Assembly: GCA_028819075.1 (NCBI GenBank)
Contig: JAPPMM010000023.1
Span: 1 to 64,000 of the forward strand
DNA length: 64,000 nt
Source of the DNA: Gammaproteobacteria bacterium
GTDB lineage: Bacteria; Gemmatimonadota; Gemmatimonadetes; Longimicrobiales; Gaopeijiaceae
Direction of reading: 5' to 3'
A model generated the notes under the pieces. It saw only the letters and a list, made by a program, of their open reading frames with translations. It was not told the DNA's origin and did not search any database. Positions 1-64,000 of this stretch are shown in pieces. Both the position numbers and the translations under genes were made by a program. Positions within the stretch are counted from its first letter, which is position 1; every line of letters begins with the position of its first letter.

Positions 1-321
1 GGTGCCGACGCGCGCGGCTGCGGGCGCGGGTTGCCGGGCCGGGACTGGACGCGGGGTGCCGGAGTGGGCCGGGAACGCACGCTGGGTGGTGCCGACGCGC
101 GCGGCTGCGGGCGCGGGTTGCCGGGCCGGGACTGGACGCGGGGTGCCGGAGTGGGCCGGGAACGCACGCTGGGTGGTGCCGACACGCGCGGCTGCGACCG
201 CGGGGTGCCGGGCCGGGACTGGACGCGGGGTGCGGGGGTTGGCCGTGAGCGCACGCTGGGTGGCCCCGACGCACGCGGCTGGACGCGGGGCGTTGCCGAC
301 GGTCGCGAGCGCACATTCGGC
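1..321. repeat. Tandem 87-bp coding repeat
   Basis: Three successive 87-bp units start at 1, 88 and 175. The first two are identical and the third differs at a few positions. A fourth, shortened 60-bp unit runs 262-321. The array lies in frame inside the minus-strand secreted protein and encodes a 29-residue unit rich in Arg, Pro, Ser and Gln. It continues past the left window edge, so the copy number is unknown. The multiple-of-three period fits expansion and contraction without breaking the reading frame. Confidence 0.9.
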
Positions 322-1436
322 GGTGCCGACGCACGCGGTTGGGCGCGCGGCGCGCTGGACCGGGGCTGTGCGCTGGACCGGGGCTGCACACTGGACCGCG
401 GCAATGTTCCGGGCCGGACCGATGCCGCATCCGACCCCGACCGGACCTGCGCCGTGCGTGGTTGCGACTGGATGCGCGGGGCCGCGGTCCGCGTCCCGGG
501 CCGGACGGCCTCCGCGGAACCCCCGCTCCCTCGCGGCCGTGCAGTCCTGGTAGAACCTGGCTCCGGGCGCACCACGCGCGGCCGAGCGCTGACGCCCGAT
601 CCTCTCTCCACCGCTGGCGAGGAGGCGGCCGCCGATCGCTCCGAAACTCGAGCCACTGTGGTGCGCGGAGCGACGCGCGCGGTACGCGCCACCGCCGTCC
701 GTCGCGGGTCTTCCTTGTACCGCACCCCCGGAGCCGGGGCATACCCGCCCACGTATCCGGATCCGTACCCCAGCCTGCCGCCGCTCACGTACCGGTAGCG
801 CGGCGCGTAGGAGTAGTAGCCATGGTGCACCGGATAGCCATGGTAGACGGGGTAGCCGCCGTAGACGGGATACGAGTACCACGGGTCGTAGCTCCGGCTG
901 CGCCATCCGAAGGCGAACCAGCCGTTCCCGAACCAGCCGTTCCCGTACCAGCCGTTCCCGTACCAGGGGTTGAAGGTGTACCAGGGGCTCCAGAAGGGGT
1001 CATGCCAGGCGAACCAGGGGCTGTAATAAGCGGGGTAGTGCCACCCGAATCCGAAGGAGATCGCCAGCCCCCACCGGCTCACCCGCCGCCGGCACCGGTG
1101 TGCGGAGTAGTCGTACGGGTCGATCCAGCCGTAGAGGTAGTCGCCCCCGTACCAGCGGCACCGAGGTCCGGAATAGTCGTATCCCGTATACGAATCCATG
1201 TAGTAGCGGTCGCTCACCCCGACGCCGTAGAACACTTCCGCCGCCGTGGCGGGGGTCCGCGAGCGAAGGGAGGTCGACCGGTGGTAGGCGAGCCCGACGC
1301 CGACTCCGTCCCAGACCGAAGCGCCCACCGCGAAGGACAAGGAGGACTCCTCGGCAAACTCCTGAGCCGCCGCGCCCGGGTTCCAGGCGACCCCTGCCGT
1401 CAACACCATCGCCGCACTTCCGAGGATCGCGCGCAT
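1..1436 (-). CDS. Secreted aromatic-rich protein with Arg/Pro repeats (partial)
   Basis: The start is an ATG at 1436 with GGGAGG a few bases upstream. The C terminus lies beyond the left edge; 478 codons are visible. Residues 1-25 form a signal peptide ending in GAAAQ. Residues of roughly 80-220 are extremely rich in Tyr, Trp, Gly and Pro, with repeated NGWYG/NGWFG and HGYPV motifs. The rest is an Arg/Pro/Ser/Gln-rich low-complexity tail built from the 87-bp units. No enzymatic motif is visible. An envelope or surface-associated structural role is possible but is inference. Plus-strand open frames over this stretch are shadows caused by its GC-rich codons. Confidence 0.75.
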   Translation of the reverse strand, partial: MRAILGSAAMVLTAGVAWNPGAAAQEFAEESSLSFAVGASVWDGVGVGLAYHRSTSLRSRTPATAAEVFYGVGVSDRYYMDSYTGYDYSGPRCRWYGGDYLYGWIDPYDYSAHRCRRRVSRWGLAISFGFGWHYPAYYSPWFAWHDPFWSPWYTFNPWYGNGWYGNGWFGNGWFAFGWRSRSYDPWYSYPVYGGYPVYHGYPVHHGYYSYAPRYRYVSGGRLGYGSGYVGGYAPAPGVRYKEDPRRTAVARTARVAPRTTVARVSERSAAASSPAVERGSGVSARPRVVRPEPGSTRTARPRGSGGSAEAVRPGTRTAAPRIQSQPRTAQVRSGSDAASVRPGTLPRSSVQPRSSAQPRSSAPRAQPRASAPPNVRSRPSATPRVQPRASGPPSVRSRPTPAPRVQSRPGTPRSQPRVSAPPSVRSRPTPAPRVQSRPGNPRPQPRASAPPSVRSRPTPAPRVQSRPGNPRPQPRASA

Positions 1437-1451
1437 GATTCCCTCCCGAGG

Positions 1452-1478
1452 CTTCAGGACATTATGGGGAATCTGAAG
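1452..1478 (-). promoter_or_regulatory. Possible promoter region of the secreted repeat protein
   Basis: On the minus strand a CATAAT sequence, close to a -10 consensus, lies just upstream of the gene starting at 1436. It is enclosed by an inverted repeat with arms CTTCAG (1452-1457) and CTGAAG (1473-1478). No good -35 box is visible, so the call is weak. Confidence 0.3.
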
Positions 1479-1582
1479 CAGAAACCGTGCCATCCAAACT
1501 CTCCGTTACCTGGGCCCGCGCGCGGCCGAGGAACGTCCCATTTGCGGGACGAGGCCGGAACGCGAATGGGACGGGGCCCGGC

Positions 1583-1705
1583 CTACGGACCCCGGGAGCG
1601 CATCCACCACTCGATCATCCCCAGAACCAGCACGAGCAGGAAGGGCGCCAGAACCAGCGCCAGCTTGAAGCCGGCCTGGGATCGATCCTCCTTCGTACGT
1701 CGCAC
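1583..1705 (-). CDS. 40-residue single-span membrane peptide
   Basis: A GTG at 1705 preceded by GGAG opens a 40-codon frame. It encodes a charged N terminus (RRTKEDRSQ), one hydrophobic helix of about 20 residues (FKLALVLAPFLLVLVLGMI) and a short basic tail (EWWMRSRGP). This is the classic layout of a small single-pass membrane protein with the N terminus in the cytoplasm by the positive-inside rule. It lies between the secreted repeat protein and icd and is too short for usual gene finders. No family is recognised. Confidence 0.5.
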   Translation of the reverse strand: MRRTKEDRSQAGFKLALVLAPFLLVLVLGMIEWWMRSRGP

Positions 1706-1755
1706 CTCTGCTCTCCATGATCCCCGGTAGGGCTCTCATGCAACCCGGCAATCGC

Positions 1756-1792
1756 TTGTTAGCGCCTTACACCCGCGGTAAACTTCGCGGGT
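1756..1792 (+). promoter_or_regulatory. Putative icd promoter with overlapping palindromic operator
   Basis: A TTGTTA at 1756-1761 and a TAAACT at 1779-1784 are separated by exactly 17 bases, fitting a sigma70 promoter reading toward icd. An inverted repeat with 7-base arms ACCCGCG (1771-1777) and CGCGGGT (1786-1792) encloses the -10 box. A protein bound there would block RNA polymerase, so an operator is a reasonable inference. The same sequence could also fold as a hairpin. Confidence 0.5.
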
Positions 1793-1859
1793 CCTTGAAC
1801 CCCGGGCGAGATCGGGCTCGCCGGAACTCACCCCTGTATCCTAGCCCCCCTGCAGCCTC

Positions 1860-3095
1860 ATGGCACAATACAAACACGCTCAGGTGCCCTCCGCGGGCGA
1901 GACCGTCACCGTTCGGGACGGCGCAGTCAACGTGCCGGCCAAGCCCATCGTCCCGTTCATCGAAGGTGACGGCATCGGCCCCGACATCTGGCACGCCACC
2001 CGCGCCGTGGTCGACGCGGCGGTGGCTCACGCGTACGGCGATTCGCGCGAGGTCATGTGGATGGAGGTGTACGCGGGCGAGAAGGCGCAGGAGAAGACGG
2101 GAGAGTGGCTGCCCGACGAGACCTACGACGCGCTGCGCGAGTTCAAGGTGGCCATCAAGGGCCCGCTCACCACGCCGGTTGGGAAGGGCATCCGCTCGCT
2201 CAACGTGACGCTCCGCCAGCAGCTCGATCTCTACTCCTGCATTCGCCCGGTGCGCTACATCCCCGGGGTGCCTTCGCCGATGCGCGAGCCGGAGAAGCTC
2301 GACGTGGTGATTTTCCGCGAGAACACGGAGGACGTCTACGCGGGCATCGAGTGGGCTTCCGGCAGCGAGGGCGCGGAGAGGGTGCGCTCGTTCCTTGTGG
2401 ACGAGATGGGCGCCAACGTGCGCCCGCGGAGCGGGATCGGGGTCAAGCCGATCAGCCCGTTCGGCACTCATCGTCATGTCGCCGCCGCATTGCGCTACGC
2501 GGTGGCGCGCGGGCGCAGTTCGGTGACGCTGGTGCACAAGGGCAACATCATGAAGTTCACCGAGGGCGCGTTCCGCGACTGGGGATACGAGGTCGCCGCC
2601 CGGGATTTCGGGGATGAGACGATTCCCGAGTCGGCCATCTGGGAGGGCGCGGATCCCGCGGGCCGCATCGTGGTCAAGGACCGCATCGCCGACGCCATGT
2701 TCCAGCAGGTGCTGCTGAGGCCTTCGGAATACGACGTCATCGTGACGCCCAACCTGAACGGCGACTACCTCTCCGACGCGTGCGCGGCGCAGGCGGGCGG
2801 CCTCGGGATGGCGCCGGGCGCGAACCTGGGGGACGAAGTCGCCCTCTTCGAGGCCACGCACGGGACGGCGCCCAAGTACGCCGGCCAGAACAAGGTCAAC
2901 CCGGGGTCGCTGATCCTGTCCGCGGGTATGATGCTCCAGCACATGGGCTGGACCGAGGCGGCGGACGCCGTCGACCGGGGCCTGGAGGGCGCCGTTGCGG
3001 CCCGGACGGTGACGTACGACCTGGAGCGCCAGATGGAGGGCGCGACCAAGGTGTCGACCTCGGCCTTCGGACAGGCCGTGATCGACCACATGTAG
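1860..3095 (+). CDS. icd: NADP-dependent isocitrate dehydrogenase
   Basis: This 411-residue protein is the E. coli-type homodimeric isocitrate dehydrogenase, converting isocitrate to 2-oxoglutarate and CO2 with NADP in the TCA cycle. Visible signatures are the RSLNVTLRQ segment, which contains the serine phosphorylated by AceK in E. coli, the [14 protein letters not shown] substrate region, [11 protein letters not shown], and the NLNGDYLSD and [11 protein letters not shown] metal/NADP regions near the C terminus. Length is normal for the family. It begins at an ATG downstream of a promoter-like sequence with a palindrome and is followed after 11 bases by pepA. The malate dehydrogenase gene lies separately at 29391. 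Confidence 0.95.
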
Positions 3096-3106
3096 GCGGG
3101 AGGCAC

Positions 3107-4597
3107 ATGCGGGTAGAGGTCGTTCGCGGGCCGTCCGGCCGGCATGACACGCCGCTCGTGGCGGGGTTCCTGTTCGAGGGGCGAGACGCTCCCCCGCTGG
3201 CCGCCCCGGGCTCGGTTCTCGCCCGCTCCGTGGCGCGCGCTGCCGGGGACCTTCGCGGCCGCTCCGGAAGCAGCCACCTGTTCCACGCCGACCCCGGCGA
3301 TGCCGGCCCGCGGCGCCTTCTTCTGCTCGGCGCCGGGAAGCGGGCCGACTGCAACCCCGAGGCGATCAGGCGGCTGGCCGCGCGGGCCGTGCGCAAGGCG
3401 TCCGAGCTGGAGATCGACCGGGTAACCATCGACGGGCTGGGCGCCCCTTCGATCGACCCGGAGAAGTTTGGGCAGGTGGTGGCGGAGGGCGCCGTCCTCG
3501 CGGCCTGGCGCTTTGACGAGCTCAAGACCCGGGCCGACGAGAAGGATCCCCCCGCCTGCACCGTCACGACCGTGGAGATCGCGACGGAATCCGACTTCGA
3601 TGCGACGGGATCGGGCGCTCGCACGGGGGCGATCCTGGCGGAGGCGGAGAACTTCGCGCGCACCCTCCAGTCGTGGCCCGGGAACGTGGCCACGCCCACC
3701 CACCTGGCCGACAGGGCAAGCGATCTGGCCTCGGAGCTGGGCCTCGAGGTGCGGGTGCTCGGGCCCCGGGAGATGCGGGACGAGAACATGCTGGCGCTCC
3801 TGGCCGTCGCCCAGGGCTCGGCGCAGGACCCGCGGCTGATCGTCCTCGAGTATCACGGCGGAACCCGCGGCGATGCTCCGCTGGTACTGGTGGGCAAGGG
3901 GCTGACCTTCGATGCGGGGGGCATCTCGCTCAAGCCGGCCAAGGGCATGGAGGACATGAAGTTCGACATGTCGGGCGGCGCCGCCGTCCTGGGCGCCATG
4001 CGAGGTGTCGCCCGCCTCGGCCTGGACGTCAACGTGGTGGGCATCGTTCCCAGCTCCGAAAACCTCGTGAACGGAAGCGCGGTCAAGCCGGGAGACGTCA
4101 TCGGGTCCCGGGAGGGCAAGACCATCGAAGTGATCAATACGGACGCCGAAGGCAGGCTGATCCTCGCGGACGCCCTCTCGTACGCGCGCACCTTCGAGCC
4201 GGACGCCATCGTGGACTGCGCCACGCTGACCGGCGCCTGCGTCATCGCGCTCGGGCACCATGCTTCCGCGGTCCTGGGGACCGATGATGCCCTCGTGGAG
4301 GAACTGCGCGCCGCCGGCGACCTCAGCGGCGAGCGCTGCTGGCCGCTGCCGATCTGGCCGGAGTACCGCCGCCAGCTCAACAGCCACACCGCCGATCTGA
4401 AGAACGTGGGCGGGCGTCCCGCCGGCACCATCACGGCCGCCTGCTTCCTGCGCGAGTTCGTGGGGGACGCGAAATGGGCCCATCTGGACATCGCCGGCAC
4501 CGCGTACGGGGAAGGGAAGCTGCCCTACCAGCGGCCGGGCGGCTACGGGTCTCCGACCCGGCTGCTCATCGAGTGGGTCAGGACGCGCGCCGCGTGA
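3107..4597 (+). CDS. pepA: Leucyl aminopeptidase (M17 family)
   Basis: A 496-residue cytosolic metallo-aminopeptidase of family M17, which removes N-terminal residues from peptides and normally forms a two-zinc hexamer. The ATG at 3107 follows a GGGAGG ribosome site. The variable N-terminal domain spans about residues 1-170. The catalytic domain shows VGKGLTFDAGGISLKP, with metal-binding Lys and Asp, and the family signature NTDAEGRL, followed by DCATLTGA. Its stop overlaps a possible GTG start of the next gene (GTGA at 4594). Confidence 0.93.
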   Translation: MRVEVVRGPSGRHDTPLVAGFLFEGRDAPPLAAPGSVLARSVARAAGDLRGRSGSSHLFHADPGDAGPRRLLLLGAGKRADCNPEAIRRLAARAVRKASELEIDRVTIDGLGAPSIDPEKFGQVVAEGAVLAAWRFDELKTRADEKDPPACTVTTVEIATESDFDATGSGARTGAILAEAENFARTLQSWPGNVATPTHLADRASDLASELGLEVRVLGPREMRDENMLALLAVAQGSAQDPRLIVLEYHGGTRGDAPLVLVGKGLTFDAGGISLKPAKGMEDMKFDMSGGAAVLGAMRGVARLGLDVNVVGIVPSSENLVNGSAVKPGDVIGSREGKTIEVINTDAEGRLILADALSYARTFEPDAIVDCATLTGACVIALGHHASAVLGTDDALVEELRAAGDLSGERCWPLPIWPEYRRQLNSHTADLKNVGGRPAGTITAACFLREFVGDAKWAHLDIAGTAYGEGKLPYQRPGGYGSPTRLLIEWVRTRAA

Positions 4598-4644
4598 CGT
4601 CGCCCCCGGAACCGGCAGTAGCGCCTGCGGGCGTTGCCGTTCCG

Positions 4645-6663
4645 ATGCCGCGGAGCCTCCCGCGCCCCTCCCGCTCCAGCGCCATCTGCGTCGCCATCCT
4701 GTTCTGCCTGGTTCCCGGGCGATCCGCGGCACAGGAGCCTCCGGACACGGTGCCTCCGCCTCCGGCCGACACCGCCGCGGTCGACTCCCTCGCAGCCGCA
4801 GCCGACTCGCTCGCGCCGGTGCCCGACTCGCTGGCCGCGGACTCTCTCCCCGGCGGCGGATTCGCTCCTCCCGGCGGATTCCCCCTCGAGGGGGATTCAC
4901 TCGCGGACTCCCTCGTCGTCCAGCCCTTCCCGCAGCTTCCCGACCCCTCCCGCGGCGGATGGGCCGCCGGGGTGTGGGAATGGGACCGCGAGGCGCTGCT
5001 CGGCAACCAGGCGCTCTCGCTGGCGCAGCTTCTGGATCAGATTCCGGGGACTGTCGCGCTGAGAGGAGGGGACTTCGGAACCCCCAACATCGTGACCGCC
5101 TTCGGGGGCGGAGGCGGGCGCGTGCGCCTCTACATCGACGGCTTCGAGATGGTCCCGCTCAGGGCCGGCGCCCCCGATCTGGCGCAGGTCGGGCTGGCCG
5201 GGTTCCAGCATGTGCGCGTGCGCCGCTCCACCGACGGCCTGCGCGTGGAGCTGACCAGCCTCGAAGTGGATGATCCACGACCCTATTCCCTGGTCGAGGT
5301 GGGAACCGGGGATCTTCAGACCAACATGCTGCGCGCGACCTTCTCGCACCCCTTCTCCCTGGGAGGGAGCCTGGCCTTTACGCTGGACCGCCTCGACACC
5401 GAGGGCACCGGGCGCAGGGAGCCTGGGGCCACGACCGGCGGCTGGCTGCGCTACAGCCGCCACGTGGGCTCGCGCGTGAGCCTGCGCGGGGAGCTGCGCC
5501 GCATCTCGGCCTCCCGCCCGAGCGCGCTCTACACGCCCGCGCAGCATGGCAGGAGCGACTGGAGCCTGCGCGCGCGAGCCATCCTGCTTGACGGCGTCAA
5601 CGCGGAGGTGTTTACCGGAAGATCCTCCACGACCGCTCCGGCGGACGAAGCGAACCCCGATGCGGCCGTGGCGTCCCTGAGCCGTAGCCAGACGGGCATC
5701 CGGCTCGCCGCCGAGCACGCCTTCGGAGAGCGTGCGGGCGTGTGGACCACCGGTCGCTGGGCATCGATGGGCGGCGACGCATGGCCCGAGCGGACCCTGG
5801 AGGTCGCCGCCGGCCTGCACACGTTTCTGGGAGGGATCGAAGGAGACTGGAGCCGTGAGAGGTGGCTCGGGGAGGATCTCTCGCTCCGAAGCCTGCGCGC
5901 GTGGACCGCGCCCCTGCTCGGCCTCTCGTTCTTCGGCGAGACCCGGGACGGCGTGACGGGGGTTCCCTTCCGGTTGTTCGATCCCCGCGACACCATCCCG
6001 GAGATCCCCCGGCTTGCCGGGCCTCCCGTCTCCTTCACCACCGAGCGAAGCTCCACCCGCGTGGGAGCGCAGTTCGCCTGGCGCGGCCTGTCCCTCGGGG
6101 CGGCCCGGGTCGAGCTCGAGCAGGACCAGCTCACGCCGTTCGGGTTCCCGATGGACTCCGCGGGCGTGGTGCAGGAGGGCGGAAAGCGCTCGGGAATCGA
6201 GGCCAGCGCCCGGGTGCCCCTGTACTTCAACGGCCTCTACGCCGGGTTGTCCTACCAGGTATGGGACAAGGATGCGCCCGACTGGCGCTATCTGCCGGAA
6301 GAGAGCTGGAACGGGCAGCTCGGATACCACAGGACCTTCCTGGAGACGCAGAACTTCGAGATCTGGACCGAGATCGGAGTGGAGGGACGCGAGCCCATGG
6401 TCGTGCCCTTCATGGCGCCTGAGGACCCCGGCGGCGAGCTTCCCGGAGAAGCCGACCCCGAAGGAGAGGTGAACGCGCCCGCGTTTCTCACGGTGCCCTA
6501 TCACCAGAGCTGGTACTTTCGCCTGCAACTCCGGGTTCTGACGTTCCATCTCTTCGTGCTGACCGAAAACTTCACCGCGGAGCGGGAACTGCAGGACTTC
6601 CCGGAGCGGTTTCTCCCCGGTGGCCGGTCCATCTACGGGATCAAGTGGACGCTGTGGAACTGA
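4645..6663 (+). CDS. TonB-dependent receptor-like outer-membrane protein
   Basis: The protein starts at ATG 4645 with an Arg-rich, hydrophobic signal peptide ending AAQ. A GTG at 4594 overlapping the pepA stop is an alternative start and would add 17 residues. A Pro/Asp/Ser-rich linker (about residues 30-110) precedes a plug-like domain (LAQLLDQIPGTVALRGG, then RVRLYIDGFEMVPL). The rest, to the C-terminal aromatic residue pair WN, alternates short beta-strands typical of an outer-membrane barrel. At 672 residues it is short for a full TonB receptor and no TonB box is obvious. Plug-barrel protein of unknown substrate is the safest description. Confidence 0.75.
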   Translation: MPRSLPRPSRSSAICVAILFCLVPGRSAAQEPPDTVPPPPADTAAVDSLAAAADSLAPVPDSLAADSLPGGGFAPPGGFPLEGDSLADSLVVQPFPQLPDPSRGGWAAGVWEWDREALLGNQALSLAQLLDQIPGTVALRGGDFGTPNIVTAFGGGGGRVRLYIDGFEMVPLRAGAPDLAQVGLAGFQHVRVRRSTDGLRVELTSLEVDDPRPYSLVEVGTGDLQTNMLRATFSHPFSLGGSLAFTLDRLDTEGTGRREPGATTGGWLRYSRHVGSRVSLRGELRRISASRPSALYTPAQHGRSDWSLRARAILLDGVNAEVFTGRSSTTAPADEANPDAAVASLSRSQTGIRLAAEHAFGERAGVWTTGRWASMGGDAWPERTLEVAAGLHTFLGGIEGDWSRERWLGEDLSLRSLRAWTAPLLGLSFFGETRDGVTGVPFRLFDPRDTIPEIPRLAGPPVSFTTERSSTRVGAQFAWRGLSLGAARVELEQDQLTPFGFPMDSAGVVQEGGKRSGIEASARVPLYFNGLYAGLSYQVWDKDAPDWRYLPEESWNGQLGYHRTFLETQNFEIWTEIGVEGREPMVVPFMAPEDPGGELPGEADPEGEVNAPAFLTVPYHQSWYFRLQLRVLTFHLFVLTENFTAERELQDFPERFLPGGRSIYGIKWTLWN

Positions 6664-6673
6664 GGCGCGGCGC

Positions 6674-7561
6674 GTGATTCACAGCATGACCGGATACGGC
6701 GAAGCCGCGTGCGAGACGGAACAGGGTCTTGTGCGCGCGGAGATCCGCACGGTCAACCACCGCTTCTTCAACGCCCGGCTCAGGACGCCTCCCGGGTGCG
6801 AACGTCATCACGCCCGCATCGAACGCTGGTTGAAGAAGTCGCTGCCCCGGGGGCACGTCAGCTACTCGCTCACGCTGGATCCCGGCGACAGCGCCGAGCC
6901 GGAACTCCTCGTGGACGTCGAGCGTGCCCGCGCCTGGGCGGCATCGCTCGAGCGTCTCGCCGCGGAGTTGAGGCTGGACAGCCGGATCGGGCTCGATGCG
7001 CTGATCCGGCTCCAGGGCGTGATGCGGAGCAGGGACTCCGCGCGTCGCGAAATCGACATCGACGAAGAAGACCTGCGCGAGGTGACGGGCGAGGCGGCGG
7101 ACGCTGCTGTCCGAATGCGGCGGGCGGAGGGGGAGCGCATGGAGGCGGATCTCCTGGACGTGCTGGCCGGCATGCGCGAGGAACTCGACCGCGTGGAGGA
7201 ACGGGCCCCGGAGCGTCTCGTCCGGGAGCGCGACCGCCTGAGCGCGGCCATCCAGGAGCTGCTCGGCGATGTGCCTGCGGACCCGGACCGGATCGCCCGC
7301 GAGATCGCGCACCTGGCCGAGAGATGGGACATCAACGAGGAGATCGTGCGCCTGCGTTCGCACATGCAGCTCTTCGAGGAGACGCTCGAGGGAGCCGACG
7401 GAGCGCCGGTGGGCAAGCGGCTGGGCTTCATCATGCAGGAGATGCACCGGGAGGCCAACACCATCGGCGCCAAGGCCAACGACGCCCGCATGGCGGAGTC
7501 GGTCCTGTCGCTCAAGGGTGGGGTGGAGCGCATTCGCGAGCAGTTGGAGAACGTCCAGTGA
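6674..7561 (+). CDS. yicC: YicC family endoribonuclease
   Basis: The 295-residue protein begins with the family-typical sequence IHSMTGYGEA from a GTG at 6674. It carries the conserved C-terminal RLGFIMQEMHREANTIGAKAND segment. YicC proteins are reported as endoribonucleases that promote decay of small regulatory RNAs, and they usually sit upstream of gmk, as here. The stop overlaps the gmk start by four bases (GTGA, 7558-7561), so translation is probably coupled. The middle, about residues 90-230, is Arg/Glu-rich and helical. Confidence 0.9.
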   Translation: MIHSMTGYGEAACETEQGLVRAEIRTVNHRFFNARLRTPPGCERHHARIERWLKKSLPRGHVSYSLTLDPGDSAEPELLVDVERARAWAASLERLAAELRLDSRIGLDALIRLQGVMRSRDSARREIDIDEEDLREVTGEAADAAVRMRRAEGERMEADLLDVLAGMREELDRVEERAPERLVRERDRLSAAIQELLGDVPADPDRIAREIAHLAERWDINEEIVRLRSHMQLFEETLEGADGAPVGKRLGFIMQEMHREANTIGAKANDARMAESVLSLKGGVERIREQLENVQ

Positions 7562-8220
7562 CGCCGCCGACGCCCGGCGACGGCCCCATCGTGCTGGCGG
7601 GCCCCACCGGGGTCGGCAAGACCACCGTGGCCCGTGCGCTGGCCGCGGACCGGGGCGGCTTCGTCTTCTCGGTTTCCGCGACCACCCGCCGGCCCCGCCC
7701 GGGCGAGCGCGACGGCGCGGACTACGAATTCGTGTCCCGGGAGGAGTTCGAGCGCATGGTGGACGCCGGCGAGTTCGCGGAATGGGCGCGCGTGCATGAC
7801 CAGATGTACGGGACCCCGCTGCGCAATCTGGCAGGGGGCGACGGGCGCCGCGTGCTGCTGGACATCGACGTCCAGGGCGCCGCCCAGGTGCGCGGAAATG
7901 TCCCTTCGGCCGTGTTCGTCTTCCTGCTGCCGCCGTCGCTCGGGACGCTGCTCGCACGGTTGTCCGGGCGCGGAACCGAGCCGCGGGACGAGGTCGCCCG
8001 CCGGCTGGGAGTCGCGCGCGACGAACTGGCGCGGGTGCCGGAATTCGACCACGTGCTGGTCAACGACGACCTGGACGCGACCGTCGCGGCGGTGCGGGCG
8101 ATCGCGCGCGGAGACGCGAGCGCGGCCGGGTCGCTGCGCGCCGCGAGGGAGGAGGCGGAGTCGCTCCGCCGCGGGATCGCTACACTTCTCGCCCGGGATT
8201 TCGATATCTTATCGGAATAG
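7558..8220 (+). CDS. gmk: Guanylate kinase
   Basis: This 220-residue enzyme phosphorylates GMP to GDP with ATP. It has the P-loop GPTGVGKTT near the N terminus, the GMP-binding SVSATTRRPRPGERDGADYEFV segment (about residues 40-60), and LLDIDVQGAAQVR. Its GTG start lies inside the yicC stop. rpoZ follows after 21 bases. The yicC-gmk-rpoZ-coaBC order is widely conserved and links nucleotide supply to transcription components. Confidence 0.94.
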   Translation: MTPPTPGDGPIVLAGPTGVGKTTVARALAADRGGFVFSVSATTRRPRPGERDGADYEFVSREEFERMVDAGEFAEWARVHDQMYGTPLRNLAGGDGRRVLLDIDVQGAAQVRGNVPSAVFVFLLPPSLGTLLARLSGRGTEPRDEVARRLGVARDELARVPEFDHVLVNDDLDATVAAVRAIARGDASAAGSLRAAREEAESLRRGIATLLARDFDILSE

Positions 8221-8241
8221 CCACATCTCCGGAGAAGACAG

Positions 8242-8454
8242 ATGCGCGTGTTTACACCCCAGGAAGTCGCCGAACCCGCCATGAGCAAGTACCTGGGCGT
8301 CCTGATCGCCGCGAAGTATGCCCGCGAGCTCAACGCGATGCCGCGCGAGGCGATGCCCATGGACGAGAAGAAGCTCACCACCAAGGCGCTCGAGGCGCTG
8401 ACCTCCGACCACATCGAGTACCGGCTGCAGTTCCGGAGCCAGGGGACGGAATAG
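8242..8454 (+). CDS. rpoZ: RNA polymerase omega subunit
   Basis: A 70-residue protein with the omega core KYLGVLIAAKYARELN followed by a short C-terminal segment (KALEALTSDHIEYRL). Omega assists assembly of the beta-prime subunit into RNA polymerase and in many bacteria contributes to ppGpp binding. The ATG at 8242 has a GGAGAAG ribosome site. The position between gmk and coaBC supports the assignment despite its small size. A synthetase-only RelA/SpoT protein at 23586 could supply the alarmone in this genome. Confidence 0.88.
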   Translation: MRVFTPQEVAEPAMSKYLGVLIAAKYARELNAMPREAMPMDEKKLTTKALEALTSDHIEYRLQFRSQGTE

Positions 8455-8473
8455 CCGCGAGGAGGCCTGATCG

Positions 8474-9727
8474 GTGTCCCGCGCGCTCGCCCCGCGGCGT
8501 CCCTGGCGCGATCGCCGGATCGTCCTGGGGGTTGCCGGTGGCATCGCCGCCTACAAGTCTGTCCAGCTCGCGCGCGACCTCACCCGGCTGGGCGCGCAGG
8601 TGGACGTCGTGCTCACCGGGGGCGCGACCCGGTTCGTCACCCCGCTCAGCTTCGAGGCGCTAACCGGGCGCAAGGTCCTGACCGAACTCTTCTCGGCGGA
8701 CGGGGCGGCCATGCACATCCGTCTGGGCGCCGAGGCCGATGCCGTCTGCGTGGCCCCCGCCACTGCCGACCTGATCGCGCGCGCGGCCGCCGGGCGGGCG
8801 GACGATCTGCTCACCACCACCCTCCTGGCGACGCGCGCCCCGGTGGTGATCTGCCCGGCAATGAACGACCGCATGTACGCGCACCCGCAGACCACCCGCA
8901 ACCTCGCGTACCTGCAGGACGAGCTGGGCTACGCGGTCGCCGGGCCCGCGACCGGACCGCTGGCGTTCGGGGAGGGGGAGGGACCGGGCCGCATGCTCGA
9001 GCCCCCGGACATCGTCGAGCACGTGGGAAGGGCGCTCGAGACGGACGCCTTCCTGGCAGGCAGGCAGGTCCTGATCACGACCGGGCCGACCCTGGAACCC
9101 GTCGACCCGGTGCGCTTCGTCGGCAACCGCTCGTCGGGGAGGATGGGGCACGCGCTCGCCCGCGCGGCCTGGCGGCGGGGCGCCCGCGTGACGCTGGTGT
9201 CCGGTCCCACCCACCTGGCGCGCCCGCCCGGGGTACAGCGCACCCGCGTGGCCACCGCGCGCGAGATGCTCGACGCCGTGGCCGAGGCGATCCCGCGCGC
9301 GGACGTGGTGATCTTCGCGGCCGCCGTGGCCGACTACCGTCCCGCCCGCGCTCGCTCCGGCAAGATCAAGCGCGCCCGGGAAGGCGCCTCCCTGTCGGTG
9401 GAACTGACCGCCAACCCGGACGTCGCGCTGGACACCAAGCCGCTGCGGAAACCGGGGGCGAGGGTGGTCGGTTTCGCACTGGAGACGGACGACCTCCTCG
9501 CCCGGGCGCGCAGCAAGATGGAGCGCAAGGCCTTCGACCTCATCGTCGCCAACCACGCGCGTGGTCCCGGTGACGGCCCGTTCGGCGAACGGAACGCGGT
9601 GACCCTGCTGGCTCCCGATGGCTCGGCTGAAGCGCTTCCGCTGATGCCCAAGGATGAGATCGCCGAGGCGGTGCTCGACCGGCTGGACGGCGCCCCCGCG
9701 CGCAGGTTCTCGCAGGCGTCGTCGTGA
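8474..9727 (+). CDS. coaBC: Bifunctional phosphopantothenoylcysteine synthetase/decarboxylase
   Basis: This 417-residue fusion performs two steps of coenzyme A synthesis: CTP-dependent ligation of cysteine to phosphopantothenate, and FMN-dependent decarboxylation of the product. The CoaC half (residues 1-190) shows GGIAAYKS, the AAMHI active-site histidine and PAMNDRMY. The CoaB half shows NRSSGRMGHALA, the FAAAVADYRP motif and SGKIKR. It starts at a GTG after GAGGAGG and lies 19 bases behind rpoZ. Confidence 0.94.
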   Translation: MSRALAPRRPWRDRRIVLGVAGGIAAYKSVQLARDLTRLGAQVDVVLTGGATRFVTPLSFEALTGRKVLTELFSADGAAMHIRLGAEADAVCVAPATADLIARAAAGRADDLLTTTLLATRAPVVICPAMNDRMYAHPQTTRNLAYLQDELGYAVAGPATGPLAFGEGEGPGRMLEPPDIVEHVGRALETDAFLAGRQVLITTGPTLEPVDPVRFVGNRSSGRMGHALARAAWRRGARVTLVSGPTHLARPPGVQRTRVATAREMLDAVAEAIPRADVVIFAAAVADYRPARARSGKIKRAREGASLSVELTANPDVALDTKPLRKPGARVVGFALETDDLLARARSKMERKAFDLIVANHARGPGDGPFGERNAVTLLAPDGSAEALPLMPKDEIAEAVLDRLDGAPARRFSQASS

Positions 9728-9742
9728 GCCCCGCCGACGCGC

Positions 9743-10465
9743 GTGGATAGGGAGACCCTTGCCCGCTACCTGAGCCAGCGGAAGGAGCTGGGGGAGGGCG
9801 ACATCGTGTTCAGCCGTCTGAGCGGGGACGAGGCGCTCGCGCTGGCCCGCGCCCGTCCCGCCGCACCGGCCGGCGAGATGCCGGCCCCTGTGTCCGGAGA
9901 CTACGAAGAGGTTCGGCGCACGGCGCTCGCCTGTGAGCGCTGCCGGCTTGCCGGAGGCCGCACGCAGGTGGTCTTCTCCGACGGGAACCCGCGGGGCAGG
10001 CTGGTCGTCATCGGCGAAGCGCCGGGGATGCACGAGGATCGCACCGGACTTCCGTTCGTGGGCCGCGCGGGCAAGCTGCTCGATCTCCTGCTGGCGTCGG
10101 TCGGCCTCTCGCGCAAGGACTCGGTCTACATCTGCAACGTCCTCAAGTGCCGGCCCCCGGGGAACCGGAACCCGATGCCGGATGAAATCGAGGCCTGCAC
10201 CCCATACCTCGAGCGGCAGATCGAGCTGGTGGCTCCGGAGGTCATCCTGGCGGTGGGCGGGTTCGCGGCGCAGTTCATCACCGGACGCCAGGTTGCTCTG
10301 GGCAAGCTCCGGGGCGAGATATACGATTACAGAGGCGTGCCCGCGCTGGTGACCTACCACCCGGCGGCGCTGCTCCGGAACCGCGGCTGGACGCAAGCCG
10401 TGTGGGACGACCTTCAGTTGCTGCGAAACACGATGGACCGCACCGGCCGGTCCGGCGGCGGATAG
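9743..10465 (+). CDS. Uracil-DNA glycosylase, family 4 (iron-sulfur)
   Basis: The 240-residue protein matches family 4 uracil-DNA glycosylases, which excise uracil from DNA. It has the CERC pair at the start of the catalytic domain and later cysteines in VLKCRPPGNRNP and IEACTPYL that would complete a 4Fe-4S cluster. The active-site motif is GEAPGMHED, and the HPAALLRN motif is near the end. About 55 N-terminal residues precede the domain. It starts at GTG 9743. Family 4 enzymes are common in bacteria lacking the family 1 Ung. Confidence 0.92.
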   Translation: MDRETLARYLSQRKELGEGDIVFSRLSGDEALALARARPAAPAGEMPAPVSGDYEEVRRTALACERCRLAGGRTQVVFSDGNPRGRLVVIGEAPGMHEDRTGLPFVGRAGKLLDLLLASVGLSRKDSVYICNVLKCRPPGNRNPMPDEIEACTPYLERQIELVAPEVILAVGGFAAQFITGRQVALGKLRGEIYDYRGVPALVTYHPAALLRNRGWTQAVWDDLQLLRNTMDRTGRSGGG

Positions 10466-10510
10466 GCGCCCCCGGTCCTTCGACCGTTCACATTCAACCG
10501 CCGAGGCACC

Positions 10511-11947
10511 CTGAGTACCACCGCACTTCCCGTCGCGCAGGAGCAGGCCCCCGCGTACGACCGCCAGCCGCCGGTTTCGCTGGAGGCCGAAGTGGCGGTG
10601 CTGGGGGGCATGCTCATCGACCGCGACGCGGTGGCGCGCGCCGTCGAAGTGGTCTCGGACACGATGTTCGCCTCGGAGGCCAACCGGCGCATCTACCGCG
10701 CCGTCCTGCGCCTGTTCGAGCGCGGCGACGCGGTCGACGTCATCGTCGTCAGCGACGAGCTCAGCAAGACCGAGGAGCTGGAGGCCGCCGGGGGCTACGA
10801 CTACCTCGCCGAACTGCTGGACGCGGTTCCGACCGCCGCCAACATCGAGCACCATGCGCGCATCGTGCGCGACAAGGCGCTGCTGCGCCGCCTCATCGAC
10901 GCCTCCTCGCACATCATCCGCGATGTCTACGATCAGGGCGAGCGCTCCGTCGAGCAGATCGTGGACGAAGCCGAGCAGCGCATCTTTCAGGTGGCCTCGG
11001 GGCACGACCGCGAGGGGTTCGTCCGCATCAAGGAACTGCTCTGGCCGGCCTTCGAGCACATCGAGCGATTGCAGGAAGCAAAGGGCGAACTCACCGGGGT
11101 GCCTACCGGGTTCCCCCTGCTGGACTATTACACCGGCGGCCTGCAGAAAGGAAACCTGGTGATCGTCGCGGGACGGCCGTCCATGGGGAAGACCTCCTGG
11201 GCGCTCAACGTGGCCAGGCACGCGGCGGGTGAGGAGGTGCCGGTGGGGGTGTTCTCCCTGGAGATGTCCAACGAGGAACTGGTGCAGCGGCTGCTGTGTT
11301 CCGACGGGCCGGTGGACGCGCAGAGACTTCGCCGGGGCGAACTCACCACCAAGGAGATGCAGAGACTGGCTGTCGCCGCGGGACACCTCAATACCGCTCC
11401 CATCTGGATCGACGACTCCCCGGGCAACACCGTGCTCGAAGTGCGCGCCAAGGCCCGCCGCCTCAAGGCCGAAAGCCGGCTCGGGCTGTTGGTGATCGAT
11501 TATCTGCAGTTGATGGCCGGTTCCCGGAACAGCGAGAACCGGCAGCAGGAGGTGAGCGAGATCTCGCGCGGGCTCAAGGCGCTGGCCAAGGAACTGGACG
11601 TGCCGATCGTGGCGCTGAGCCAGCTCAGCCGGGCTCCGGAGCAGCGCGCCGACCATCGGCCGCAACTGTCCGATCTGCGCGAGAGCGGAAGCATCGAACA
11701 GGACGCCGACCTGGTCATGTTCCTTTACCGGCCGGAGTACTACGCCGACACCGACCGCGACGGCAACTCGCTGGAAGGCAAGGCCGAGCTGAACGTGAGC
11801 AAGCAGCGCAACGGCCCCACCGCGGTTGTCCCGCTCTACTTCGACCGTGCCCACGCGCGTTTCCTGCCCGTCGCGCCGGAGGGAGCCGGCACCACCGCTC
11901 CCACCCCCGGCGGACGCAGCGGCGCGCCGGGCGGATACGCGGGGTGA
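10511..11947 (+). CDS. dnaB: Replicative DNA helicase DnaB (non-canonical start)
   Basis: DnaB is the hexameric helicase that unwinds DNA at the replication fork. The protein has the N-terminal domain (PPVSLEAEVAVLGGMLID), the Walker A AGRPSMGKTSW and the RecA-like core through LSQLSRAPEQR and QDADLVMFLYR. The conserved PPVSLEAE segment lies upstream of the first in-frame GTG (10592), and no ATG, GTG or TTG exists between that codon and the in-frame stop at 10463. The best candidate is CTG 10511, preceded by GAGG. This gives 478 residues. The stop overlaps ispD by four bases. Confidence 0.88.
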   Translation: MSTTALPVAQEQAPAYDRQPPVSLEAEVAVLGGMLIDRDAVARAVEVVSDTMFASEANRRIYRAVLRLFERGDAVDVIVVSDELSKTEELEAAGGYDYLAELLDAVPTAANIEHHARIVRDKALLRRLIDASSHIIRDVYDQGERSVEQIVDEAEQRIFQVASGHDREGFVRIKELLWPAFEHIERLQEAKGELTGVPTGFPLLDYYTGGLQKGNLVIVAGRPSMGKTSWALNVARHAAGEEVPVGVFSLEMSNEELVQRLLCSDGPVDAQRLRRGELTTKEMQRLAVAAGHLNTAPIWIDDSPGNTVLEVRAKARRLKAESRLGLLVIDYLQLMAGSRNSENRQQEVSEISRGLKALAKELDVPIVALSQLSRAPEQRADHRPQLSDLRESGSIEQDADLVMFLYRPEYYADTDRDGNSLEGKAELNVSKQRNGPTAVVPLYFDRAHARFLPVAPEGAGTTAPTPGGRSGAPGGYAG

Positions 11948-12657
11948 CCCCGGGCGATCGGCGATCTCCCTGCCGGGCCGGAGTCGCCGTGCCGGCGGCG
12001 GGGGCGGGCCGTCGCATGGGAGGGGTCCGCAAGGCCTTTCTGGAGCTCGACGGACAGCCCATCCTGCTGCGCGCCATCCGCCCCTTTCTGGAGACGCCCG
12101 GGGTGGAATGCGTGGTCGTGGCCCTCCCCCCCGATCAGGCCGCGCATCCTCCGGCCTGGCTGACCGGCGCCGACCCGCGCGTGCGGGTCGTGGCGGGAGG
12201 AGCCACCCGGGGCGATTCGGTGGCGGCGGCGGTGGCCGCCCTCCCGCCCGCCGTGGAGGTTGTGCTGGTGCACGACGGCGCCCGGCCGCTGGTGGCGCGC
12301 GGCCTCGTGGAGCGCTGTCTGCGCGCGGCCGCGGCCGGCCGGGCCGTGGTCGCCGGCGTGCCCGCGGTGGACACGCTGAAGGAGGTCGACGCGAGTGGAC
12401 GGGTGGTCCGCACACCGCCGCGCGGCCGCTACTGGCATGCCCAGACCCCCCAGGCCTTCCCGCGGCCTCTCCTGGAACGCGCCTACCGGCGGGCACGCGA
12501 GAACGGGGTCGAGGGCACGGACGACGCCTCGCTGGTGGAACTCCTGGGCGGCGAGGTCGAGATGGTGGAGGGATCGCCGCGCAACCTCAAGGTGACCCGC
12601 CCCGAGGACCTGATCCTCGCGGAGCGCCTGCTCGAGGCGGCGGATGAGGGCGCGTGA
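11944..12657 (+). CDS. ispD: 2-C-methyl-D-erythritol 4-phosphate cytidylyltransferase
   Basis: This 237-residue enzyme catalyses the CTP-dependent third step of the MEP isoprenoid pathway. The N-terminal nucleotide-binding motif GVAVPAAGAGRRMGG(V)RKAFLEL is intact. LVHDGARPLV, TLKEVD, QTPQAF and LKVTRPEDL are in their usual order. The GTG start overlaps the dnaB stop (GTGA) and the stop overlaps the next gene in the same way, so dnaB-ispD-tsaC look translationally coupled. No other MEP gene is in the window. Confidence 0.93.
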   Translation: MTPGDRRSPCRAGVAVPAAGAGRRMGGVRKAFLELDGQPILLRAIRPFLETPGVECVVVALPPDQAAHPPAWLTGADPRVRVVAGGATRGDSVAAAVAALPPAVEVVLVHDGARPLVARGLVERCLRAAAAGRAVVAGVPAVDTLKEVDASGRVVRTPPRGRYWHAQTPQAFPRPLLERAYRRARENGVEGTDDASLVELLGGEVEMVEGSPRNLKVTRPEDLILAERLLEAADEGA

Positions 12658-13853
12658 GCGCACCGCGCATCATCGCCTGCCGGAACGGCCTGCTTCCCGC
12701 GGGCGAGCTGCGCGAGGTGGGTCGGCACCTGCGCTCCGGAGGGCTGCTGGCCTACCCGACCGAGACCGTGTACGGGCTGGGAGGGCTGGTGCAGGACGGC
12801 CCCCTGCGCGCGCTGGCGGCGCTCAAGCGGCGCGATGCCGACAAGCCCTTCCTGCTCCTCCTCCCCGACCCGCAAGCGGCCGCCGGGCTCGTCTGGAACC
12901 GCTGCGCGCGGAGGCTCGCCGAGCGCCTGTGGCCCGGCCCGCTCACCCTGGTTCTGCCCGACCCCGGGCACTCCTTCCCGGCTCAGGTGCGGGGCGGGAG
13001 CGGAGGGGTGGCGGTCCGCATGAGCCCGGCCCCGGTGGCGCGGCAGATCCTGGACGAAGTGGGCGCGCCGATCACCTCCACGAGCGCCAACCCTCCCGGC
13101 GGCGCTCCCGCACGCTCACGGAAGGAGGCGTGGGAAACGGTGCGCGCGCTCGCAGCCGACGAGCGCTTGTGGGTGGTGGATGCCGGCGAGCTTCCCCCAG
13201 CGCCTGCCTCGGCCATCGTCGACTGCACCGCACGAGACCCGGTGGTGCTGCGCGCCGGCGCATTGGACCTTTCGGAACTCCGGGAGATCTGTCCCTCCGC
13301 GAGGGAGGACGCTGACGTGGACGACCGTCGGCAGGACACCGGGGAGAGGTACGCCGAGGTGGGTGATGTGCCGCCGGACGCGGCAACGAAGGACATCCGA
13401 CTCCTCTACGTCTGCACCGGCAACACCTGCCGGAGCCCCATGGCGGAGGTGCTCACCCGCGCCCGCGCACGCCAACGCGGCCTGAGCGGCATCCGGGTCC
13501 GATCCGCCGGAACCATGGCCTACGAGGGCTCGCCAGCCTCGGCCGGCGCGCGCACGGCCGTGGGCGACCGGGGCCTCGAACTGGATCATCACGCCGCGCG
13601 GCTGCTCGGCGAGGACGAGCTGGAGTGGGCCGACCTGGTGCTGGCGATGTCTCCGTCGCACCTGGCGGCGGTGGAGTCGCTCGGCCGGGGCCGCTGCTAC
13701 GCGGAGGTGATCACGGCTTTCGCCGGTGACGTGTCGGGTGGCGTCGCAGACCCCTTCGGGGGAAGCGATGATCACTATCGGGACACCTGCGCGCAGCTCG
13801 AGCGGCTGATCGAGGCGGTCCTCGACCGTCTCGACCCGGGAACGGACGCGTGA
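12654..13853 (+). CDS. TsaC/Sua5-type threonylcarbamoyl-AMP synthase fused to low-molecular-weight phosphatase
   Basis: A 399-residue two-domain protein. Residues 1 to about 205 are a YrdC/TsaC domain (GLLAYPTETVYGLGG, LKRRDADKPF, SAN in TSTSANPPGG), which makes threonylcarbamoyl-AMP for the t6A modification of tRNA. Residues from about 245 on are a low-molecular-weight protein phosphatase with the P-loop CTGNTCRS and the catalytic DP loop (ADPFGG). The linker of about 40 residues is acidic and polar. In Bacillus the homologues ywlC and ywlE are near neighbours and YwlE is an arginine phosphatase, so the fusion agrees with a known gene association. The substrate of this phosphatase half is unknown. 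Confidence 0.88.
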   Translation: MSAPRIIACRNGLLPAGELREVGRHLRSGGLLAYPTETVYGLGGLVQDGPLRALAALKRRDADKPFLLLLPDPQAAAGLVWNRCARRLAERLWPGPLTLVLPDPGHSFPAQVRGGSGGVAVRMSPAPVARQILDEVGAPITSTSANPPGGAPARSRKEAWETVRALAADERLWVVDAGELPPAPASAIVDCTARDPVVLRAGALDLSELREICPSAREDADVDDRRQDTGERYAEVGDVPPDAATKDIRLLYVCTGNTCRSPMAEVLTRARARQRGLSGIRVRSAGTMAYEGSPASAGARTAVGDRGLELDHHAARLLGEDELEWADLVLAMSPSHLAAVESLGRGRCYAEVITAFAGDVSGGVADPFGGSDDHYRDTCAQLERLIEAVLDRLDPGTDA

Positions 13854-13869
13854 CCGCCGAGGGAACGCC

Positions 13870-14715
13870 ATGACGATCCCGGCCCCGCGCGCCGGCACGC
13901 GCGTCTTCGCCATCCTGGGGAACCCGGTGGCGCACTCGCTCTCGCCCGCGATCCAGAACGCCGCGCTCCGTGCCGCCGGACTCGACGGCAGGTACGTGGC
14001 GATCGCCTGCCAGCCCGAGGATGTCGCCCCGGTGATGCGCACCCTGGCTCGGGCCGGTGGCGGCGGCAACGTGACGGTGCCGCACAAGCGGCGCGCGGCG
14101 GTCGCGCTCGACGACGCGGCCGCCGCCGTCGGGCGGACGGGCGCGTGCAACACCTTCTGGGGCGAGGGAGCGCGCATCCACGGAGACAACACCGACGTCG
14201 AGGGGGCGCGCCGCGCCATGTGCGCGCTGCTGGCGGGGCCCGCCCGGGGCGCCCGCGTACTGCTGGCGGGCGCCGGGGGCGGTGCACGCGCAGCCGTCGC
14301 CGCCCTCATCGACGAAGACGCCGCGGAGGTGCGGGTCATCAACCGTACGCTCGCCCGCGCCGAAGCCATGGCCGCCGAAGTCGGGGGCGCCCGGGTGCGC
14401 GTGGTTTCCGATGCACGAACTCTGGAAGGGCAGGCCTTCGACCTGGTTCTGAACGCGACCTCCCTCGGGTTGGGCACGCGCGATCCGCTCGCGGTCGACC
14501 TCCACCGCCTCGGGCGGGTCGGGGCGGTCATGGACATGGTCTACGCTCCGTCCGGGACGCCCCTCACCGATGCCGCCCGGGCGCGCGGCATTCCCGCCAT
14601 GGACGGGGGCGAGATGCTCCTGCGCCAGGGCGCGGCCGCTTTCGAGCTCTGGTGGGGACGCGAGGCGCCGCTCTCCGCCATGCGCGAAGCCCTCGAGCGG
14701 GCGCGTTGCGCATGA
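13870..14715 (+). CDS. aroE: Shikimate dehydrogenase
   Basis: A 281-residue NADP-dependent enzyme of aromatic amino acid synthesis reducing 3-dehydroshikimate. It shows the N-terminal LGNPVAHSLSP shikimate-binding segment, the catalytic lysine in NVTVPHK, the catalytic aspartate in GDNTDVEG, the nucleotide-binding AGAGGGARA, NRT and the C-terminal GGEMLLRQGAAAFELW. Sixteen bases separate it from the preceding fusion gene. Its stop overlaps the comF start (ATGA at 14712). Confidence 0.94.
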   Translation: MTIPAPRAGTRVFAILGNPVAHSLSPAIQNAALRAAGLDGRYVAIACQPEDVAPVMRTLARAGGGGNVTVPHKRRAAVALDDAAAAVGRTGACNTFWGEGARIHGDNTDVEGARRAMCALLAGPARGARVLLAGAGGGARAAVAALIDEDAAEVRVINRTLARAEAMAAEVGGARVRVVSDARTLEGQAFDLVLNATSLGLGTRDPLAVDLHRLGRVGAVMDMVYAPSGTPLTDAARARGIPAMDGGEMLLRQGAAAFELWWGREAPLSAMREALERARCA

Positions 14716-15474
14716 GATTGGCGCTCCCCACCGCGACCCGTCGCCGGACCGTCCGCCGCGTGCTCGCCCCGCTCGTGGATTTCCTGCTCCCCTGTGCCTG
14801 CATCGCGTGCGGTTCGCGCATCGCGGGCGGTGGGCTGGTGTGCGCGCCCTGCCGGGGCTGCCTGCGCGCACCGCCAGCCCCGCGCTGCGCGCGCTGCGAC
14901 TATCCCGCGGGCACCGGCGACCGGCCCGGGCGGCCGTGCCTCGAATGCCTGGAGTGGCCCGAAGCGCTCTCGCTAGCCCGCGCCGCGGTCGCCCTGCGCC
15001 CGCCCGCGGACGTTCTGGTGCACGGCCTTCAAATACGAGGGCTGGCGCGAGCTGGCGCCCATGATGGCCGAGCTCATGGAGCGCCGCCTTGCGACCCTGT
15101 TCGCCGACTTGGAGGAGCACGTCGTCACGTACGTCCCCACGTCCTCCGCCCACCGCCGCCGCCGGGGATACGACCAGGCGGAGCTGCTGGCGCGCGCGCT
15201 CGCCGGGCGCACCGGACTGGCCTTCGCGCACCTGCTCGAGCGCCGCCGCCAGAAGCGCACCCAGGTCTCGCTGCACCCGCAGCAGCGGATGGCCAACGTG
15301 CGCGACGCCTTCTCTCTCCGGCCCGGCGCCGACCGACTGCACCGCGGGAACGTGCTCCTGGTCGACGACGTCCTCACCACCGGGGCCACCGCCCGGGCGG
15401 CCGCCGAAACGCTCGCCCGCGCGGGGGTGGGCCGGGTCGCCCTGGTCACCTTCGCGCGCGCGCTTCCCCGTTAG
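14712..15474 (+). pseudogene. comF: ComF-family phosphoribosyltransferase, frameshifted
   Basis: The first frame, from ATG 14712, encodes a double zinc-ribbon-like start (CACIACG, CAPC, CARC, CLEC) and reads to about 15022. The conserved continuation (FKYEGWRELAPMMAEL, then the phosphoribosyltransferase motif VLLVDDVLTTGAT) is in the next frame and ends at 15474. The total of 763 bases is one more than a multiple of three. One surplus G near 15023-15025, in GTGCACGGCC, explains the break. ComF proteins support DNA uptake in competent bacteria. This is either a real lesion or a sequence error. Confidence 0.8.
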
Positions 15475-15565
15475 GTTGTTCCTGGAACTCTGACCCGCCA
15501 GCGGGGTGCGTCCGGGCAGATTCCCCAAGGAAGCATCAGACACGCCCCGGGAGACAACGCCACCC

Positions 15566-16594
15566 ATGTCGATTCGACTCGCCATCAACGGATTCGGCCG
15601 CATCGGCCGCAACGTGCTGCGCGCCCTCGCCAGGGAGGACGCCCCCGACGTCCAGCTCGTCGCCGTCAACGACCTGATGGACGCGCACACCCTGGCCCAT
15701 CTCCTCAAGTACGACTCGGTGCACGGCGCGTATCCGGGGTCGGTCGAGGTGGCGGGCGACGGGCTGGTGGTCGATGGCGGCCTGATCCGCGTGTTCGCCG
15801 AGCGCGACCCGGGCAGCCTTCCCTGGGGGGAGCTGGGGGTGGACGTGGTGGTCGAGTCGACCGGCTTCTTCCGTGACCGCGAGGGCGCGGGCCGCCACCT
15901 GGCCGCCGGCGCCGGCAAGGTGATCGTGAGCGCGCCCGGCAAGGACGTCGACGTCACCCTGGTGCTCGGCGTCAACCACGACGCCTACGACCCCGACAGC
16001 CACCACATCATCTCCAACGCCAGCTGCACCACCAACTGCCTGGCCCCGGTGGTCAAGGTGCTGAACGACCGCTTCGGCTTCCAACGCGGCCTGGTCACCA
16101 CCATCCACTCCTACACCAACGGCCAGGCGCTCCTCGACCAGCCGCACAAGGACCTGCGGCGGGCGCGCGCCGGCGCGGTGTCGATGATCCCCACCACAAC
16201 CGGAGCCGCCCGGGCCACCGGCGTGGTCATCCCGGAAGTCCACGGGCGCATCGACGGCATGGCGGTGCGGGTCCCCACCCCGAACGTGTCTCTGGTGGAC
16301 ATCGTGGCCGAAGTGGAGCATGCCACCGACATCACCGGGGTCAACCAGGCCATGAGGGATGCGTCCGCCGCGTCCATGCGCGGCATCCTCGACGTCTCCG
16401 ACGAGCCGCTGGTGTCGGTCGACTACATCGGCAATCCCGCCAGTTCGGTGGTGGACGCGCTGAGCACCAACGTCATCGACGACCGCCTGGTGAAGGTGCT
16501 CTCGTGGTACGACAACGAGGCCGGCTATTCGAGCCGCGTGGTCGACCTGGTGCGCTTCGTGGGCGAGCGCATGATGTCTCCGGCGGCGGTCTAG
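15566..16594 (+). CDS. gap: Glyceraldehyde-3-phosphate dehydrogenase
   Basis: A 342-residue type I GAPDH, oxidising glyceraldehyde-3-phosphate with NAD and phosphate. It shows the Rossmann start INGFGRIGRNVLRA, the catalytic cysteine in SNASCTTNCLAP, the following HSYTNGQ with the active-site histidine, and the C-terminal SWYDNEAGYSSR. It leads a glycolytic cluster gap-pgk-tpiA on the plus strand with 30-65 base gaps. The 91 bases upstream of its ATG hold no other gene. Confidence 0.96.
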   Translation: MSIRLAINGFGRIGRNVLRALAREDAPDVQLVAVNDLMDAHTLAHLLKYDSVHGAYPGSVEVAGDGLVVDGGLIRVFAERDPGSLPWGELGVDVVVESTGFFRDREGAGRHLAAGAGKVIVSAPGKDVDVTLVLGVNHDAYDPDSHHIISNASCTTNCLAPVVKVLNDRFGFQRGLVTTIHSYTNGQALLDQPHKDLRRARAGAVSMIPTTTGAARATGVVIPEVHGRIDGMAVRVPTPNVSLVDIVAEVEHATDITGVNQAMRDASAASMRGILDVSDEPLVSVDYIGNPASSVVDALSTNVIDDRLVKVLSWYDNEAGYSSRVVDLVRFVGERMMSPAAV

Positions 16595-16624
16595 CTCCCC
16601 GCTCGGCCTGCCGGCCCGGCAGCG

Positions 16625-17824
16625 ATGCGCAAGAAGACCCTGAACGACCTCGCGGCGCGCGCCGGCGACCTCATCGTGGTGCGCGTGGACTTCAACGTGC
16701 CCGTGCGGAACGGGAGGGTCGCCGACGACACCCGCATCGAGCGCACCCTGCCGACCCTCCGCCGCCTCACCGCCGCGGGCGCCCGCCTCGTCCTCCTCTC
16801 CCACCTGGGCCGTCCCGGCGGCCGGCCGCGACCCGAGGCTTCGCTCGCACCGGTCGCGGCGCGGCTGGGCGAACTCCTCGGCGCAGACGTTGGCTTCAGC
16901 CCCGAGACGACGGGGCCGCAAGCGCTGGCCCGCGCTCGCACCCTCGATCCGGGCGAGATTCTGGTGGCCGAGAACACCCGCTTTCTGGCAGGCGAAACGC
17001 GCAACGACCCCGAGCTGGCCACCGCTTTCGCCGCCCTCGGAACGCACTTCGTGAACGACGCCTTCGGGACCGCGCACCGCGCGCACTCCTCGACGGCCGG
17101 GCTCGCGCAGGCGATGCGGGCCAGGGGCGGAGAGGCGGTGGCGGGGCTGCTCCTCGAACGCGAAATCCGCTTTCTGGGCGATGCCCTGGAGGATCCCGAC
17201 CGCCCCTTCGTGGCGGTTCTGGGAGGAGCCAAGGTGTCGGACAAGATCGCCGTCATCGAGAAGATGCTCGCGCGCGCCGACCGGCTGCTGGTCGGAGGTG
17301 CCATGGCCAACACCTTCTTCCGGGCGCTCGGGCTCGAGACCGGCCGGTCCCTCGTGGATGAGGAGGGCGTCGATCTCGCGGCCCGGCTGATGGACCGCGC
17401 CGGCGACCGCATGATGCTGCCCGTCGACTGCGTGGTTGCACGCCGCATTTCCGCCGACGCAGCCACCCGCGAGGCGCCCCGGGCCGAGGTCGGAGCGGAC
17501 GACCGCATCGGCGACATCGGGGGCGCAAGCCGGCGCATGTTCGGGGATGAGTTGCAGCAGGCCCGCACCATCGTCTGGAACGGACCGATGGGCGTATGCG
17601 AGATGCCGGCGTTTGCGGGCGGCACCGTTGCCGTCGCGCGATCGGCGGCCGCGGCGACCGCCACCGGCGCGGTGAGCATCGCCGGAGGAGGAGACTCTGC
17701 GGCCGCGGTGCGCGCCGCCGGGCTCGCCGACGACTTCTCGCACGTATCCACCGGCGGGGGCGCCTCGCTGGCGTTCCTGGCGGGCAAACCCCTCCCGGGA
17801 CTCGAAGCGCTTTCGGACGCGTAG
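16625..17824 (+). CDS. pgk: Phosphoglycerate kinase
   Basis: A 399-residue monomeric kinase interconverting 1,3-bisphosphoglycerate and 3-phosphoglycerate with ATP formation. The N-terminal substrate domain shows VDFNVP, DDTRIERTLPT and LLSHLGRPGG. The C-terminal nucleotide domain shows GGAKVSDKI, WNGPMGV and the STGGGASL loop. The ATG at 16625 lies 30 bases after gap, and tpiA follows after 63 bases. Confidence 0.96.
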   Translation: MRKKTLNDLAARAGDLIVVRVDFNVPVRNGRVADDTRIERTLPTLRRLTAAGARLVLLSHLGRPGGRPRPEASLAPVAARLGELLGADVGFSPETTGPQALARARTLDPGEILVAENTRFLAGETRNDPELATAFAALGTHFVNDAFGTAHRAHSSTAGLAQAMRARGGEAVAGLLLEREIRFLGDALEDPDRPFVAVLGGAKVSDKIAVIEKMLARADRLLVGGAMANTFFRALGLETGRSLVDEEGVDLAARLMDRAGDRMMLPVDCVVARRISADAATREAPRAEVGADDRIGDIGGASRRMFGDELQQARTIVWNGPMGVCEMPAFAGGTVAVARSAAAATATGAVSIAGGGDSAAAVRAAGLADDFSHVSTGGGASLAFLAGKPLPGLEALSDA

Positions 17825-17887
17825 GGAGCGCCGCGCAGACCCCGCCGGAAAGGACGGCACGGACGCGCCAACCAAGCTGGAGGCCGC

Positions 17888-18640
17888 ATGAGGAAACCGG
17901 TCATCGCCGGAAACTGGAAGATGCACCACGCGCCCGAGGACGCCCGCCGGTTCTTCGGCGCCTTCCGCCCCTCCTGGTCCGGGGCGCAGCCCGACATCCT
18001 GATCTTTCCCGCCGCCATCTCCTTCGCGGCGGCGCAAGCCGCCCTCCCCGATCATCCCCGGGTGCAGTTGGGCGTGCAGAACATCCATCCGGAGCCGCAC
18101 GGAGCTTTCACGGGGGAGCTCTCCGCCCCCATGGCCCGCGCCGCAGGGGCCACCCACGCGCTCGCCGGACACTCCGAGCGCCGCCACCTGTTCGGCGAGA
18201 GCGACCGCGACGCGGCCGCCAAGGCACGCGCCGCCGCCGACGCAGGGCTGGTCCCCGTGCTCTGCGTGGGCGAGACCCTCGACGAGCGAAAGGCCGGCCG
18301 GGCCGGAGAAGTCATCGTCCGCCAGCTCGACGCCGCCCTTGCCGTTCTCACCACCGAGGTCGACGTGATGATCGCCTACGAGCCGGTCTGGGCCATCGGC
18401 ACGGGTGAAACCGCGACCCCGTCGGACGCGTCCGGTGCGCACGGGATCCTGAGGCGCCGCCTGGCGGAGGCCTGGGGCGGGGAGCGGGCCGCCCGGGTGC
18501 GCATCCTCTACGGGGGAAGCGTGAACCCCCGGAACGCCGCGCAGCTGCTGGCCTCGCCTGACATCGACGGGGTGCTGGTGGGCGGAGCGAGCCTCGACCC
18601 CGACTCCTTCGCCCGCATCGCCGAAGCCGCGCGGCTGTGA
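17888..18640 (+). CDS. tpiA: Triosephosphate isomerase
   Basis: A 250-residue TIM-barrel enzyme interconverting dihydroxyacetone phosphate and glyceraldehyde-3-phosphate. The catalytic set is complete: GNWKM (Asn/Lys), the histidine in AGHSERR and the glutamate in YEPVWAIGTG. The phosphate-binding ILYGGSV and GVLVGGASLD are near the end. It closes the gap-pgk-tpiA cluster, and secG follows, an order seen in many bacteria. Confidence 0.96.
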   Translation: MRKPVIAGNWKMHHAPEDARRFFGAFRPSWSGAQPDILIFPAAISFAAAQAALPDHPRVQLGVQNIHPEPHGAFTGELSAPMARAAGATHALAGHSERRHLFGESDRDAAAKARAAADAGLVPVLCVGETLDERKAGRAGEVIVRQLDAALAVLTTEVDVMIAYEPVWAIGTGETATPSDASGAHGILRRRLAEAWGGERAARVRILYGGSVNPRNAAQLLASPDIDGVLVGGASLDPDSFARIAEAARL

Positions 18641-18732
18641 ACGGGGGCCGGTAACCGCTTGACAGTGGAGCGGGCCGGGACGATGGTTTACGCCGATTCC
18701 TCGAACCGGGCGAAATAGCCGGATATAGACGC

Positions 18733-19152
18733 ATGTATGGCTTTCTTCTGTTCCTACTCGTACTGGATGGCCTGATCCTCGGGGTCGTCATCCTCCTCCA
18801 GGCAGGGAAGGGAGGCGGACTGGCCGCCATGGGCGGAGGAGCCAGCCCGACGGAGGGGATTCTCGCCGGCCGCCAGGCCGCTTCGGTGCTCACGCGCACC
18901 ACCTGGACGACCGGCACGCTCTTCATGGTGCTCGCGCTGGTGCTGTCCATCATGTCGTCGCGGGCCACGGCGCCGTCCTCCATTCTGCGCGAGAGCCAGC
19001 AGCAGGTCGCCCCCACGCCGGTCCTGCCTGGGCTCGAGGAAGCCGCCCCCGCGGACGAGGCCGTCCCGGTCGAGATACCTGCCGCGGGCGAGACCCCGCC
19101 CCCACCCGACCCGCAGCCGGACGGGACGCCGCCCCCGCCCAACGGAAGCTGA
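18733..19152 (+). CDS. secG: Preprotein translocase subunit SecG
   Basis: A 139-residue SecG-family membrane protein with two hydrophobic helices (about residues 4-22 and 55-75). They are separated by the conserved GKGGGLAAMGGGAS loop. The C-terminal 60 residues are Pro/Glu/Ala-rich and lie outside the conserved domain, an extension beyond typical SecG. SecG assists SecYE-mediated protein export. It starts at ATG 18733, about 90 bases after tpiA. Confidence 0.9.
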   Translation: MYGFLLFLLVLDGLILGVVILLQAGKGGGLAAMGGGASPTEGILAGRQAASVLTRTTWTTGTLFMVLALVLSIMSSRATAPSSILRESQQQVAPTPVLPGLEEAAPADEAVPVEIPAAGETPPPPDPQPDGTPPPPNGS

Positions 19153-19175
19153 CGCAGCTTCGCTCGACGCTGACC

Positions 19176-20204
19176 GTGGCCGGGCGCGATGATCCCGTCG
19201 ACCTCTACCGGGCCCTCGCCCTCCATCGGGCCGCCGCCACGCGGCTGAAGAGCCTCCGCGACCAGGGCCAGGTTCCCGCGGCCACCCGCTGCGGTCTGGG
19301 ATACGAAGCCGTCTCGGCAGGCGCCGCGCGCGCCCTGCGTACCGCGGACAACGGCACCGGCGACGTGATCGCGCCCACCCCCGACAATCCGGGCGCCTTC
19401 TTCGTGTTCGGCGGGACCCCGCTCGAGTTCTTCCGCCAGCGTCTTGCGCGCGACTCCGCGCCGAGCCGCGGCCGGGAGCCCGGCATGTGCCCCACAGACT
19501 TCGAACGCGGGCTGGCCGGTCCGGCCGTGCTGCCCGGGACCATGGTGGAGGTGATGGCGGGCATCACGCTGGCCCTCCGCCTGCGCGGCCAGGACCGGGT
19601 CGGACTGGTGTTCTCGGGCGAGGACGAAACCTCCACCAGCGCATGGCACGAGGGCATCAACTTCGCCGCGGCGCAGCGCTGTCCCCTGATCGTGGTGGTT
19701 CAGGCCGGAACCGAGGCTTCAATTGGCGCCCACACGCGGGTGCGCGATTTCGGGCAGAAGGCGGCCGGGTACGGGGTCGCGAGCGCATCGGTGGACGGGG
19801 GCGACGTGCTCGCCGTCCATCAGGCGGTGCTGACAGCGGCCGAGCGGGCACGGTCGGGAAAGCGCACCACGCTGGTCGAAGCGCGGGGCTGTCCCGTCTC
19901 GCGACGCGTCCACCACGCCGCTCGCACAGGTGAGGGACGTCACCCGGACGAGGACCCACCCGACCCCGTGGCCCGGTTCCGGGAGCGGCTCGTCGGGGAG
20001 CGCATGGCCCGCGCCTCCGACCTCGACGAAGTGGAGCGCGGCGCGCGGTCCGAAGTCCGGGCTGCGTGCGAACAGGCGCTGGGTGAGTCGTCTCCCGCTG
20101 GAGAACGCGCGCTCGGAGGCGTCCGCGACGGCGACCCGGGCACTCCTCCATGGTATCGCCTCGAGCCCCCGGCGCGCGGGCTCGCGCTGGCGTCCACAAC
20201 GTGA
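19176..20204 (+). CDS. 2-oxoacid dehydrogenase E1 alpha-like subunit with altered cofactor motif
   Basis: A 342-residue homologue of the alpha subunit of pyruvate or branched-chain 2-oxoacid dehydrogenase E1, starting at GTG 19176 and followed by E1 beta and E2. The thiamine diphosphate/magnesium motif is unusual. Where the family has GDG followed about 25-30 residues later by NN, this protein reads FSGEDETSTSAWHEG (about residue 148) and then VVVQAGTEA. The NN pair is missing. The final 90 residues are Arg/Glu-rich and divergent. It may be a weakly active or structural alpha subunit, or may bind cofactor differently. Confidence 0.78.
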   Translation: MAGRDDPVDLYRALALHRAAATRLKSLRDQGQVPAATRCGLGYEAVSAGAARALRTADNGTGDVIAPTPDNPGAFFVFGGTPLEFFRQRLARDSAPSRGREPGMCPTDFERGLAGPAVLPGTMVEVMAGITLALRLRGQDRVGLVFSGEDETSTSAWHEGINFAAAQRCPLIVVVQAGTEASIGAHTRVRDFGQKAAGYGVASASVDGGDVLAVHQAVLTAAERARSGKRTTLVEARGCPVSRRVHHAARTGEGRHPDEDPPDPVARFRERLVGERMARASDLDEVERGARSEVRAACEQALGESSPAGERALGGVRDGDPGTPPWYRLEPPARGLALASTT

Positions 20205-20218
20205 CCGGAAGCCGGGCA

Positions 20219-21247
20219 ATGACCAGCAACTCGAGGCCGGAGCATCTCGGCAAGACCCTGCGCGGAGAGCCGGTGACGCTGCTCGAAGCCATCAGCGAAG
20301 CCCTCTTCGAGGAGATGGAGCGGGACTCGTCGGTTTTTCTGATGGGCGAGGATATCGGGGTCTACGGGGGCGCGTTCAAGGTGACGCGAGGCTTCCTCGA
20401 CCATTTCGGCGCCGAACGGGTCATCGACACTCCGATCTCCGAGGCCGGCTTCACCGGCGCCGCAGCGGGGGCGGCCCACATGGGGCTTCGCCCGGTGGTG
20501 GAGATGCAGTTCATGGACTTCATCTCGCCGGCCTACGACGTGATCACCAACTACCTCGCCACCTCCCGATACCGGGGCAGCGGGAGCGTGCCGGTCGTGG
20601 TGCGCGGCCCGGTTGGCGGCGGCAACCGGGGCGGTCCCTTCCACTCCCAGAACGTGGAGATGGCTTTCTTCCATACCCCCGGGCTCAAGATCGTCTATCC
20701 GAGCACCGCCTACGACGCCAAGGGGCTCATGAAGTCCGCCATTCGCGACGACGACCCGGTCATCTTCGAAGAGCACAAGAGCCTCTACCGGGCGCCCCAT
20801 CTGCGGGAAGTGCTGCCGCCGGAGGACTACGTGGTGCCGCTGGGCAAGGCGCGGCGCGCGTGCGAAGGCGGGGACGCGACTATCGTCACCTATGGCGCGA
20901 TGGTGCACGCCAGCCTGGAGGCGGCAGCCGCGCTGGAGAAGGACGACGGGGTCGGGATCGAGGTGCTGGACCTGCGCACCCTCCTTCCCATGGACGACGC
21001 GGCGATCGCCGAGAGCGTGAAGAAGACCGGGCGGCTGCTCATCGTGCACGAGGACACACGCACCGGCGGGATCGCGGGCGAAATCGCCATGCGCGTGAAC
21101 GAGCAGGCGTTCGAGTGGCTGGACGCGCCGATTCTGCGCGTCACCGCGATCGATTCGCCGGTCCCCTACGCGGGCGGGCTGGAGGACTACTTTCTGCCGC
21201 GGGTGTCGGACATCGTCACCACGTGCCGCTATCTTACGGGGTATTGA
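20219..21247 (+). CDS. 2-oxoacid dehydrogenase E1 beta subunit
   Basis: A 342-residue transketolase-type beta subunit with FLMGEDIGVYGGAFKVTRG, DTPISEAGFTGAAAGAA, QFMDFISPAYD and the C-terminal DLRTLLPMDDAAI and HEDTRTGG motifs. It pairs with the alpha subunit to decarboxylate a 2-oxoacid and acylate the lipoyl group of E2. Whether the complex uses pyruvate or branched-chain 2-oxoacids cannot be told from the sequence alone. The ATG at 20219 lies 14 bases after the alpha gene. No E3 gene is in the window. Confidence 0.92.
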   Translation: MTSNSRPEHLGKTLRGEPVTLLEAISEALFEEMERDSSVFLMGEDIGVYGGAFKVTRGFLDHFGAERVIDTPISEAGFTGAAAGAAHMGLRPVVEMQFMDFISPAYDVITNYLATSRYRGSGSVPVVVRGPVGGGNRGGPFHSQNVEMAFFHTPGLKIVYPSTAYDAKGLMKSAIRDDDPVIFEEHKSLYRAPHLREVLPPEDYVVPLGKARRACEGGDATIVTYGAMVHASLEAAAALEKDDGVGIEVLDLRTLLPMDDAAIAESVKKTGRLLIVHEDTRTGGIAGEIAMRVNEQAFEWLDAPILRVTAIDSPVPYAGGLEDYFLPRVSDIVTTCRYLTGY

Positions 21248-21310
21248 TGATGCCCAGAGTATTGCCGATGCCGGGCTCCAGAGCCCGAACGTCCTGCCGC
21301 AAGCAACGGA

Positions 21311-22771
21311 GTGTCTGTCGTGTCCCGCATTGAAGTGCCGATGCCCCAGATGGGCGAGTCGATCGCCGAGGGGACGGTCTCGCGCTGGTTGAAGGCGGTT
21401 GGAGACCGCGTCGAGGTCGACGAGCCCATTCTCGAGATCTCGACCGACAAGGTCGACGCGGAAATTCCGTCTCCCAGCGGCGGAGTGCTGGTGGAGATCA
21501 CCGTCCCGGAGGGAGAGACGGTGGAGGTGGGAACCATCGTCGGCGTGATCGACCCGGCAGGCGACGGGGCCGACGGCGGGGTCGCGCCGACTGCCGCGAC
21601 CGAAGTGGCCGGCGAGCCCGCCGGAGCGGCGGCCGCCCCGCAGGCGGCTGACGCCGCAACCACCGCCGGGCTCGCCGGAGCCCCGGACGGGAAACCCGCT
21701 CCCGCGACCGACCCCTCCCCCGCGACGGCCGACCGCCCCGCCACCCCCGCGACCGCGGAAGAACGCCTCCGCCGCCGTTCCACCCCGGTGGTGCGCCGCA
21801 TCGCCGCCGAGCACGGTGTCGACATCGCCCGGGTCGCCGGCACCGGCCACGCCGGCCGGGTGACCAAGCAGGACATCCTCAACTTCATCGAGGCGCGCAA
21901 GCAGGAAGCTGCGGCTGCGGCCGCCGCCCCCGACGCCGAGCCCCGTGCACCCGCCCCCGACGCAGCTCCCCCAGCTCCTCCCGCTGCTCCCGGTCCCGTG
22001 CTCAGCGCCGACGAGCTGTGGACGGCTTTCTACGGCGAGGTGCGCAATCCCGAGTTCCGCGCCCGCTCCGCCGACCGCGTGGAACCGATGGACAAGATCC
22101 GCCGCCTCACCGCCGACCACATGGTGGTGGCGAAGCGGGTGGCGCCCCACGTCCACTCCTTCATCGAGGTCGACTTCACCCGCATCGACGAGCTGCGGCG
22201 ACGCAACCGCGAGGCGTGGCAGGCGCGCGGCGCGCGGGTCAGCTACACCGCCTTCATCGCCTGGGCCTGCTCGCGGCTGCTGCGCGACTACCCGATGGTC
22301 AACTCGGTCGTGTCGGGCCGGAGCGTCATCTACCGGGGCAACGTCAACCTGGGCATCGCGGTCGACCTGAACCCCGGCCTGATCGTGCCCGTCATCCACG
22401 ACGCGGACGACTTCAGCCTGGTGGGCATGGCGCGACGCATCGCCGATCTGGCCGCGCGCGCCCGGGCCCGCAAGCTCGACCCCGCGGACATCCAGGGGGC
22501 GACCTTCTCGATCACCAATCCGGGCGTGCTGGGCACGGTGGTGGGCATGCCCATCATCCCCAAGGGGACGGCGGCCATCCTGGGAACGGGCGCCATCGAG
22601 AAGCGGGTCGTGGTGGTGACCGACCCGGCCGGCGGCCACGACGCGATGGCGATCCGCAAGCGCGCGTTCTTCTCGCTCGGGTACGATCACCGGATCGTCG
22701 ACGGGGCCGACGCGGCGCGCTTCATCGCCGACCTGCGCACCACCCTGGCCGAGTTCCCCGGGGACGCCTAG
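21311..22771 (+). CDS. Dihydrolipoamide acyltransferase (E2)
   Basis: A 486-residue E2 core subunit that accepts acyl groups on lipoate and passes them to CoA. It has one lipoyl domain (MPQMGESIAEGTV, lipoyl lysine in STDKVDAEIPSP near residue 46). Two Ala/Pro-rich linkers flank the E1/E3-binding domain (STPVVRRIAAEHG to about residue 190). The catalytic domain ends with the active-site motif DHRIVDG near residue 458. It starts at GTG 21311. The lipoyl transferase gene lipB follows 17 bases downstream, fitting the need to lipoylate this protein. Confidence 0.93.
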   Translation: MSVVSRIEVPMPQMGESIAEGTVSRWLKAVGDRVEVDEPILEISTDKVDAEIPSPSGGVLVEITVPEGETVEVGTIVGVIDPAGDGADGGVAPTAATEVAGEPAGAAAAPQAADAATTAGLAGAPDGKPAPATDPSPATADRPATPATAEERLRRRSTPVVRRIAAEHGVDIARVAGTGHAGRVTKQDILNFIEARKQEAAAAAAAPDAEPRAPAPDAAPPAPPAAPGPVLSADELWTAFYGEVRNPEFRARSADRVEPMDKIRRLTADHMVVAKRVAPHVHSFIEVDFTRIDELRRRNREAWQARGARVSYTAFIAWACSRLLRDYPMVNSVVSGRSVIYRGNVNLGIAVDLNPGLIVPVIHDADDFSLVGMARRIADLAARARARKLDPADIQGATFSITNPGVLGTVVGMPIIPKGTAAILGTGAIEKRVVVVTDPAGGHDAMAIRKRAFFSLGYDHRIVDGADAARFIADLRTTLAEFPGDA

Positions 22772-22788
22772 AGCAGCCCGCGCCCCCC

Positions 22789-23574
22789 GTGCCACCGCCC
22801 GCCGCGTCAACGTCCCGCCGCCCGGCCGCGCAGCCGGCTCGGCCCGCCCCGCCGCCTCAATCCGACCGCCGCCCGCCCGCCCCGCCGCCTCGGCCCGCGC
22901 CCGCCGCGCCACCGCAGCCGGCGACCCTCGAAGTCACCCGCCTCGGGCTGGTCGAATACGCGCGCGCCCTCGACCTGCAGGCCGGCCTGGTGCGCCGGCG
23001 CGCGGCCGGCGAGATCCCCGACCAGCTCCTCCTGCTCGAGCACCCGCACGTGGTGACGCTGGGGTCGAGCGCCCACCGCGACCACGTCCTGGCCAGCGAC
23101 GCCCAGTTGCGCGCGCGGGGCATCGAGCTCTTCGAGGCGGGCAGGGGAGGCGACGTGACCTACCACGGGCCAGGGCAACTGGTCGGCTACCCGATCCTCC
23201 GGCTCCGCCCGGAGCGCCGCGATCTGCACCGCTACCTGAGGGACCTGGAGGAGGTGCTCATCCGCGCGCTGGCGGCGTTCGGGGTGCCCGCCGCACGGGC
23301 GGAGGGCTTGACCGGCGTCTGGACCGGGGGACGGAAGATCGCCGCCATCGGCATCCGGGTCTCGTCGGGCTGGGTCACGTCGCACGGCTTCGCGCTGAAC
23401 GTCGATCCCGACCTCGGCTATTTCACCAACATCGTCCCCTGCGGCATCCACGGCCGCGAGGTCACCTCGCTCGCCGAATGCACCGGCCAGCGCGTGCCGA
23501 TGGCGGCGGTCGAGGACGCTGTCGTGTCCGCGTTCGCGGAAGTGTTCGCCGCCTCTCCAGCGCATCGCACCTGA
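22789..23574 (+). CDS. lipB: Octanoyltransferase LipB with proline-rich N-terminal extension
   Basis: LipB transfers octanoyl groups from acyl carrier protein to lipoyl domains. The domain begins about residue 47 (LEVTRLGLVEY). It contains GRGGDVTYHGPGQLVGYP, the catalytic lysine in GGRKIAAIGI and the catalytic cysteine in IVPCGIHG. The only usable start upstream of the domain is GTG 22789, which adds about 45 residues almost entirely Pro, Ala, Arg and Gln. A domain-only start would require a rare codon. The location behind E2 links it to lipoylation of that protein. Confidence 0.9.
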   Translation: MPPPAASTSRRPAAQPARPAPPPQSDRRPPAPPPRPAPAAPPQPATLEVTRLGLVEYARALDLQAGLVRRRAAGEIPDQLLLLEHPHVVTLGSSAHRDHVLASDAQLRARGIELFEAGRGGDVTYHGPGQLVGYPILRLRPERRDLHRYLRDLEEVLIRALAAFGVPAARAEGLTGVWTGGRKIAAIGIRVSSGWVTSHGFALNVDPDLGYFTNIVPCGIHGREVTSLAECTGQRVPMAAVEDAVVSAFAEVFAASPAHRT

Positions 23575-23585
23575 GGCGCAGCGCC

Positions 23586-24599
23586 GTGGCCCGAACCCCT
23601 CCCCGATACTCGCGCGGGCGCATCAACCGCGCCGGCAAGGCGCTCGCCAACGCCGACCGGGACCGCTCGTCCCCTGAGCTCCGCGAAGACATGCGCGTGC
23701 TCAACAACTGGAGGGCCGCGCACGGCTTCCCGCTGAGCGAGCTGCACGACCGGCTGCGCGCCGAGGCCACGAACATCGCGGCCGACGCCGTCGTCTCCCA
23801 GAGGCTCAAGACCACGCCGTCGACGCTGTCGAAGCTGCGCCGCTTCCCCCGCATGCAGCTCGCCCGCATGCAGGACCTGGGCGGCTGCAGGGCCGCGGTC
23901 CACACCATCGAGCAGGTGCGGGAACTGCGCGACGCCTACCTGGCCCTGGACCTGGGCCACAAGCTCATCCGCAACATCGACTACATCGACCGTCCCAAGC
24001 CTTCCGGCTACCGCGGGGTGCACCTCATCTACCGCTACCAGAGCGACGACGCCTTCAACGGGCTCGTCATCGAGGTCCAGATGCGCTCGCGGCTGCAGCA
24101 CGCCTGGGCGACCGCCGTGGAAACCGCCGGAGCCTTCCTGCACCACGCCCTCAAGTTCAGCGAGGGGGAACAGGAGTGGCTCCGCTTCTTCGCCCTCGCC
24201 AGTTCGGCGCTCGCCCTCAAGGAGGGGAGTCCGACTGTCCCCGACACGCCGTCCCGGGAATCCACCCTTCACCGGGAGGTGCGGGAGTACGCCACGCGCC
24301 TGAACGTGGTGGCGCGCATGCGCGAGTACGGGCAGCTCATCCGCAACATGTCCACGTTCAAGCGCATCGGCGCCTACTACTTCCTTCTGGAGCGCAGGCC
24401 GGCCGAGGGGATGACCCTCATCATCCCCTACGAAAGGGACGAGCTCGAGGAGGCTTCCGCGGATTACCTCGCATTCGAGGAGGAGGGCCGCGACGTGGTG
24501 CTCGTTTCCACGGACTCGCTCGAGGATGTCAGGCGCGCGTACCCCAACTACTGGCTCGACGCACGCCTCTTCCTGCGGGAGATGCAAGGGATCCTCTGA
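23586..24599 (+). CDS. RelA/SpoT-domain alarmone synthetase, no hydrolase domain
   Basis: A 337-residue protein with a (p)ppGpp synthetase-type nucleotidyltransferase domain in residues of about 50-185. It shows QRLKTTPSTLSKLRRF, the metal-binding Asp in MQDLGGCR, the SGYRGVH loop with its Tyr, and the second metal ligand in IEVQMRSRLQHAWA. The residues needed for synthesis appear present. The N-terminal HD hydrolase domain and the TGS/ACT regions of long RelA/SpoT proteins are absent. The C-terminal 150 residues are unrecognised and helical. It starts at GTG 23586, 11 bases after lipB. It could be a housekeeping small synthetase or a toxic alarmone synthetase. Confidence 0.82.
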   Translation: MARTPPRYSRGRINRAGKALANADRDRSSPELREDMRVLNNWRAAHGFPLSELHDRLRAEATNIAADAVVSQRLKTTPSTLSKLRRFPRMQLARMQDLGGCRAAVHTIEQVRELRDAYLALDLGHKLIRNIDYIDRPKPSGYRGVHLIYRYQSDDAFNGLVIEVQMRSRLQHAWATAVETAGAFLHHALKFSEGEQEWLRFFALASSALALKEGSPTVPDTPSRESTLHREVREYATRLNVVARMREYGQLIRNMSTFKRIGAYYFLLERRPAEGMTLIIPYERDELEEASADYLAFEEEGRDVVLVSTDSLEDVRRAYPNYWLDARLFLREMQGIL

Positions 24600-24717
24600 G
24601 GCGCCGGCTCAGGCCTCGCGGCCCCGTCGAGAGACGGTCTCCGCCTCGCCACGACGCGGTCTGCGAGCGGTCGAGAGCGGATTTGGGAATTCATCCGAAA
24701 TTCGTCCCGAATACCCC

Positions 24718-24746
24718 TTGACACGGCCGAAACGGACCCCTATCAT
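24718..24746 (+). promoter_or_regulatory. Consensus sigma70 promoter of candidate ncRNA
   Basis: TTGACA at 24718-24723 and TATCAT at 24741-24746 are separated by exactly 17 bases. This is the best promoter match in the window. No convincing gene follows on this strand, which points to an RNA product starting near 24753. Confidence 0.7.
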
Positions 24747-24752
24747 GGTAGT

Positions 24753-25075
24753 CCGATTCGAGCGCAGCAGGCTCACAGTCGATGGCGATGGTCATCCCTG
24801 GAGAGCAGCTCGGAGAGGGAAGCTCGCTGAGGCGGGACGCCGAGGCAGCGGGCGCGAGCCGGGACTTGAGCCCCGGTGAGCCGGCGGAGGGGTCGCTGTC
24901 CTCCGCTAGTAGCCCCGAAAGCGAAGGGGCACCTGAGCCGCACGTTGCGCGGCGAGGGGAAAAGGGACCAGGGCCGGTCGGCCGCACGCGGCCGGGATTC
25001 AAGCGGCGGAGCTGGTGCCGGCAGCGAGAAGAGGGCCCCCGAGTTCGGTGTGCCGAACCGGGGGCCGCTTCGTTT
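24753..25075 (+). ncRNA. Candidate structured non-coding RNA of unknown family
   Basis: The stretch between the RelA/SpoT gene and the convergent RNase H gene has a consensus promoter at its left end and a hairpin terminator at its right end, and holds no convincing gene. It is rich in self-complementary segments. Examples are GCCCC with GGGGC around GAAAGCGAA, GCCGC with GCGGC around ACGTTGC, and CGGCCGC with GCGGCCG. The expected transcript is about 320 bases. Core motifs of RNase P RNA, tmRNA, SRP RNA and cobalamin riboswitches were looked for by eye and not found. A 6S-like RNA or a new family remain possible. Confidence 0.5.
25034..25075 (+). terminator. Rho-independent terminator
   Basis: A stem of 14 base pairs with one bulged A forms between 25034-25048 (starting GGCCCCCG) and 25053-25066 (ending GGGGGCC), with loop TGTG. 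It is followed by GCTTCGTTT, a modest U-rich tail. It would end the transcript from the 24718 promoter. On the other strand it could act on transcripts leaving the RNase H gene, but without a U-tract. Confidence 0.75.
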
Positions 25076-25151
25076 AACCCTTCCCGCGTTTGACGCACCT
25101 GCGAGCGTGACGCTCGGAAGGCTGCCGTCCCCGCCGTGCCCGGGCGAGCCT

Positions 25152-25709
25152 TCAGTCCTCGGGCGGCGCCCCCTCGAAGAAATCGAAGTAGCGCTCTTTC
25201 GTCTCGCGCTGCTCCTCCAGCCACTCCTCGAAGCCGGAGTCCACCGCGCCCCCCGAGTCGAGCTGTTCGGTCGCGGCGCGCACCGCGAGGGCGTGCACGT
25301 ACTCGTTTCTGGGATTCCCCGAGTGTCCGCGGACCCACTCCCAGCTAACCTTGTGGGATTCGGCCAGGACGAGCGCCCGCTTCCAGAGTTCGACGTTCTC
25401 GACCGCGCCCCGCTTGCGCTTCCATCCGCGGGCGCGCCATCCGCGAACCCACTCGTTCATGCCGCGCACCAGGTACTGGCTGTCGGAGACGAAGCGGATT
25501 CTGCTGGGCCGCCGGATCGCACCGAGCCCCGCGATTGCGCTCATCAGCGCCATGCGGTTGTTGGTCGTGTCGGCCTCGGAGAGCCAGAAATCCTTGCGAA
25601 CCCAGGCGTCGCCCCGCCAGAACTCGAGCAGTCCGGCGGCTCCCCCGGGCCGCTGCCGGTCCTTGAACTGGTTCCCGAGGCAGGATTCGTCGGCGTGAAT
25701 ATGGACCAT
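25152..25709 (-). CDS. RNase HI-family protein lacking two catalytic carboxylates
   Basis: A 185-residue RNase H-fold protein starting at ATG 25709. The first catalytic Asp (D7 in HADESCLGN), the third (D76 in FVSDSQYLV) and the catalytic-loop His (RGHSG, H129) are present. The second acidic residue, E in the usual NNRMEL, is Ala54 here (TTNNRMAL). The fourth, Asp in the usual NERCDEL, is His139 (NEYVHAL). RNase HI normally uses all four carboxylates to cut RNA in RNA-DNA hybrids, so activity is doubtful. It may bind hybrids or have another function. The C-terminal 40 residues are acidic. It is transcribed toward the candidate ncRNA. Confidence 0.8.
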   Translation of the reverse strand: MVHIHADESCLGNQFKDRQRPGGAAGLLEFWRGDAWVRKDFWLSEADTTNNRMALMSAIAGLGAIRRPSRIRFVSDSQYLVRGMNEWVRGWRARGWKRKRGAVENVELWKRALVLAESHKVSWEWVRGHSGNPRNEYVHALAVRAATEQLDSGGAVDSGFEEWLEEQRETKERYFDFFEGAPPED

Positions 25710-25844
25710 GCTCTCAATCTAACGGAAGGGTCCGGGGTGGTGCGGTCCGCGGCTCCCCTTGGACGCCCGCTCGCGACTTCCTAGATTCCTGCCGACGCTC
25801 CTCCGCGCGAGCCGCGCAACCGCCCCCCCACCCATCCGCCGCCC

Positions 25845-26996
25845 TTGATCCGGACCACGAAGCGCGCCGAAGCCTGCCTGCTCCTGGAGGATGGCCGGCG
25901 CTTCGACGGGTTCTTCCTGGGGAAGCGCGGCGAGGCCCTCGGCGAGGTCGTCTTCAACACGGCGATGACAGGCTATCAGGAAATCCTCACCGACCCGTCC
26001 TACACGGGGCAACTGGTGACGATGACCTACCCGCTCATCGGCAACTACGGGGTCAACGACGCCGACCAGGAATCGGCGCGTCCGGCCGCCGCCGGCTTCG
26101 TGGTACGCGAGGTCGCGCGCGCACACAGCTCGTGGCGCGCCACCTCCGGGCTGGAGGACTACCTGATCCGGCACGGCGTGGTCGGCATCCAGTCGGTGGA
26201 CACGCGCGCGGTAACGCGACACATCCGCGCGGCGGGGGCCATGCGGGCCGCCATCGCCGACGCCGACACCGCCGAGAGGGCGCTGCTCGAGCGCATCCGC
26301 GCCCATCCACGCATGGAAGGGCTCGACCTGGCCGGCGGGGTCTCGACGCCGGAGCGCTACGTGGTTGAGCCGGCGGGCACGGCGCGCTTTCGGGTGTTCG
26401 CCTACGACCTGGGGGTGAAGGCCAACTCGCCGCGGCTCCTGTCCGAGCGCGGCTGCCAGGTGACCGTCGTGCCCGCGCAAACGCCGGCCGAGGAGATCGC
26501 GCGCGAACGGCCGGACGGGCTCTTCGTGTCAAACGGCCCGGGCGACCCCGCTGCGGTGGAGATGGCCATCGGGACCATCCGCCGGTGCGCGCACGACGGC
26601 GTCCCGGTGTTCGGGATCTGCCTCGGGCACCAGCTCATCGCGCGCGCCTTCGGCGCGGAGACGTTCAAGCTGCCCTTCGGGCATCACGGTGCCAACCACC
26701 CGGTGCGCAACCTGGACCTGGGCACGGTGGAGATCACCTCGCAGAACCACGGCTTCGCGGTCAGGGGCGGAGACGGGGACGCGATTCCGGGAGCTCCGGA
26801 ACTGCGCCTCACTCACCTCAACCTCTACGACGGCACCGTGGAGGGGATGGCCCACCGCTCCCTCCCGGTCTTCTGCGTGCAGTACCATCCCGAGGCGGCG
26901 CCCGGCCCGCACGACAGCCGCTACCTGTTCGACGACTTCGTTTCGCTGATGGAGGCGGCTGGCCGGACAGTCGGCGCGCGCGCCGCCTTGCCTTGA
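25845..26996 (+). CDS. carA: Carbamoyl-phosphate synthase small (glutaminase) subunit
   Basis: A 383-residue glutamine amidotransferase subunit supplying ammonia to CarB for carbamoyl phosphate in arginine and pyrimidine synthesis. The N-terminal domain shows GEVVFNTAMTGYQEILTDPSY. The class I amidotransferase domain carries the catalytic Cys in FGICLGHQL and the His/Glu pair in YHPEAAPGPHDS. The start is TTG 25845, giving MIRTTKRAEACLLLEDG. carB is not adjacent. Confidence 0.94.
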   Translation: MIRTTKRAEACLLLEDGRRFDGFFLGKRGEALGEVVFNTAMTGYQEILTDPSYTGQLVTMTYPLIGNYGVNDADQESARPAAAGFVVREVARAHSSWRATSGLEDYLIRHGVVGIQSVDTRAVTRHIRAAGAMRAAIADADTAERALLERIRAHPRMEGLDLAGGVSTPERYVVEPAGTARFRVFAYDLGVKANSPRLLSERGCQVTVVPAQTPAEEIARERPDGLFVSNGPGDPAAVEMAIGTIRRCAHDGVPVFGICLGHQLIARAFGAETFKLPFGHHGANHPVRNLDLGTVEITSQNHGFAVRGGDGDAIPGAPELRLTHLNLYDGTVEGMAHRSLPVFCVQYHPEAAPGPHDSRYLFDDFVSLMEAAGRTVGARAALP

Positions 26997-27070
26997 CGCT
27001 CCCCCGGATTGCGCCTACCCTAACCCCCGTGCTCGTGCGTCGGTCTGGCCGATTCGTTGTAAGACAAAAA

Positions 27071-27100
27071 CACGAAATCGTGCGACATTTTCGTGAAAAG
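27071..27100. promoter_or_regulatory. AT-rich palindromes upstream of the HU-family gene
   Basis: In the unusually AT-rich leader between carA and the HU-family gene there are two adjacent inverted repeats. The first is CACGAAATCGTG (27071-27082). The second is a near-palindrome reading ATTTTCGTGAAAA (27087-27099). Both share the ACGAAA half-site. Paired related half-sites are typical of an operator, possibly autoregulation by the DNA-bending protein itself, but this is inference. Confidence 0.4.
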
Positions 27101-27161
27101 GGGTGCGGATCCCCGGCGAATGTCGCCTTCCAATCAGCGACTGATTCCCCACAGGTTTCGC

Positions 27162-27461
27162 ATGACCAAAGCCGATCTCGTCCAGCAGGTGGCGGACGCC
27201 ATTGGACCCGGGGTTACGAGGAAGGACTGCGCTCTGGTGGTGGATGGCTTCCTGAACGCCATCAAGCAGGCCGTGGCGAGCGGCGAGAACATCGAGATCA
27301 GGGGCTTTGGCACCTTCAAGGTACGCCGGCGCAAGGCACGGATGGCGCGCAATCCACGGACGGGAGATCCCGTGCGCGTGCCCGCCCGCGCGGTCCCCGT
27401 CTTCAAGCCGTCCAGGCTGCTCCGCTCCCAGGTCGTTCGTCTGGACGATACGGGCGGCTGA
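27162..27461 (+). CDS. HU/IHF-family DNA-binding protein
   Basis: A 99-residue histone-like protein starting at ATG 27162 (MTKADLVQQVADAIGPG). The DNA-binding arm region reads GFGTFKVRRRKARMARNPRTGDPVRVPA, with the intercalating Pro in RNPRTG, followed by the C-terminal VPVFKPSRLLR. It bends DNA and compacts the nucleoid. The family resolution between HU and IHF subunits is not possible by eye. The upstream leader is AT-rich with palindromes; moaD follows 16 bases downstream. Confidence 0.92.
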   Translation: MTKADLVQQVADAIGPGVTRKDCALVVDGFLNAIKQAVASGENIEIRGFGTFKVRRRKARMARNPRTGDPVRVPARAVPVFKPSRLLRSQVVRLDDTGG

Positions 27462-27477
27462 GCCCGGGCACCTTCCC

Positions 27478-27723
27478 GTGCGGGTACAGGCGCGCTTCTT
27501 CGCCGCGTATCGCGAGCTGACCGGCGCCTCGCGGGCCGAGGTGGACCTCCCCGAGGGGGCCACGGTCGCCGATCTCATCGACACCCTGCGCGGGCGGGGA
27601 CCGTCGTTCGGCGTACTTCCGCCCAGGCCGGCGGTCGCGGTCAACCTCGAGTACGCGCCTCCGGAGACGGAACTCAGCGACGGAGACGAGGTGGCCTTCA
27701 TCCCGCCGGTGGCCGGGGGTTAG
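27478..27723 (+). CDS. moaD: Molybdopterin synthase sulfur carrier subunit MoaD
   Basis: An 81-residue ubiquitin-like protein from GTG 27478. It ends in the obligatory Gly-Gly (PPVAGG), the site of thiocarboxylate formation. The FFAAYRELTGAS and SDGDEVAFIPPV segments are typical. It donates sulfur to cyclic pyranopterin in the MoaE active site. moaE follows after nine bases and moaA after that, forming a moaDEA set for molybdenum cofactor synthesis. Confidence 0.9.
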   Translation: MRVQARFFAAYRELTGASRAEVDLPEGATVADLIDTLRGRGPSFGVLPPRPAVAVNLEYAPPETELSDGDEVAFIPPVAGG

Positions 27724-27732
27724 AGGCACGCC

Positions 27733-28200
27733 ATGCCCTACGCGGAGATCACCGCCGACCCGCTCGACCCGGCGCGTCTGCTGGCGCGCGTGGGCTCGCC
27801 CGAAGACGGCGCCGTGCTCCTGTTCCTGGGGACGGTGCGCAACCACGCCGACGGGCGCTCGGTCTCCGGGATGCAGTACGAGGGCTACCAGGAGATGGCG
27901 CTCGAGGTGCTGCGCCGCATCGCGGAAGAGGCGAGCGAGCGCTTCTCCACCCCCAAGCTGGCGGTCACGCATCGCCTGGGAGCGCTCGAGATCGGCGAGG
28001 TGAGCGTGGTGGTCGCGGTGTCGAGCCCGCACCGTGCGGAGGCCTACGGCGCGTCGCGCTACGTGATGGAAGAGATCAAGCGGCGGCTTCCGGTGTGGAA
28101 AAAGGAGTTTTACGTTGAGGGAGCCGCCGAGTGGGTGAGGGGTACGGTTCCACCTGCCGATGGAAGTCCGGCTCCGCACTCCGGCGCCGGCGACCCGTGA
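27733..28200 (+). CDS. moaE: Molybdopterin synthase catalytic subunit MoaE
   Basis: A 155-residue catalytic subunit that adds dithiolene sulfurs to precursor Z. Typical segments are GAVLLFLGTVRNHADGRSV, YEGYQEMA, THRLGALEIGEVSVVVAVSSPHRAEA and the lysine-containing IKRRLPVWKKEFY. The last 20 residues are low-complexity and outside the family core. It begins at ATG 27733 between moaD and moaA. Confidence 0.94.
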   Translation: MPYAEITADPLDPARLLARVGSPEDGAVLLFLGTVRNHADGRSVSGMQYEGYQEMALEVLRRIAEEASERFSTPKLAVTHRLGALEIGEVSVVVAVSSPHRAEAYGASRYVMEEIKRRLPVWKKEFYVEGAAEWVRGTVPPADGSPAPHSGAGDP

Positions 28201-28228
28201 CCGTCCGCCGCGGACCAGGGAGCGTCCG

Positions 28229-29278
28229 ATGATGCCTGACACCAAGCCGGCTTCTTCGAAGGTGCGGAGTCTTCCGGACGCCGCCGCCTCGCGCTCGATG
28301 GTCGACTCCTTCGGGCGCCGCATCGAATACCTGCGCATCTCGGTCACCGACAAGTGCAACCTGCGCTGCGTCTACTGCATGCCCGTGGAAGGGCTGCCCT
28401 GGCTCAAGCGCGACGAGATCCTGGACTACGAGGAGATCGCGCGCGTAGTGCGGACGATGGCGAAGATGGGGCTCAGGCGGCTGCGCATCACCGGGGGCGA
28501 GCCGCTGGTGCGCCGCGACCTCTCCTCCCTGATCCGGATGCTCTCCGCCATCGACGGGATCGAGAACATCGCCCTGTCCACCAACGCGGTGCTGCTCGAG
28601 GACCAGGCGGAGGAGCTGAAGGCGGCGGGCGTCGACCGGGTGAACATCTCGCTCGACTCGCTGCGCGCGGACCGCGCCGACACCATCGCCCGGCGTCCCG
28701 GCACCCTCGACAAGGTGCTGCGCGGGCTGGCGGCGGCCGAGGCCGTCGGCTTCGAGCCGATCAAGATCAACGTCGTGCTGATGCGCGACTCCAACGACGA
28801 CGAGATCGCCGACTTCGCGGCCATCACCCGCGAGCGCCCCTGGCACATCCGCTTCATCGAGATCATGCCCACCGGCTCAAACACCGACCTGTCGGCGGAC
28901 AGCTTCATCTCGTGCAACGAAGCGCTCGAGCGGGTGCGCGAGCTCGGCGACCTCAAGCCCGTGCAGGGCCCGCTGGGCAACGGCCCCGCCACCTATTACC
29001 GCTTCGACGGCGCGCCCGGCACCATCGGGGTCATCACCCCCATGAGCCACAACTTCTGCGACCGCTGCAACCGCATGCGCCTCACTGCGGACGGCCAGTT
29101 GCGCCCGTGCCTGTTCGGCTCCATCCAGACCGACCTGCGGAGCCCGCTGCGCCAAGGCGAGGACATCCGTCCGCTCGTCGAGGAGACCCTGCGCATCAAA
29201 CCCGAGCGCCACTGGCTGGTGCAGGGGAGCACCGAGGGCTCCGGCGGGCTCATCGCCCTGAGTCAGACCGGCGGGTAG
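28229..29278 (+). CDS. moaA: GTP 3',8-cyclase MoaA
   Basis: A 349-residue radical-SAM enzyme that begins molybdenum cofactor synthesis by rearranging GTP. It contains the N-terminal radical-SAM cluster CNLRCVYC and the ITGGEPLVRRDL SAM loop. The C-terminal cluster is CDRCNRMRLTADGQLRPC. The terminal Gly-Gly (QTGG) needed for activity is also present. The ATG at 28229 follows GGGAG. About 35 N-terminal residues precede the domain. Confidence 0.95.
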   Translation: MMPDTKPASSKVRSLPDAAASRSMVDSFGRRIEYLRISVTDKCNLRCVYCMPVEGLPWLKRDEILDYEEIARVVRTMAKMGLRRLRITGGEPLVRRDLSSLIRMLSAIDGIENIALSTNAVLLEDQAEELKAAGVDRVNISLDSLRADRADTIARRPGTLDKVLRGLAAAEAVGFEPIKINVVLMRDSNDDEIADFAAITRERPWHIRFIEIMPTGSNTDLSADSFISCNEALERVRELGDLKPVQGPLGNGPATYYRFDGAPGTIGVITPMSHNFCDRCNRMRLTADGQLRPCLFGSIQTDLRSPLRQGEDIRPLVEETLRIKPERHWLVQGSTEGSGGLIALSQTGG

Positions 29279-29390
29279 TGGCCGCAGGATCTTCCGGCGG
29301 CACCGGCTTCTCCGGTCACTGTAACTCACTGAGCATATCCGCTCGCTTGCTTACCTACACCCCTGTCCTGAGGAGAATTCCGAGAATCCC

Positions 29391-30320
29391 ATGAGCGCAC
29401 GAAAGATCACCGTGGTTGGCGCGGGCCATGTGGGCGAGAGCTGCGCCCAGCGGCTGGCGGAGAAGGAGCTGGCGGAGGAAGTCGTCCTCATCGACATCAT
29501 CGACGGCATTCCCCAGGGGAAGGCGCTGGACCAGTGGGAGAGCGCGCCCATCGAGGGGTTCGACACCCGCGTCGTGGGGGCGAACGACTACGAGCCCGCC
29601 GCCGGGTCCGACATCTTCATCGTCACCGCCGGCATCGCGCGTAAGCCGGGCATGTCGCGCGACGATCTGCTGAACACCAACGCGCGCATCGTGAGTTCGG
29701 TGTCGTCGGAGATCGCGCGGGTGGCGCCCGACTCAATCATCATGATGGTCTCGAACCCGCTCGACGTGATGGCGTACGTGGCGCTCGACACCACGGGATT
29801 CCCGCGCGAGCGCGTGATCGGGATGGCCGGGGTCCTGGACACGGCCCGCTACCGCTCCTTCGTGGCGCTCGAGCTGGACGTGAGCGTCGAGGACATCCAG
29901 GCGCTGGTGCTGGGCGGGCACGGCGACACCATGGTGCCGCTGGTCAACTACACCTCGGTGAGCGGCATCCCGCTGACGGAGCTGCTGCCGCGCGACCGCA
30001 TCGACGCGCTCATCGAGCGCACCCGCAACGGGGGCGCGGAGATCGTCGGGTACCTGAAGACGGGGAGCGCCTACTACGCGCCCTCGGCGGCCGCCGTGCA
30101 GATGGCCGAGGCGATCGTGAAGAACAAGCGGCGCATCCTGCCGTGCGCGGCGTACCTGCAAGGCGAGTACGGGCACGAGGGCATTTTCCTCGGGGTGCCG
30201 TGCAAGCTGGGACGGGGCGGGCTGGTGGAGGTGGTCGAACTGACGCTCTCCGACGAGGAGCAGGCGATGCTCGACGGCAGCGCCGAGCATGTGCGCTCGA
30301 CGATGGGGGCGCTCAGCTAG
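29391..30320 (+). CDS. mdh: Malate dehydrogenase
   Basis: A 309-residue LDH-like malate dehydrogenase with the nucleotide loop VGAGHVG, the substrate-binding [17 protein letters not shown] and [12 protein letters not shown] segments, and the catalytic histidine in [11 protein letters not shown]. It oxidises malate to oxaloacetate with NAD in the TCA cycle. A leader of about 110 bases separates it from moaA, so it probably has its own promoter. GAGGAG and GAGAA lie upstream of the ATG. Confidence 0.95.
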
Positions 30321-30374
30321 ACAGGATGCCTCGGCGCGGGCGCCGCGATGTGATTCCGGGACGCTCGCGGGCCT

Positions 30375-31157
30375 CTACGGGCGCGAGAACACCGCCATGT
30401 CGAGGTCGTCCGGGTTGATCTCGACTTCGCTCATGCGCAGGATCTTCCACACGCGGCCCTGCCTGACGTGTACGCGGGCGCCGACATAGGGGTAGCCCTC
30501 GTCGGTGCGCAGGTCCGTCCAGCGGTTGTGGTCGACGCCGCCGGTTCCCCCGGTCTGGTAGGTCACCTCGACCGGCCAGGTGCGCCCATCCTCGAAGTAG
30601 TAGTGCCAGACATCGCTCCCGACCCCCTCGCCGAAGGTGACCATGACGTCGTGGCGGTCCTGGGCATCGCGCCCCTGGTAGGCGAGGTTCACGCCCGGGT
30701 CGCGCAGCTTGAAGGGGAGCGCCATCCAGTAGTTGACGTCGCCGGAGACGTAGCGCACCTCGTCGCGGTCGCGGTCGCCGGGTTCGAGCGGCTCGCCGTT
30801 GCGGAGGGCCCAGTCGGCGATCCCGTCCCAGCCCTGCTCGATGTAGTCGTTGCCCTCCCAGCGGTCGATGCGCGCTAGCTCGCCCATGTCGGTGCGCGCG
30901 ATTGTGACGTAGCGCGGGCGGGCGCGGCGCATGCGGCCGGTCTCCGGGTCGTAGAACTCGGTGGTGAAGGTGTAGCGGGCGCTGTGGAACCCGGAGTAGG
31001 TCTCCATGCCGCCCACCGATTCGATCCAGGCGTCCACGAGCGCCATCGCCTCCGGATCCGCGTAGTCGGGGCCGGAGCCGGCCTGGGCGGAAAGTTCGGC
31101 GCCCCCGGCGAGGGCGAGCGCCACGAGCAGCGTCAGCAGGCTTGAAGTCACACGCAT
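30375..31157 (-). CDS. Secreted protein of unknown function
   Basis: A 260-residue protein starting at ATG 31157 behind a GGAGG ribosome site. It begins with a signal peptide (hydrophobic LLTLLVALALAGG, cleavage near LSAQA). The mature part is acidic, with many Trp, Tyr and Asp residues (GWDGIADWALRNG, VWHYYFEDGRTWPVEV) and beta-rich in appearance. It recalls the beta-sheet LolA/LppX-like carrier fold, but this is only an impression. The divergent neighbour is dcd. Confidence 0.7.
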   Translation of the reverse strand: MRVTSSLLTLLVALALAGGAELSAQAGSGPDYADPEAMALVDAWIESVGGMETYSGFHSARYTFTTEFYDPETGRMRRARPRYVTIARTDMGELARIDRWEGNDYIEQGWDGIADWALRNGEPLEPGDRDRDEVRYVSGDVNYWMALPFKLRDPGVNLAYQGRDAQDRHDVMVTFGEGVGSDVWHYYFEDGRTWPVEVTYQTGGTGGVDHNRWTDLRTDEGYPYVGARVHVRQGRVWKILRMSEVEINPDDLDMAVFSRP

Positions 31158-31382
31158 CCCGGGCCTCCCCCGAAAATCCCTCAACAGGTGTTTACGATTC
31201 GGCAAACCATATCGTCGCCAAAATAATGCACCACGGGCGGGCGATCCAATGTGGCGCCGACTCGGGGGCCGCGGTTTGGCATCCGGAAGCCGTCTTCCTA
31301 TGTTGCCTCGCCATCGTTCGCCGCGGGCCGCGCGCCGGCGCCCGGCGGACATCCTCCCCGACCCCATCCCCCGCGACCCCGC

Positions 31383-31937
31383 ATGCCCATCCGAAGCGAC
31401 CACTGGATTCAGAAGATGGCGGAGGAGCACGGGATGATCGAGCCGTTCGAGGCCGGACAGGTGCGTGATGGATGCATCTCGTACGGCCTGTCGTCCTACG
31501 GCTACGACATCCGCGTCGCCGCCGACTTCAAGGTGTTCACCAACGTCCACAACGTGATCGTCGATCCCAAGCGCTTCGACGACCGCTCCTTCGTGGACAT
31601 CCCCGAAGATGCGTGCATCATCCCGCCCAACTCCTTCGCCCTGGGGCGCACCGTCGAGTACTTCCGCATCCCGCGGGACACGCTGGTGGTGTGCGTGGGC
31701 AAGTCGACGTACGCGCGCTGCGGGATCATCGTCAACGTGACCCCGCTCGAGCCCACCTGGTGCGGCCACCTCACGCTCGAGATCTCGAACACGACGCCGC
31801 TGCCCGCGAAGATCTACGCGAATGAGGGCATCGCCCAACTGCTATTCCTGCAGGGAGACCGGGAGCCGCGCATCGCGTACGCGGACCGGAAGGGCAAGTA
31901 CCAGGACCAGAAAGGGGTTACGCTGCCGAAGCTGTAG
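31383..31937 (+). CDS. dcd: dCTP deaminase
   Basis: A 184-residue trimeric enzyme deaminating dCTP to dUTP for thymidylate synthesis. It shows [11 protein letters not shown], the nucleotide-binding GKSTYARCG, the catalytic region [38 protein letters not shown] and the C-terminal KYQDQKGV. Its supply of dUTP fits with the uracil-DNA glycosylase at 9743. The start ATG 31383 lies in a 225-base divergent intergenic region shared with the secreted protein; that region has an AT-rich patch (CGCCAAAATAATGC) suited to a promoter. Confidence 0.95.
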
Positions 31938-32053
31938 GGGCGCGCCTGTCCCTGGGGGCCGGCAGAGTCCGCGTCGCCCTTCGCCGGATTTCGTTGTCCT
32001 CCACCGGCGGACGCTGTCTCAAGGGGACGGCGTGACGGACCGGGAAGGCTCAT

Positions 32054-34345
32054 TCAGGGCGCCGAACTCGAGCACACGCCTTCGCCTTCGTGGCGGTCGA
32101 TGCCTGCCAGCCATTCCTGGAAACGGGCATTGGCGGGAGAACACAGGTCGGTGGACACCCAGTTGAACACCTGGAGCGGCAGATGCACGAACTGCTGCGG
32201 GAGCGGTCCCGTCAGTTGCTCGTTGCTGCGGAGGTAGAGCCTCTGAAGCCTATGGAGCCCCCCCAGCTCGTGAGGCACGGGCCCGGACAACTGGTTGTAA
32301 TGAAGCCCGAGAAACGTGAGCGACGCCAACGCACCAAGTTCGTCGGGGATCTCACCCGTCAGCTGATTGCAGCAGAGGCTCAATAGCCGGAGGTGCGTGA
32401 GCCTGCCTAGGGTGGTGGGAATGGGACCCAAAAGTAGATTCCCATGCAGCCTGAGCTCGTTGAGGCGGGAGAGGTTGCCGAGGTTCGCCGGAATCGTGCC
32501 GGTCAGTCGATTGCCGGAGAGCCCCAGGTCCTCGAGGTTGGCCAGTCGGCCGAGTTCGGGAGGGATCGAGCCGGAGAATCTGTTGCCGTGGAGTCGCAGA
32601 CTTCGGAGCCTCGCGAGGTTGGACAATTCGCTCGGAATCGGACCTGAAAAGTGGTTCGACACCAGGTTCAGTTCTTCAAGGTCCGCGAATTCGGCCAGGT
32701 AGGGCGGCAGCGTCCCATTCAGGCCGTTGGCCGACAGGTTGAGGGTATGAAGCCCGGTGAGGTGCCGGAGTTCATCAGGGAGGGGTCCCACCAGTCCGTT
32801 GACCTGGAGATTCAACGAGGTAACCCGTCCCTCCACGTCGGTGACCACACCACGCCAGGTGCCGATCGGCTGATCCGTCAGCCAGTTTTCGCTGTTCGTC
32901 CAGGTCGCCCCGCCGGTCGCGTTGTAGAGAGCGACGAGCGCCGCCCGGTCCCGGTTCTGGACTACGATGCGGGCGCTCGCGGTCAGGCTCGAGGCGGGCA
33001 ACTGCGCCGAGATCCCGGCTGATCCCGGGCGTACCCCGGTCACCAGGCCGGCTGCGTCCACCGTCGCGACCGATTCGTCGTCGGACAGCCAGGTGACGTC
33101 GGCATCCGTGACCGCATTCCCGTTTGCATCCCGTACGTCCGCGGTCAACCGCAGCGTTTCCCGTGGGCTGAGCACTGCGGAGTCGGGAGAGACGGTCAGC
33201 GATGCCACCTCTTGCTCCACGGTGAAATTCACGGTCGCCGACACCGGGTCGGACGACGCCGAAACCGTAGCGCTGCCGTTTCCGACTGCGGTCACCAGCC
33301 CCGACGAACTGACGGTGACGACCGACTCGTCGTCGGAAGCCCAGGTGACGGTCGCGTCCGCGACCGGATGGCCGTTCGCGTCGACAACTTCCGCGGACAT
33401 CTGCAACGTTCCCCCGAGGGCCCGCAAGACCTGTGGATCCGGCGTCAACCGCACCTCGGCGGCTTCTTGCCCCACGGACAGCTCCGCGACACCCGACGTC
33501 CCATCGGTGGAAGCCGTTACCTGGGCGCTGCCGTTACCTGTGGCCGTGACCAGCCCGTCGCGGCTGACCGTAACAACCGCTTCATCACTCGATTCCCAGG
33601 CGACTCTGGCACCCGCCACCGAATGACCGTTCGCATCGATGACCTCTGCGGACATCCGCAGCGTGTCGCCGATCGCCCGGAGAACGGTGGAATCCGGGGT
33701 CAACCGCACTTCGGCGGTCTCCTGCTCGACGGCGAAGTCCGCTACGGCCGACGCCTGATCGGCCGTAGCCGTTACCTGAGCGCTGCCGTTGCCCGTGGCC
33801 GTGACCAGCCCGTCGCGGCTGACCGTAACTACCGCTTCATCGCTCGACTCCCAGGCGACTCCGGCATTCGCCACCGAATGACCGTTCGCATCGATGACCT
33901 CTGCCGACATCTGCCGCGTGGTGCCGATCGCCCGGAGAACCAGAGAATCCGGGGTCAACCGCACCTCGGCGACCTGCTGTTCAACGGCTATCGCCGCACT
34001 CCCGGAAGCCCCGCCGCCCCGGACGGTGGCGGTCACGTTGGTAGCTCCGTTTCCGACCGCCGTAACGACTCCGGAAGCGTCCACAGTGACGATTCCTGCG
34101 TCGCTGCTTGCCCAGTTGACGGCGACGCCGGTCATGGGAGCGCCGGTCTGGTCGCGGACGGTCGCAGTCAAGTGGACGGTCTGCCCGAGGGAAGCCAGCA
34201 CGGCGGAAGGAGGTGTGATTGCCAGCGTCGTGGGTACCGGCGGAGGTGCCTCGACCACCGTTCCCATGTCTCCGCAGGCGAGAATCAGAGCCGGAAGGAG
34301 GAGAAGCACATGCCGGAGGGGAGCGACACTGCCAATGGACGTCAT
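32054..34345 (-). CDS. Lipoprotein with tandem bacterial Ig-like domains and LRRs
   Basis: A 763-residue protein from ATG 34345 with a lipoprotein signal (LLLLPALILACGD; lipid on the Cys). About five Ig-like (BIG2-type) modules of roughly 85 residues span residues of about 35-460. They share the pattern VRLTPDS..L...G....MSAEV.DANG and SSDEAVVTVS.DGLVTATGNGSA. The rest is a leucine-rich repeat block of the plant-type spacing (LxxLxxLxLxxNxLxGxIPxxLGxL) to about residue 735, capped by two cysteines. Surface display and ligand or cell binding are inferred from both domain types. The gene converges with dcd. Confidence 0.88.
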   Translation of the reverse strand: MTSIGSVAPLRHVLLLLPALILACGDMGTVVEAPPPVPTTLAITPPSAVLASLGQTVHLTATVRDQTGAPMTGVAVNWASSDAGIVTVDASGVVTAVGNGATNVTATVRGGGASGSAAIAVEQQVAEVRLTPDSLVLRAIGTTRQMSAEVIDANGHSVANAGVAWESSDEAVVTVSRDGLVTATGNGSAQVTATADQASAVADFAVEQETAEVRLTPDSTVLRAIGDTLRMSAEVIDANGHSVAGARVAWESSDEAVVTVSRDGLVTATGNGSAQVTASTDGTSGVAELSVGQEAAEVRLTPDPQVLRALGGTLQMSAEVVDANGHPVADATVTWASDDESVVTVSSSGLVTAVGNGSATVSASSDPVSATVNFTVEQEVASLTVSPDSAVLSPRETLRLTADVRDANGNAVTDADVTWLSDDESVATVDAAGLVTGVRPGSAGISAQLPASSLTASARIVVQNRDRAALVALYNATGGATWTNSENWLTDQPIGTWRGVVTDVEGRVTSLNLQVNGLVGPLPDELRHLTGLHTLNLSANGLNGTLPPYLAEFADLEELNLVSNHFSGPIPSELSNLARLRSLRLHGNRFSGSIPPELGRLANLEDLGLSGNRLTGTIPANLGNLSRLNELRLHGNLLLGPIPTTLGRLTHLRLLSLCCNQLTGEIPDELGALASLTFLGLHYNQLSGPVPHELGGLHRLQRLYLRSNEQLTGPLPQQFVHLPLQVFNWVSTDLCSPANARFQEWLAGIDRHEGEGVCSSSAP
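33255..33975. repeat. 255-bp direct repeats encoding Ig-like modules
   Basis: Two stretches of very similar DNA lie 255 bases apart (starting about 33513 and 33768), and a third more diverged copy starts about 33258. Each encodes one 85-residue Ig-like module. The similarity at DNA level suggests recent duplication or gene conversion within the gene. Confidence 0.75.
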
Positions 34346-34428
34346 GGAATCCCTCCAACGGGGAAGTCGGCCGTCGAGACGCCGGACATCCGGAAGGCCT
34401 GGAGCGAACGCGGAAAGAGTAGAGGCCG

Positions 34429-34938
34429 CTACGACCCCGGGTTCACCTCCAGCAGCTCGACCTCGAAGATCAGCACCGAGCCCGCGGGGATGAGGGGGCT
34501 CGGGGATTGGGTGCCGTAGGCCAGTTGCGGGGGGATGACGAGTTGGCGGACGCCGCCGACCCTCATGCCCGGGAGCCCTTCCTCCCACCCGTCGATGACC
34601 CTGCCGGCGCCGGTCGGGACGGCGAACGGCTGGTTGCGAGTGTGCGAGGAGTCGAAGAGAGTCCCGTCGTTGAGCCAGCCGTCGTAGTGAACGACCATGA
34701 CATCGCCAGAGACCGTGGGTTCGCCCTCGCCTACCTCAAGGTCCCGGATGTAGAGCCCCGAAGACTGGCGATCCATCGCGGAGAGGTCGACGCCCAGGGA
34801 CGAGGCGTAGCTGATCTGGGCGGGGTCCTGGAGTTCGACTTCGACCGGCCCGTTCTCGTCGCCGCCGCAGGCCGCCAATGTGAGGGCGAGGGGAAGGATG
34901 AGGGTGCGGAGGGGGCGCGCGGGAGAGGACGTGAGCAT
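34429..34938 (-). CDS. FKBP-type peptidyl-prolyl isomerase lipoprotein
   Basis: A 169-residue lipoprotein (lipobox in LALTLAACGG) from ATG 34938. Its FKBP domain in the C-terminal 110 residues shows VMVVHYDGWLNDGTLFDSS, VIDGWEEGLPGMRVGGVRQLVIPPQLAYG and the IPAGSVLIFEVELLEV ending. It catalyses proline cis-trans isomerisation and probably helps fold envelope proteins. It is 83 bases upstream of the Ig/LRR lipoprotein on the same strand, perhaps a client. Confidence 0.9.
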   Translation of the reverse strand: MLTSSPARPLRTLILPLALTLAACGGDENGPVEVELQDPAQISYASSLGVDLSAMDRQSSGLYIRDLEVGEGEPTVSGDVMVVHYDGWLNDGTLFDSSHTRNQPFAVPTGAGRVIDGWEEGLPGMRVGGVRQLVIPPQLAYGTQSPSPLIPAGSVLIFEVELLEVNPGS

Positions 34939-35032
34939 GTTTTTCCGGGTCGGTCGAGTGGGGTTCGATGTGCACAGCAAGCTAGCCGTAGCGGTTGGCG
35001 ATGCACAGGGCGAAGGGCGACGCCATCCGGGG

Positions 35033-35061
35033 TTGCCAATTCTTGCCAAACCTCATATCCT
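35033..35061 (+). promoter_or_regulatory. Putative parDE promoter with direct repeat
   Basis: TTGCCA at 35033-35038 and TATCCT at 35056-35061 are separated by 17 bases. The expected start of transcription falls at about the parD ATG (35068), so the message may be leaderless. The sequence TTGCCAA is repeated three bases later (35033 and 35043), which may be a binding site for ParD autorepression. Confidence 0.45.
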
Positions 35062-35067
35062 CTGAGC

Positions 35068-35307
35068 ATGAGCACCATGAACATCTCCCTGCCCGCCCAA
35101 CTCAAGACGTTCGTCGACGAGCAGGTGGCGGGCCGCGGCTACGGCAGCTGCAGCGCGTACATCCGGGAACTTATTCGCGACGATCGAGATCGGGTGCACC
35201 TTCGCAGCCTCCTGCTGGAAGGCGCTGAGTCTCCACTCTCGGTCCTCGCCGACACCACCTACTTCGAGACACTGCGCACCGGGGTTCGCCGCCACTCGAA
35301 GGAATGA
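35068..35307 (+). CDS. parD: ParD-family antitoxin
   Basis: A 79-residue ribbon-helix-helix antitoxin (MNISLPAQLKTFVDEQV, then GYGSCSAYIRELIRDDRDR). The N terminus binds DNA for autoregulation and the C terminus neutralises the toxin. Its stop overlaps the parE ATG by four bases. No Shine-Dalgarno sequence is evident, consistent with the promoter position that suggests a leaderless message. Confidence 0.88.
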   Translation: MSTMNISLPAQLKTFVDEQVAGRGYGSCSAYIRELIRDDRDRVHLRSLLLEGAESPLSVLADTTYFETLRTGVRRHSKE

Positions 35308-35624
35308 CGCCGAGGTCCGTGGTCCTGCGGGCGTCAGCCCGACGGGATGTGGACGAGGTGGTCGCCCGCTATCTGGAAGAGGCGGGAGCGCAGGTGGCAC
35401 TCGGGTTCATCGATGCCCTTGAAGGAGCCTTCCGGCAGCTCGCCGACCACCCGGATTCCGGGTCTCCCCGCTATGGTCAGGAATTGAACTTGCCGAGGCT
35501 GCGCTCTTGGCCGGTCAAGGCGCACCCGCATGTCGTTTTCTACATGATGGCGAGCGAGGTCGTCGATGTGTGGCGCGTTCTGCACGGGCGGCGAGACATC
35601 CCGGCGGGGTTACGGGACAAGTGA
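35304..35624 (+). CDS. parE: ParE/RelE-superfamily toxin
   Basis: A 106-residue toxin with the family pattern VVLRASARRDVDEVVARYLEE, then FRQLADHPDSGSPR and the C-terminal VFYMMASEVVDVWRVLHGRRDIPAGL. ParE toxins act on DNA gyrase; this is family knowledge. The pair appears intact. A copy of the 23-bp palindromic repeat begins 13 bases after its stop. Confidence 0.87.
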   Translation: MTPRSVVLRASARRDVDEVVARYLEEAGAQVALGFIDALEGAFRQLADHPDSGSPRYGQELNLPRLRSWPVKAHPHVVFYMMASEVVDVWRVLHGRRDIPAGLRDK

Positions 35625-35637
35625 CTTGTCGAAGGAC

Positions 35638-35660
35638 AACCCTGACGTTACGTGCGGGTT
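35638..35660 (+). repeat. 23-bp palindromic element, copy 1
   Basis: AACCCT and CGGGTT arms enclose the core ACGTTACGT. The element can fold as a hairpin with a TTA loop. This copy has one arm mismatch. Its last bases overlap the stop codon of the truncated HigA-like antitoxin on the minus strand. Confidence 0.8.
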
Positions 35661-35850
35661 ATGCCAGGCCTCCCGAGATCGGATCGGGAGCCTCGATGGC
35701 CCAGTGCTCCGATTCGTACCGTTCGACGAGCGTCACCAGGGCTTCCAGCTTGTCGGACTCCGGCGTTCCTGCGGCGACTCCCATGAGGCGGTCGATCTCA
35801 GCGAGCGCCTCATTGTAGTCGGTTTCGCTACTGATGGGTCTGATCGTCAT
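35659..35850 (-). pseudogene. Truncated HigA-type antitoxin
   Basis: The 63-codon frame from ATG 35850 encodes the N-terminal part of HigA-like antitoxins (MTIRPISSETDYNEALAEIDRLM, AAGTPESDKLEALVTLVERYE, then IEAPDPI). Family members continue after DPI with a helix-turn-helix domain. Here five unrelated residues and a TAA follow, and the TAA is formed by the edge of the palindromic element. No HigB toxin is adjacent. The stub lacks the DNA-binding part and is probably nonfunctional. Confidence 0.75.
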
Positions 35851-35999
35851 CCTGGATTCCTGGACTGGGAGGCGTCGATCTTGTCGTGCTGCGGGTGGGT
35901 TCCCACAAATCGCACGAAGCAAACGAGTTGCCGGCCGAGGCACCCTTGGCCAACGTCTTGGAATCTAACCCGGAATCCCGTTGGGGAGAGAGAGAGCGG

Positions 36000-36842
36000 A
36001 TGACGTTGATCGATCGAGTGCAGAAGTGGCGTGAGGAAGGGAGACGGCAATCGCTCGAGAAGGGCATCGAACAGGGTCGGCGTGAGGGCTTCGAGCGAGG
36101 TCGGCGGGAGGGCATCGAACTGGGAATCCAGGAAGGTGTCGAGCGGGGTCGGATGGCGGGCGAACGCGAGCTGGTGTCGTGGCTGGTCGCGCGAAGGATC
36201 GGTGCCGCCGCAGCCGTCCACTTTGTCCCGGTGCTCAACAGGCTTTCCGAGGAGGAGCGCGTCAGGGCCATCACGCAGTTGCCAACGCACAACAAGTTCG
36301 CGGACATCCGGGACCTCGATGCGGTCGACTCCGCCGAGGAGCTGGAAGAGCTGGCCGAGTCGGTGGCGGAGTGGGTCGCGCAAACGGACGCGTCGGAACT
36401 TGTGGACCGATTCAGGAAGTGGGTCCACTTGGTGGTTGCGCCGCACCTCTATTTCGCGAGAGGGACGCGGGAACCCGGAATCCTGGGCGAGCCGGCCGCG
36501 CCGATTCTGACGGTATTCGAGCAGTCACGGCAACTGGACGAGGAAATCGATGAACAGTGGTTCAACGAGGGCCTCGAACGAGGTCGACGCTGGGGCGTCG
36601 AGGACGGTTGGCGGAAGGGCATCGAGGCGGGCATGCAACAAGGACTCGAGCAGGGTTGGACGGAGGTGGAACGCAGACTCGTTGAAGGACTCATCGCCGA
36701 GAAGTTCGATCCGGGCGATGCCGAGACTCTTGCACCGGTCCTTGGCAGTCCGTCCGCCCCGGATCGCATGCTGGTGATCGGCGATGTGGTTCTCGACTGC
36801 GGGACGGCCGAGGAGGTCGTCGCGCGGATGGGGGATGGGTGA
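36000..36842 (+). CDS. Rpn-family nuclease-tail-like protein (catalytic domain absent)
   Basis: A 280-residue protein from ATG 36000; the frame is open upstream to a GTG at 35886. It contains two blocks of EGxxxG-type heptads (KGIEQGRREGFERGRREG at about residues 20-50, and LERGRRWGVEDGWRKG at about residues 185-215). Each is followed by a helical domain, as seen at the C terminus of Rpn/PD-(D/E)XK transposase-like proteins. The nuclease domain expected in front is missing. It is likely a remnant, or a multimerising fragment formed by duplication. Confidence 0.6.
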   Translation: MTLIDRVQKWREEGRRQSLEKGIEQGRREGFERGRREGIELGIQEGVERGRMAGERELVSWLVARRIGAAAAVHFVPVLNRLSEEERVRAITQLPTHNKFADIRDLDAVDSAEELEELAESVAEWVAQTDASELVDRFRKWVHLVVAPHLYFARGTREPGILGEPAAPILTVFEQSRQLDEEIDEQWFNEGLERGRRWGVEDGWRKGIEAGMQQGLEQGWTEVERRLVEGLIAEKFDPGDAETLAPVLGSPSAPDRMLVIGDVVLDCGTAEEVVARMGDG

Positions 36843-36906
36843 GCAGATCGTGGAGAGCACGTTCCACGACCTTTCTTCGCCGCCTCGACGCGGTGCTCGA
36901 GAGAAG

Positions 36907-37119
36907 ATGGACTACAACGAGATTATCTTTGAGGTAGCCGACGCCCCAGAAGGCGGATACGAAGCCCGGGCGCTCGGCCACGGCTTCTTCACGCAGGGCG
37001 AGGACTGGGAGGACCTGAAGGAAATGGTCCGGGACGCGGTGCGCTGCCACTTTGCTGTCGACGTTGTCCCCGGCGTGATCAGATTGGACTACGTGAGGGA
37101 TGAGGCGATTGCCGTATGA
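36907..37119 (+). CDS. hicB: HicB-like antitoxin
   Basis: A 70-residue protein of the HicB-like fold (EIIFEVADAPEGGYEARALGHGFFTQ, then LKEMVRDAVRCHF and VIRLDYVRDEAIAV). Proteins of this type are often mislabelled as oxoisovalerate dehydrogenase subunits. The ATG at 36907 follows GAGAAG. Its stop overlaps the start of the hicA remnant (ATGA, 37116), the normal pair arrangement, but the toxin is broken. Confidence 0.8.
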   Translation: MDYNEIIFEVADAPEGGYEARALGHGFFTQGEDWEDLKEMVRDAVRCHFAVDVVPGVIRLDYVRDEAIAV

Positions 37120-37205
37120 GACTCCCCCGCGATCTCTCTGGACGAGATCTCGCCGGTCGGGGGGGAGGATGGGTGAACATGGCCGAGGAAGCTGCCCAAC
37201 CCTGA
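37116..37205 (+). pseudogene. hicA: Truncated HicA-like toxin
   Basis: The frame starts MRLPRDLSGRDLAG, as in HicA mRNA interferases, then departs from the family and stops at 37205 after 29 codons. The conserved His-containing sheet (usually GSH) is absent. The palindromic element copy 2 begins at 37198, so the coding sequence was cut close to that element. Confidence 0.7.
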
Positions 37206-37220
37206 CGTTACGTGAGGGTT
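37198..37220 (+). repeat. 23-bp palindromic element, copy 2
   Basis: Perfect six-base arms AACCCT and AGGGTT surround the core ACGTTACGT with a G on each side. It is in the same orientation as copies 1 and 3. It overlaps the end of the hicA remnant and marks the left end of the defence island. Confidence 0.82.
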
Positions 37221-37410
37221 TCGCTCCGGGCGCCAACAGCAACGTCGGAACGCGCCGGTAGCTGCCCATCTCGACCGCATCTTCCTCGACTTCGATATAC
37301 GGCGGCGCGCGGTCGAACCACTCGCGGGTGGGCCCGGACGCGGACCGCGTCTCGGCACCGCATAGCCTCGTGAGGTCCCGGGCTTGCGACCACCCGGCAG
37401 ACACGACCAC
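37221..37410 (-). other. Possible gene remnant abutting the palindrome
   Basis: A minus-strand frame from GTG 37410 reads VVVSAGWSQARDLTRLC, then TREWFDRAPPYIEVEEDAVEMGSYRRVP, and LLLAPGAKP, before entering palindrome copy 2. The composition looks protein-like, but the frame is closed by a stop upstream near 37442 and has no normal end. It may be another gene whose 3' part was removed at the element. No family is recognised. The rest of the 250 bases up to 37456 holds the DUF262 gene leader. Confidence 0.35.
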
Positions 37411-37456
37411 TATCAGTCCCGCTCTTCCGTAGCGACCTCACCCGGCCCGGACCGAT

Positions 37457-40400
37457 ATGCATCCCACGAAGGACTCCCTGATCGACATCGTCGGCGACGC
37501 GCGCAAGGGAAGAGTCGTTCTCCCGGAGTTCCAGCGGTCGTTCATCTGGAACCGAAGGCAGATCGAGGAGTTGGTGGTCAGCGTCCTGAACGAATACTTC
37601 ATCGGTTCACTCCTGACCCTCAACGTGGTCCCTGACAACGTACCCTTCAGGCCTCGCATCATTGAGGGCGTCGAGGACTCTGTGCCACACCCGGCGACGA
37701 TGATTCTGGACGGCCAGCAACGAGTCACAAGCATTCACTACGCGCTCTACGGTCCCGACATCAACCTCAAGGGCACGTCCTTCCCGTATCGCTTCTTCCT
37801 GAACATCGAGGCAGCCATCAACGAGCGATGGGACGAAGCCGTGTTTAGCCTCCCGGCCTACCAGAAGTCGGTGCCCGCTCTCTTCGACCAACCTGACCGG
37901 CAATACCGTGAGAGTTGCATGGCACTCAGTGCTCTAAGGAGTTGGGAAGCCTGGATGGATTGGCACAGCGGCTATCGTGACTACCTGACAAAAACTGACC
38001 GGTTAGACAAGCAACGGCTGGACCAACTCACGGCTTCGGCGAAGCGATTCCTGAACTTCCAGGTGGCGGTAATCTCGCTACCCCAGAGTACACCACTCCC
38101 GATGGTTGTCGAGGTCTTCGAGAGGATAAACCGCACCGGTGAACGCCTCGGAGTGTTCGAGCTTCTCACCGCTCGTTTGTGGGGAGATGGAATTGCGCTT
38201 CGCGACCTCTGGGACAACGCGATAGAAGAGCACGCTCGTCTCGCTGCCGTGTCGGATCTCAAGAGCGAGCGCTATCCCACGTTCGCCCTTCAGGTACTCG
38301 CGCTGCTTCGCGGCAAGGAATGCAAGCGGAAGGATCTGATTCTCCTGGATGGTGCGTCCTTCGAGGAGGATTGGCATCGCGCTACGGGCGCGATCGAAGC
38401 CGCGCTCGAGCGCCTACAGTCTACGGCCTCCGGTGGATACGGCATGGTCCCGCGCGTCAGTGCGCCATACTCCACGATGGTGACGCCGCTCGCCTTGATG
38501 CTACACCATGTGGACAACTTGCCCGCGTCAGTTGCAGCGGCCTACGACAAGATCGACCACTGGTACTGGAGTTCAGTTTTTCGCGGACGCTACGGGGGCT
38601 CTACGGAATCCAAGAGCTACCGAGACGTGAGCCAGGTCAAGGCGTGGATCGGAGATGACAGGGTCGTTCCCGAAGCTGTGCCGACGCACCAGGACGAAGT
38701 CAAGCGGGAGCTGACGAACGTTCGTTCGGGTGCGGCCTACCGGGGGATCCTCTGTTTGGTCGCGCTTCGCGGCGCTCAGGACTTTTTCACGGGTCAATCA
38801 ATCGAGCTACACGACCTCGACCACCACCACATCTTTCCGAAGGCGTTCCTCAGGACCTCGCAGGTCGCAGCAGATCAGCAGAACACCGTGTTGAATCGGA
38901 CCCTCATCAGTGCCGATACCAACCGGCGGGTCATCCGCGCAAAGCGCCCATCCAGATATCTCGCGGAGATGGAGGCGGACCTCGGTCGAGAACGCGTGCG
39001 TGAAGTCCTGGCGAGCCACTTCATCGACGACTCGGCCATCAAGGCCATGCGCGAAGACAACTACGACCGCTTCCTCTCTGCGCGCGAACGCGCACTCCGG
39101 GCTGAGATTGTGCGCCGGTGCGTCCATTCTACGATAGGTGCCGTAGTCGAAGCCGATGAGGGGTTTGTTGCTGGCCAGGAGAACGCACGACTGGATCGCC
39201 TCGAAACTGCCCTCCGAGATCTGATTGATGAGTTCCTACATGAGATGGCGGGTGATAGGTACTGGCGACAACTCATACCGCCGGACATCCGAGCGGGTGT
39301 ACACAAGAGGCTGCAACTGGAACAGATGCTCCATCCTCGGGGCGACGGTGCCCCTCAAGTGACCCACCGCGATCGACTCGATTTCTGTGACTTCTCCGAC
39401 TACGCCCAGATCATCCTGCAGCGGAACGTGTGGCCGAGCCTCGAGCCCGTGTTCACGCGCCGCGGTGAATTTGAGCGCCACGCCACGTCCCTCCGCCGGT
39501 ACCGCAACGGCCTCAAGCACGGTCGCGAAATTGAGACGGTCGACCATCTTTCCGGCGGGGCGGCGATCATCTGGTTCGAACGGGCCATTGGCGAGACGAG
39601 GTTTACTGATCGCGTCGTCGCTGAAGAGGAAGCTACGGTTGAGGACTGTCTTCGTGTGCTGACTCGCCGGACCGTGCCGCGCGGTCAACGTGAGCTGTAC
39701 CAGGCGCTCGTCAGAGCTGGCCCACGTGGTTTGACGGCGACCGAGCTAGTTGGACAGATGGCCAGGGAATCGTCAACTCTTGGCGGCATCATGGGTGCGC
39801 TGGGGAAGCGAGTGAACAAGACCCCTGGTTTCGGAGCAGCGAATAAACCCGGTGCTGAAATGCTGTTGGACACCGCCGAAGACAGCGAAGGCCAGAGCCG
39901 CTACAGCCTCACGCCAGTAATGGCCGAAGCGTTGCGAAAGTTCGCACCCGCGTGGATTTCGGAGTCCGATCTTTCGGTGTTCGACGCGGCGCCGGCGGAG
40001 TTGATCGGTCGAGGTGAAGCGTCGGGGCAGACTGAACGGACTCAGCACAAGCAGCAAATCACAGAAAACCAGCAGGTTTACTTGCAATTCTGGAGGGAAT
40101 TCAAGGCATTTCTCGAGAACAACTCGACGACGTTGCGTTCCCGGGAGCCGAAACCGCACTACTGCACTGGTTTCGCGATCGGTCGCACGCACTTCGAAGT
40201 CCTAGCAGTCGCGGCGTTCTGGAACGCCCACGACCACACGTACGAGAGTAACGAGTTACGAGTAGAGTTGATCGTCGGTAGCAAGGATGCATACCGACAC
40301 TTCGAAGTGCTGAGGAGACGGAAGCGTGAGATCGAAAAAGCGTTCGGGTTCCCAGCTGCATGGGACCAGACGCCGGAGAAGCAGAGGTGCCGTATCCTTG

Positions 40401-40516
40401 TGCGTCGAACCATCGATCTGTCTGACCGGAATGCATGGTCCGATTTCCATGCCTGGCTCTTGAGGCACCTTGAGGCGTTTGATCGCGTGTTGCGCCCAAT
40501 GATTGCCGAGCTCTAG
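37457..40516 (+). CDS. DUF262-HNH-HEPN-DUF4268 defence protein (GmrSD-like)
   Basis: A 1019-residue multidomain protein. Residues 1 to about 340 are a DUF262/ParB-like NTP-using domain (LPEFQRSFIW, DGQQR at 85-89, ERINRTGERL). Around residues 454-465 is an HNH/DUF1524-type nuclease motif (DLDHHHIFPKAFL). Residues of about 550-700 resemble a Swt1-type HEPN domain, with the RNGLKH motif at 683-688. A winged-helix-like stretch follows (RGQRELYQALVRAGPRGLTATEL). The last 150 residues are DUF4268. DUF262 plus HNH is the layout of GmrSD type IV restriction enzymes that cut modified DNA. It is 145 bases ahead of drmD on the same strand, so it is probably co-transcribed with DISARM. Confidence 0.8.
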   Translation: MHPTKDSLIDIVGDARKGRVVLPEFQRSFIWNRRQIEELVVSVLNEYFIGSLLTLNVVPDNVPFRPRIIEGVEDSVPHPATMILDGQQRVTSIHYALYGPDINLKGTSFPYRFFLNIEAAINERWDEAVFSLPAYQKSVPALFDQPDRQYRESCMALSALRSWEAWMDWHSGYRDYLTKTDRLDKQRLDQLTASAKRFLNFQVAVISLPQSTPLPMVVEVFERINRTGERLGVFELLTARLWGDGIALRDLWDNAIEEHARLAAVSDLKSERYPTFALQVLALLRGKECKRKDLILLDGASFEEDWHRATGAIEAALERLQSTASGGYGMVPRVSAPYSTMVTPLALMLHHVDNLPASVAAAYDKIDHWYWSSVFRGRYGGSTESKSYRDVSQVKAWIGDDRVVPEAVPTHQDEVKRELTNVRSGAAYRGILCLVALRGAQDFFTGQSIELHDLDHHHIFPKAFLRTSQVAADQQNTVLNRTLISADTNRRVIRAKRPSRYLAEMEADLGRERVREVLASHFIDDSAIKAMREDNYDRFLSARERALRAEIVRRCVHSTIGAVVEADEGFVAGQENARLDRLETALRDLIDEFLHEMAGDRYWRQLIPPDIRAGVHKRLQLEQMLHPRGDGAPQVTHRDRLDFCDFSDYAQIILQRNVWPSLEPVFTRRGEFERHATSLRRYRNGLKHGREIETVDHLSGGAAIIWFERAIGETRFTDRVVAEEEATVEDCLRVLTRRTVPRGQRELYQALVRAGPRGLTATELVGQMARESSTLGGIMGALGKRVNKTPGFGAANKPGAEMLLDTAEDSEGQSRYSLTPVMAEALRKFAPAWISESDLSVFDAAPAELIGRGEASGQTERTQHKQQITENQQVYLQFWREFKAFLENNSTTLRSREPKPHYCTGFAIGRTHFEVLAVAAFWNAHDHTYESNELRVELIVGSKDAYRHFEVLRRRKREIEKAFGFPAAWDQTPEKQRCRILVRRTIDLSDRNAWSDFHAWLLRHLEAFDRVLRPMIAEL

Positions 40517-40660
40517 CCCGACTCGCCGCTCGCATCGTCGGCCACCAAGCTCACCCGCGCCACGGGATGCTTGCCAGGTAACCCAGCGTTCCACCATCCT
40601 TGCGCGTCGGCCTCCACAAGGATCGATACGGACACCACCGGTAGAACCAAGACTCCAGAC

Positions 40661-43600
40661 ATGCCTTCTCCCACGGTGCTCACCCCCTCTTCCTCCCACC
40701 CCGACCTCCCCGAACGCGATCCTCGCATCGGCGAGATGGTCCGCGTCCGCACCCGCCGCTGGCTCGTCGAGGATGTCACGCCGGCCCCCAACCCCGGCGA
40801 ATCCTCCCGCATCCGCCTCGCCTGCGCGGATGACGACGCCCAGGGCCAGGAGCTGGAGGTCTTCTGGAAGTACGAACTCGACCGCGCCATCCTCGACGAC
40901 GAGCCTTGGTCCGACCTTGGTGAGCGCGGTTTCGACCGGCCCGATCAATTCGCTGCGTTCCTCAACACCCTCCGCTGGAGCTGCACGACAGCCACTGATC
41001 CGTCTCTGTTTCAGGCCCCATTCCGGGCCGGCATCAAGATCGAGGCATACCAGATGGAGCCCTTGCGGAAGGCTTTGCGGCTCCCGCGGGTCAACCTCTT
41101 TATCGCGGACGACACGGGCTTGGGGAAGACCATCGAGGCCGGGCTGATCGTCCGCGAACTACTCCTGCGCCGTAAGGTCCGAACCATCGTCGTGGCTGCG
41201 CCGCCCTCCGTGCTTGAGCAGTGGAAGGCGGAGATGGAGGAACGTTTCGGAATCATCTTCGAGATTCTGGATCGCCAGTACCTTGCCCGCATTCGACGCG
41301 AGCGCGGCTTCGGGACGAACCCGTGGTCGACACACAGCCGTTTCCTGGTCTCCCACAGGCTGCTTGCCGACCCCACTTACGCCGATCCGATGCGGGCGTG
41401 GCTGGGAGAGATGCGCCCCGGCAGCCTGCTGGTCCTCGACGAGGCGCACCACGCTGCTCCGAGTCACGGAGGCCGCTACGGCATCGAGTCCAAGTTCACG
41501 CGCGCGGTGCGCGATCTTTGCAACCGCTTCGAGCACAGGCTGTTCCTATCAGCCACGCCCCACAACGGGCACTCGAACAGCTTCTCTACGCTCTTGGAGC
41601 TGCTTGATCCGCATCGGTTCACACGGGGCGTCAAGATCAGGGGCAAGGCGGACTTGGAAGCCGTGATGGTTCGGCGCCTCAAGGAGGACATCCGCGCGGA
41701 GGTGGGGGGCTTCCCGAAGCGCGACGTCAAACCCGTGATCATCGACGGGCTGCCGGAAGATGCCCCCGAACTCGTGCTGTCCCGTTTGCTCGACGACTAC
41801 CGGAACCTGCGCGACCGCCGCTTTGCGAACGCGACCGCGCGTGGCCGGGCCGCCGCAGGGCTCCTCGTGGTGGGGTTGCAACAGCGCCTGCTTTCCTCGA
41901 TCGAGGCTTTCGCCCGAAGCTTGAAGAGGCACCGCGAGACCGTAGAGAGACACTGGGCCAAGGAAGCTGAAGCGATCAAGGTCCAAGCCGTAAGGGACCG
42001 GCGTGCAAGCGTGGACGCCGGCTTTCTCACGACCACCGGAGCCGACGACGATTTCCCCGACGGCGCAGGGGCGGGCACCGAGTCCGAAGAGGATCGCGAC
42101 TTGGCCGCCGACGCCGAGGCGACCGAAGCAGCCGAAGAGGAACTCCAGATCGAGGCTGCCAACCGCGAGGCCGAGGGCGAACTCCCGAAGGATGCCACCG
42201 CTGAGCAGATCTGGCAGGAAGAACTCCGCCTCTTGGACCGGATGCAGGAGGTGGCGGAGGTCGCCCGCACCCAGCCGGACCACAAGACACACCGTCTGAT
42301 CGATTGGATCCGCGAAAACCTGTGTCCAGGCCTGCCAGCCTATGGACTCCCGGTCGTGGGCGAGCTGCCCCAGTGGAACGACCGCCGTGTGCTGGTTTTC
42401 ACCGAGAACCGCGAGGGAACCAAGCGATTCCTCAAGAAGGCTCTGGAGAGCGCGATCGAGGGCACGGACCGAGCCGACGAGCGCATCGAGGTCATCGATG
42501 GGTTGACAAGCGGGCCGCGCCGCAAGGAGGTCCAACGCCGTTTCAACACTCCGCCAGACCGGGATCCGCTACGGATCCTCCTTGCCACAGATGCCGCCCG
42601 GGAGGGACTCAATTTTCAGGCGCATTGCGCCGATCTGTTCCATTTCGACCTTCCCTGGAACCCCGGCCGGATCGAGCAGCGCAACGGGCGCATCGATCGG
42701 AAGCTGCAGCCCGTCGACGTCGTCCGCTGCCACTACTTCAAACTGCCTCAGCGCCATGAGGACCGAGTGCTCGAGGTCCTAGTCCGAAAGACCGGGACGA
42801 TCCGTCGCGAACTCGGCAGCCTGGGCAAGGTGATCGACGAGGATATCGGCAGACGGCTCAAGGGCGGGATCCGGCGGCGTGACGCGGCGGCGCTGGCCAC
42901 CGAACTCAAGAACCTGGACCTCAACGCCGACAGAAAGCGAGTCGTCGCCGAAGAATTCGAACCGGTCCGCGAGCGACAGCGAGCCCTGCAAGTGCAAATC
43001 GAAAAATGTCGCCACCTGCTCGAGCGATCGCGCAATTGGGTGCGGTTTCAGCCGGAGGCGTTCCGCCGGGCCCTGTCTTGCTCTCTCAGCATCCAACGCG
43101 CTGGGCGCCTGAAGCAGGAACGGGACGAGAGGGGCCGAAGTGTGTGGCGGTTTCCAGAACTGGACGGCAGAGTGGCGTCGGATCCGTCGTGGGCCGCCAC
43201 GCTGGACACGCTTCGAGTGCCCATCAAGCGAGGCCAGAAGCGTTTGGAGTGGAGGAAAGAGGCACCGATCCGACCCGTCGTGTTCAAAGATGCGGGCGAA
43301 CTGACGGAGGATGTGGTCCACCTGCACTTGGAGCAGCGAGTGGCCCAGCGGCTGCTTGCCCGGTTCCGCGCCCAGGGGTTCGTCCATCATGACCTTTCGC
43401 GCGCATGTCTGGCGCATGTTGCCGACTCGGTGCGTCGCGTCGTGCTTCTGGGCCGGCTATCCCTCTATGGGGAACGTGCGGAGCGACTGCACGAGGAGAT
43501 CGTCACGGTCACGGCCCCCTGGAAGGAGCCCCATCGCCGGAGCGGGCCGCTCACTCGCTACGCGCTTGACGCGGAGCGGCGAACGCTCGCTCTCCTGGAT

Positions 43601-44041
43601 CGGCTGCTCAAAGCAGGACGTCGTTCACAGCCGAGCGAAACCGTCCGCCGCCGGCTCCTCGCGTCTGCAGAACGGGATGTTGCGGAATTGCGGCCACAAC
43701 TCGAACCTAGGGCAAGTGAACTCGCGCAGCGCGCTGCCCAGAAGTTGCGCGACCGAGGCGAGCGGGAAGCGAAGGAGCTACACGAGACCTTGTCGCGCCA
43801 AAGAGATCGAGTGGAAGCCGAGCTCGCGAGGCATGAGGCCCAAACTACGCAGCTCGCGTTGGATCTCGACGCGGCTGACAAACGGCAGCTTGAGGCCAAC
43901 AAGCGCTCGTGGCGGAATCGGCTGGGTCAATTCGAGCGGGACTTGGTGAGAGAACCCGACCGAATCCGCCGCTTCTACCGTGTCCGCGCCAGCCGAGTGG
44001 AGCCCGTGGGTCTCGTGTATCTCTGGCCGGAGACCGGGTAG
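40661..44041 (+). CDS. drmD: DISARM SNF2-like helicase DrmD
   Basis: A 1126-residue SNF2-family ATPase from ATG 40661 (the frame is open further upstream). It shows Walker A DTGLGKTIEAGL near residue 150, DEAH in VLDEAHHAAP near 257 and SATPHNGHSNSF. The C-terminal motor motifs are LLATDAAREGLNFQ and LPWNPGRIEQRNGRIDR (about 640-680). A long charged coiled region fills the end. DrmD with a MmeI-like N6-adenine methylase defines class 1 DISARM, and drmMI, drmA, drmB and drmC follow in order. Its role in the published systems is DNA translocation or remodelling for restriction. Confidence 0.88.
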   Translation: MPSPTVLTPSSSHPDLPERDPRIGEMVRVRTRRWLVEDVTPAPNPGESSRIRLACADDDAQGQELEVFWKYELDRAILDDEPWSDLGERGFDRPDQFAAFLNTLRWSCTTATDPSLFQAPFRAGIKIEAYQMEPLRKALRLPRVNLFIADDTGLGKTIEAGLIVRELLLRRKVRTIVVAAPPSVLEQWKAEMEERFGIIFEILDRQYLARIRRERGFGTNPWSTHSRFLVSHRLLADPTYADPMRAWLGEMRPGSLLVLDEAHHAAPSHGGRYGIESKFTRAVRDLCNRFEHRLFLSATPHNGHSNSFSTLLELLDPHRFTRGVKIRGKADLEAVMVRRLKEDIRAEVGGFPKRDVKPVIIDGLPEDAPELVLSRLLDDYRNLRDRRFANATARGRAAAGLLVVGLQQRLLSSIEAFARSLKRHRETVERHWAKEAEAIKVQAVRDRRASVDAGFLTTTGADDDFPDGAGAGTESEEDRDLAADAEATEAAEEELQIEAANREAEGELPKDATAEQIWQEELRLLDRMQEVAEVARTQPDHKTHRLIDWIRENLCPGLPAYGLPVVGELPQWNDRRVLVFTENREGTKRFLKKALESAIEGTDRADERIEVIDGLTSGPRRKEVQRRFNTPPDRDPLRILLATDAAREGLNFQAHCADLFHFDLPWNPGRIEQRNGRIDRKLQPVDVVRCHYFKLPQRHEDRVLEVLVRKTGTIRRELGSLGKVIDEDIGRRLKGGIRRRDAAALATELKNLDLNADRKRVVAEEFEPVRERQRALQVQIEKCRHLLERSRNWVRFQPEAFRRALSCSLSIQRAGRLKQERDERGRSVWRFPELDGRVASDPSWAATLDTLRVPIKRGQKRLEWRKEAPIRPVVFKDAGELTEDVVHLHLEQRVAQRLLARFRAQGFVHHDLSRACLAHVADSVRRVVLLGRLSLYGERAERLHEEIVTVTAPWKEPHRRSGPLTRYALDAERRTLALLDRLLKAGRRSQPSETVRRRLLASAERDVAELRPQLEPRASELAQRAAQKLRDRGEREAKELHETLSRQRDRVEAELARHEAQTTQLALDLDAADKRQLEANKRSWRNRLGQFERDLVREPDRIRRFYRVRASRVEPVGLVYLWPETG

Positions 44042-44115
44042 TTACGATGGCAAAGAAACCCTCCCCCTAGGTTAGGGATCACCTGGAGTGGCTCGGCTTC
44101 ATCCAGCCGACCGGA

Positions 44116-47100
44116 TTGGTTGTCTCTGCCCACGCGCTCGTTCAGGCAGGCGCGATTCTGAACCGGCAAGACATCGAAGGCCAGCGGCTGCTCCGGGAGT
44201 GCGTCCAAGAACGGTCTTTCGGACTCGACCGGGAGCCTGAGCCTTTTCTGCACGACTTCCAAGGCTTCGCTAGAGCCGTCCTGAACTGGAGTTTCTCGCC
44301 CCAGGGATATGCGGGAGGGGATTGCTCACCAATCCCCTCAGAACTCGAACTCGCACTACCCGAATACGGCGGCACGCTCCACCCCAATTTCGCGGTCAAA
44401 GAGCGGAATCCCACTGGCGGAGACCCGCCTTGGCAACTGCTGGTTCAAGTCGTAGATCCCGAGACCGAATTGGATCGAGTGGTGGTAAAGGGTGGCCTGG
44501 AAGCGTCACCCCACGGTCGTTTAGAGCGTCTTCTTCGCGGCGCGGGGGTCCCTGCGGGCATCCTTTTCGACGGTCGCGTCATTCGTCTGATCTCGGCTCC
44601 TCGCGGAGAAAGCTCCGGGTGGATGGACTTCCGGGTGAACGACATGCTGCCCACGGCGGGGCGACCGCTCTGTGCAGCGCTGCGCCTGTTGCTCTCCGAG
44701 ACAAGGCTTTTGGCCTTGCCCCAAGAGAAGCGCTTGGCGGGCCTGCTGGAAGCCAGCCGCAAGTACCAGAACGTCGTTAGCGAACGTCTGGCTGAGCAAG
44801 TGCTGCACGGACTCTACGAGCTGCTGCGGGGATTCCAGTCGGCCCACCAGAAGTCGCAAGGCAGGCTCTTGAAGCACGAACTCGAGCAAGATCCCGACAA
44901 CGTGTACCGCGCCTTGCTCACCGTCATGCTGCGGCTGGTGTTCCTCCTCTACGCGGAGGAGCGCGACATGCTTTCACGGGACGACAGGTTCGTCGAACAC
45001 TACTCGATCGGGGGACTGTACGAGCGCCTTCGGGAGGATGCCGGCGTGTACCCTGACACGATGGATGACCGCTACGGCGCTTGGGCGCAGTTTCTGGTGC
45101 TCTTCCGCATGGTCCACGACGGGGCGACATCAGGTGAGATGCGGTTGCCCCGCCGGCATGGCGATCTCTTCAATCCGAGCCGCTTTCCCTTCCTAGAGGG
45201 ATGGCATGGCAGCGGCGCACCGCAGGTCAGCCAGGCAATCGAGCCACCGCTGGTACCCGACGGGACGGTCTACCGTGTCCTCGACAAGCTCCTGGTGCTG
45301 GATGGCGAGCGGATTTCCTATCGGGCTCTCGACGTGGAGCAGATCGGATCCGTCTACGAGACAATGATGGGGTTCCGATTGGAGGCCGCGACCGGGCGAT
45401 CGGTGGCGATCAAGGCCCAGAAGAAAGGCGGCGCGTCGACGACGGTTGACCTGGAGCAACTGGCGGATGTGGGACCTCGTGCACGGGCGAAATGGGTGCA
45501 GGACCGTACTGAGCGGAAGCTGACAGCGGCCGTGACCAAGCCGCTTGGAAAGGCGACGAACGTGACGGACCTGCACGCGGCGTTGGCGAAGGTTGTCGAT
45601 ACCGCAGCTACCCCTGACTTGGTGCCCCGCGGTGCATTGATCCTGCAACCGAGTGACGAAAGGCGGCGTTCCGGGTCACACTACACGCCCCGGGCACTGA
45701 CTGAACCGATTGTCAAGAAGGCCTTGGAGCCGCTTCTGGATCGGCTAGGAAACACGAATGTTCCGACGCCTTTCGAATTGCTTGATCTGAAGATCTGCGA
45801 TCCAGCGATGGGATCCGGGGCGTTTCTCGTCGAGACGTGCCGTCAACTGGCAGAGAAGCTCGTGGGAGCATGGAAAGTCCACGGCGGCCGCCCGGACATC
45901 CCAACCGCCGAAGACGAACTCGTGTTCGCACGTCGTCTGGTCGCACAACGATGCGTTTACGGCGTGGACCGCAATCCGATGGCTGTCATCCTCGCAAAAA
46001 TGTCTCTTTGGCTGGCAACCCTCGCCAAGAACGAGCCACTGACTTTCGTAGACCATGCGCTCCGGGATGGGGACTCGCTGGTGGGACTCAAGCGCAGACA
46101 GATAGCAGCGTTCACATGGAGCAGGGGTGTGTTCCAACCGGAGTTGGGCATGCGCATAGACGATGCGGTGGACGACGCACAGGTGTGGCGCGGTGAAATC
46201 CGGAGAGCCGCGCGGGATGTGCCGCAAAGGGAACTGGAAGAGATGTGGCGGGAAGCGGACAGGGTGCTGGCAGAGGTCCGATTCTATGGTGACTTCGCGG
46301 TCGAAGCATTCTTCTCGGAGGCGAAGCCTGCCGCGCGGAACCGGCGGAGATTGGAGCATCTGGCAGCCGTGCAGCGCCGCGAAACGACGGTCCAACGAGA
46401 GCGACTCACAGACAAGCGAAACGGCCATCCACCGCTCGCCCCGTTCCACTGGGAGATCGAGTTTCCCGAGGTCTTCGACCGCGACAATCCGGGATTTGAC
46501 GCGGTTGTGGGGAACCCTCCGTTTGGAGGGAAGAACACGGTGGCTGTCTCGAACGTTTCAAACTACCCGCGGTGGCTGAAGCAGCTCCACGAAGGGAGCC
46601 ACGGGAACTCGGATCTGGTCGCACACTTCTATCGGCGCGCGTACGATTTGCTTCGTCGACAGGGAACGTTTGGTCTCATTGCAACGAACACGATCGGCCA
46701 AGGAGACACGCGTTCGACAGGATTGCGGTGGATCTGTCTGAATGGCGGCGAAATCTATCGGGCGCGAACTCGAGTCAAGTGGCCAGGGTTGGCCGCCGTG
46801 ACCGTGAGCGTCGTGCACGTTGCGAAGGGGCAGCTACCGATACGGAAATGGCTCGATGGCAGGCCTGTCGAAGAGATCACCGCATTCCTATTCCACGCTG
46901 GTGGCCACGATGATCCGGCTAGGCTCAAGGCCAACGCTAGGCAGAGTTTCCAAGGCAGTATTGTCTTGGGAATGGGATTCACCTTCGACGACACAGATGC
47001 CAAGGGTATCGCGACTCCGTTAGGCGAGATGCATCAGCTCACCCTGACGAATCCTCGGAATGCCGATGTGATCTTTCCGCACATTGGCGGCCAGGAACTC

Positions 47101-48024
47101 AACACTAGTCCCACTCACAGCCATCATCGTTACGTGATCAGTTTTTGGGATTATCCTTTGCTTCGGGCCAGACTGGAAAAGGAATGGCGAAATGCGAGCG
47201 GGGACGAACGTTTGAAGTGGTTACGCCAAGGGACGGTTCCTTCTGACTACCCAGACCCGGTAGCGGAGGATTGGCCAGAATTGCTGTCGATAGTCAGGGA
47301 GAAAGTCAAACCGGATCGTGATCGGCAGAAGCGCAAGGCGCTCCGTGAACGGTGGTGGCAGTATGCCGAGAAACGTCCAGGACTCTACGGTGCGATTGCC
47401 GATCTAGACCGTGTCTTGGCGATCTCACAAGTGAGCCAGTACGCCCCATTTGCGTTCTTGCCCACAGGTATGGTTTACTCGCAGCGCCTCAATATCTTCC
47501 CGTTTACTCAATACGCTGTATTCTGTGCGTTGCAATCCCGGCCTCACGAGATCTGGGCGCGCTTTTTCGGCTCAACCTTGGAAGATCGCCTCACCTACAC
47601 CCCTTCCGATGTCTTCGAGACCTTCCCATTCCCGCGCAACTGGACCACCGATCCCACGCTCGAAGTCGCTGGTGAAGCCTACTACAACTTCCGCGCTGAC
47701 CTCATGGCAAGGAACAACCAAGGCCTCACGAAAACCTACAACCGCTTCCACGACCCCGAAGACGACGATCCGGACATCGCCAATCTTCGTGCTCTCCACG
47801 AGGACTTGGACCGAGTCGTCCTCGACGCCTATGGGTGGACCGACGTCCCAACGGGATGCCAGTATCTTCTCGACTACCCCATCGATGATGAGGAGTGGAG
47901 TCCCAGAAAAAAGAGGCCCTATCGCTATCGTTGGCCAGACCACGTTCGTGACGAGGTTCTTGCCCGCCTGATGGAAATGAACGCCCAGCGCGCCGACGAG
48001 GAACGCCGTGACGCGACGCGGTAG
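44116..48024 (+). CDS. drmMI: DISARM N6-adenine methyltransferase DrmMI (N terminus interrupted by amber codon)
   Basis: A 1302-residue N6-adenine methylase with motif I DPAMGSGAFLVE near residue 562, the catalytic NPPF in GNPPFGGK near 800, and a C-terminal target-recognition region. In DISARM it marks host DNA as self. In the same frame an ATG at 44047 encodes MAKKPSP, then TAG at 44068, then VRDHLEWLGFIQPTGLVV, which runs straight into this gene. The DHLEWLGF stretch looks like native protein, so the true start was probably 44047 and codon 8 is a nonsense change. TTG 44116 is the first usable later start, without a ribosome site. Confidence 0.82.
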   Translation: MVVSAHALVQAGAILNRQDIEGQRLLRECVQERSFGLDREPEPFLHDFQGFARAVLNWSFSPQGYAGGDCSPIPSELELALPEYGGTLHPNFAVKERNPTGGDPPWQLLVQVVDPETELDRVVVKGGLEASPHGRLERLLRGAGVPAGILFDGRVIRLISAPRGESSGWMDFRVNDMLPTAGRPLCAALRLLLSETRLLALPQEKRLAGLLEASRKYQNVVSERLAEQVLHGLYELLRGFQSAHQKSQGRLLKHELEQDPDNVYRALLTVMLRLVFLLYAEERDMLSRDDRFVEHYSIGGLYERLREDAGVYPDTMDDRYGAWAQFLVLFRMVHDGATSGEMRLPRRHGDLFNPSRFPFLEGWHGSGAPQVSQAIEPPLVPDGTVYRVLDKLLVLDGERISYRALDVEQIGSVYETMMGFRLEAATGRSVAIKAQKKGGASTTVDLEQLADVGPRARAKWVQDRTERKLTAAVTKPLGKATNVTDLHAALAKVVDTAATPDLVPRGALILQPSDERRRSGSHYTPRALTEPIVKKALEPLLDRLGNTNVPTPFELLDLKICDPAMGSGAFLVETCRQLAEKLVGAWKVHGGRPDIPTAEDELVFARRLVAQRCVYGVDRNPMAVILAKMSLWLATLAKNEPLTFVDHALRDGDSLVGLKRRQIAAFTWSRGVFQPELGMRIDDAVDDAQVWRGEIRRAARDVPQRELEEMWREADRVLAEVRFYGDFAVEAFFSEAKPAARNRRRLEHLAAVQRRETTVQRERLTDKRNGHPPLAPFHWEIEFPEVFDRDNPGFDAVVGNPPFGGKNTVAVSNVSNYPRWLKQLHEGSHGNSDLVAHFYRRAYDLLRRQGTFGLIATNTIGQGDTRSTGLRWICLNGGEIYRARTRVKWPGLAAVTVSVVHVAKGQLPIRKWLDGRPVEEITAFLFHAGGHDDPARLKANARQSFQGSIVLGMGFTFDDTDAKGIATPLGEMHQLTLTNPRNADVIFPHIGGQELNTSPTHSHHRYVISFWDYPLLRARLEKEWRNASGDERLKWLRQGTVPSDYPDPVAEDWPELLSIVREKVKPDRDRQKRKALRERWWQYAEKRPGLYGAIADLDRVLAISQVSQYAPFAFLPTGMVYSQRLNIFPFTQYAVFCALQSRPHEIWARFFGSTLEDRLTYTPSDVFETFPFPRNWTTDPTLEVAGEAYYNFRADLMARNNQGLTKTYNRFHDPEDDDPDIANLRALHEDLDRVVLDAYGWTDVPTGCQYLLDYPIDDEEWSPRKKRPYRYRWPDHVRDEVLARLMEMNAQRADEERRDATR

Positions 48025-48113
48025 CCACCTCCCAACCTTTCGAATGACACACCGATGATCGATTCTTCGACCCTTTGTGCCCTATCCTTACTCAGCAGGG
48101 AGGACCGCAATCC

Positions 48114-51100
48114 GTGAGTGCTCAACCAAACAGCACCGGATACACGACCTCCGAGGACATCCGTGCCGCACTGACCCACGCCCTCCACCTCGACCTGATT
48201 GGTCCGGGCCCGGGCGGCGAGCACGCCGGCGAGTTTCTCCCCGGCTGGGAACGCCCGTCCGTGTGGTATCTCACAGGTTTCCTGGTACCTTCTGGCACAC
48301 CCGCTTCGGAGCGAGCAGATGATGATGCAGACGACGAGCTACACTCGGAGGTAACGGAGCGCGCGGGCTTGGCCGAGGAGTCCACGCAACAGGGGAAGCG
48401 GGCCAAACGGCGCTTCTTCCCGTCATCGATGGGACTCAGCTTCTTGGTCCCGCCCGCCGCCGCCGCCATCCGGGTCACTATTGACTGGGGAGACTACCGA
48501 AGGGCGAAGCGGGAGAACCACGCGGGAAGACAAATTGAGGGGTGGCAACGGGCTCCGAGAGCCGAGACGGTCACAGTCCGGTTGCACGGAAGCGGTTCTC
48601 CAGCGGTTGACCCTGTACCCGGTTCCGATGGTCTTGTCCTACACACGACGGAACGTCCAATCCCCACGGAACGTCTCCGGGGCCAGATTGAACCCGGCAC
48701 CCGTGCGATTTCCGTCTTCCTCGTGAACGAGCGCGCACTGGCGGAAGACTCCAACGACTCGGACGAAACGTACGCCTTTCAGACACGCCTTTCGGTCGAG
48801 TGCAATCGTCCTTTCCATCCCCGTCCCGACCTCTCCGGACAGCAGACTCCCAACTGGGACGACAAAGTCAGCCAGTTGCACTACGCCGACACGCCCGCTT
48901 ACGCCACGGGGCATGGTGTTTCGGCCGACTGGACGGTCGAAGGCGGTGTATGCCGCCGAGTCCGCACGAAGTGGATCGGTAGCTCGCAGGTCGAAGCCAC
49001 GAAGCCGCGTCCCGTTCCCGGAGTTGAGCTATCCATGCGGCAGTTGGGCCGTCTGCCTGATGGCCCGGCGGTGCGGGGTGCGCTGTCGCCCCTCGTGTCC
49101 GAGTACCGACGCTGGATCGAGTTGGGACGGGAAGCCGTAGCCGAACTCGACGAGAGGCACCGGGCCACCGCCGAAGTACTCCTCCACCAGGCCCGATACG
49201 CCTCGGACCGAATGGAACGAGGTGTCGACGTGCTCGTGGCCGCCCCCGATGTGCTTGACGCCTTCCGCATGGCCAACCGCGCGGTCAGACGGGCCCTCTC
49301 GCGCCGCATCGCCGAGGACGACCCGGAGTGGCGCCCGTTCCAGCTCGCGTTCATGCTCCTTAACCTTGCCGGAATGGCCGATTCGGAGAATCCGGACCGT
49401 GAAACCGTGGATCTGCTCTTCTTCCCGACGGGTGGTGGCAAGACGGAGGCGTATCTAGGTCTGGCAGCCTTCGCGATGGTCCTCAGGCGGCTGCGAAATC
49501 CGGCGCAAGCGGGGCACGCCGGGGCAGGGGTCAGCGTCATCATGCGCTACACGCTGAGGCTGCTCACGCTCGACCAGCTGTCCCGTGCCGCTGGGCTGGT
49601 GTGTGCACTTGAACTCGAACGCGTCGACAACCCAGGCCGATACGGCGAATGGCCGTTCGAGATCGGTCTCTGGGTCGGCAAGGCCGCGACTCCGAACAGG
49701 ATGGGCCGGAAGGGCGACGGCCGGACCGATACCGCTCGTTCGAAGACGGTCAGGTACCAGCAGAACCCGGGGTACAATCCCTCGCCGATCCCGGTAGAGA
49801 GCTGCCCCTGGTGCGGCACGCACTTCACCGCGGACTCGTTTTCCCTGCTGCCGGACGCTGATCGTCCGCGGGATCTTCGGGTCGTGTGCACCAACTTCGA
49901 GTGCGACTTCTCCGGCGATCGTTCGCTTCCCATCCTCGGAGTGGACGAGCCCCTTTAAAGGAGGCTTCCCGCCTTCCTGATTGCGACGGTGGACAAGTTC
50001 GCGGCTCTCCCTTGGGAGGGTCCTTCGGGTGCCCTGCTCGGCGGGGCCGAACGATACGACTCGGAAGGGTTCTACGGCGCCGTCGACCCCGGCCGCGGGT
50101 CACGGCTCGATTCGCCGCTGCTATCACCCGACCTGGTGATCCAGGACGAGCTCCACCTGATCACCGGCCCCTTGGGGACCATGATGGGCCTCTACGAGAC
50201 AGCCATCGGCGGGCTGTGTTCCGCCAAGGGGACGCACCAGGTAGGTAAGCCAAAGATCGTCGCGTCCACAGCTACCGCGCGTCAGGCTCGGGATCAGGTG
50301 CAGGCCGTCTTTGCCCGCGCGGACACTCGAGTTTTCCCGCCTCCGGGGCCGGATCGGCGGGATTCGTTCTTCGCCGGCACAGTTCCGGCCAGCGAGGTTC
50401 CGGCGCGGCGCTACCTGGGCATCGCGGCAGCCGGCCGCAACCCGAAAGTCATCATGCGGCGTGTCATGCTGGCGCTCATGGGTGCGGCGCAGAAGCACTA
50501 CGTTCGCGCGGGAGGCCGGAAGAACTCGAAGAACCCTGCCGACCCCTATATGACGCTGCTTGCCTACTTCAACAGCCTGAGGGAGTTGGGGGGAGCGCGC
50601 CGAATCGTCGAGGAAGAGGTGCAAAACACCCTGAAGGGGAGGGGAGGCCGCCGTCGTTTGGGCGAACAGACAGGTTTGTTCCGCGACCGCACGCTCCACA
50701 GTGAAGTCATGGAGCTAACCTCCCGGGTGAGCACCGCCCAGGTTGCCATGGCCTTCGAACGACTCGCGCGTGGGTTTCACGAGCAGGGCAGGGTAGATTG
50801 TGCGCTGGCCACCAACATGATCTCGGTCGGGCTGGATGTGTCGCGGCTCGGGCTCATGGTGGTCAACGGACAGCCGAAGACGCACGCCGAGTACATCCAG
50901 GCCACCAGCAGGGTCGGACGCGCGGATGACCGGCCGGGTCTTGTCGTTACGCTTCTCAACATCCACAAGCCGCGAGATCGATCGCACTACGAGCGTTTCC
51001 GTCACTACCACGAGACCTTCTACCGTTCCGTCGAACCGGCATCCGTGACACCGTTCTCGGCTCGGGCGCTCGACCGCGGCTTCGCTGGCGCGCTCGTTGC

Positions 51101-51515
51101 GCTGGCTCGTCATTCGGAACCGATTCTGACCCCTGCCCGGGGTGCCGAGGCCATCAAGCAAGCCCGCGCCGAACTGGAAGATTGGCTCCAGGCGACCTAC
51201 GCCGAACGCCTGCAAAACCAGCCCATCCATGATCCCAGCGAGCGGGAGGAGGCCGTCGACGCAGTCCGGAATCGAGTCGTGGATCTGCTGGATTCGTGGA
51301 TCAAGATCCTCGATGACTACCGGGCCAATGGCGTATCGTTGCAATACCAGAGCTACGAGAAGCCGCCGGCCAAGCCATTGCTTCGCTACCTGCTCGACCA
51401 GGATTTCGAGACGGAGCACCATCGGAAGTTCCGTGCCAACCGCTCTCTGCGGGACGTGGAGCCCGAGGTGCATGTCTACGTCAAAGACCTCAAGGACGCG
51501 GGGAAGCCGGCATGA
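48114..51515 (+). pseudogene. drmA: DISARM helicase DrmA interrupted by an ochre codon
   Basis: GTG 48114 follows GGGAGG. The frame reads Walker A FPTGGGKTEAY near residue 437 and reaches TAA at 49956-49958 (codon 615). The same frame then continues RRLPAFLIATVDKFAALPWEG, DExH box QDELHL (near 677) and the C-terminal motor (NMISVGLDVSRLG, QATSRVGR) to 51515. One base change in a Tyr codon would explain the stop. It separates motif I from motif II, so neither half can be an ATPase alone. AAAGGAGG overlaps the stop, and CTG 49977 or GTG 49989 could allow reinitiation, though spacing is poor. The end overlaps drmB (ATGA). Confidence 0.85.
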
Positions 51516-53326
51516 ATCCGAGCTCCAATGGCCAGATCCGCCGCAGCCAGGTCATCACGACCTACGGTCCGGGCTCGTTGATCGACCTTCCAAAGGACTC
51601 GGCGATCGTCGCCGGTGTTGACGACTGGCACCAGCCGTTGGAACGGCTGGATGAACCCCGGGTGCAGCGCACGCTCTCGCGGATTACCGGGGTGGCCAAC
51701 CCGTATCTCTACGTGCCTCCGACACCCGATCCGGCCCAGTATTGGCTCAAGTTCCCCAAGGGAATCGACGCTTACCGCTTTCCCGAGTGGTTCGTGGTGC
51801 AGGAATCGGGACGCGGAGATGGCAGCGACCCCTCTCCCACCAAACCCCGCTCCCGCAGGCTCGTCCACCGCAAGCATCTTGACGAGAAGCGGAAGTTCGA
51901 CGGTAACCCCGTTGTCGCGACGCGCTTCGTGAGGGCATGCCCGAAGGGACACGTTGATGACTTCCCATGGCAAGACTTCGCTCATAGCGGCCCGACGAAG
52001 TGCCTCGGTCAACTGTGGCTCGATGAGACGGGCGCGACCGGAGAACTGGCCAACCTGCGTGTCCGGTGCAGCTGCGGGAAGTCGCGCCGGATGACGGAGG
52101 CCAATGACATATCGAAGACTACCTTGGGGATATGCACCGGGGCGCGTCCATGGCTCGGGCCGAACGCAAATGAAGACTGCCACCAGCGCAGCCGACTGCT
52201 CATCCGGACAGCGACCAACGCGTACTTCCCGCTGTTGGTCCGTGCTCTGTCGATTCCGGAAAAGTCAGCGGAGATTGACCTGGTTGTGGCGGAGCAGTGG
52301 CAACTGCTTGAGGTAGTCGAAAGCTTGGACGAACTGGCGATCTTCAGGAAGCTGCCACAGATCGCCCAGTCTTTGGCCGGGTTCGATGACGACGAAATAC
52401 TGGAGGCCATTCACCGACGCCGCGAGGGTCCGCTCGGCGACCAGTCTGTGAAGGGAGTCGAAATCGAGGCCATGCTCGCGGTGCCGGAAGGGTTCGGCGA
52501 CGATGTGCCCATCGACCCGAACTTCCACGCGCGGAAGTTCCCGGATCACCTCCGCACTGACGGGTTTCGTCAACAGGTGTCGGGTGTCTACCAGGTTCAC
52601 AGGCTACGCGAGGTCCTCGCACTCGGCGGCTTCACGCGATTGGAAGCGCCGATGCCGGACATCGACGGCGAGTATCGGGATGAGGTCGAGCGAGCGGACA
52701 TCTCGATCGACCCGGCTTGGTTCCCGGCCGTGGAAAACAGGGGCGAGGGAGTGCTTCTCCATTTTTCGGCGGCAGCCGTTCGCAAATGGAAGGCAAGGGC
52801 TGGCGTGGCTCGGCGGACCAAGGCGCTGCAAACCGGCTATCTCCACTGGAGAGAGCAACGTAAGAATGCACCGGACTTCCCAGGGGGGACCTATGTGATG
52901 CTGCACACGCTGTCGCACATGCTGGTGCAGTCGTTGTCGTCACGCTGCGGATATCCTGCGGCTTCGATTCGAGAGCGCATCTACGTGGATGACGAGAATG
53001 AGCTGTACGGCGTTCTCCTCTACACCTCCAGCCCGGATGCCGAAGGGACATTGGGCGGGCTCGTGCAGCAGGCGCGCCATATCGGGGGCCACATCGAGCA
53101 GGCGCTGGCGGCGGCCGGCCTCTGCTCTAATGATCCTGTGTGTGCCCAGCACTCGCCAGCAAGCAGCGTTGAAGAACGCTGGCTCCACGGGGCTGCCTGC
53201 CACGGCTGCGTCCTCGTTGCCGAGACGTCCTGTGAGATGTGGAACGACAACCTGGATCGCGCTCTCGTTGTCCCGACTCTCGACGAGCGCGACGCAGCGT
53301 TCTTTCCCGACCCGGGGTGGGCGTGA
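51512..53326 (+). CDS. drmB: DISARM DUF1998 protein DrmB
   Basis: A 604-residue DrmB. It begins RRSQVITTYGPGSLIDLP, as in the family, has zinc-binding-like cysteines (CPKGH near 143, CSCGK near 186), and ends with the DUF1998 region (HTLSHMLVQSLSSRCGYPA, then DPVCAQH and CHGC). DrmB works with the helicase DrmA as the core DNA-binding complex in published DISARM studies. The start overlaps the drmA end and the stop overlaps drmC, showing tight coupling. Confidence 0.9.
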   Translation: MNPSSNGQIRRSQVITTYGPGSLIDLPKDSAIVAGVDDWHQPLERLDEPRVQRTLSRITGVANPYLYVPPTPDPAQYWLKFPKGIDAYRFPEWFVVQESGRGDGSDPSPTKPRSRRLVHRKHLDEKRKFDGNPVVATRFVRACPKGHVDDFPWQDFAHSGPTKCLGQLWLDETGATGELANLRVRCSCGKSRRMTEANDISKTTLGICTGARPWLGPNANEDCHQRSRLLIRTATNAYFPLLVRALSIPEKSAEIDLVVAEQWQLLEVVESLDELAIFRKLPQIAQSLAGFDDDEILEAIHRRREGPLGDQSVKGVEIEAMLAVPEGFGDDVPIDPNFHARKFPDHLRTDGFRQQVSGVYQVHRLREVLALGGFTRLEAPMPDIDGEYRDEVERADISIDPAWFPAVENRGEGVLLHFSAAAVRKWKARAGVARRTKALQTGYLHWREQRKNAPDFPGGTYVMLHTLSHMLVQSLSSRCGYPAASIRERIYVDDENELYGVLLYTSSPDAEGTLGGLVQQARHIGGHIEQALAAAGLCSNDPVCAQHSPASSVEERWLHGAACHGCVLVAETSCEMWNDNLDRALVVPTLDERDAAFFPDPGWA

Positions 53327-54093
53327 TCGACACGCTCGCGATCCTGCCGGCACATCTGCGCAAGCGGCTGGCGCGCGCGTTGAGTACGGGTGAGTTGAGG
53401 GCACCGTACTCGGCACCGGAACTTCTATCCGCCCTTGGGCAACCCGTCCCCGGTGTATTGAGCGCCCTTGAAGCGCTGTCAGACCTTGGCGTGACCGACC
53501 GCGCCGCCGGCGCTTGGGTCCGCGCCCTCGACCAAGCGGCCAGGCCGGTTCCGAAACCCGACCTTGTTTGGTCGGGCCCCGAGGTTCCAGGCCTCCATGC
53601 CCGCGACACGCGCCGGGTCTACGACCAGCTTTTCTCCTCCGCGAAGCGATCTCTATGGGCCGTCAGCTTCGCGTACTTCGACGGTCCGCAGGTCTTCGAA
53701 CAGCTGGCGCGGAGGATGGAGGATGTTCCCGAGCTGAGGGTGAAGCTGCTGCTCAACATCCATCGCGGTCACAAGGACACTTCGAGCCAAGACGCCTTGG
53801 TCCGCCGGTTTGCCGTCCAGTTTTGGCAGAAGGACTGGCCCGGCAACGTGCGGCCGGCCGTGTACTACGATCCCAGATCCGTCGATCCCGAGGTTCGGGG
53901 CGTGCTCCACGCGAAGACCGTGGTAGCGGACGACAAGAGCGTGTTCATCACCTCAGCAAACTTTACTGCCGCGGCTCTGGACGATAACATCGAATTGGGT
54001 TTGCTCGTTAGGGATGGACCTCTTGCGTTGCGCGTTGTGAAGCACTTGAGGCGGCTGATCGATCGGAGGATGTTGAAGGCGTTGCCGGGCTGA
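53323..54093 (+). CDS. drmC: DISARM phospholipase-D-family protein DrmC
   Basis: A 256-residue protein from GTG 53323, overlapping the drmB stop. The N-terminal 90 residues are helical. The C-terminal part is a phospholipase D-type nuclease domain with one HKD motif (HAKTVVADD near residue 196, then FITSANFT). DrmC is the third DISARM core component, reported as dispensable for protection in some systems. It closes the drmD-drmMI-drmA-drmB-drmC set. Confidence 0.9.
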   Translation: MIDTLAILPAHLRKRLARALSTGELRAPYSAPELLSALGQPVPGVLSALEALSDLGVTDRAAGAWVRALDQAARPVPKPDLVWSGPEVPGLHARDTRRVYDQLFSSAKRSLWAVSFAYFDGPQVFEQLARRMEDVPELRVKLLLNIHRGHKDTSSQDALVRRFAVQFWQKDWPGNVRPAVYYDPRSVDPEVRGVLHAKTVVADDKSVFITSANFTAAALDDNIELGLLVRDGPLALRVVKHLRRLIDRRMLKALPG

Positions 54094-54224
54094 GGGTGGG
54101 TCCCTCTGCTTACAGTGCGGGCAGCTCGAAGGAAGGAACTTGTAGCACACGACATGGCGGACTGAGGCAGGCCCACTTAAGGACACAAGTTTTTCTTCGG
54201 TACGCGACAGCAGAGGGACATCCA

Positions 54225-54836
54225 TTGAACAAGAAGCAAGTCGAAGACATTGAGAGGGGCGTGCTCCGAAGAAGGGCGCAGAAGGTACTCCAGGAACACC
54301 GGCTTCCCCTTACGCGAGTACTCTCTCCTCCACCGGACGCCCCAATTCGGCAAGAAGCGAGGGAGCGTCTGTCACGACCCATGCGCTCCGTATCCCCAAC
54401 GTTCTTCAGAGGCGTGGGACCAGCTAGCGGTGTCCATCGTTTCTTCGACCGCTATGTGGAATACGAGCAGTATGACCCCGAGACTGTCACGGACACGTTG
54501 ATTGCCGGCGGTATTCCGTTCTTGGATCGAAAGACCCTCTTGGGCTCCGTCCTATTGGTCGCCGGAGCGATGACCATCCTGGGCATCTGGCCGCCCTTCT
54601 GGTACTCCTTGAGCGGATCCGTCTACCATTTCATGTCCCAGTGTACCAGGGGCAGTAGCATTAGACCCAAGAACTTTCGAGGTGGCACGAATGGAAGACC
54701 ACCTTGCAAAGAGTGTGCAAAGTATTGGAAAGGAGCGTTCTATTACGTTCCCGATAAGTTGCGCGATGAACTCTCCGCGGAAGAATGGGCCGATGCCAAG
54801 GCCTGGTCCGAGAGCGGTATGAAGTCTGACGTCTGA
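54225..54836 (+). CDS. Unknown protein next to DISARM, possible membrane segment
   Basis: The chosen start is TTG 54225 with AGAGGGA just upstream; the frame extends to a GTG at 54096. The 203-residue product has an Arg-rich N-terminal half (RGVLRRRAQKVLQEHR). A hydrophobic stretch of about 25 residues follows (LLGSVLLVAGAMTILGIW), then a Cys-containing part (QCTRGSS, PPCKECAKYW). The base composition is clearly lower in GC than the core genes, suggesting transfer. No family was recognised. It lies 130 bases after drmC on the same strand. Confidence 0.5.
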   Translation: MNKKQVEDIERGVLRRRAQKVLQEHRLPLTRVLSPPPDAPIRQEARERLSRPMRSVSPTFFRGVGPASGVHRFFDRYVEYEQYDPETVTDTLIAGGIPFLDRKTLLGSVLLVAGAMTILGIWPPFWYSLSGSVYHFMSQCTRGSSIRPKNFRGGTNGRPPCKECAKYWKGAFYYVPDKLRDELSAEEWADAKAWSESGMKSDV

Positions 54837-55040
54837 ATATTGGAACGGTTGTACAAGTACGGTATTCACCTGACACCCGGGTTCAACCGAGGTTCAGGTC
54901 CTACGCTGCTTTCTTCACTGCCTTCCTGGCCGTGGGTTGGGGTGCGGGGGATCCCGACCTTGAAGATCTCATAGGACGCGTCCCTCCATGCCGTGGCTGC
55001 GAGCGCCTGGATCTGCTCCTCGATGAGCTTGAGCGGCGTG
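54837..55040. other. Intergenic stretch with degraded coding remnant
   Basis: On the minus strand this 204-base stretch reads TPLKLIEEQIQALAATAWRDASYEIFKVG and, after a one-base shift, a Lys/Ala-rich tail ARKAVKKAA with a stop. No start codon is available. It looks like the end of a decayed gene, family unknown. Confidence 0.35.
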
Positions 55041-57956
55041 TCAGTCCATGACCGTTTCTAGGACAGACAGTTCATCGAGAATCTGCCGTGTGTCTCGGAA
55101 CTCGCCTTCCAAAGCCGGCTTACTCTCAAAATGATAAGACACAAGCCGGATCTCTTCCCCACGCGCTCTATTGAAGAAATAGCAAGCGTTGCTGGCTTCG
55201 TCTGGACTCGGCTCCAGAGTTATGAAGGGGAGTATTGGCAGCGCCCGACGCTCCGCCTCTCCGAGGAAGTAGAGTTGCCCATAGGTCACGGGTTCCTCCA
55301 ACGACACACTTCGTGACGGAAACGGATAGCTTCTGCCCATGATCACCTCAACCCGCGTCTGGTAAGTCCCATCGGGCAGGCGTCTCATGTCGCCGGCGCG
55401 AACCAACCGGTAGCGCGTCCAAACAGTGCCAAAGCTCTCTCGAACTTCGTTGAGGATGTCGAACAGCGTTACCCTGAGCTGGTAAGCTTGGCTGGCGCTA
55501 ACGATTCCTCCATGGCCGCGCCACATATTCCGGCTGGAATTCGCCTTTTTGACGGCGCTCACGAGATTCTTGCTGAGCAACGCGCCGAGTACGGAGCGAT
55601 CCGCCGTGCAGAAGGCTTGGAGGCACTCGTCGCACTCACTAACTTCCTGACTCCCGAGCATCTGACGGGCTCTCTTAAAGAGACGTTCCGCGATAGTGAT
55701 CCACGTACCCATAGTGGCTGTTCGAATCGACAAAGAACGGCTCTCAAGAGTGCTACGGACAGATGGCCATTCGCGCTCGAACATTGGCTTGTCCGTCCAA
55801 AAGGCACTCAAGGCCAAGGTGGCGAGGAACGCTGACAGTGCTTCGAAGAAATGGTCAAGGTGTTCATACTGTTCTTTGTCATTCCCCGCAGCCGCATGAT
55901 AAGCCCAGAGAATGGATGCCAGTGGGAAGGGCAGTTTGTCCAACCACGCCGGAAGGCTGTCGTCGCGGTTGACGCCTTCGAGACGATCTCGTACCCGGGC
56001 TTCCGCGAGAGGGCGCTGCCACAGTTGTTCTCGGATTTCGCGCACCTCGCTCATCAATGACGCGGCTTTGGAGTCGGTCTCGAGTATGCGGAGCTGAGTT
56101 GCTTTGTTGGGAAGGAACAGCACGAGATCTCCAACTCCTCGTGGAGGAAGCCTGCGATAGGCCCCGTAGGCTACGACGCCGGCCTCGCGGACCATTCGTC
56201 CAGCGGCAGAGTTGAGGAAACGCGCGACGTAACTTGGATCTGCGATGTCTTCATTGAGTACAACCTGCACCCAATCGCGAGCCTTGACCTGGAGCTGCCC
56301 AACCTCAGTAGCGGCTCGTTCTGAAGGAATAAGAGGCAGATAGATGACATCAGATCGTTCCTCGAATCCCGAAGGCCCACCGCGCCCAAGGGGCTTGATC
56401 TCCTGAGCGATATCGCCCAGTCTTTGCGGCTTCAGACGTAGTGTAGTGGCGAGTCGATCGACTCGTTCCGTAGAAGCGAGTGTCTCGGGGCTCACGAAGT
56501 CACTGCTGGCGACGAGTCGACCAGTTGCTACGCTCCCAGAATCAACCCTTTCAATCAAGTTCTTCAACGTCGCTTGGTTGCGTTCTTCGTCTTCCGAGAG
56601 GATCCCACCGAAGACATGGCTGGATTCGCCTTTACGGATGAATGCTAGCCCGACTCTGTGCCGATAGGTTCTTGGTTGTGGAGGAACGGATACATATGCT
56701 GCTAGACTAAGACCAAAGTCTGGTAACATTCGTCGGACACTATCGTTACGTCTGTTGGACAAGAATCTCGGTGAGACAACGAAGACGCCGATCCCGTTGA
56801 CGGACAGCGCACTGCATGAGCGGGGTATCAGGAGATGACCGGGGCTGTCACGGACAGCCCATGAGACACCTGCAAAGCGGCGCTTCACAGAGGTCGTACC
56901 CAGCGGTGGGGAGCAGACGATGAGATCGAATTGCCCCTTAAGGACCTGTGGATTCTTGTCTACACCGCCCGGCAGCCATTTCACCTCGTTGTGATGATCC
57001 AGCACCTGGACAGCCTCAAGCACTTCCTGACGAGGGCATAGCGCGGTCGCCCGACAAGACGGGCTCCCAGCCAGAGGGAACACGGGACTCCCCAGACTGG
57101 CGTGGAGGTCCAAGACCGACGTGGCACCCCACCCGGTAGCAAAGGCGGCTAGGAACCTTGAGGGCATCTCGGGCCATATCCCCTCCCCGTACAACCGCCC
57201 TCGGATCGCAGCCAACCAGACATCATCGTTCGTCGGGGCTATCCCCCGGTCCCGAGCCTCAACAACCAACGCCGCGAGGTTACGGGCGGTGTCGATGTCG
57301 CCCCGAGTGAAGCGATCGAAACTGGTCCGACCGCCTCTTGAATGGCTAGAGGCTCGGACCGGTCGAGAACCCGTCATTTCGATTGCCCGTTGGTCGGCTC
57401 CTTTGCTGACGGTATCCTGGGTCGCGCTGATGACTAGCCCTCCCGTGCGAAGGCCGACTGCGGCAAGAATTTCGCCATGCGGCGAGGACGGCAAATGCTC
57501 TATCAAGACTAGTTGAGCCGCTCTGAAGATGAGTTTCTCATCGGACTTCAGAAGGGCAAACACTCCTCGCGGGAACCCCCCCTTCACGTTGTGGTCTCGT
57601 AGCTCCCGAGGTGACAAGTCGGCCTTGTCCCGCGACGGCAGGACTGCAATCTCAGGGATTTCCCACAGCTTGTCCTTCCTGAGTCTGCCGAAAGGGTAGT
57701 AAGCGCGCGCCGGTCCCTCGGGACCAAATTTCCTCCACAGCTTATCGAAACTTCGTTCTACTTCGCGATAGGAGACTAGTCTATCTTTCTCCTTCGTCAC
57801 GCGTGCTAGGGCGATAAGCAGAAGAAAAGGTTTGTGAGGTGCCGTTCGGCCGCGGCTCTTCCACGGCCTAATCTTCCTCACCCGTTGAAGGAATTCATCG
57901 GGAGTCATCAATGCCGAGTCCGGGTTATCGTGCCCATCAGGAGCTGGTTTGCTCAC
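55041..57956 (-). CDS. HEPN protein with ScoMcrA-like N-terminal domain and degenerate methylase core
   Basis: A 971-residue protein from GTG 57956 (ATG 57908 is possible; the frame is open to 58073). Residues of about 15-165 match the N-terminal module of ScoMcrA-like modified-DNA restriction enzymes (TAPHKPFLLLIALARV, YYPFGRLRKDKLWEI). Residues of about 270-480 resemble an N6-methylase fold: VLDLHASLG replaces motif I and CSPPLG replaces NPPY. A HsdS-like recognition region follows (RLGDIAQEI to FLPNK). The C-terminal third holds the HEPN motif RN-MWRG-H at R809-H815. Catalytic methylation seems unlikely; a DNA-sensing RNase effector is an inference. It is transcribed opposite to DISARM and has low GC. 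Confidence 0.6.
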   Translation of the reverse strand: MSKPAPDGHDNPDSALMTPDEFLQRVRKIRPWKSRGRTAPHKPFLLLIALARVTKEKDRLVSYREVERSFDKLWRKFGPEGPARAYYPFGRLRKDKLWEIPEIAVLPSRDKADLSPRELRDHNVKGGFPRGVFALLKSDEKLIFRAAQLVLIEHLPSSPHGEILAAVGLRTGGLVISATQDTVSKGADQRAIEMTGSRPVRASSHSRGGRTSFDRFTRGDIDTARNLAALVVEARDRGIAPTNDDVWLAAIRGRLYGEGIWPEMPSRFLAAFATGWGATSVLDLHASLGSPVFPLAGSPSCRATALCPRQEVLEAVQVLDHHNEVKWLPGGVDKNPQVLKGQFDLIVCSPPLGTTSVKRRFAGVSWAVRDSPGHLLIPRSCSALSVNGIGVFVVSPRFLSNRRNDSVRRMLPDFGLSLAAYVSVPPQPRTYRHRVGLAFIRKGESSHVFGGILSEDEERNQATLKNLIERVDSGSVATGRLVASSDFVSPETLASTERVDRLATTLRLKPQRLGDIAQEIKPLGRGGPSGFEERSDVIYLPLIPSERAATEVGQLQVKARDWVQVVLNEDIADPSYVARFLNSAAGRMVREAGVVAYGAYRRLPPRGVGDLVLFLPNKATQLRILETDSKAASLMSEVREIREQLWQRPLAEARVRDRLEGVNRDDSLPAWLDKLPFPLASILWAYHAAAGNDKEQYEHLDHFFEALSAFLATLALSAFWTDKPMFEREWPSVRSTLESRSLSIRTATMGTWITIAERLFKRARQMLGSQEVSECDECLQAFCTADRSVLGALLSKNLVSAVKKANSSRNMWRGHGGIVSASQAYQLRVTLFDILNEVRESFGTVWTRYRLVRAGDMRRLPDGTYQTRVEVIMGRSYPFPSRSVSLEEPVTYGQLYFLGEAERRALPILPFITLEPSPDEASNACYFFNRARGEEIRLVSYHFESKPALEGEFRDTRQILDELSVLETVMD

Positions 57957-58451
57957 GCTCTCACGACCAAATGACACGACACCCAACGTGATCGCAACAG
58001 ACGGGATGGCGGTCGATATCTTCGTCTGTGCCAGGGGTTGCGGACCGGAGGGTCGGATCAGTCTTGTGAGCACGTCTCAGTACGCCGATCAGCTGGGAAT
58101 ACCAATCGCCCCACTCCTCCCCCTCACCGGATCCACTACCCGGGGGTGGGTGCTTGTCCGAAGGAACTCGTAACAGATGTTGCAGGTCCGGAAGGCGGGC
58201 GACGAATCGCGCTCGGCTCTCTCGATCCAGCGGCGGCAGGGCTCACGGTACTCGGAATCCTCGTCCGCCGCATTGAGGAGCATAGGAGCACGTTGATGTC
58301 GAACTACAGCGGAGTACCCTTGCGCCCTGAGCCCCAATCCCCGCACCCTCCCCTCCGTTCCCCCCCACGCCATCACCCTCAGCGCAGGGCACCGCCCGAT
58401 GCCACCACCCGTACCGCCATCCGGGTTACCTGCAAGAACACCCTCCACCCC
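57957..58451. other. Divergent intergenic region
   Basis: About 500 bases separate the two divergent defence genes. Open frames here have Pro/Arg-rich, shifting composition and no ribosome sites. Promoters for both genes must lie here, but no clear -35/-10 pair was recognised. Confidence 0.4.
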
Positions 58452-61400
58452 ATGACCAACCTCTCCTCCATCCGGCAGGAACTCGAGAAATCCCGCCGCG
58501 ATGTCCTCGATCTTTCCCTGCGCAACCCGCTGCTCAACTTCCGTCCGACGAAGCGGCGCGGCATCGAGGTTGTGGACGAGCGCTCGCGCGAGCTCTTCCG
58601 CATCCTCGTGGGCGGTTCCGCACCCGACGGATCCTCGTCCCGAAGCCCGCGGGTCATGTACTTCCTTCCCGCCTCCCAGGAGACGGCGCCCCTGCCGACC
58701 GGAGCACAGGCCACGGGCGACATCGACGACATCCCCTCCGAGCTCCTCGCCATGCTGGGCGAGCCCGACGACGACCTCGACGAAGCCGCCGCGCGCCACA
58801 CCGATAACAGGCTCCAGACCGCGCTTCCCCGCGCCGCGCTCAATCTGCGCCTGCGCGCGACCTTCCGTCAGGCCCGCCTCTCGATCGAGGAACAGGGGGT
58901 CAACATCCTCTATCTCGCGCTCGGGATGCTCACATGGTACGAGTCCGAGAGCAGCAGCATCGAGCGCCGCGCGCCGCTGATCCTGATCCCGGTTCAGCTC
59001 ACCAGGTCCAGCGTGCGGGAGAATTTCAAGCTCAGGTGGACCGGGGACGACATCGAGGCGAACCTCTCGCTCGAGGCCAAGCTCAAGCAGGATTTCGGCG
59101 TCCGCCCGCCGGAGATGCCCGCCGAGGAAGATCTCGACGTGGAAGACTATCTCTTCCGGGTCGAGAGGGCCGTCGCGAAAAGGGAGCGCTGGGCGGTCGA
59201 GCACGACGCGGTGCACCTGAACTTCTTCTCCTTCAGCAAGCTGCTCATCTACAAGGACCTCGATCCGGAGACCTGGCCGGAAGAGGGCCGGCCGGCGGAC
59301 CACCCGCTGGTGCAGCGGCTCTTCGGCGGCGACGGATTCGCGGAGGGGCCGCCCGACATCGGCGAGGACGAGCACATCGACGATGCCGAGGGGGTGGCGG
59401 AGCTCCATCCGGTGATGGACGCGGACAGCTCGCAGACGCTCGCGGTTCTGGACGTGATCAAGGGCCGCAACCTGGTGATCCAGGGACCTCCGGGCACCGG
59501 GAAGTCGCAGACCATCACCAACCTGATCGGGGAGGCGCTGGCCAACGGCTGCACAGTCCTCTTCGTGGCGGAGAAGATGGCCGCGCTGGAGGTCGTGAAG
59601 CGGCGCCTGGACACGATCCACCTGGGCGACGCCTGCCTGGAGCTGCACAGCCACAAGACCAACAAGCGGGTCGTGCTGGACGAGCTGAAGCGCACGCTGG
59701 CGATGGGCCGGCCGAAGGTCGGGGGCTGGGCCGAGGACGTGGTGCTGCTCGATGAGGCCCGGGAGCGCCTGAACGACTACGCCCGCGCGGTCAACTCGCC
59801 GGTCGGACGGAGCGGGCTGACCCCGCACGACCTGGTCGGCCGTCTGGCGCAGCTCAGGGAGGATGGGCTGACGGTCGCCGGGCCGGGGCTCCCGATCCGG
59901 GATTCGGTGTCGTGGAGCGACGAGCAGTTCATTCGCAGGCGCGAGCTGGCCCGCGAGCTCCAGGAGCTGGTGCGCGCGATCGGAGTTCCCTGCAGGCACG
60001 TGTGGTGGCCGTGCGGACGGCTTCACTTCGTTCCCACCGACGAGCATTCCGTGCGCGGCGTCCTAGAGGCCGCGGCGGGCGCGTGGCGCGGGCTGGAGCG
60101 GGAGACGGAGGAGCTGATCCGGAGGCTCGGCCGCGACAGGACGTTCGGGCGGCTGAGGCCCGCGGACGTGGAGCGGATGATCCGCACCGCGCGCAGGGCC
60201 CTGGAAGCTCCGGCGCTCGGGGGCGCCAATCACCGCAGCCCGGGCTGGGTCGCCGAAGCCGCGCGCATCGAGGAGGTGGCCGGGGCCGCACGCTCCTTCG
60301 CCGAAATCCGCTCGCGGCACGACGCCGTCCTGATCCCCGAGGCCTGGGACGAGAACGTGCTGGCGGAGCGTCAGGCCCTGCGCACCTACGGGGGCAAGTG
60401 GTGGCGCTTCCTGTCCGGGCGGTTCCGGGCCGCGCGCAGGAGGCTCGCGGGACTCTGCCGCGGTGAGATGCCCCGCGCCGTCCGGAAGCAGATGGAGTTG
60501 GTGGATGCCATCCTGGAGGCGAAGCGCCAGTGGCGGGAAGTCGAGGAAGCGGGAAGCTTGATCAGCCGGCTGTTTCCGGGGCTGAGCCTGGGCGAGCGCG
60601 TGGAAGGGCACCGCGCGTTTGGAGAGGCCGCGGCGTGGCTGGTGCAGCTTCACCGCGATCAGGCCGCGGGGCTCGTGGGAGACGAAGTACACGACTTGCT
60701 GGACCGACTGCTTGGGCGCCCCGGTGCGCCTTCGGGCCATTCGCCGGCCCCATCCTCTTCCGATCCCTCCGAGCATTCCTCGGGCCCGTCCTCCTCCGAT
60801 CCCGCGAATCCCGCTCAACTTCGCGCTGCCGCCGACGCTTGCGAGGCCGCGATGGAGGGGCTGGCCGAGGCGTTGGACGCCCTGGCCGAGGTGATGGAGC
60901 TGCGGCCGGAGCGGCTGGAGCCCGACGAGTCGCTGAAGGAGCGCGCCTACGGTGCCCTGGATGTCTGGCTCCGAGCCGCACTCGACCGAGTGGCCTCCAT
61001 GCACGACGTGGTGCGCTTCAACCAGCTGGAGCGGCTTGCTACCGAAAAGGGCATCCCGGAAGTGGCCGGAGCGGCGGCGTCACGCCCGGACGCGGCGGGC
61101 CAGCTCACCGGCCTCTTCGACCACGCCTGCTACGCCGCCTGGCTGGATGCGGCGTTCCGCGAGCAGGAGGCGCTGGCCCGGTTCGACGGGGCGACCCACG
61201 GAGGCATCATCGACCGCTTCCGCGAACTGGACATGGCGCAGTTCCACCACAACCGGGCGCTGATCGCCGAGCGCCACTGGGAGCAGCTGCCGCGCCACCA
61301 GGGCGGCGGCCAGCTGGGCGTCCTCCGCCGGGAGTTCCAGAAGAAGACCCGCCACCTGGCCGTCCGCCGACTTATGGCGGGAGCGGGCAGGGCGGTCCAG

Positions 61401-63348
61401 AGCATCAAGCCGGTCTTCATGATGAGCCCGCTCTCGATCGCCAAGTACATCCCGCCCGGATCGGTCGACTTCGACCTGGTGGTGTTCGACGAGGCGAGCC
61501 AGGTCCGTCCGGTCGAGGCCCTCGGCGCCATCATCCGGGGCAGGCAGGCGGTCGTGGTGGGCGACAGCAAGCAGCTGCCCCCGACCAGCTTCTTCGACCG
61601 CATGGCCGACGACGGGGAAGACGAAGCGAGCCGGACCGCCGACCTGGAAAGCATTCTGGGCATGTTCTGCGCCCAGGGGGCCCCCGAGAGGATGCTTCCG
61701 CTGGCACTACCGCAGCCGCCACGAGTCGCTGATCACGGTGTCGAACCACGAGTTCTACGACAACCGCCTGGTGGTCTTCCCGAGTCCCGACGGCGGCAAG
61801 GTCGATACCGGCCTCCTCTTCCGCCACAATCCCGAAGCCAACTATCAGCGAAGGGGCATCAACACCGCCGAGGCGAAGACGATCGCGCTGGCCGTGATGA
61901 AGCACGCCCGCGAGACCCCCGAACTCACTCTGGGCGTCGCGGCCTTCAGCAACGTTCAGGCGCGCCGCATCGAAGACGAGGTCGACATCCTGCGCCGCCG
62001 CGATCCCTCGCACGAGGAGTTCTTCGCCGGGCACCCCGAAGAGCCGTTCTTCGTCAAGAACCTGGAGAACGTCCAGGGAGACGAGCGGGACGTGATCCTC
62101 ATCAGCATCGGCTACGGCAAGATCGACGGCACCTATCTGCCGATGAACTTCGGCCCGCTCAACCGCGACGGTGGCGAGCGGCGCCTGAACGTGCTCATCA
62201 CTCGGGCCCGCCGCCGCTGCATCGTCTACTGCAACTTCGTCGGCGCGGATCTCGACCTGAGGCGCTCCGGGGCCAGGGGCGTCCGGGCGCTCAAGACCTT
62301 TCTGGAGTACGCGCAGCACGGAATGATCGACATCGCCGAGGCCAGCAGCAGGGAGGCCGATTCTCCGTTCGAGGAAGCGGTCGCCGCCAGGCTGCGCGCC
62401 CTGGGACACGATGTCGCCCACCAGGTAGGATCGGCCGGGTTCTTCGTCGACCTGGCGGTGGTGGACCCCGACCGGTCCGGACGATACCTCCTGGGCATCG
62501 AATGCGACGGCGCCACCTACCACAGCTCCCGCTCCGCCCGCGACCGGGACCGCCTGAGGCAGCAGGTGCTGGAGGGGCTGGGGTGGAGGATCCACCGCAT
62601 CTGGAGCACAGACTGGTTCCGCAATCCGCAAAAGGAACTGGAACGGGTCGCGACGGCGGTCCGCGCCGCGAAGATAAACGGGGCGCAACGGTCCGCGCCC
62701 AGGCCCTCGCCTCCCAAGCCCCTCGAAAGAGCGCCCGAGCCCGAGCCGGAAATTCCCGCTCCCACCGCTCCCTACAGGGTGGTCCAGCTGCGCATCAGCC
62801 TCCTCGGCACGCCGCTCCACGAAGTTCCGGCCGGCGAGCTGGCGACGTGGATAGCCCCGGTGGTCGACGTGGAGAGTCCCGTCCACTTCGACGAGGTGAT
62901 CCTCCGCATCCGCAAGGCCGCCGGGGTGGGCCGTGCCGGGCGCCGCATCCGCGCGCAGATGCGATTGGCTGCAACAGTGGGCGCGAGGCGGAAACTCTTC
63001 AGGGTCGATGAGTCAGACTTCCTCTGGCGCCTCGAGCGCCAAGCCGTCGAGGTACGTCGCCGGGATGGCGACATCCCCTCGTCCCTGCGCGATCCCGCGC
63101 GCATCGCCTCCGAGGAGATCGGGACCGCGCTGGTCCACGCCATCCGGGTGAGCTACGGCATCAAGCCCGCCGACGCGGTCGCCGAGGCGATCCGCATCTT
63201 CGGCTTCAAGAGATCCGGCCCGAAGATGGTCAAGCGCTTCCGGCAGGTACTGGACGACCTCGTGGCGAAGGGCGCGATTCTGCGCGAAGGATCGCTGTTG
63301 CGGGTGCCGGACGACGTCAGGGGCGGATCCCCCAGCCCGCCTGGCTGA
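58452..63348 (+). pseudogene. DUF4011-SF1 helicase-nuclease-DUF3320 protein, frameshifted
   Basis: ATG 58452 begins MTNLSSIRQELEKSRRDVLDLSLRNPLLNF, a DUF4011 start. The helicase follows: IQGPPGTGKSQT near residue 345, VVFDEASQ, VVVGDSKQLPPTSF, ENVQGDERDVI and LNVLITRARRR. A Vsr-like/MTES_1575 nuclease domain comes next (SPFEEAVAARLRALGH, IECDGATYH), and then a DUF3320-type end. The frame changes at about 61698. The expected MLRWHYRSRHESLI reads MLPLALPQPP because of one surplus C in GCTTCCGCTGG. The span of 4897 bases is one over a multiple of three. Related helicase-nuclease proteins act in phage defence. The break separates the helicase start from its end and the nuclease. Confidence 0.82.
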
Positions 63349-63350
63349 GC

Positions 63351-63373
63351 AACCCTTACGTTACGTTAGGGTG
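63351..63373 (+). repeat. 23-bp palindromic element, copy 3
   Basis: It begins two bases after the stop of the helicase-nuclease gene. Arms AACCCT and AGGGTG flank the core ACGTTACGT, with T on each side instead of G. Orientation is the same as copies 1 and 2. It marks the right end of the defence island. Confidence 0.8.
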
Positions 63374-63425
63374 GCCGGTGGGTTGGCCCAGCCGTCACGC
63401 TCATCCAGACAGGAGAGTTGATCCA

Positions 63426-64000
63426 ATGCAGGACAGATACGCCGGCGATATCGGAGACTATGTGAAGTACGGGCTTCTGCGGGCGATCCGCGGCACCCGG
63501 CGTCTCGGTGTCGCCTGGTACCTGCATCCCGACGCTGGACCCGGCGGGGACGGCAAGCACATTGCATACCTCCAGCGTCCGGGTGAGTGGCGGCACCTTG
63601 ACGCAAAGCTGTTCGACACGCTGAAGGAACTGGTCGGTAACCGGCGGTCGGTCGCAGCCATACAGGAGTCCGGCATTCTCGGCGATGCCGTCTTCGCCCC
63701 CGATCGTCTGGCTGTGGCTGAAGTCAGGATCCACGATCGCGAGCGCTGGCGATCCCGGTGGTTCAACCGGATCCAGCGGCAGCTCACCGGTTGCGATCTC
63801 GTCTTTGCCGACCCCGACAACGGCCTCGTGCCCGACGACCGTTTCAGGCCTGCGACAAAGGTGGGTGCAAAGGGGATTCCACTCTCGGAGGCCGTGGCAC
63901 TGGCGGAAGAACGCGCCGCCGTGATCTACCACCACAACACCAGGCGCCGGGGTGGCCATCGCAACGAGATCTTGTGGTGGAAAAACCAACTACCGAGCGG
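63426..64000 (+). CDS. Unknown protein, 5' part only
   Basis: The frame from ATG 63426 runs off the right edge after 191 codons. It begins MQDRYAGDIGDYVKYGLLRAI and contains VAWYLHPDAGPGGDGKHI, RRSVAAIQESGIL, CDLVFADPDNGL and VIYHHNTRRRGGH. The LVFADPDNG segment recalls the DPPY-like motif of class I methyltransferases, such as the RlmJ type, but this is only a resemblance. It follows the third palindrome by 52 bases. The function is unassigned. Confidence 0.65.
   Translation, partial: MQDRYAGDIGDYVKYGLLRAIRGTRRLGVAWYLHPDAGPGGDGKHIAYLQRPGEWRHLDAKLFDTLKELVGNRRSVAAIQESGILGDAVFAPDRLAVAEVRIHDRERWRSRWFNRIQRQLTGCDLVFADPDNGLVPDDRFRPATKVGAKGIPLSEAVALAEERAAVIYHHNTRRRGGHRNEILWWKNQLPS

Follow-up and report, generated by a model that had tools for sequence, protein, structure and literature searches.

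A candidate new family of free-standing structured RNA in Gemmatimonadota

The window (the whole 64,000-nt stretch of DNA analysed here) carries, between two convergent genes, a conserved, structured and non-coding locus of about 320 nt, whose homologues stand in varied gene contexts in other Gemmatimonadota and match no Rfam family. It very probably encodes an unrecognised cellular RNA. Our favoured reading, which we hold to be rather likely, is a free-standing non-coding RNA of a new Gemmatimonadota family that acts in trans through its shape, by way of a protein or protein complex. Few large structured RNAs are kept throughout a phylum, and those that are tend to serve basic functions, like RNase P RNA, tmRNA, SRP RNA and 6S RNA. 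The novelty is the RNA family itself, which is absent from Rfam 15 and undescribed in the open-access literature searched; as a general class, free-standing structured RNAs are already known. With a covariance model of the family, a large group of bacteria from soil, sea and sponges could be annotated better.

Transcript limits and coding capacity

The locus had been predicted, by inspection of the DNA, to be a candidate new structured RNA that opens with a TTGACA-17-TATCAT promoter and closes with a stem-loop. The negative Rfam scan and the conservation with compensatory changes described below support this original prediction, to which the present analysis adds the phylum-wide spread, the multiple copies outside the home family and a long-range pseudoknot. 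The coordinates of all features are summarized in Table 1.

The opening promoter is present: the -35 hexamer TTGACA (24718-24723), a 17-nt spacer and the -10 hexamer TATCAT (24741-24746) agree with the consensus at 11 of 12 positions, and shuffled sequences held 0.0 ± 0.1 matches of equal quality. The TTGAC element lies at an equal distance from the core in nine family members and is also evident in the alignment. Among more distant copies, a sigma-70-like site with at least 9 of 12 matches was found upstream of 12 out of 60. In the window copy, transcription would start near 24753. In copies from one other family (f7; L107-L112, L131, L140, L154), a GGGAA..TTCCC-like element lies directly 5' of a -35-like ATTG; it is possibly an operator or part of another promoter type.

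The closing stem-loop, long and rich in G+C, is real as well (25031-25070; GGCCCCCG..GUUCGG[UGUG]CCGAAC..CGGGGGCC, approximately -31 kcal/mol). As the U tract that follows it is poor (CUUCGUUU), a strict terminator scan requiring 5 T in 8 did not call it, yet almost all homologues are followed by a strong hairpin at a similar place, in many cases with a more convincing U tract. Both promoter and terminator are retained within the home family.

Folding agrees with the strong interior hairpins that had been noted: the plus strand is 3.5 standard deviations more stable than dinucleotide shuffles (z = -3.5; 0 of 100 as good), and the minus strand 2.0. The claim that the interior holds no credible gene stands with one addition. 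An open reading frame of 103 amino acids (24782-25093, plus strand), the longest on the same strand inside the RNA region, does exist, but it is frameshifted by indels and interrupted by internal stops in three of seven close relatives, all congeners (L006, L007, L009). A small protein gene was therefore ruled out.

Table 1. Positions of predicted elements of the RNA locus in the window
Feature	Position	Strand	Basis or detail
Sigma-70-type promoter, TTGACA-17-TATCAT	24718-24746	+	Consensus scan; TTGAC element kept in family
RNA gene, ~320 nt, from the inferred start to the end of the terminator tract	24753-25075	+	Full-length homology in family; fold z -3.5
P1, UUCGAGC (24757-24763) with GCUCGGA (24808-24814), encloses P2	24757-24814	+	Covarying equivalents
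P2 hairpin, GAUGGC[GAUG]GUCAUC	24781-24796	+	Compensatory changes: L013 GAUGAU/AUCAUC, L021 GGUGGC/GUCACC
P3, 24822-24829 with 24846-24853; cap CGG[GACG]CCG at 24833-24842	24822-24853	+	Double changes
P4 hairpin, GCCGGG/CCCGGU, loop of U-U-(C/G)-G type	24858-24877	+	8 of 8 modelled pairs double-changed
P5 hairpin, loop with near-invariant GUCGCUG(G)	24883-24907	+	7 of 7 pairs double-changed
Pseudoknot strand 1, CGCUGU in P5 loop	24894-24899	+	Pairs with 25021-25026
P6 hairpin, GCCCC/GGGGC	24912-24930	+	5 of 5 pairs double-changed
P7 hairpin, GCCGC/GCGGC	24937-24953	+	5 of 5 pairs double-changed
Conserved purine-rich linker, GAGGGGAAAAGGGA	24954-24967	+	Alignment conservation
P9, GGGACCAG (24964-24971) with CUGGUGCC (25012-25019), one mismatch, encloses P8	24964-25019	+	By eye
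P8 hairpin inside P9	24979-24994	+	Read by eye
Pseudoknot strand 2, GCAGCG (CCAGCG as family consensus), shortly before terminator	25021-25026	+	Covariation
Terminator stem-loop and weak U tract	25034-25075	+	Stem 25034-25048 with 25053-25066

Secondary structure, covariation and pseudoknot

When RNAalifold was given a sequence-only alignment, misaligned loops kept the consensus poor (covariation term 5.4). The helices were subsequently built by hand and then tested. Specifically, P2, P3 with its GACG-capped end, and P4-P7 were derived from 19 diverse family sequences with every pair listed, and P1, P8 and P9 were assigned by eye. The window copy has all features that define the family, namely the GACG-capped P3, P4-P7, the pairing of the P5 loop with the 3' segment, and the terminator.

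Compensatory base changes, which the original prediction had proposed to look for in related genomes, are abundant, and the RNA is conserved. Equivalents of P1 covary (UUUCAG/CUGAAA in L044, CCUGAU/AUCAGG in L010, UUUUUGAU/AUCAAAAA in L016), and most pairs of P3 are doubly changed, for example a cap pair that goes from G-C to C-G between families. Covarying equivalents of P9 (GGGA/UCCC, GGAAG/CUUCC and GGAGCU/AGCUUC) were read by eye in the family, with no formal score. Among 61 distinct sequences, all 25 modelled core pairs (P4-P7) have changed on both sides; 87% of the modelled cells are paired against 69% in shuffled controls, and the covariation score of 0.563 compares with 0.230 after shuffling and 0.06-0.12 after the 3' partners have been shifted by one to three columns. 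As the alignment of these sequences was fitted to the model, the pair counts lean towards the structure; unfitted alignments give the same compensatory pattern.

The P5 loop carries the near-invariant (G)GUCGCUGG, and its consensus CGCUGG can form six pairs with the CCAGCG segment that precedes the terminator. This pairing holds in 346 of 354 cells in 59 sequences. Double-changed cells number 13, against 1.1 in shuffles, and 0 of 5000 shuffles reached as many, a figure that is no strict probability as the segments were chosen by position and by eye and the sequences are related. Three of the six pairs covary, pairs 1 and 3 each varying in separate genera. The variants are CGUUGG/CCAACG (L016, L081, L097, L100), CACUGG with CCAGUG or UCAGUG (both copies in L101) and UGCUGG/CCAGCA (L112, L115). 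On this comparative evidence, the pseudoknot appears to be conserved. In the family members L038, L040, L044, L047, L051, L053, L055, L060 and L068 the RNA is longer, at ~400 nt, and has a further 3' hairpin domain that lies behind the CCAGCG segment and ahead of the terminator.

Distribution and gene context

Contigs of Candidatus Palauibacter rhopaloidicola and of a metagenome-assembled genome labelled Gammaproteobacteria are 99.7-100% identical to the window over the region, which assigns the window to a Palauibacter genome (Gemmatimonadota). Two metagenome-assembled genomes labelled Gammaproteobacteria (RHO2_bin_50 and SB0662_bin_11; L035, JAPPJO010000105.1, and L033, VXNP01000134.1) carry the RNA at 98-100% identity and hence seem to be Palauibacter genomes under a wrong label.

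When 98 related genomes were searched at the nucleotide level, the RNA was found at 89-98% identity in nearly all genus-mates and, over shorter stretches, at 67-88% identity in approximately 15 further genera. The single genus-mate in which no homologue was detected was G008 (99% complete), where neither the DNA search nor the covariance model gave a match. Family members align end to end, from the -35 element through the terminator. Within the home family the RNA occupies one orthologous site in the order bkdE2-lipB-[RNA]-rnhA-carA, bkdE2 and lipB being lipoate/2-oxoacid dehydrogenase genes, and the window copy lies downstream of a plus-strand gene with a RelA/SpoT domain and is convergent with rnhA on the minus strand. 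In Palauibacter, the RelA/SpoT-domain protein (PF04607; 23478-24599, plus strand) separates lipB from the RNA; it was not found at this site in the other genera of the family.

A covariance model (R1) built from the helices derived on the 19 family sequences matched 78 of 394 Gemmatimonadota genomes and thereby reached beyond the home family to others in its order and class. A second model (R2), restricted to the P4-P7 core of 35 sequences, matched 24 of 34 more fully searched genomes. With 11 candidates scored per genome, R2 furthermore matched at least 93 of 300 high-completeness Gemmatimonadota genomes, in 47 of 118 genera, the count being a lower bound. It gave no match in 18 genomes from other phyla. 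Many matches of a pattern scan of GTDB contigs outside Gemmatimonadota were rejected as chance, since they align over the pattern alone and R2 finds nothing in their genomes. A weak R1 match within the window (33156-33335, minus strand, 20.8 bits) was also rejected; it reads as repetitive protein-coding sequence. L161 (G413:C14, 54030 nt) comes from a genome that is placed in another family. Its score equals that of the window copy, and its contig is as long as the Palauibacter contig JAPPGH010000048.1; it is probably a mis-binned contaminant.

In other families of the class, the RNA is found at unrelated intergenic sites, in varied orientation and in one to four copies per genome. The flanking genes encode a response regulator, an amidohydrolase, Hsp20, an acyltransferase, HMG-CoA reductase, a short-chain dehydrogenase or a CBS-domain protein, so that no neighbour is shared. 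The additional copies in some genomes suggest paralogues. In L101 (2219-3825), two diverged copies share a strand at a distance of about 1.5 kb, which points to a local duplication. In plasmid and viral collections, neither the window copy nor the core pattern had a match. A cellular role seems likelier than a mobile element, given that the RNA is spread over one phylum and mostly present once per genome.

Comparison with known RNAs and possible function

No known family motif had been recognised by eye, and the covariance-model scan agrees. Against the 4227 families of Rfam 15, nothing in the window reached the gathering threshold, the best match of the region being no better than E = 2. At 13 homologous loci no family reached its gathering score either, and permissive scans returned matches at chance level. 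Membership in Rfam was accordingly rejected for the window copy and its homologues, permissive thresholds included. RNase P RNA and tmRNA are similar in length and compactness but are found at full score elsewhere in the genome (RF00010 at C24:62903-63273 with 279.6 bits; RF00023 at C2:62216-62571), and ARAGORN detected no tmRNA in the window. The open-access literature searched, as distinct from subscription papers and preprints, describes no structured RNA from Gemmatimonadota, and two large surveys of intergenic RNAs do not mention Gemmatimonas.

The most likely model would be a trans-acting structural RNA with a putative protein partner. The gene's own promoter would give rise to a discrete transcript, which would act in trans. 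Its core would be the hairpin series P3-P7, closed by the pseudoknot between the P5 loop and the pre-terminator segment, and by analogy with 6S, Ms1 and OLE RNA the folded shape may bind a protein or protein complex. Control of a neighbouring gene or pairing with mRNA would not be its main task.

A base-pairing regulatory RNA is unlikely, though it has points in its favour. Here, the hairpins would be scaffold and stabiliser, and the exposed segments (the GGGACG cap, the P4 loop and the purine-rich AGGGGAAAAGGGA linker) would base-pair to the start regions of mRNAs, perhaps aided by a chaperone. The predicted free-standing transcript with a terminator would fit, as would the presence of several copies in some genomes, known from some sRNA families, and the conserved unpaired stretches (the purine-rich linker and the loops of P3 and P4) might just as well be there for base-pairing. 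However, such length and heavy structure are unusual for a bacterial sRNA, and the most conserved loop is engaged in the pseudoknot.

The RNA resembles 6S RNA in being free-standing and structured, with its own predicted promoter and a housekeeping-like distribution. It also resembles the mycobacterial Ms1 RNA, a free-standing structured RNA confined to one phylum (PMC4191392). Ms1, to which no sequence relation is known, demonstrates that unrelated structured RNAs can bind RNA polymerase (PMC4191392), a feature of Ms1 that a Gemmatimonadota counterpart of 6S and Ms1 would share. The predicted promoter and terminator and the phylum-wide occurrence are in line with such a counterpart. The 6S covariance model (RF00013) has no match in the window or its homologues. 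The same model detected no 6S RNA in 11 RNA-bearing genomes, an absence that says little because it misses 9 of 14 control genomes. 6S RNA, however, has about 190 nt and one long bubble hairpin, whereas folding and covariation here give separate hairpins P1-P8 and a pseudoknotted core in 320-400 nt, with neither a central-bubble hairpin nor a 5'/3' closing stem. A 6S architecture was rejected on these grounds, and the up to four dispersed copies per genome likewise argue against a polymerase-binding counterpart, which we regard as doubtful at best.

Like OLE, ROOL, GOLLD (PMC12286853) and the raiA motif RNA, the present RNA is an orphan, highly structured and free-standing, and came out of comparative genomics. 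In contrast to these, it has no Rfam match and occurs in other taxa. A protein-free assembly of the OLE/ROOL/GOLLD kind, or an unknown ribozyme, would suit the compact pseudoknotted fold and the near-invariant loops. As the present RNA matches those families neither in sequence nor in structure (none of the Rfam models for OLE, ROOL, GOLLD, HEARO and raiA reached the gathering score in the window or at the 13 homologous loci), we consider this reading improbable.

It is highly improbable that the element acts in cis, whether by forming the 3' UTR of the upstream gene, by attenuating that gene, or as a bidirectional terminator region whose spacer is structured. It does follow lipB on the same strand in the home family (the RelA/SpoT gene in Palauibacter), but the upstream promoter is retained in the family, and neighbours and orientation differ in other families. 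A riboswitch or other cis-regulatory leader, against which the original prediction had already argued, is excluded at this locus because the next gene, rnhA, is convergent, an arrangement that is the same throughout the family; other copies stand beside unrelated genes.

Beyond the preferred trans-acting structural RNA, a broader and more tentative proposal, plausible without being probable, is that of a phylum-wide RNA machine with no relation to any described RNA, either a new ribonucleoprotein scaffold or a catalytic RNA, whose paralogues may have specialised in some lineages. As the RNA is present in the cultured Gemmatirosa kalamazoonensis, its expression, structure, binding partner and deletion phenotype are testable. 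This organism (L156-L158) carries three copies, one on the chromosome and two, 24 kb apart, on a plasmid of 1.04 Mb (the record NZ_CP007130.1 is identical).
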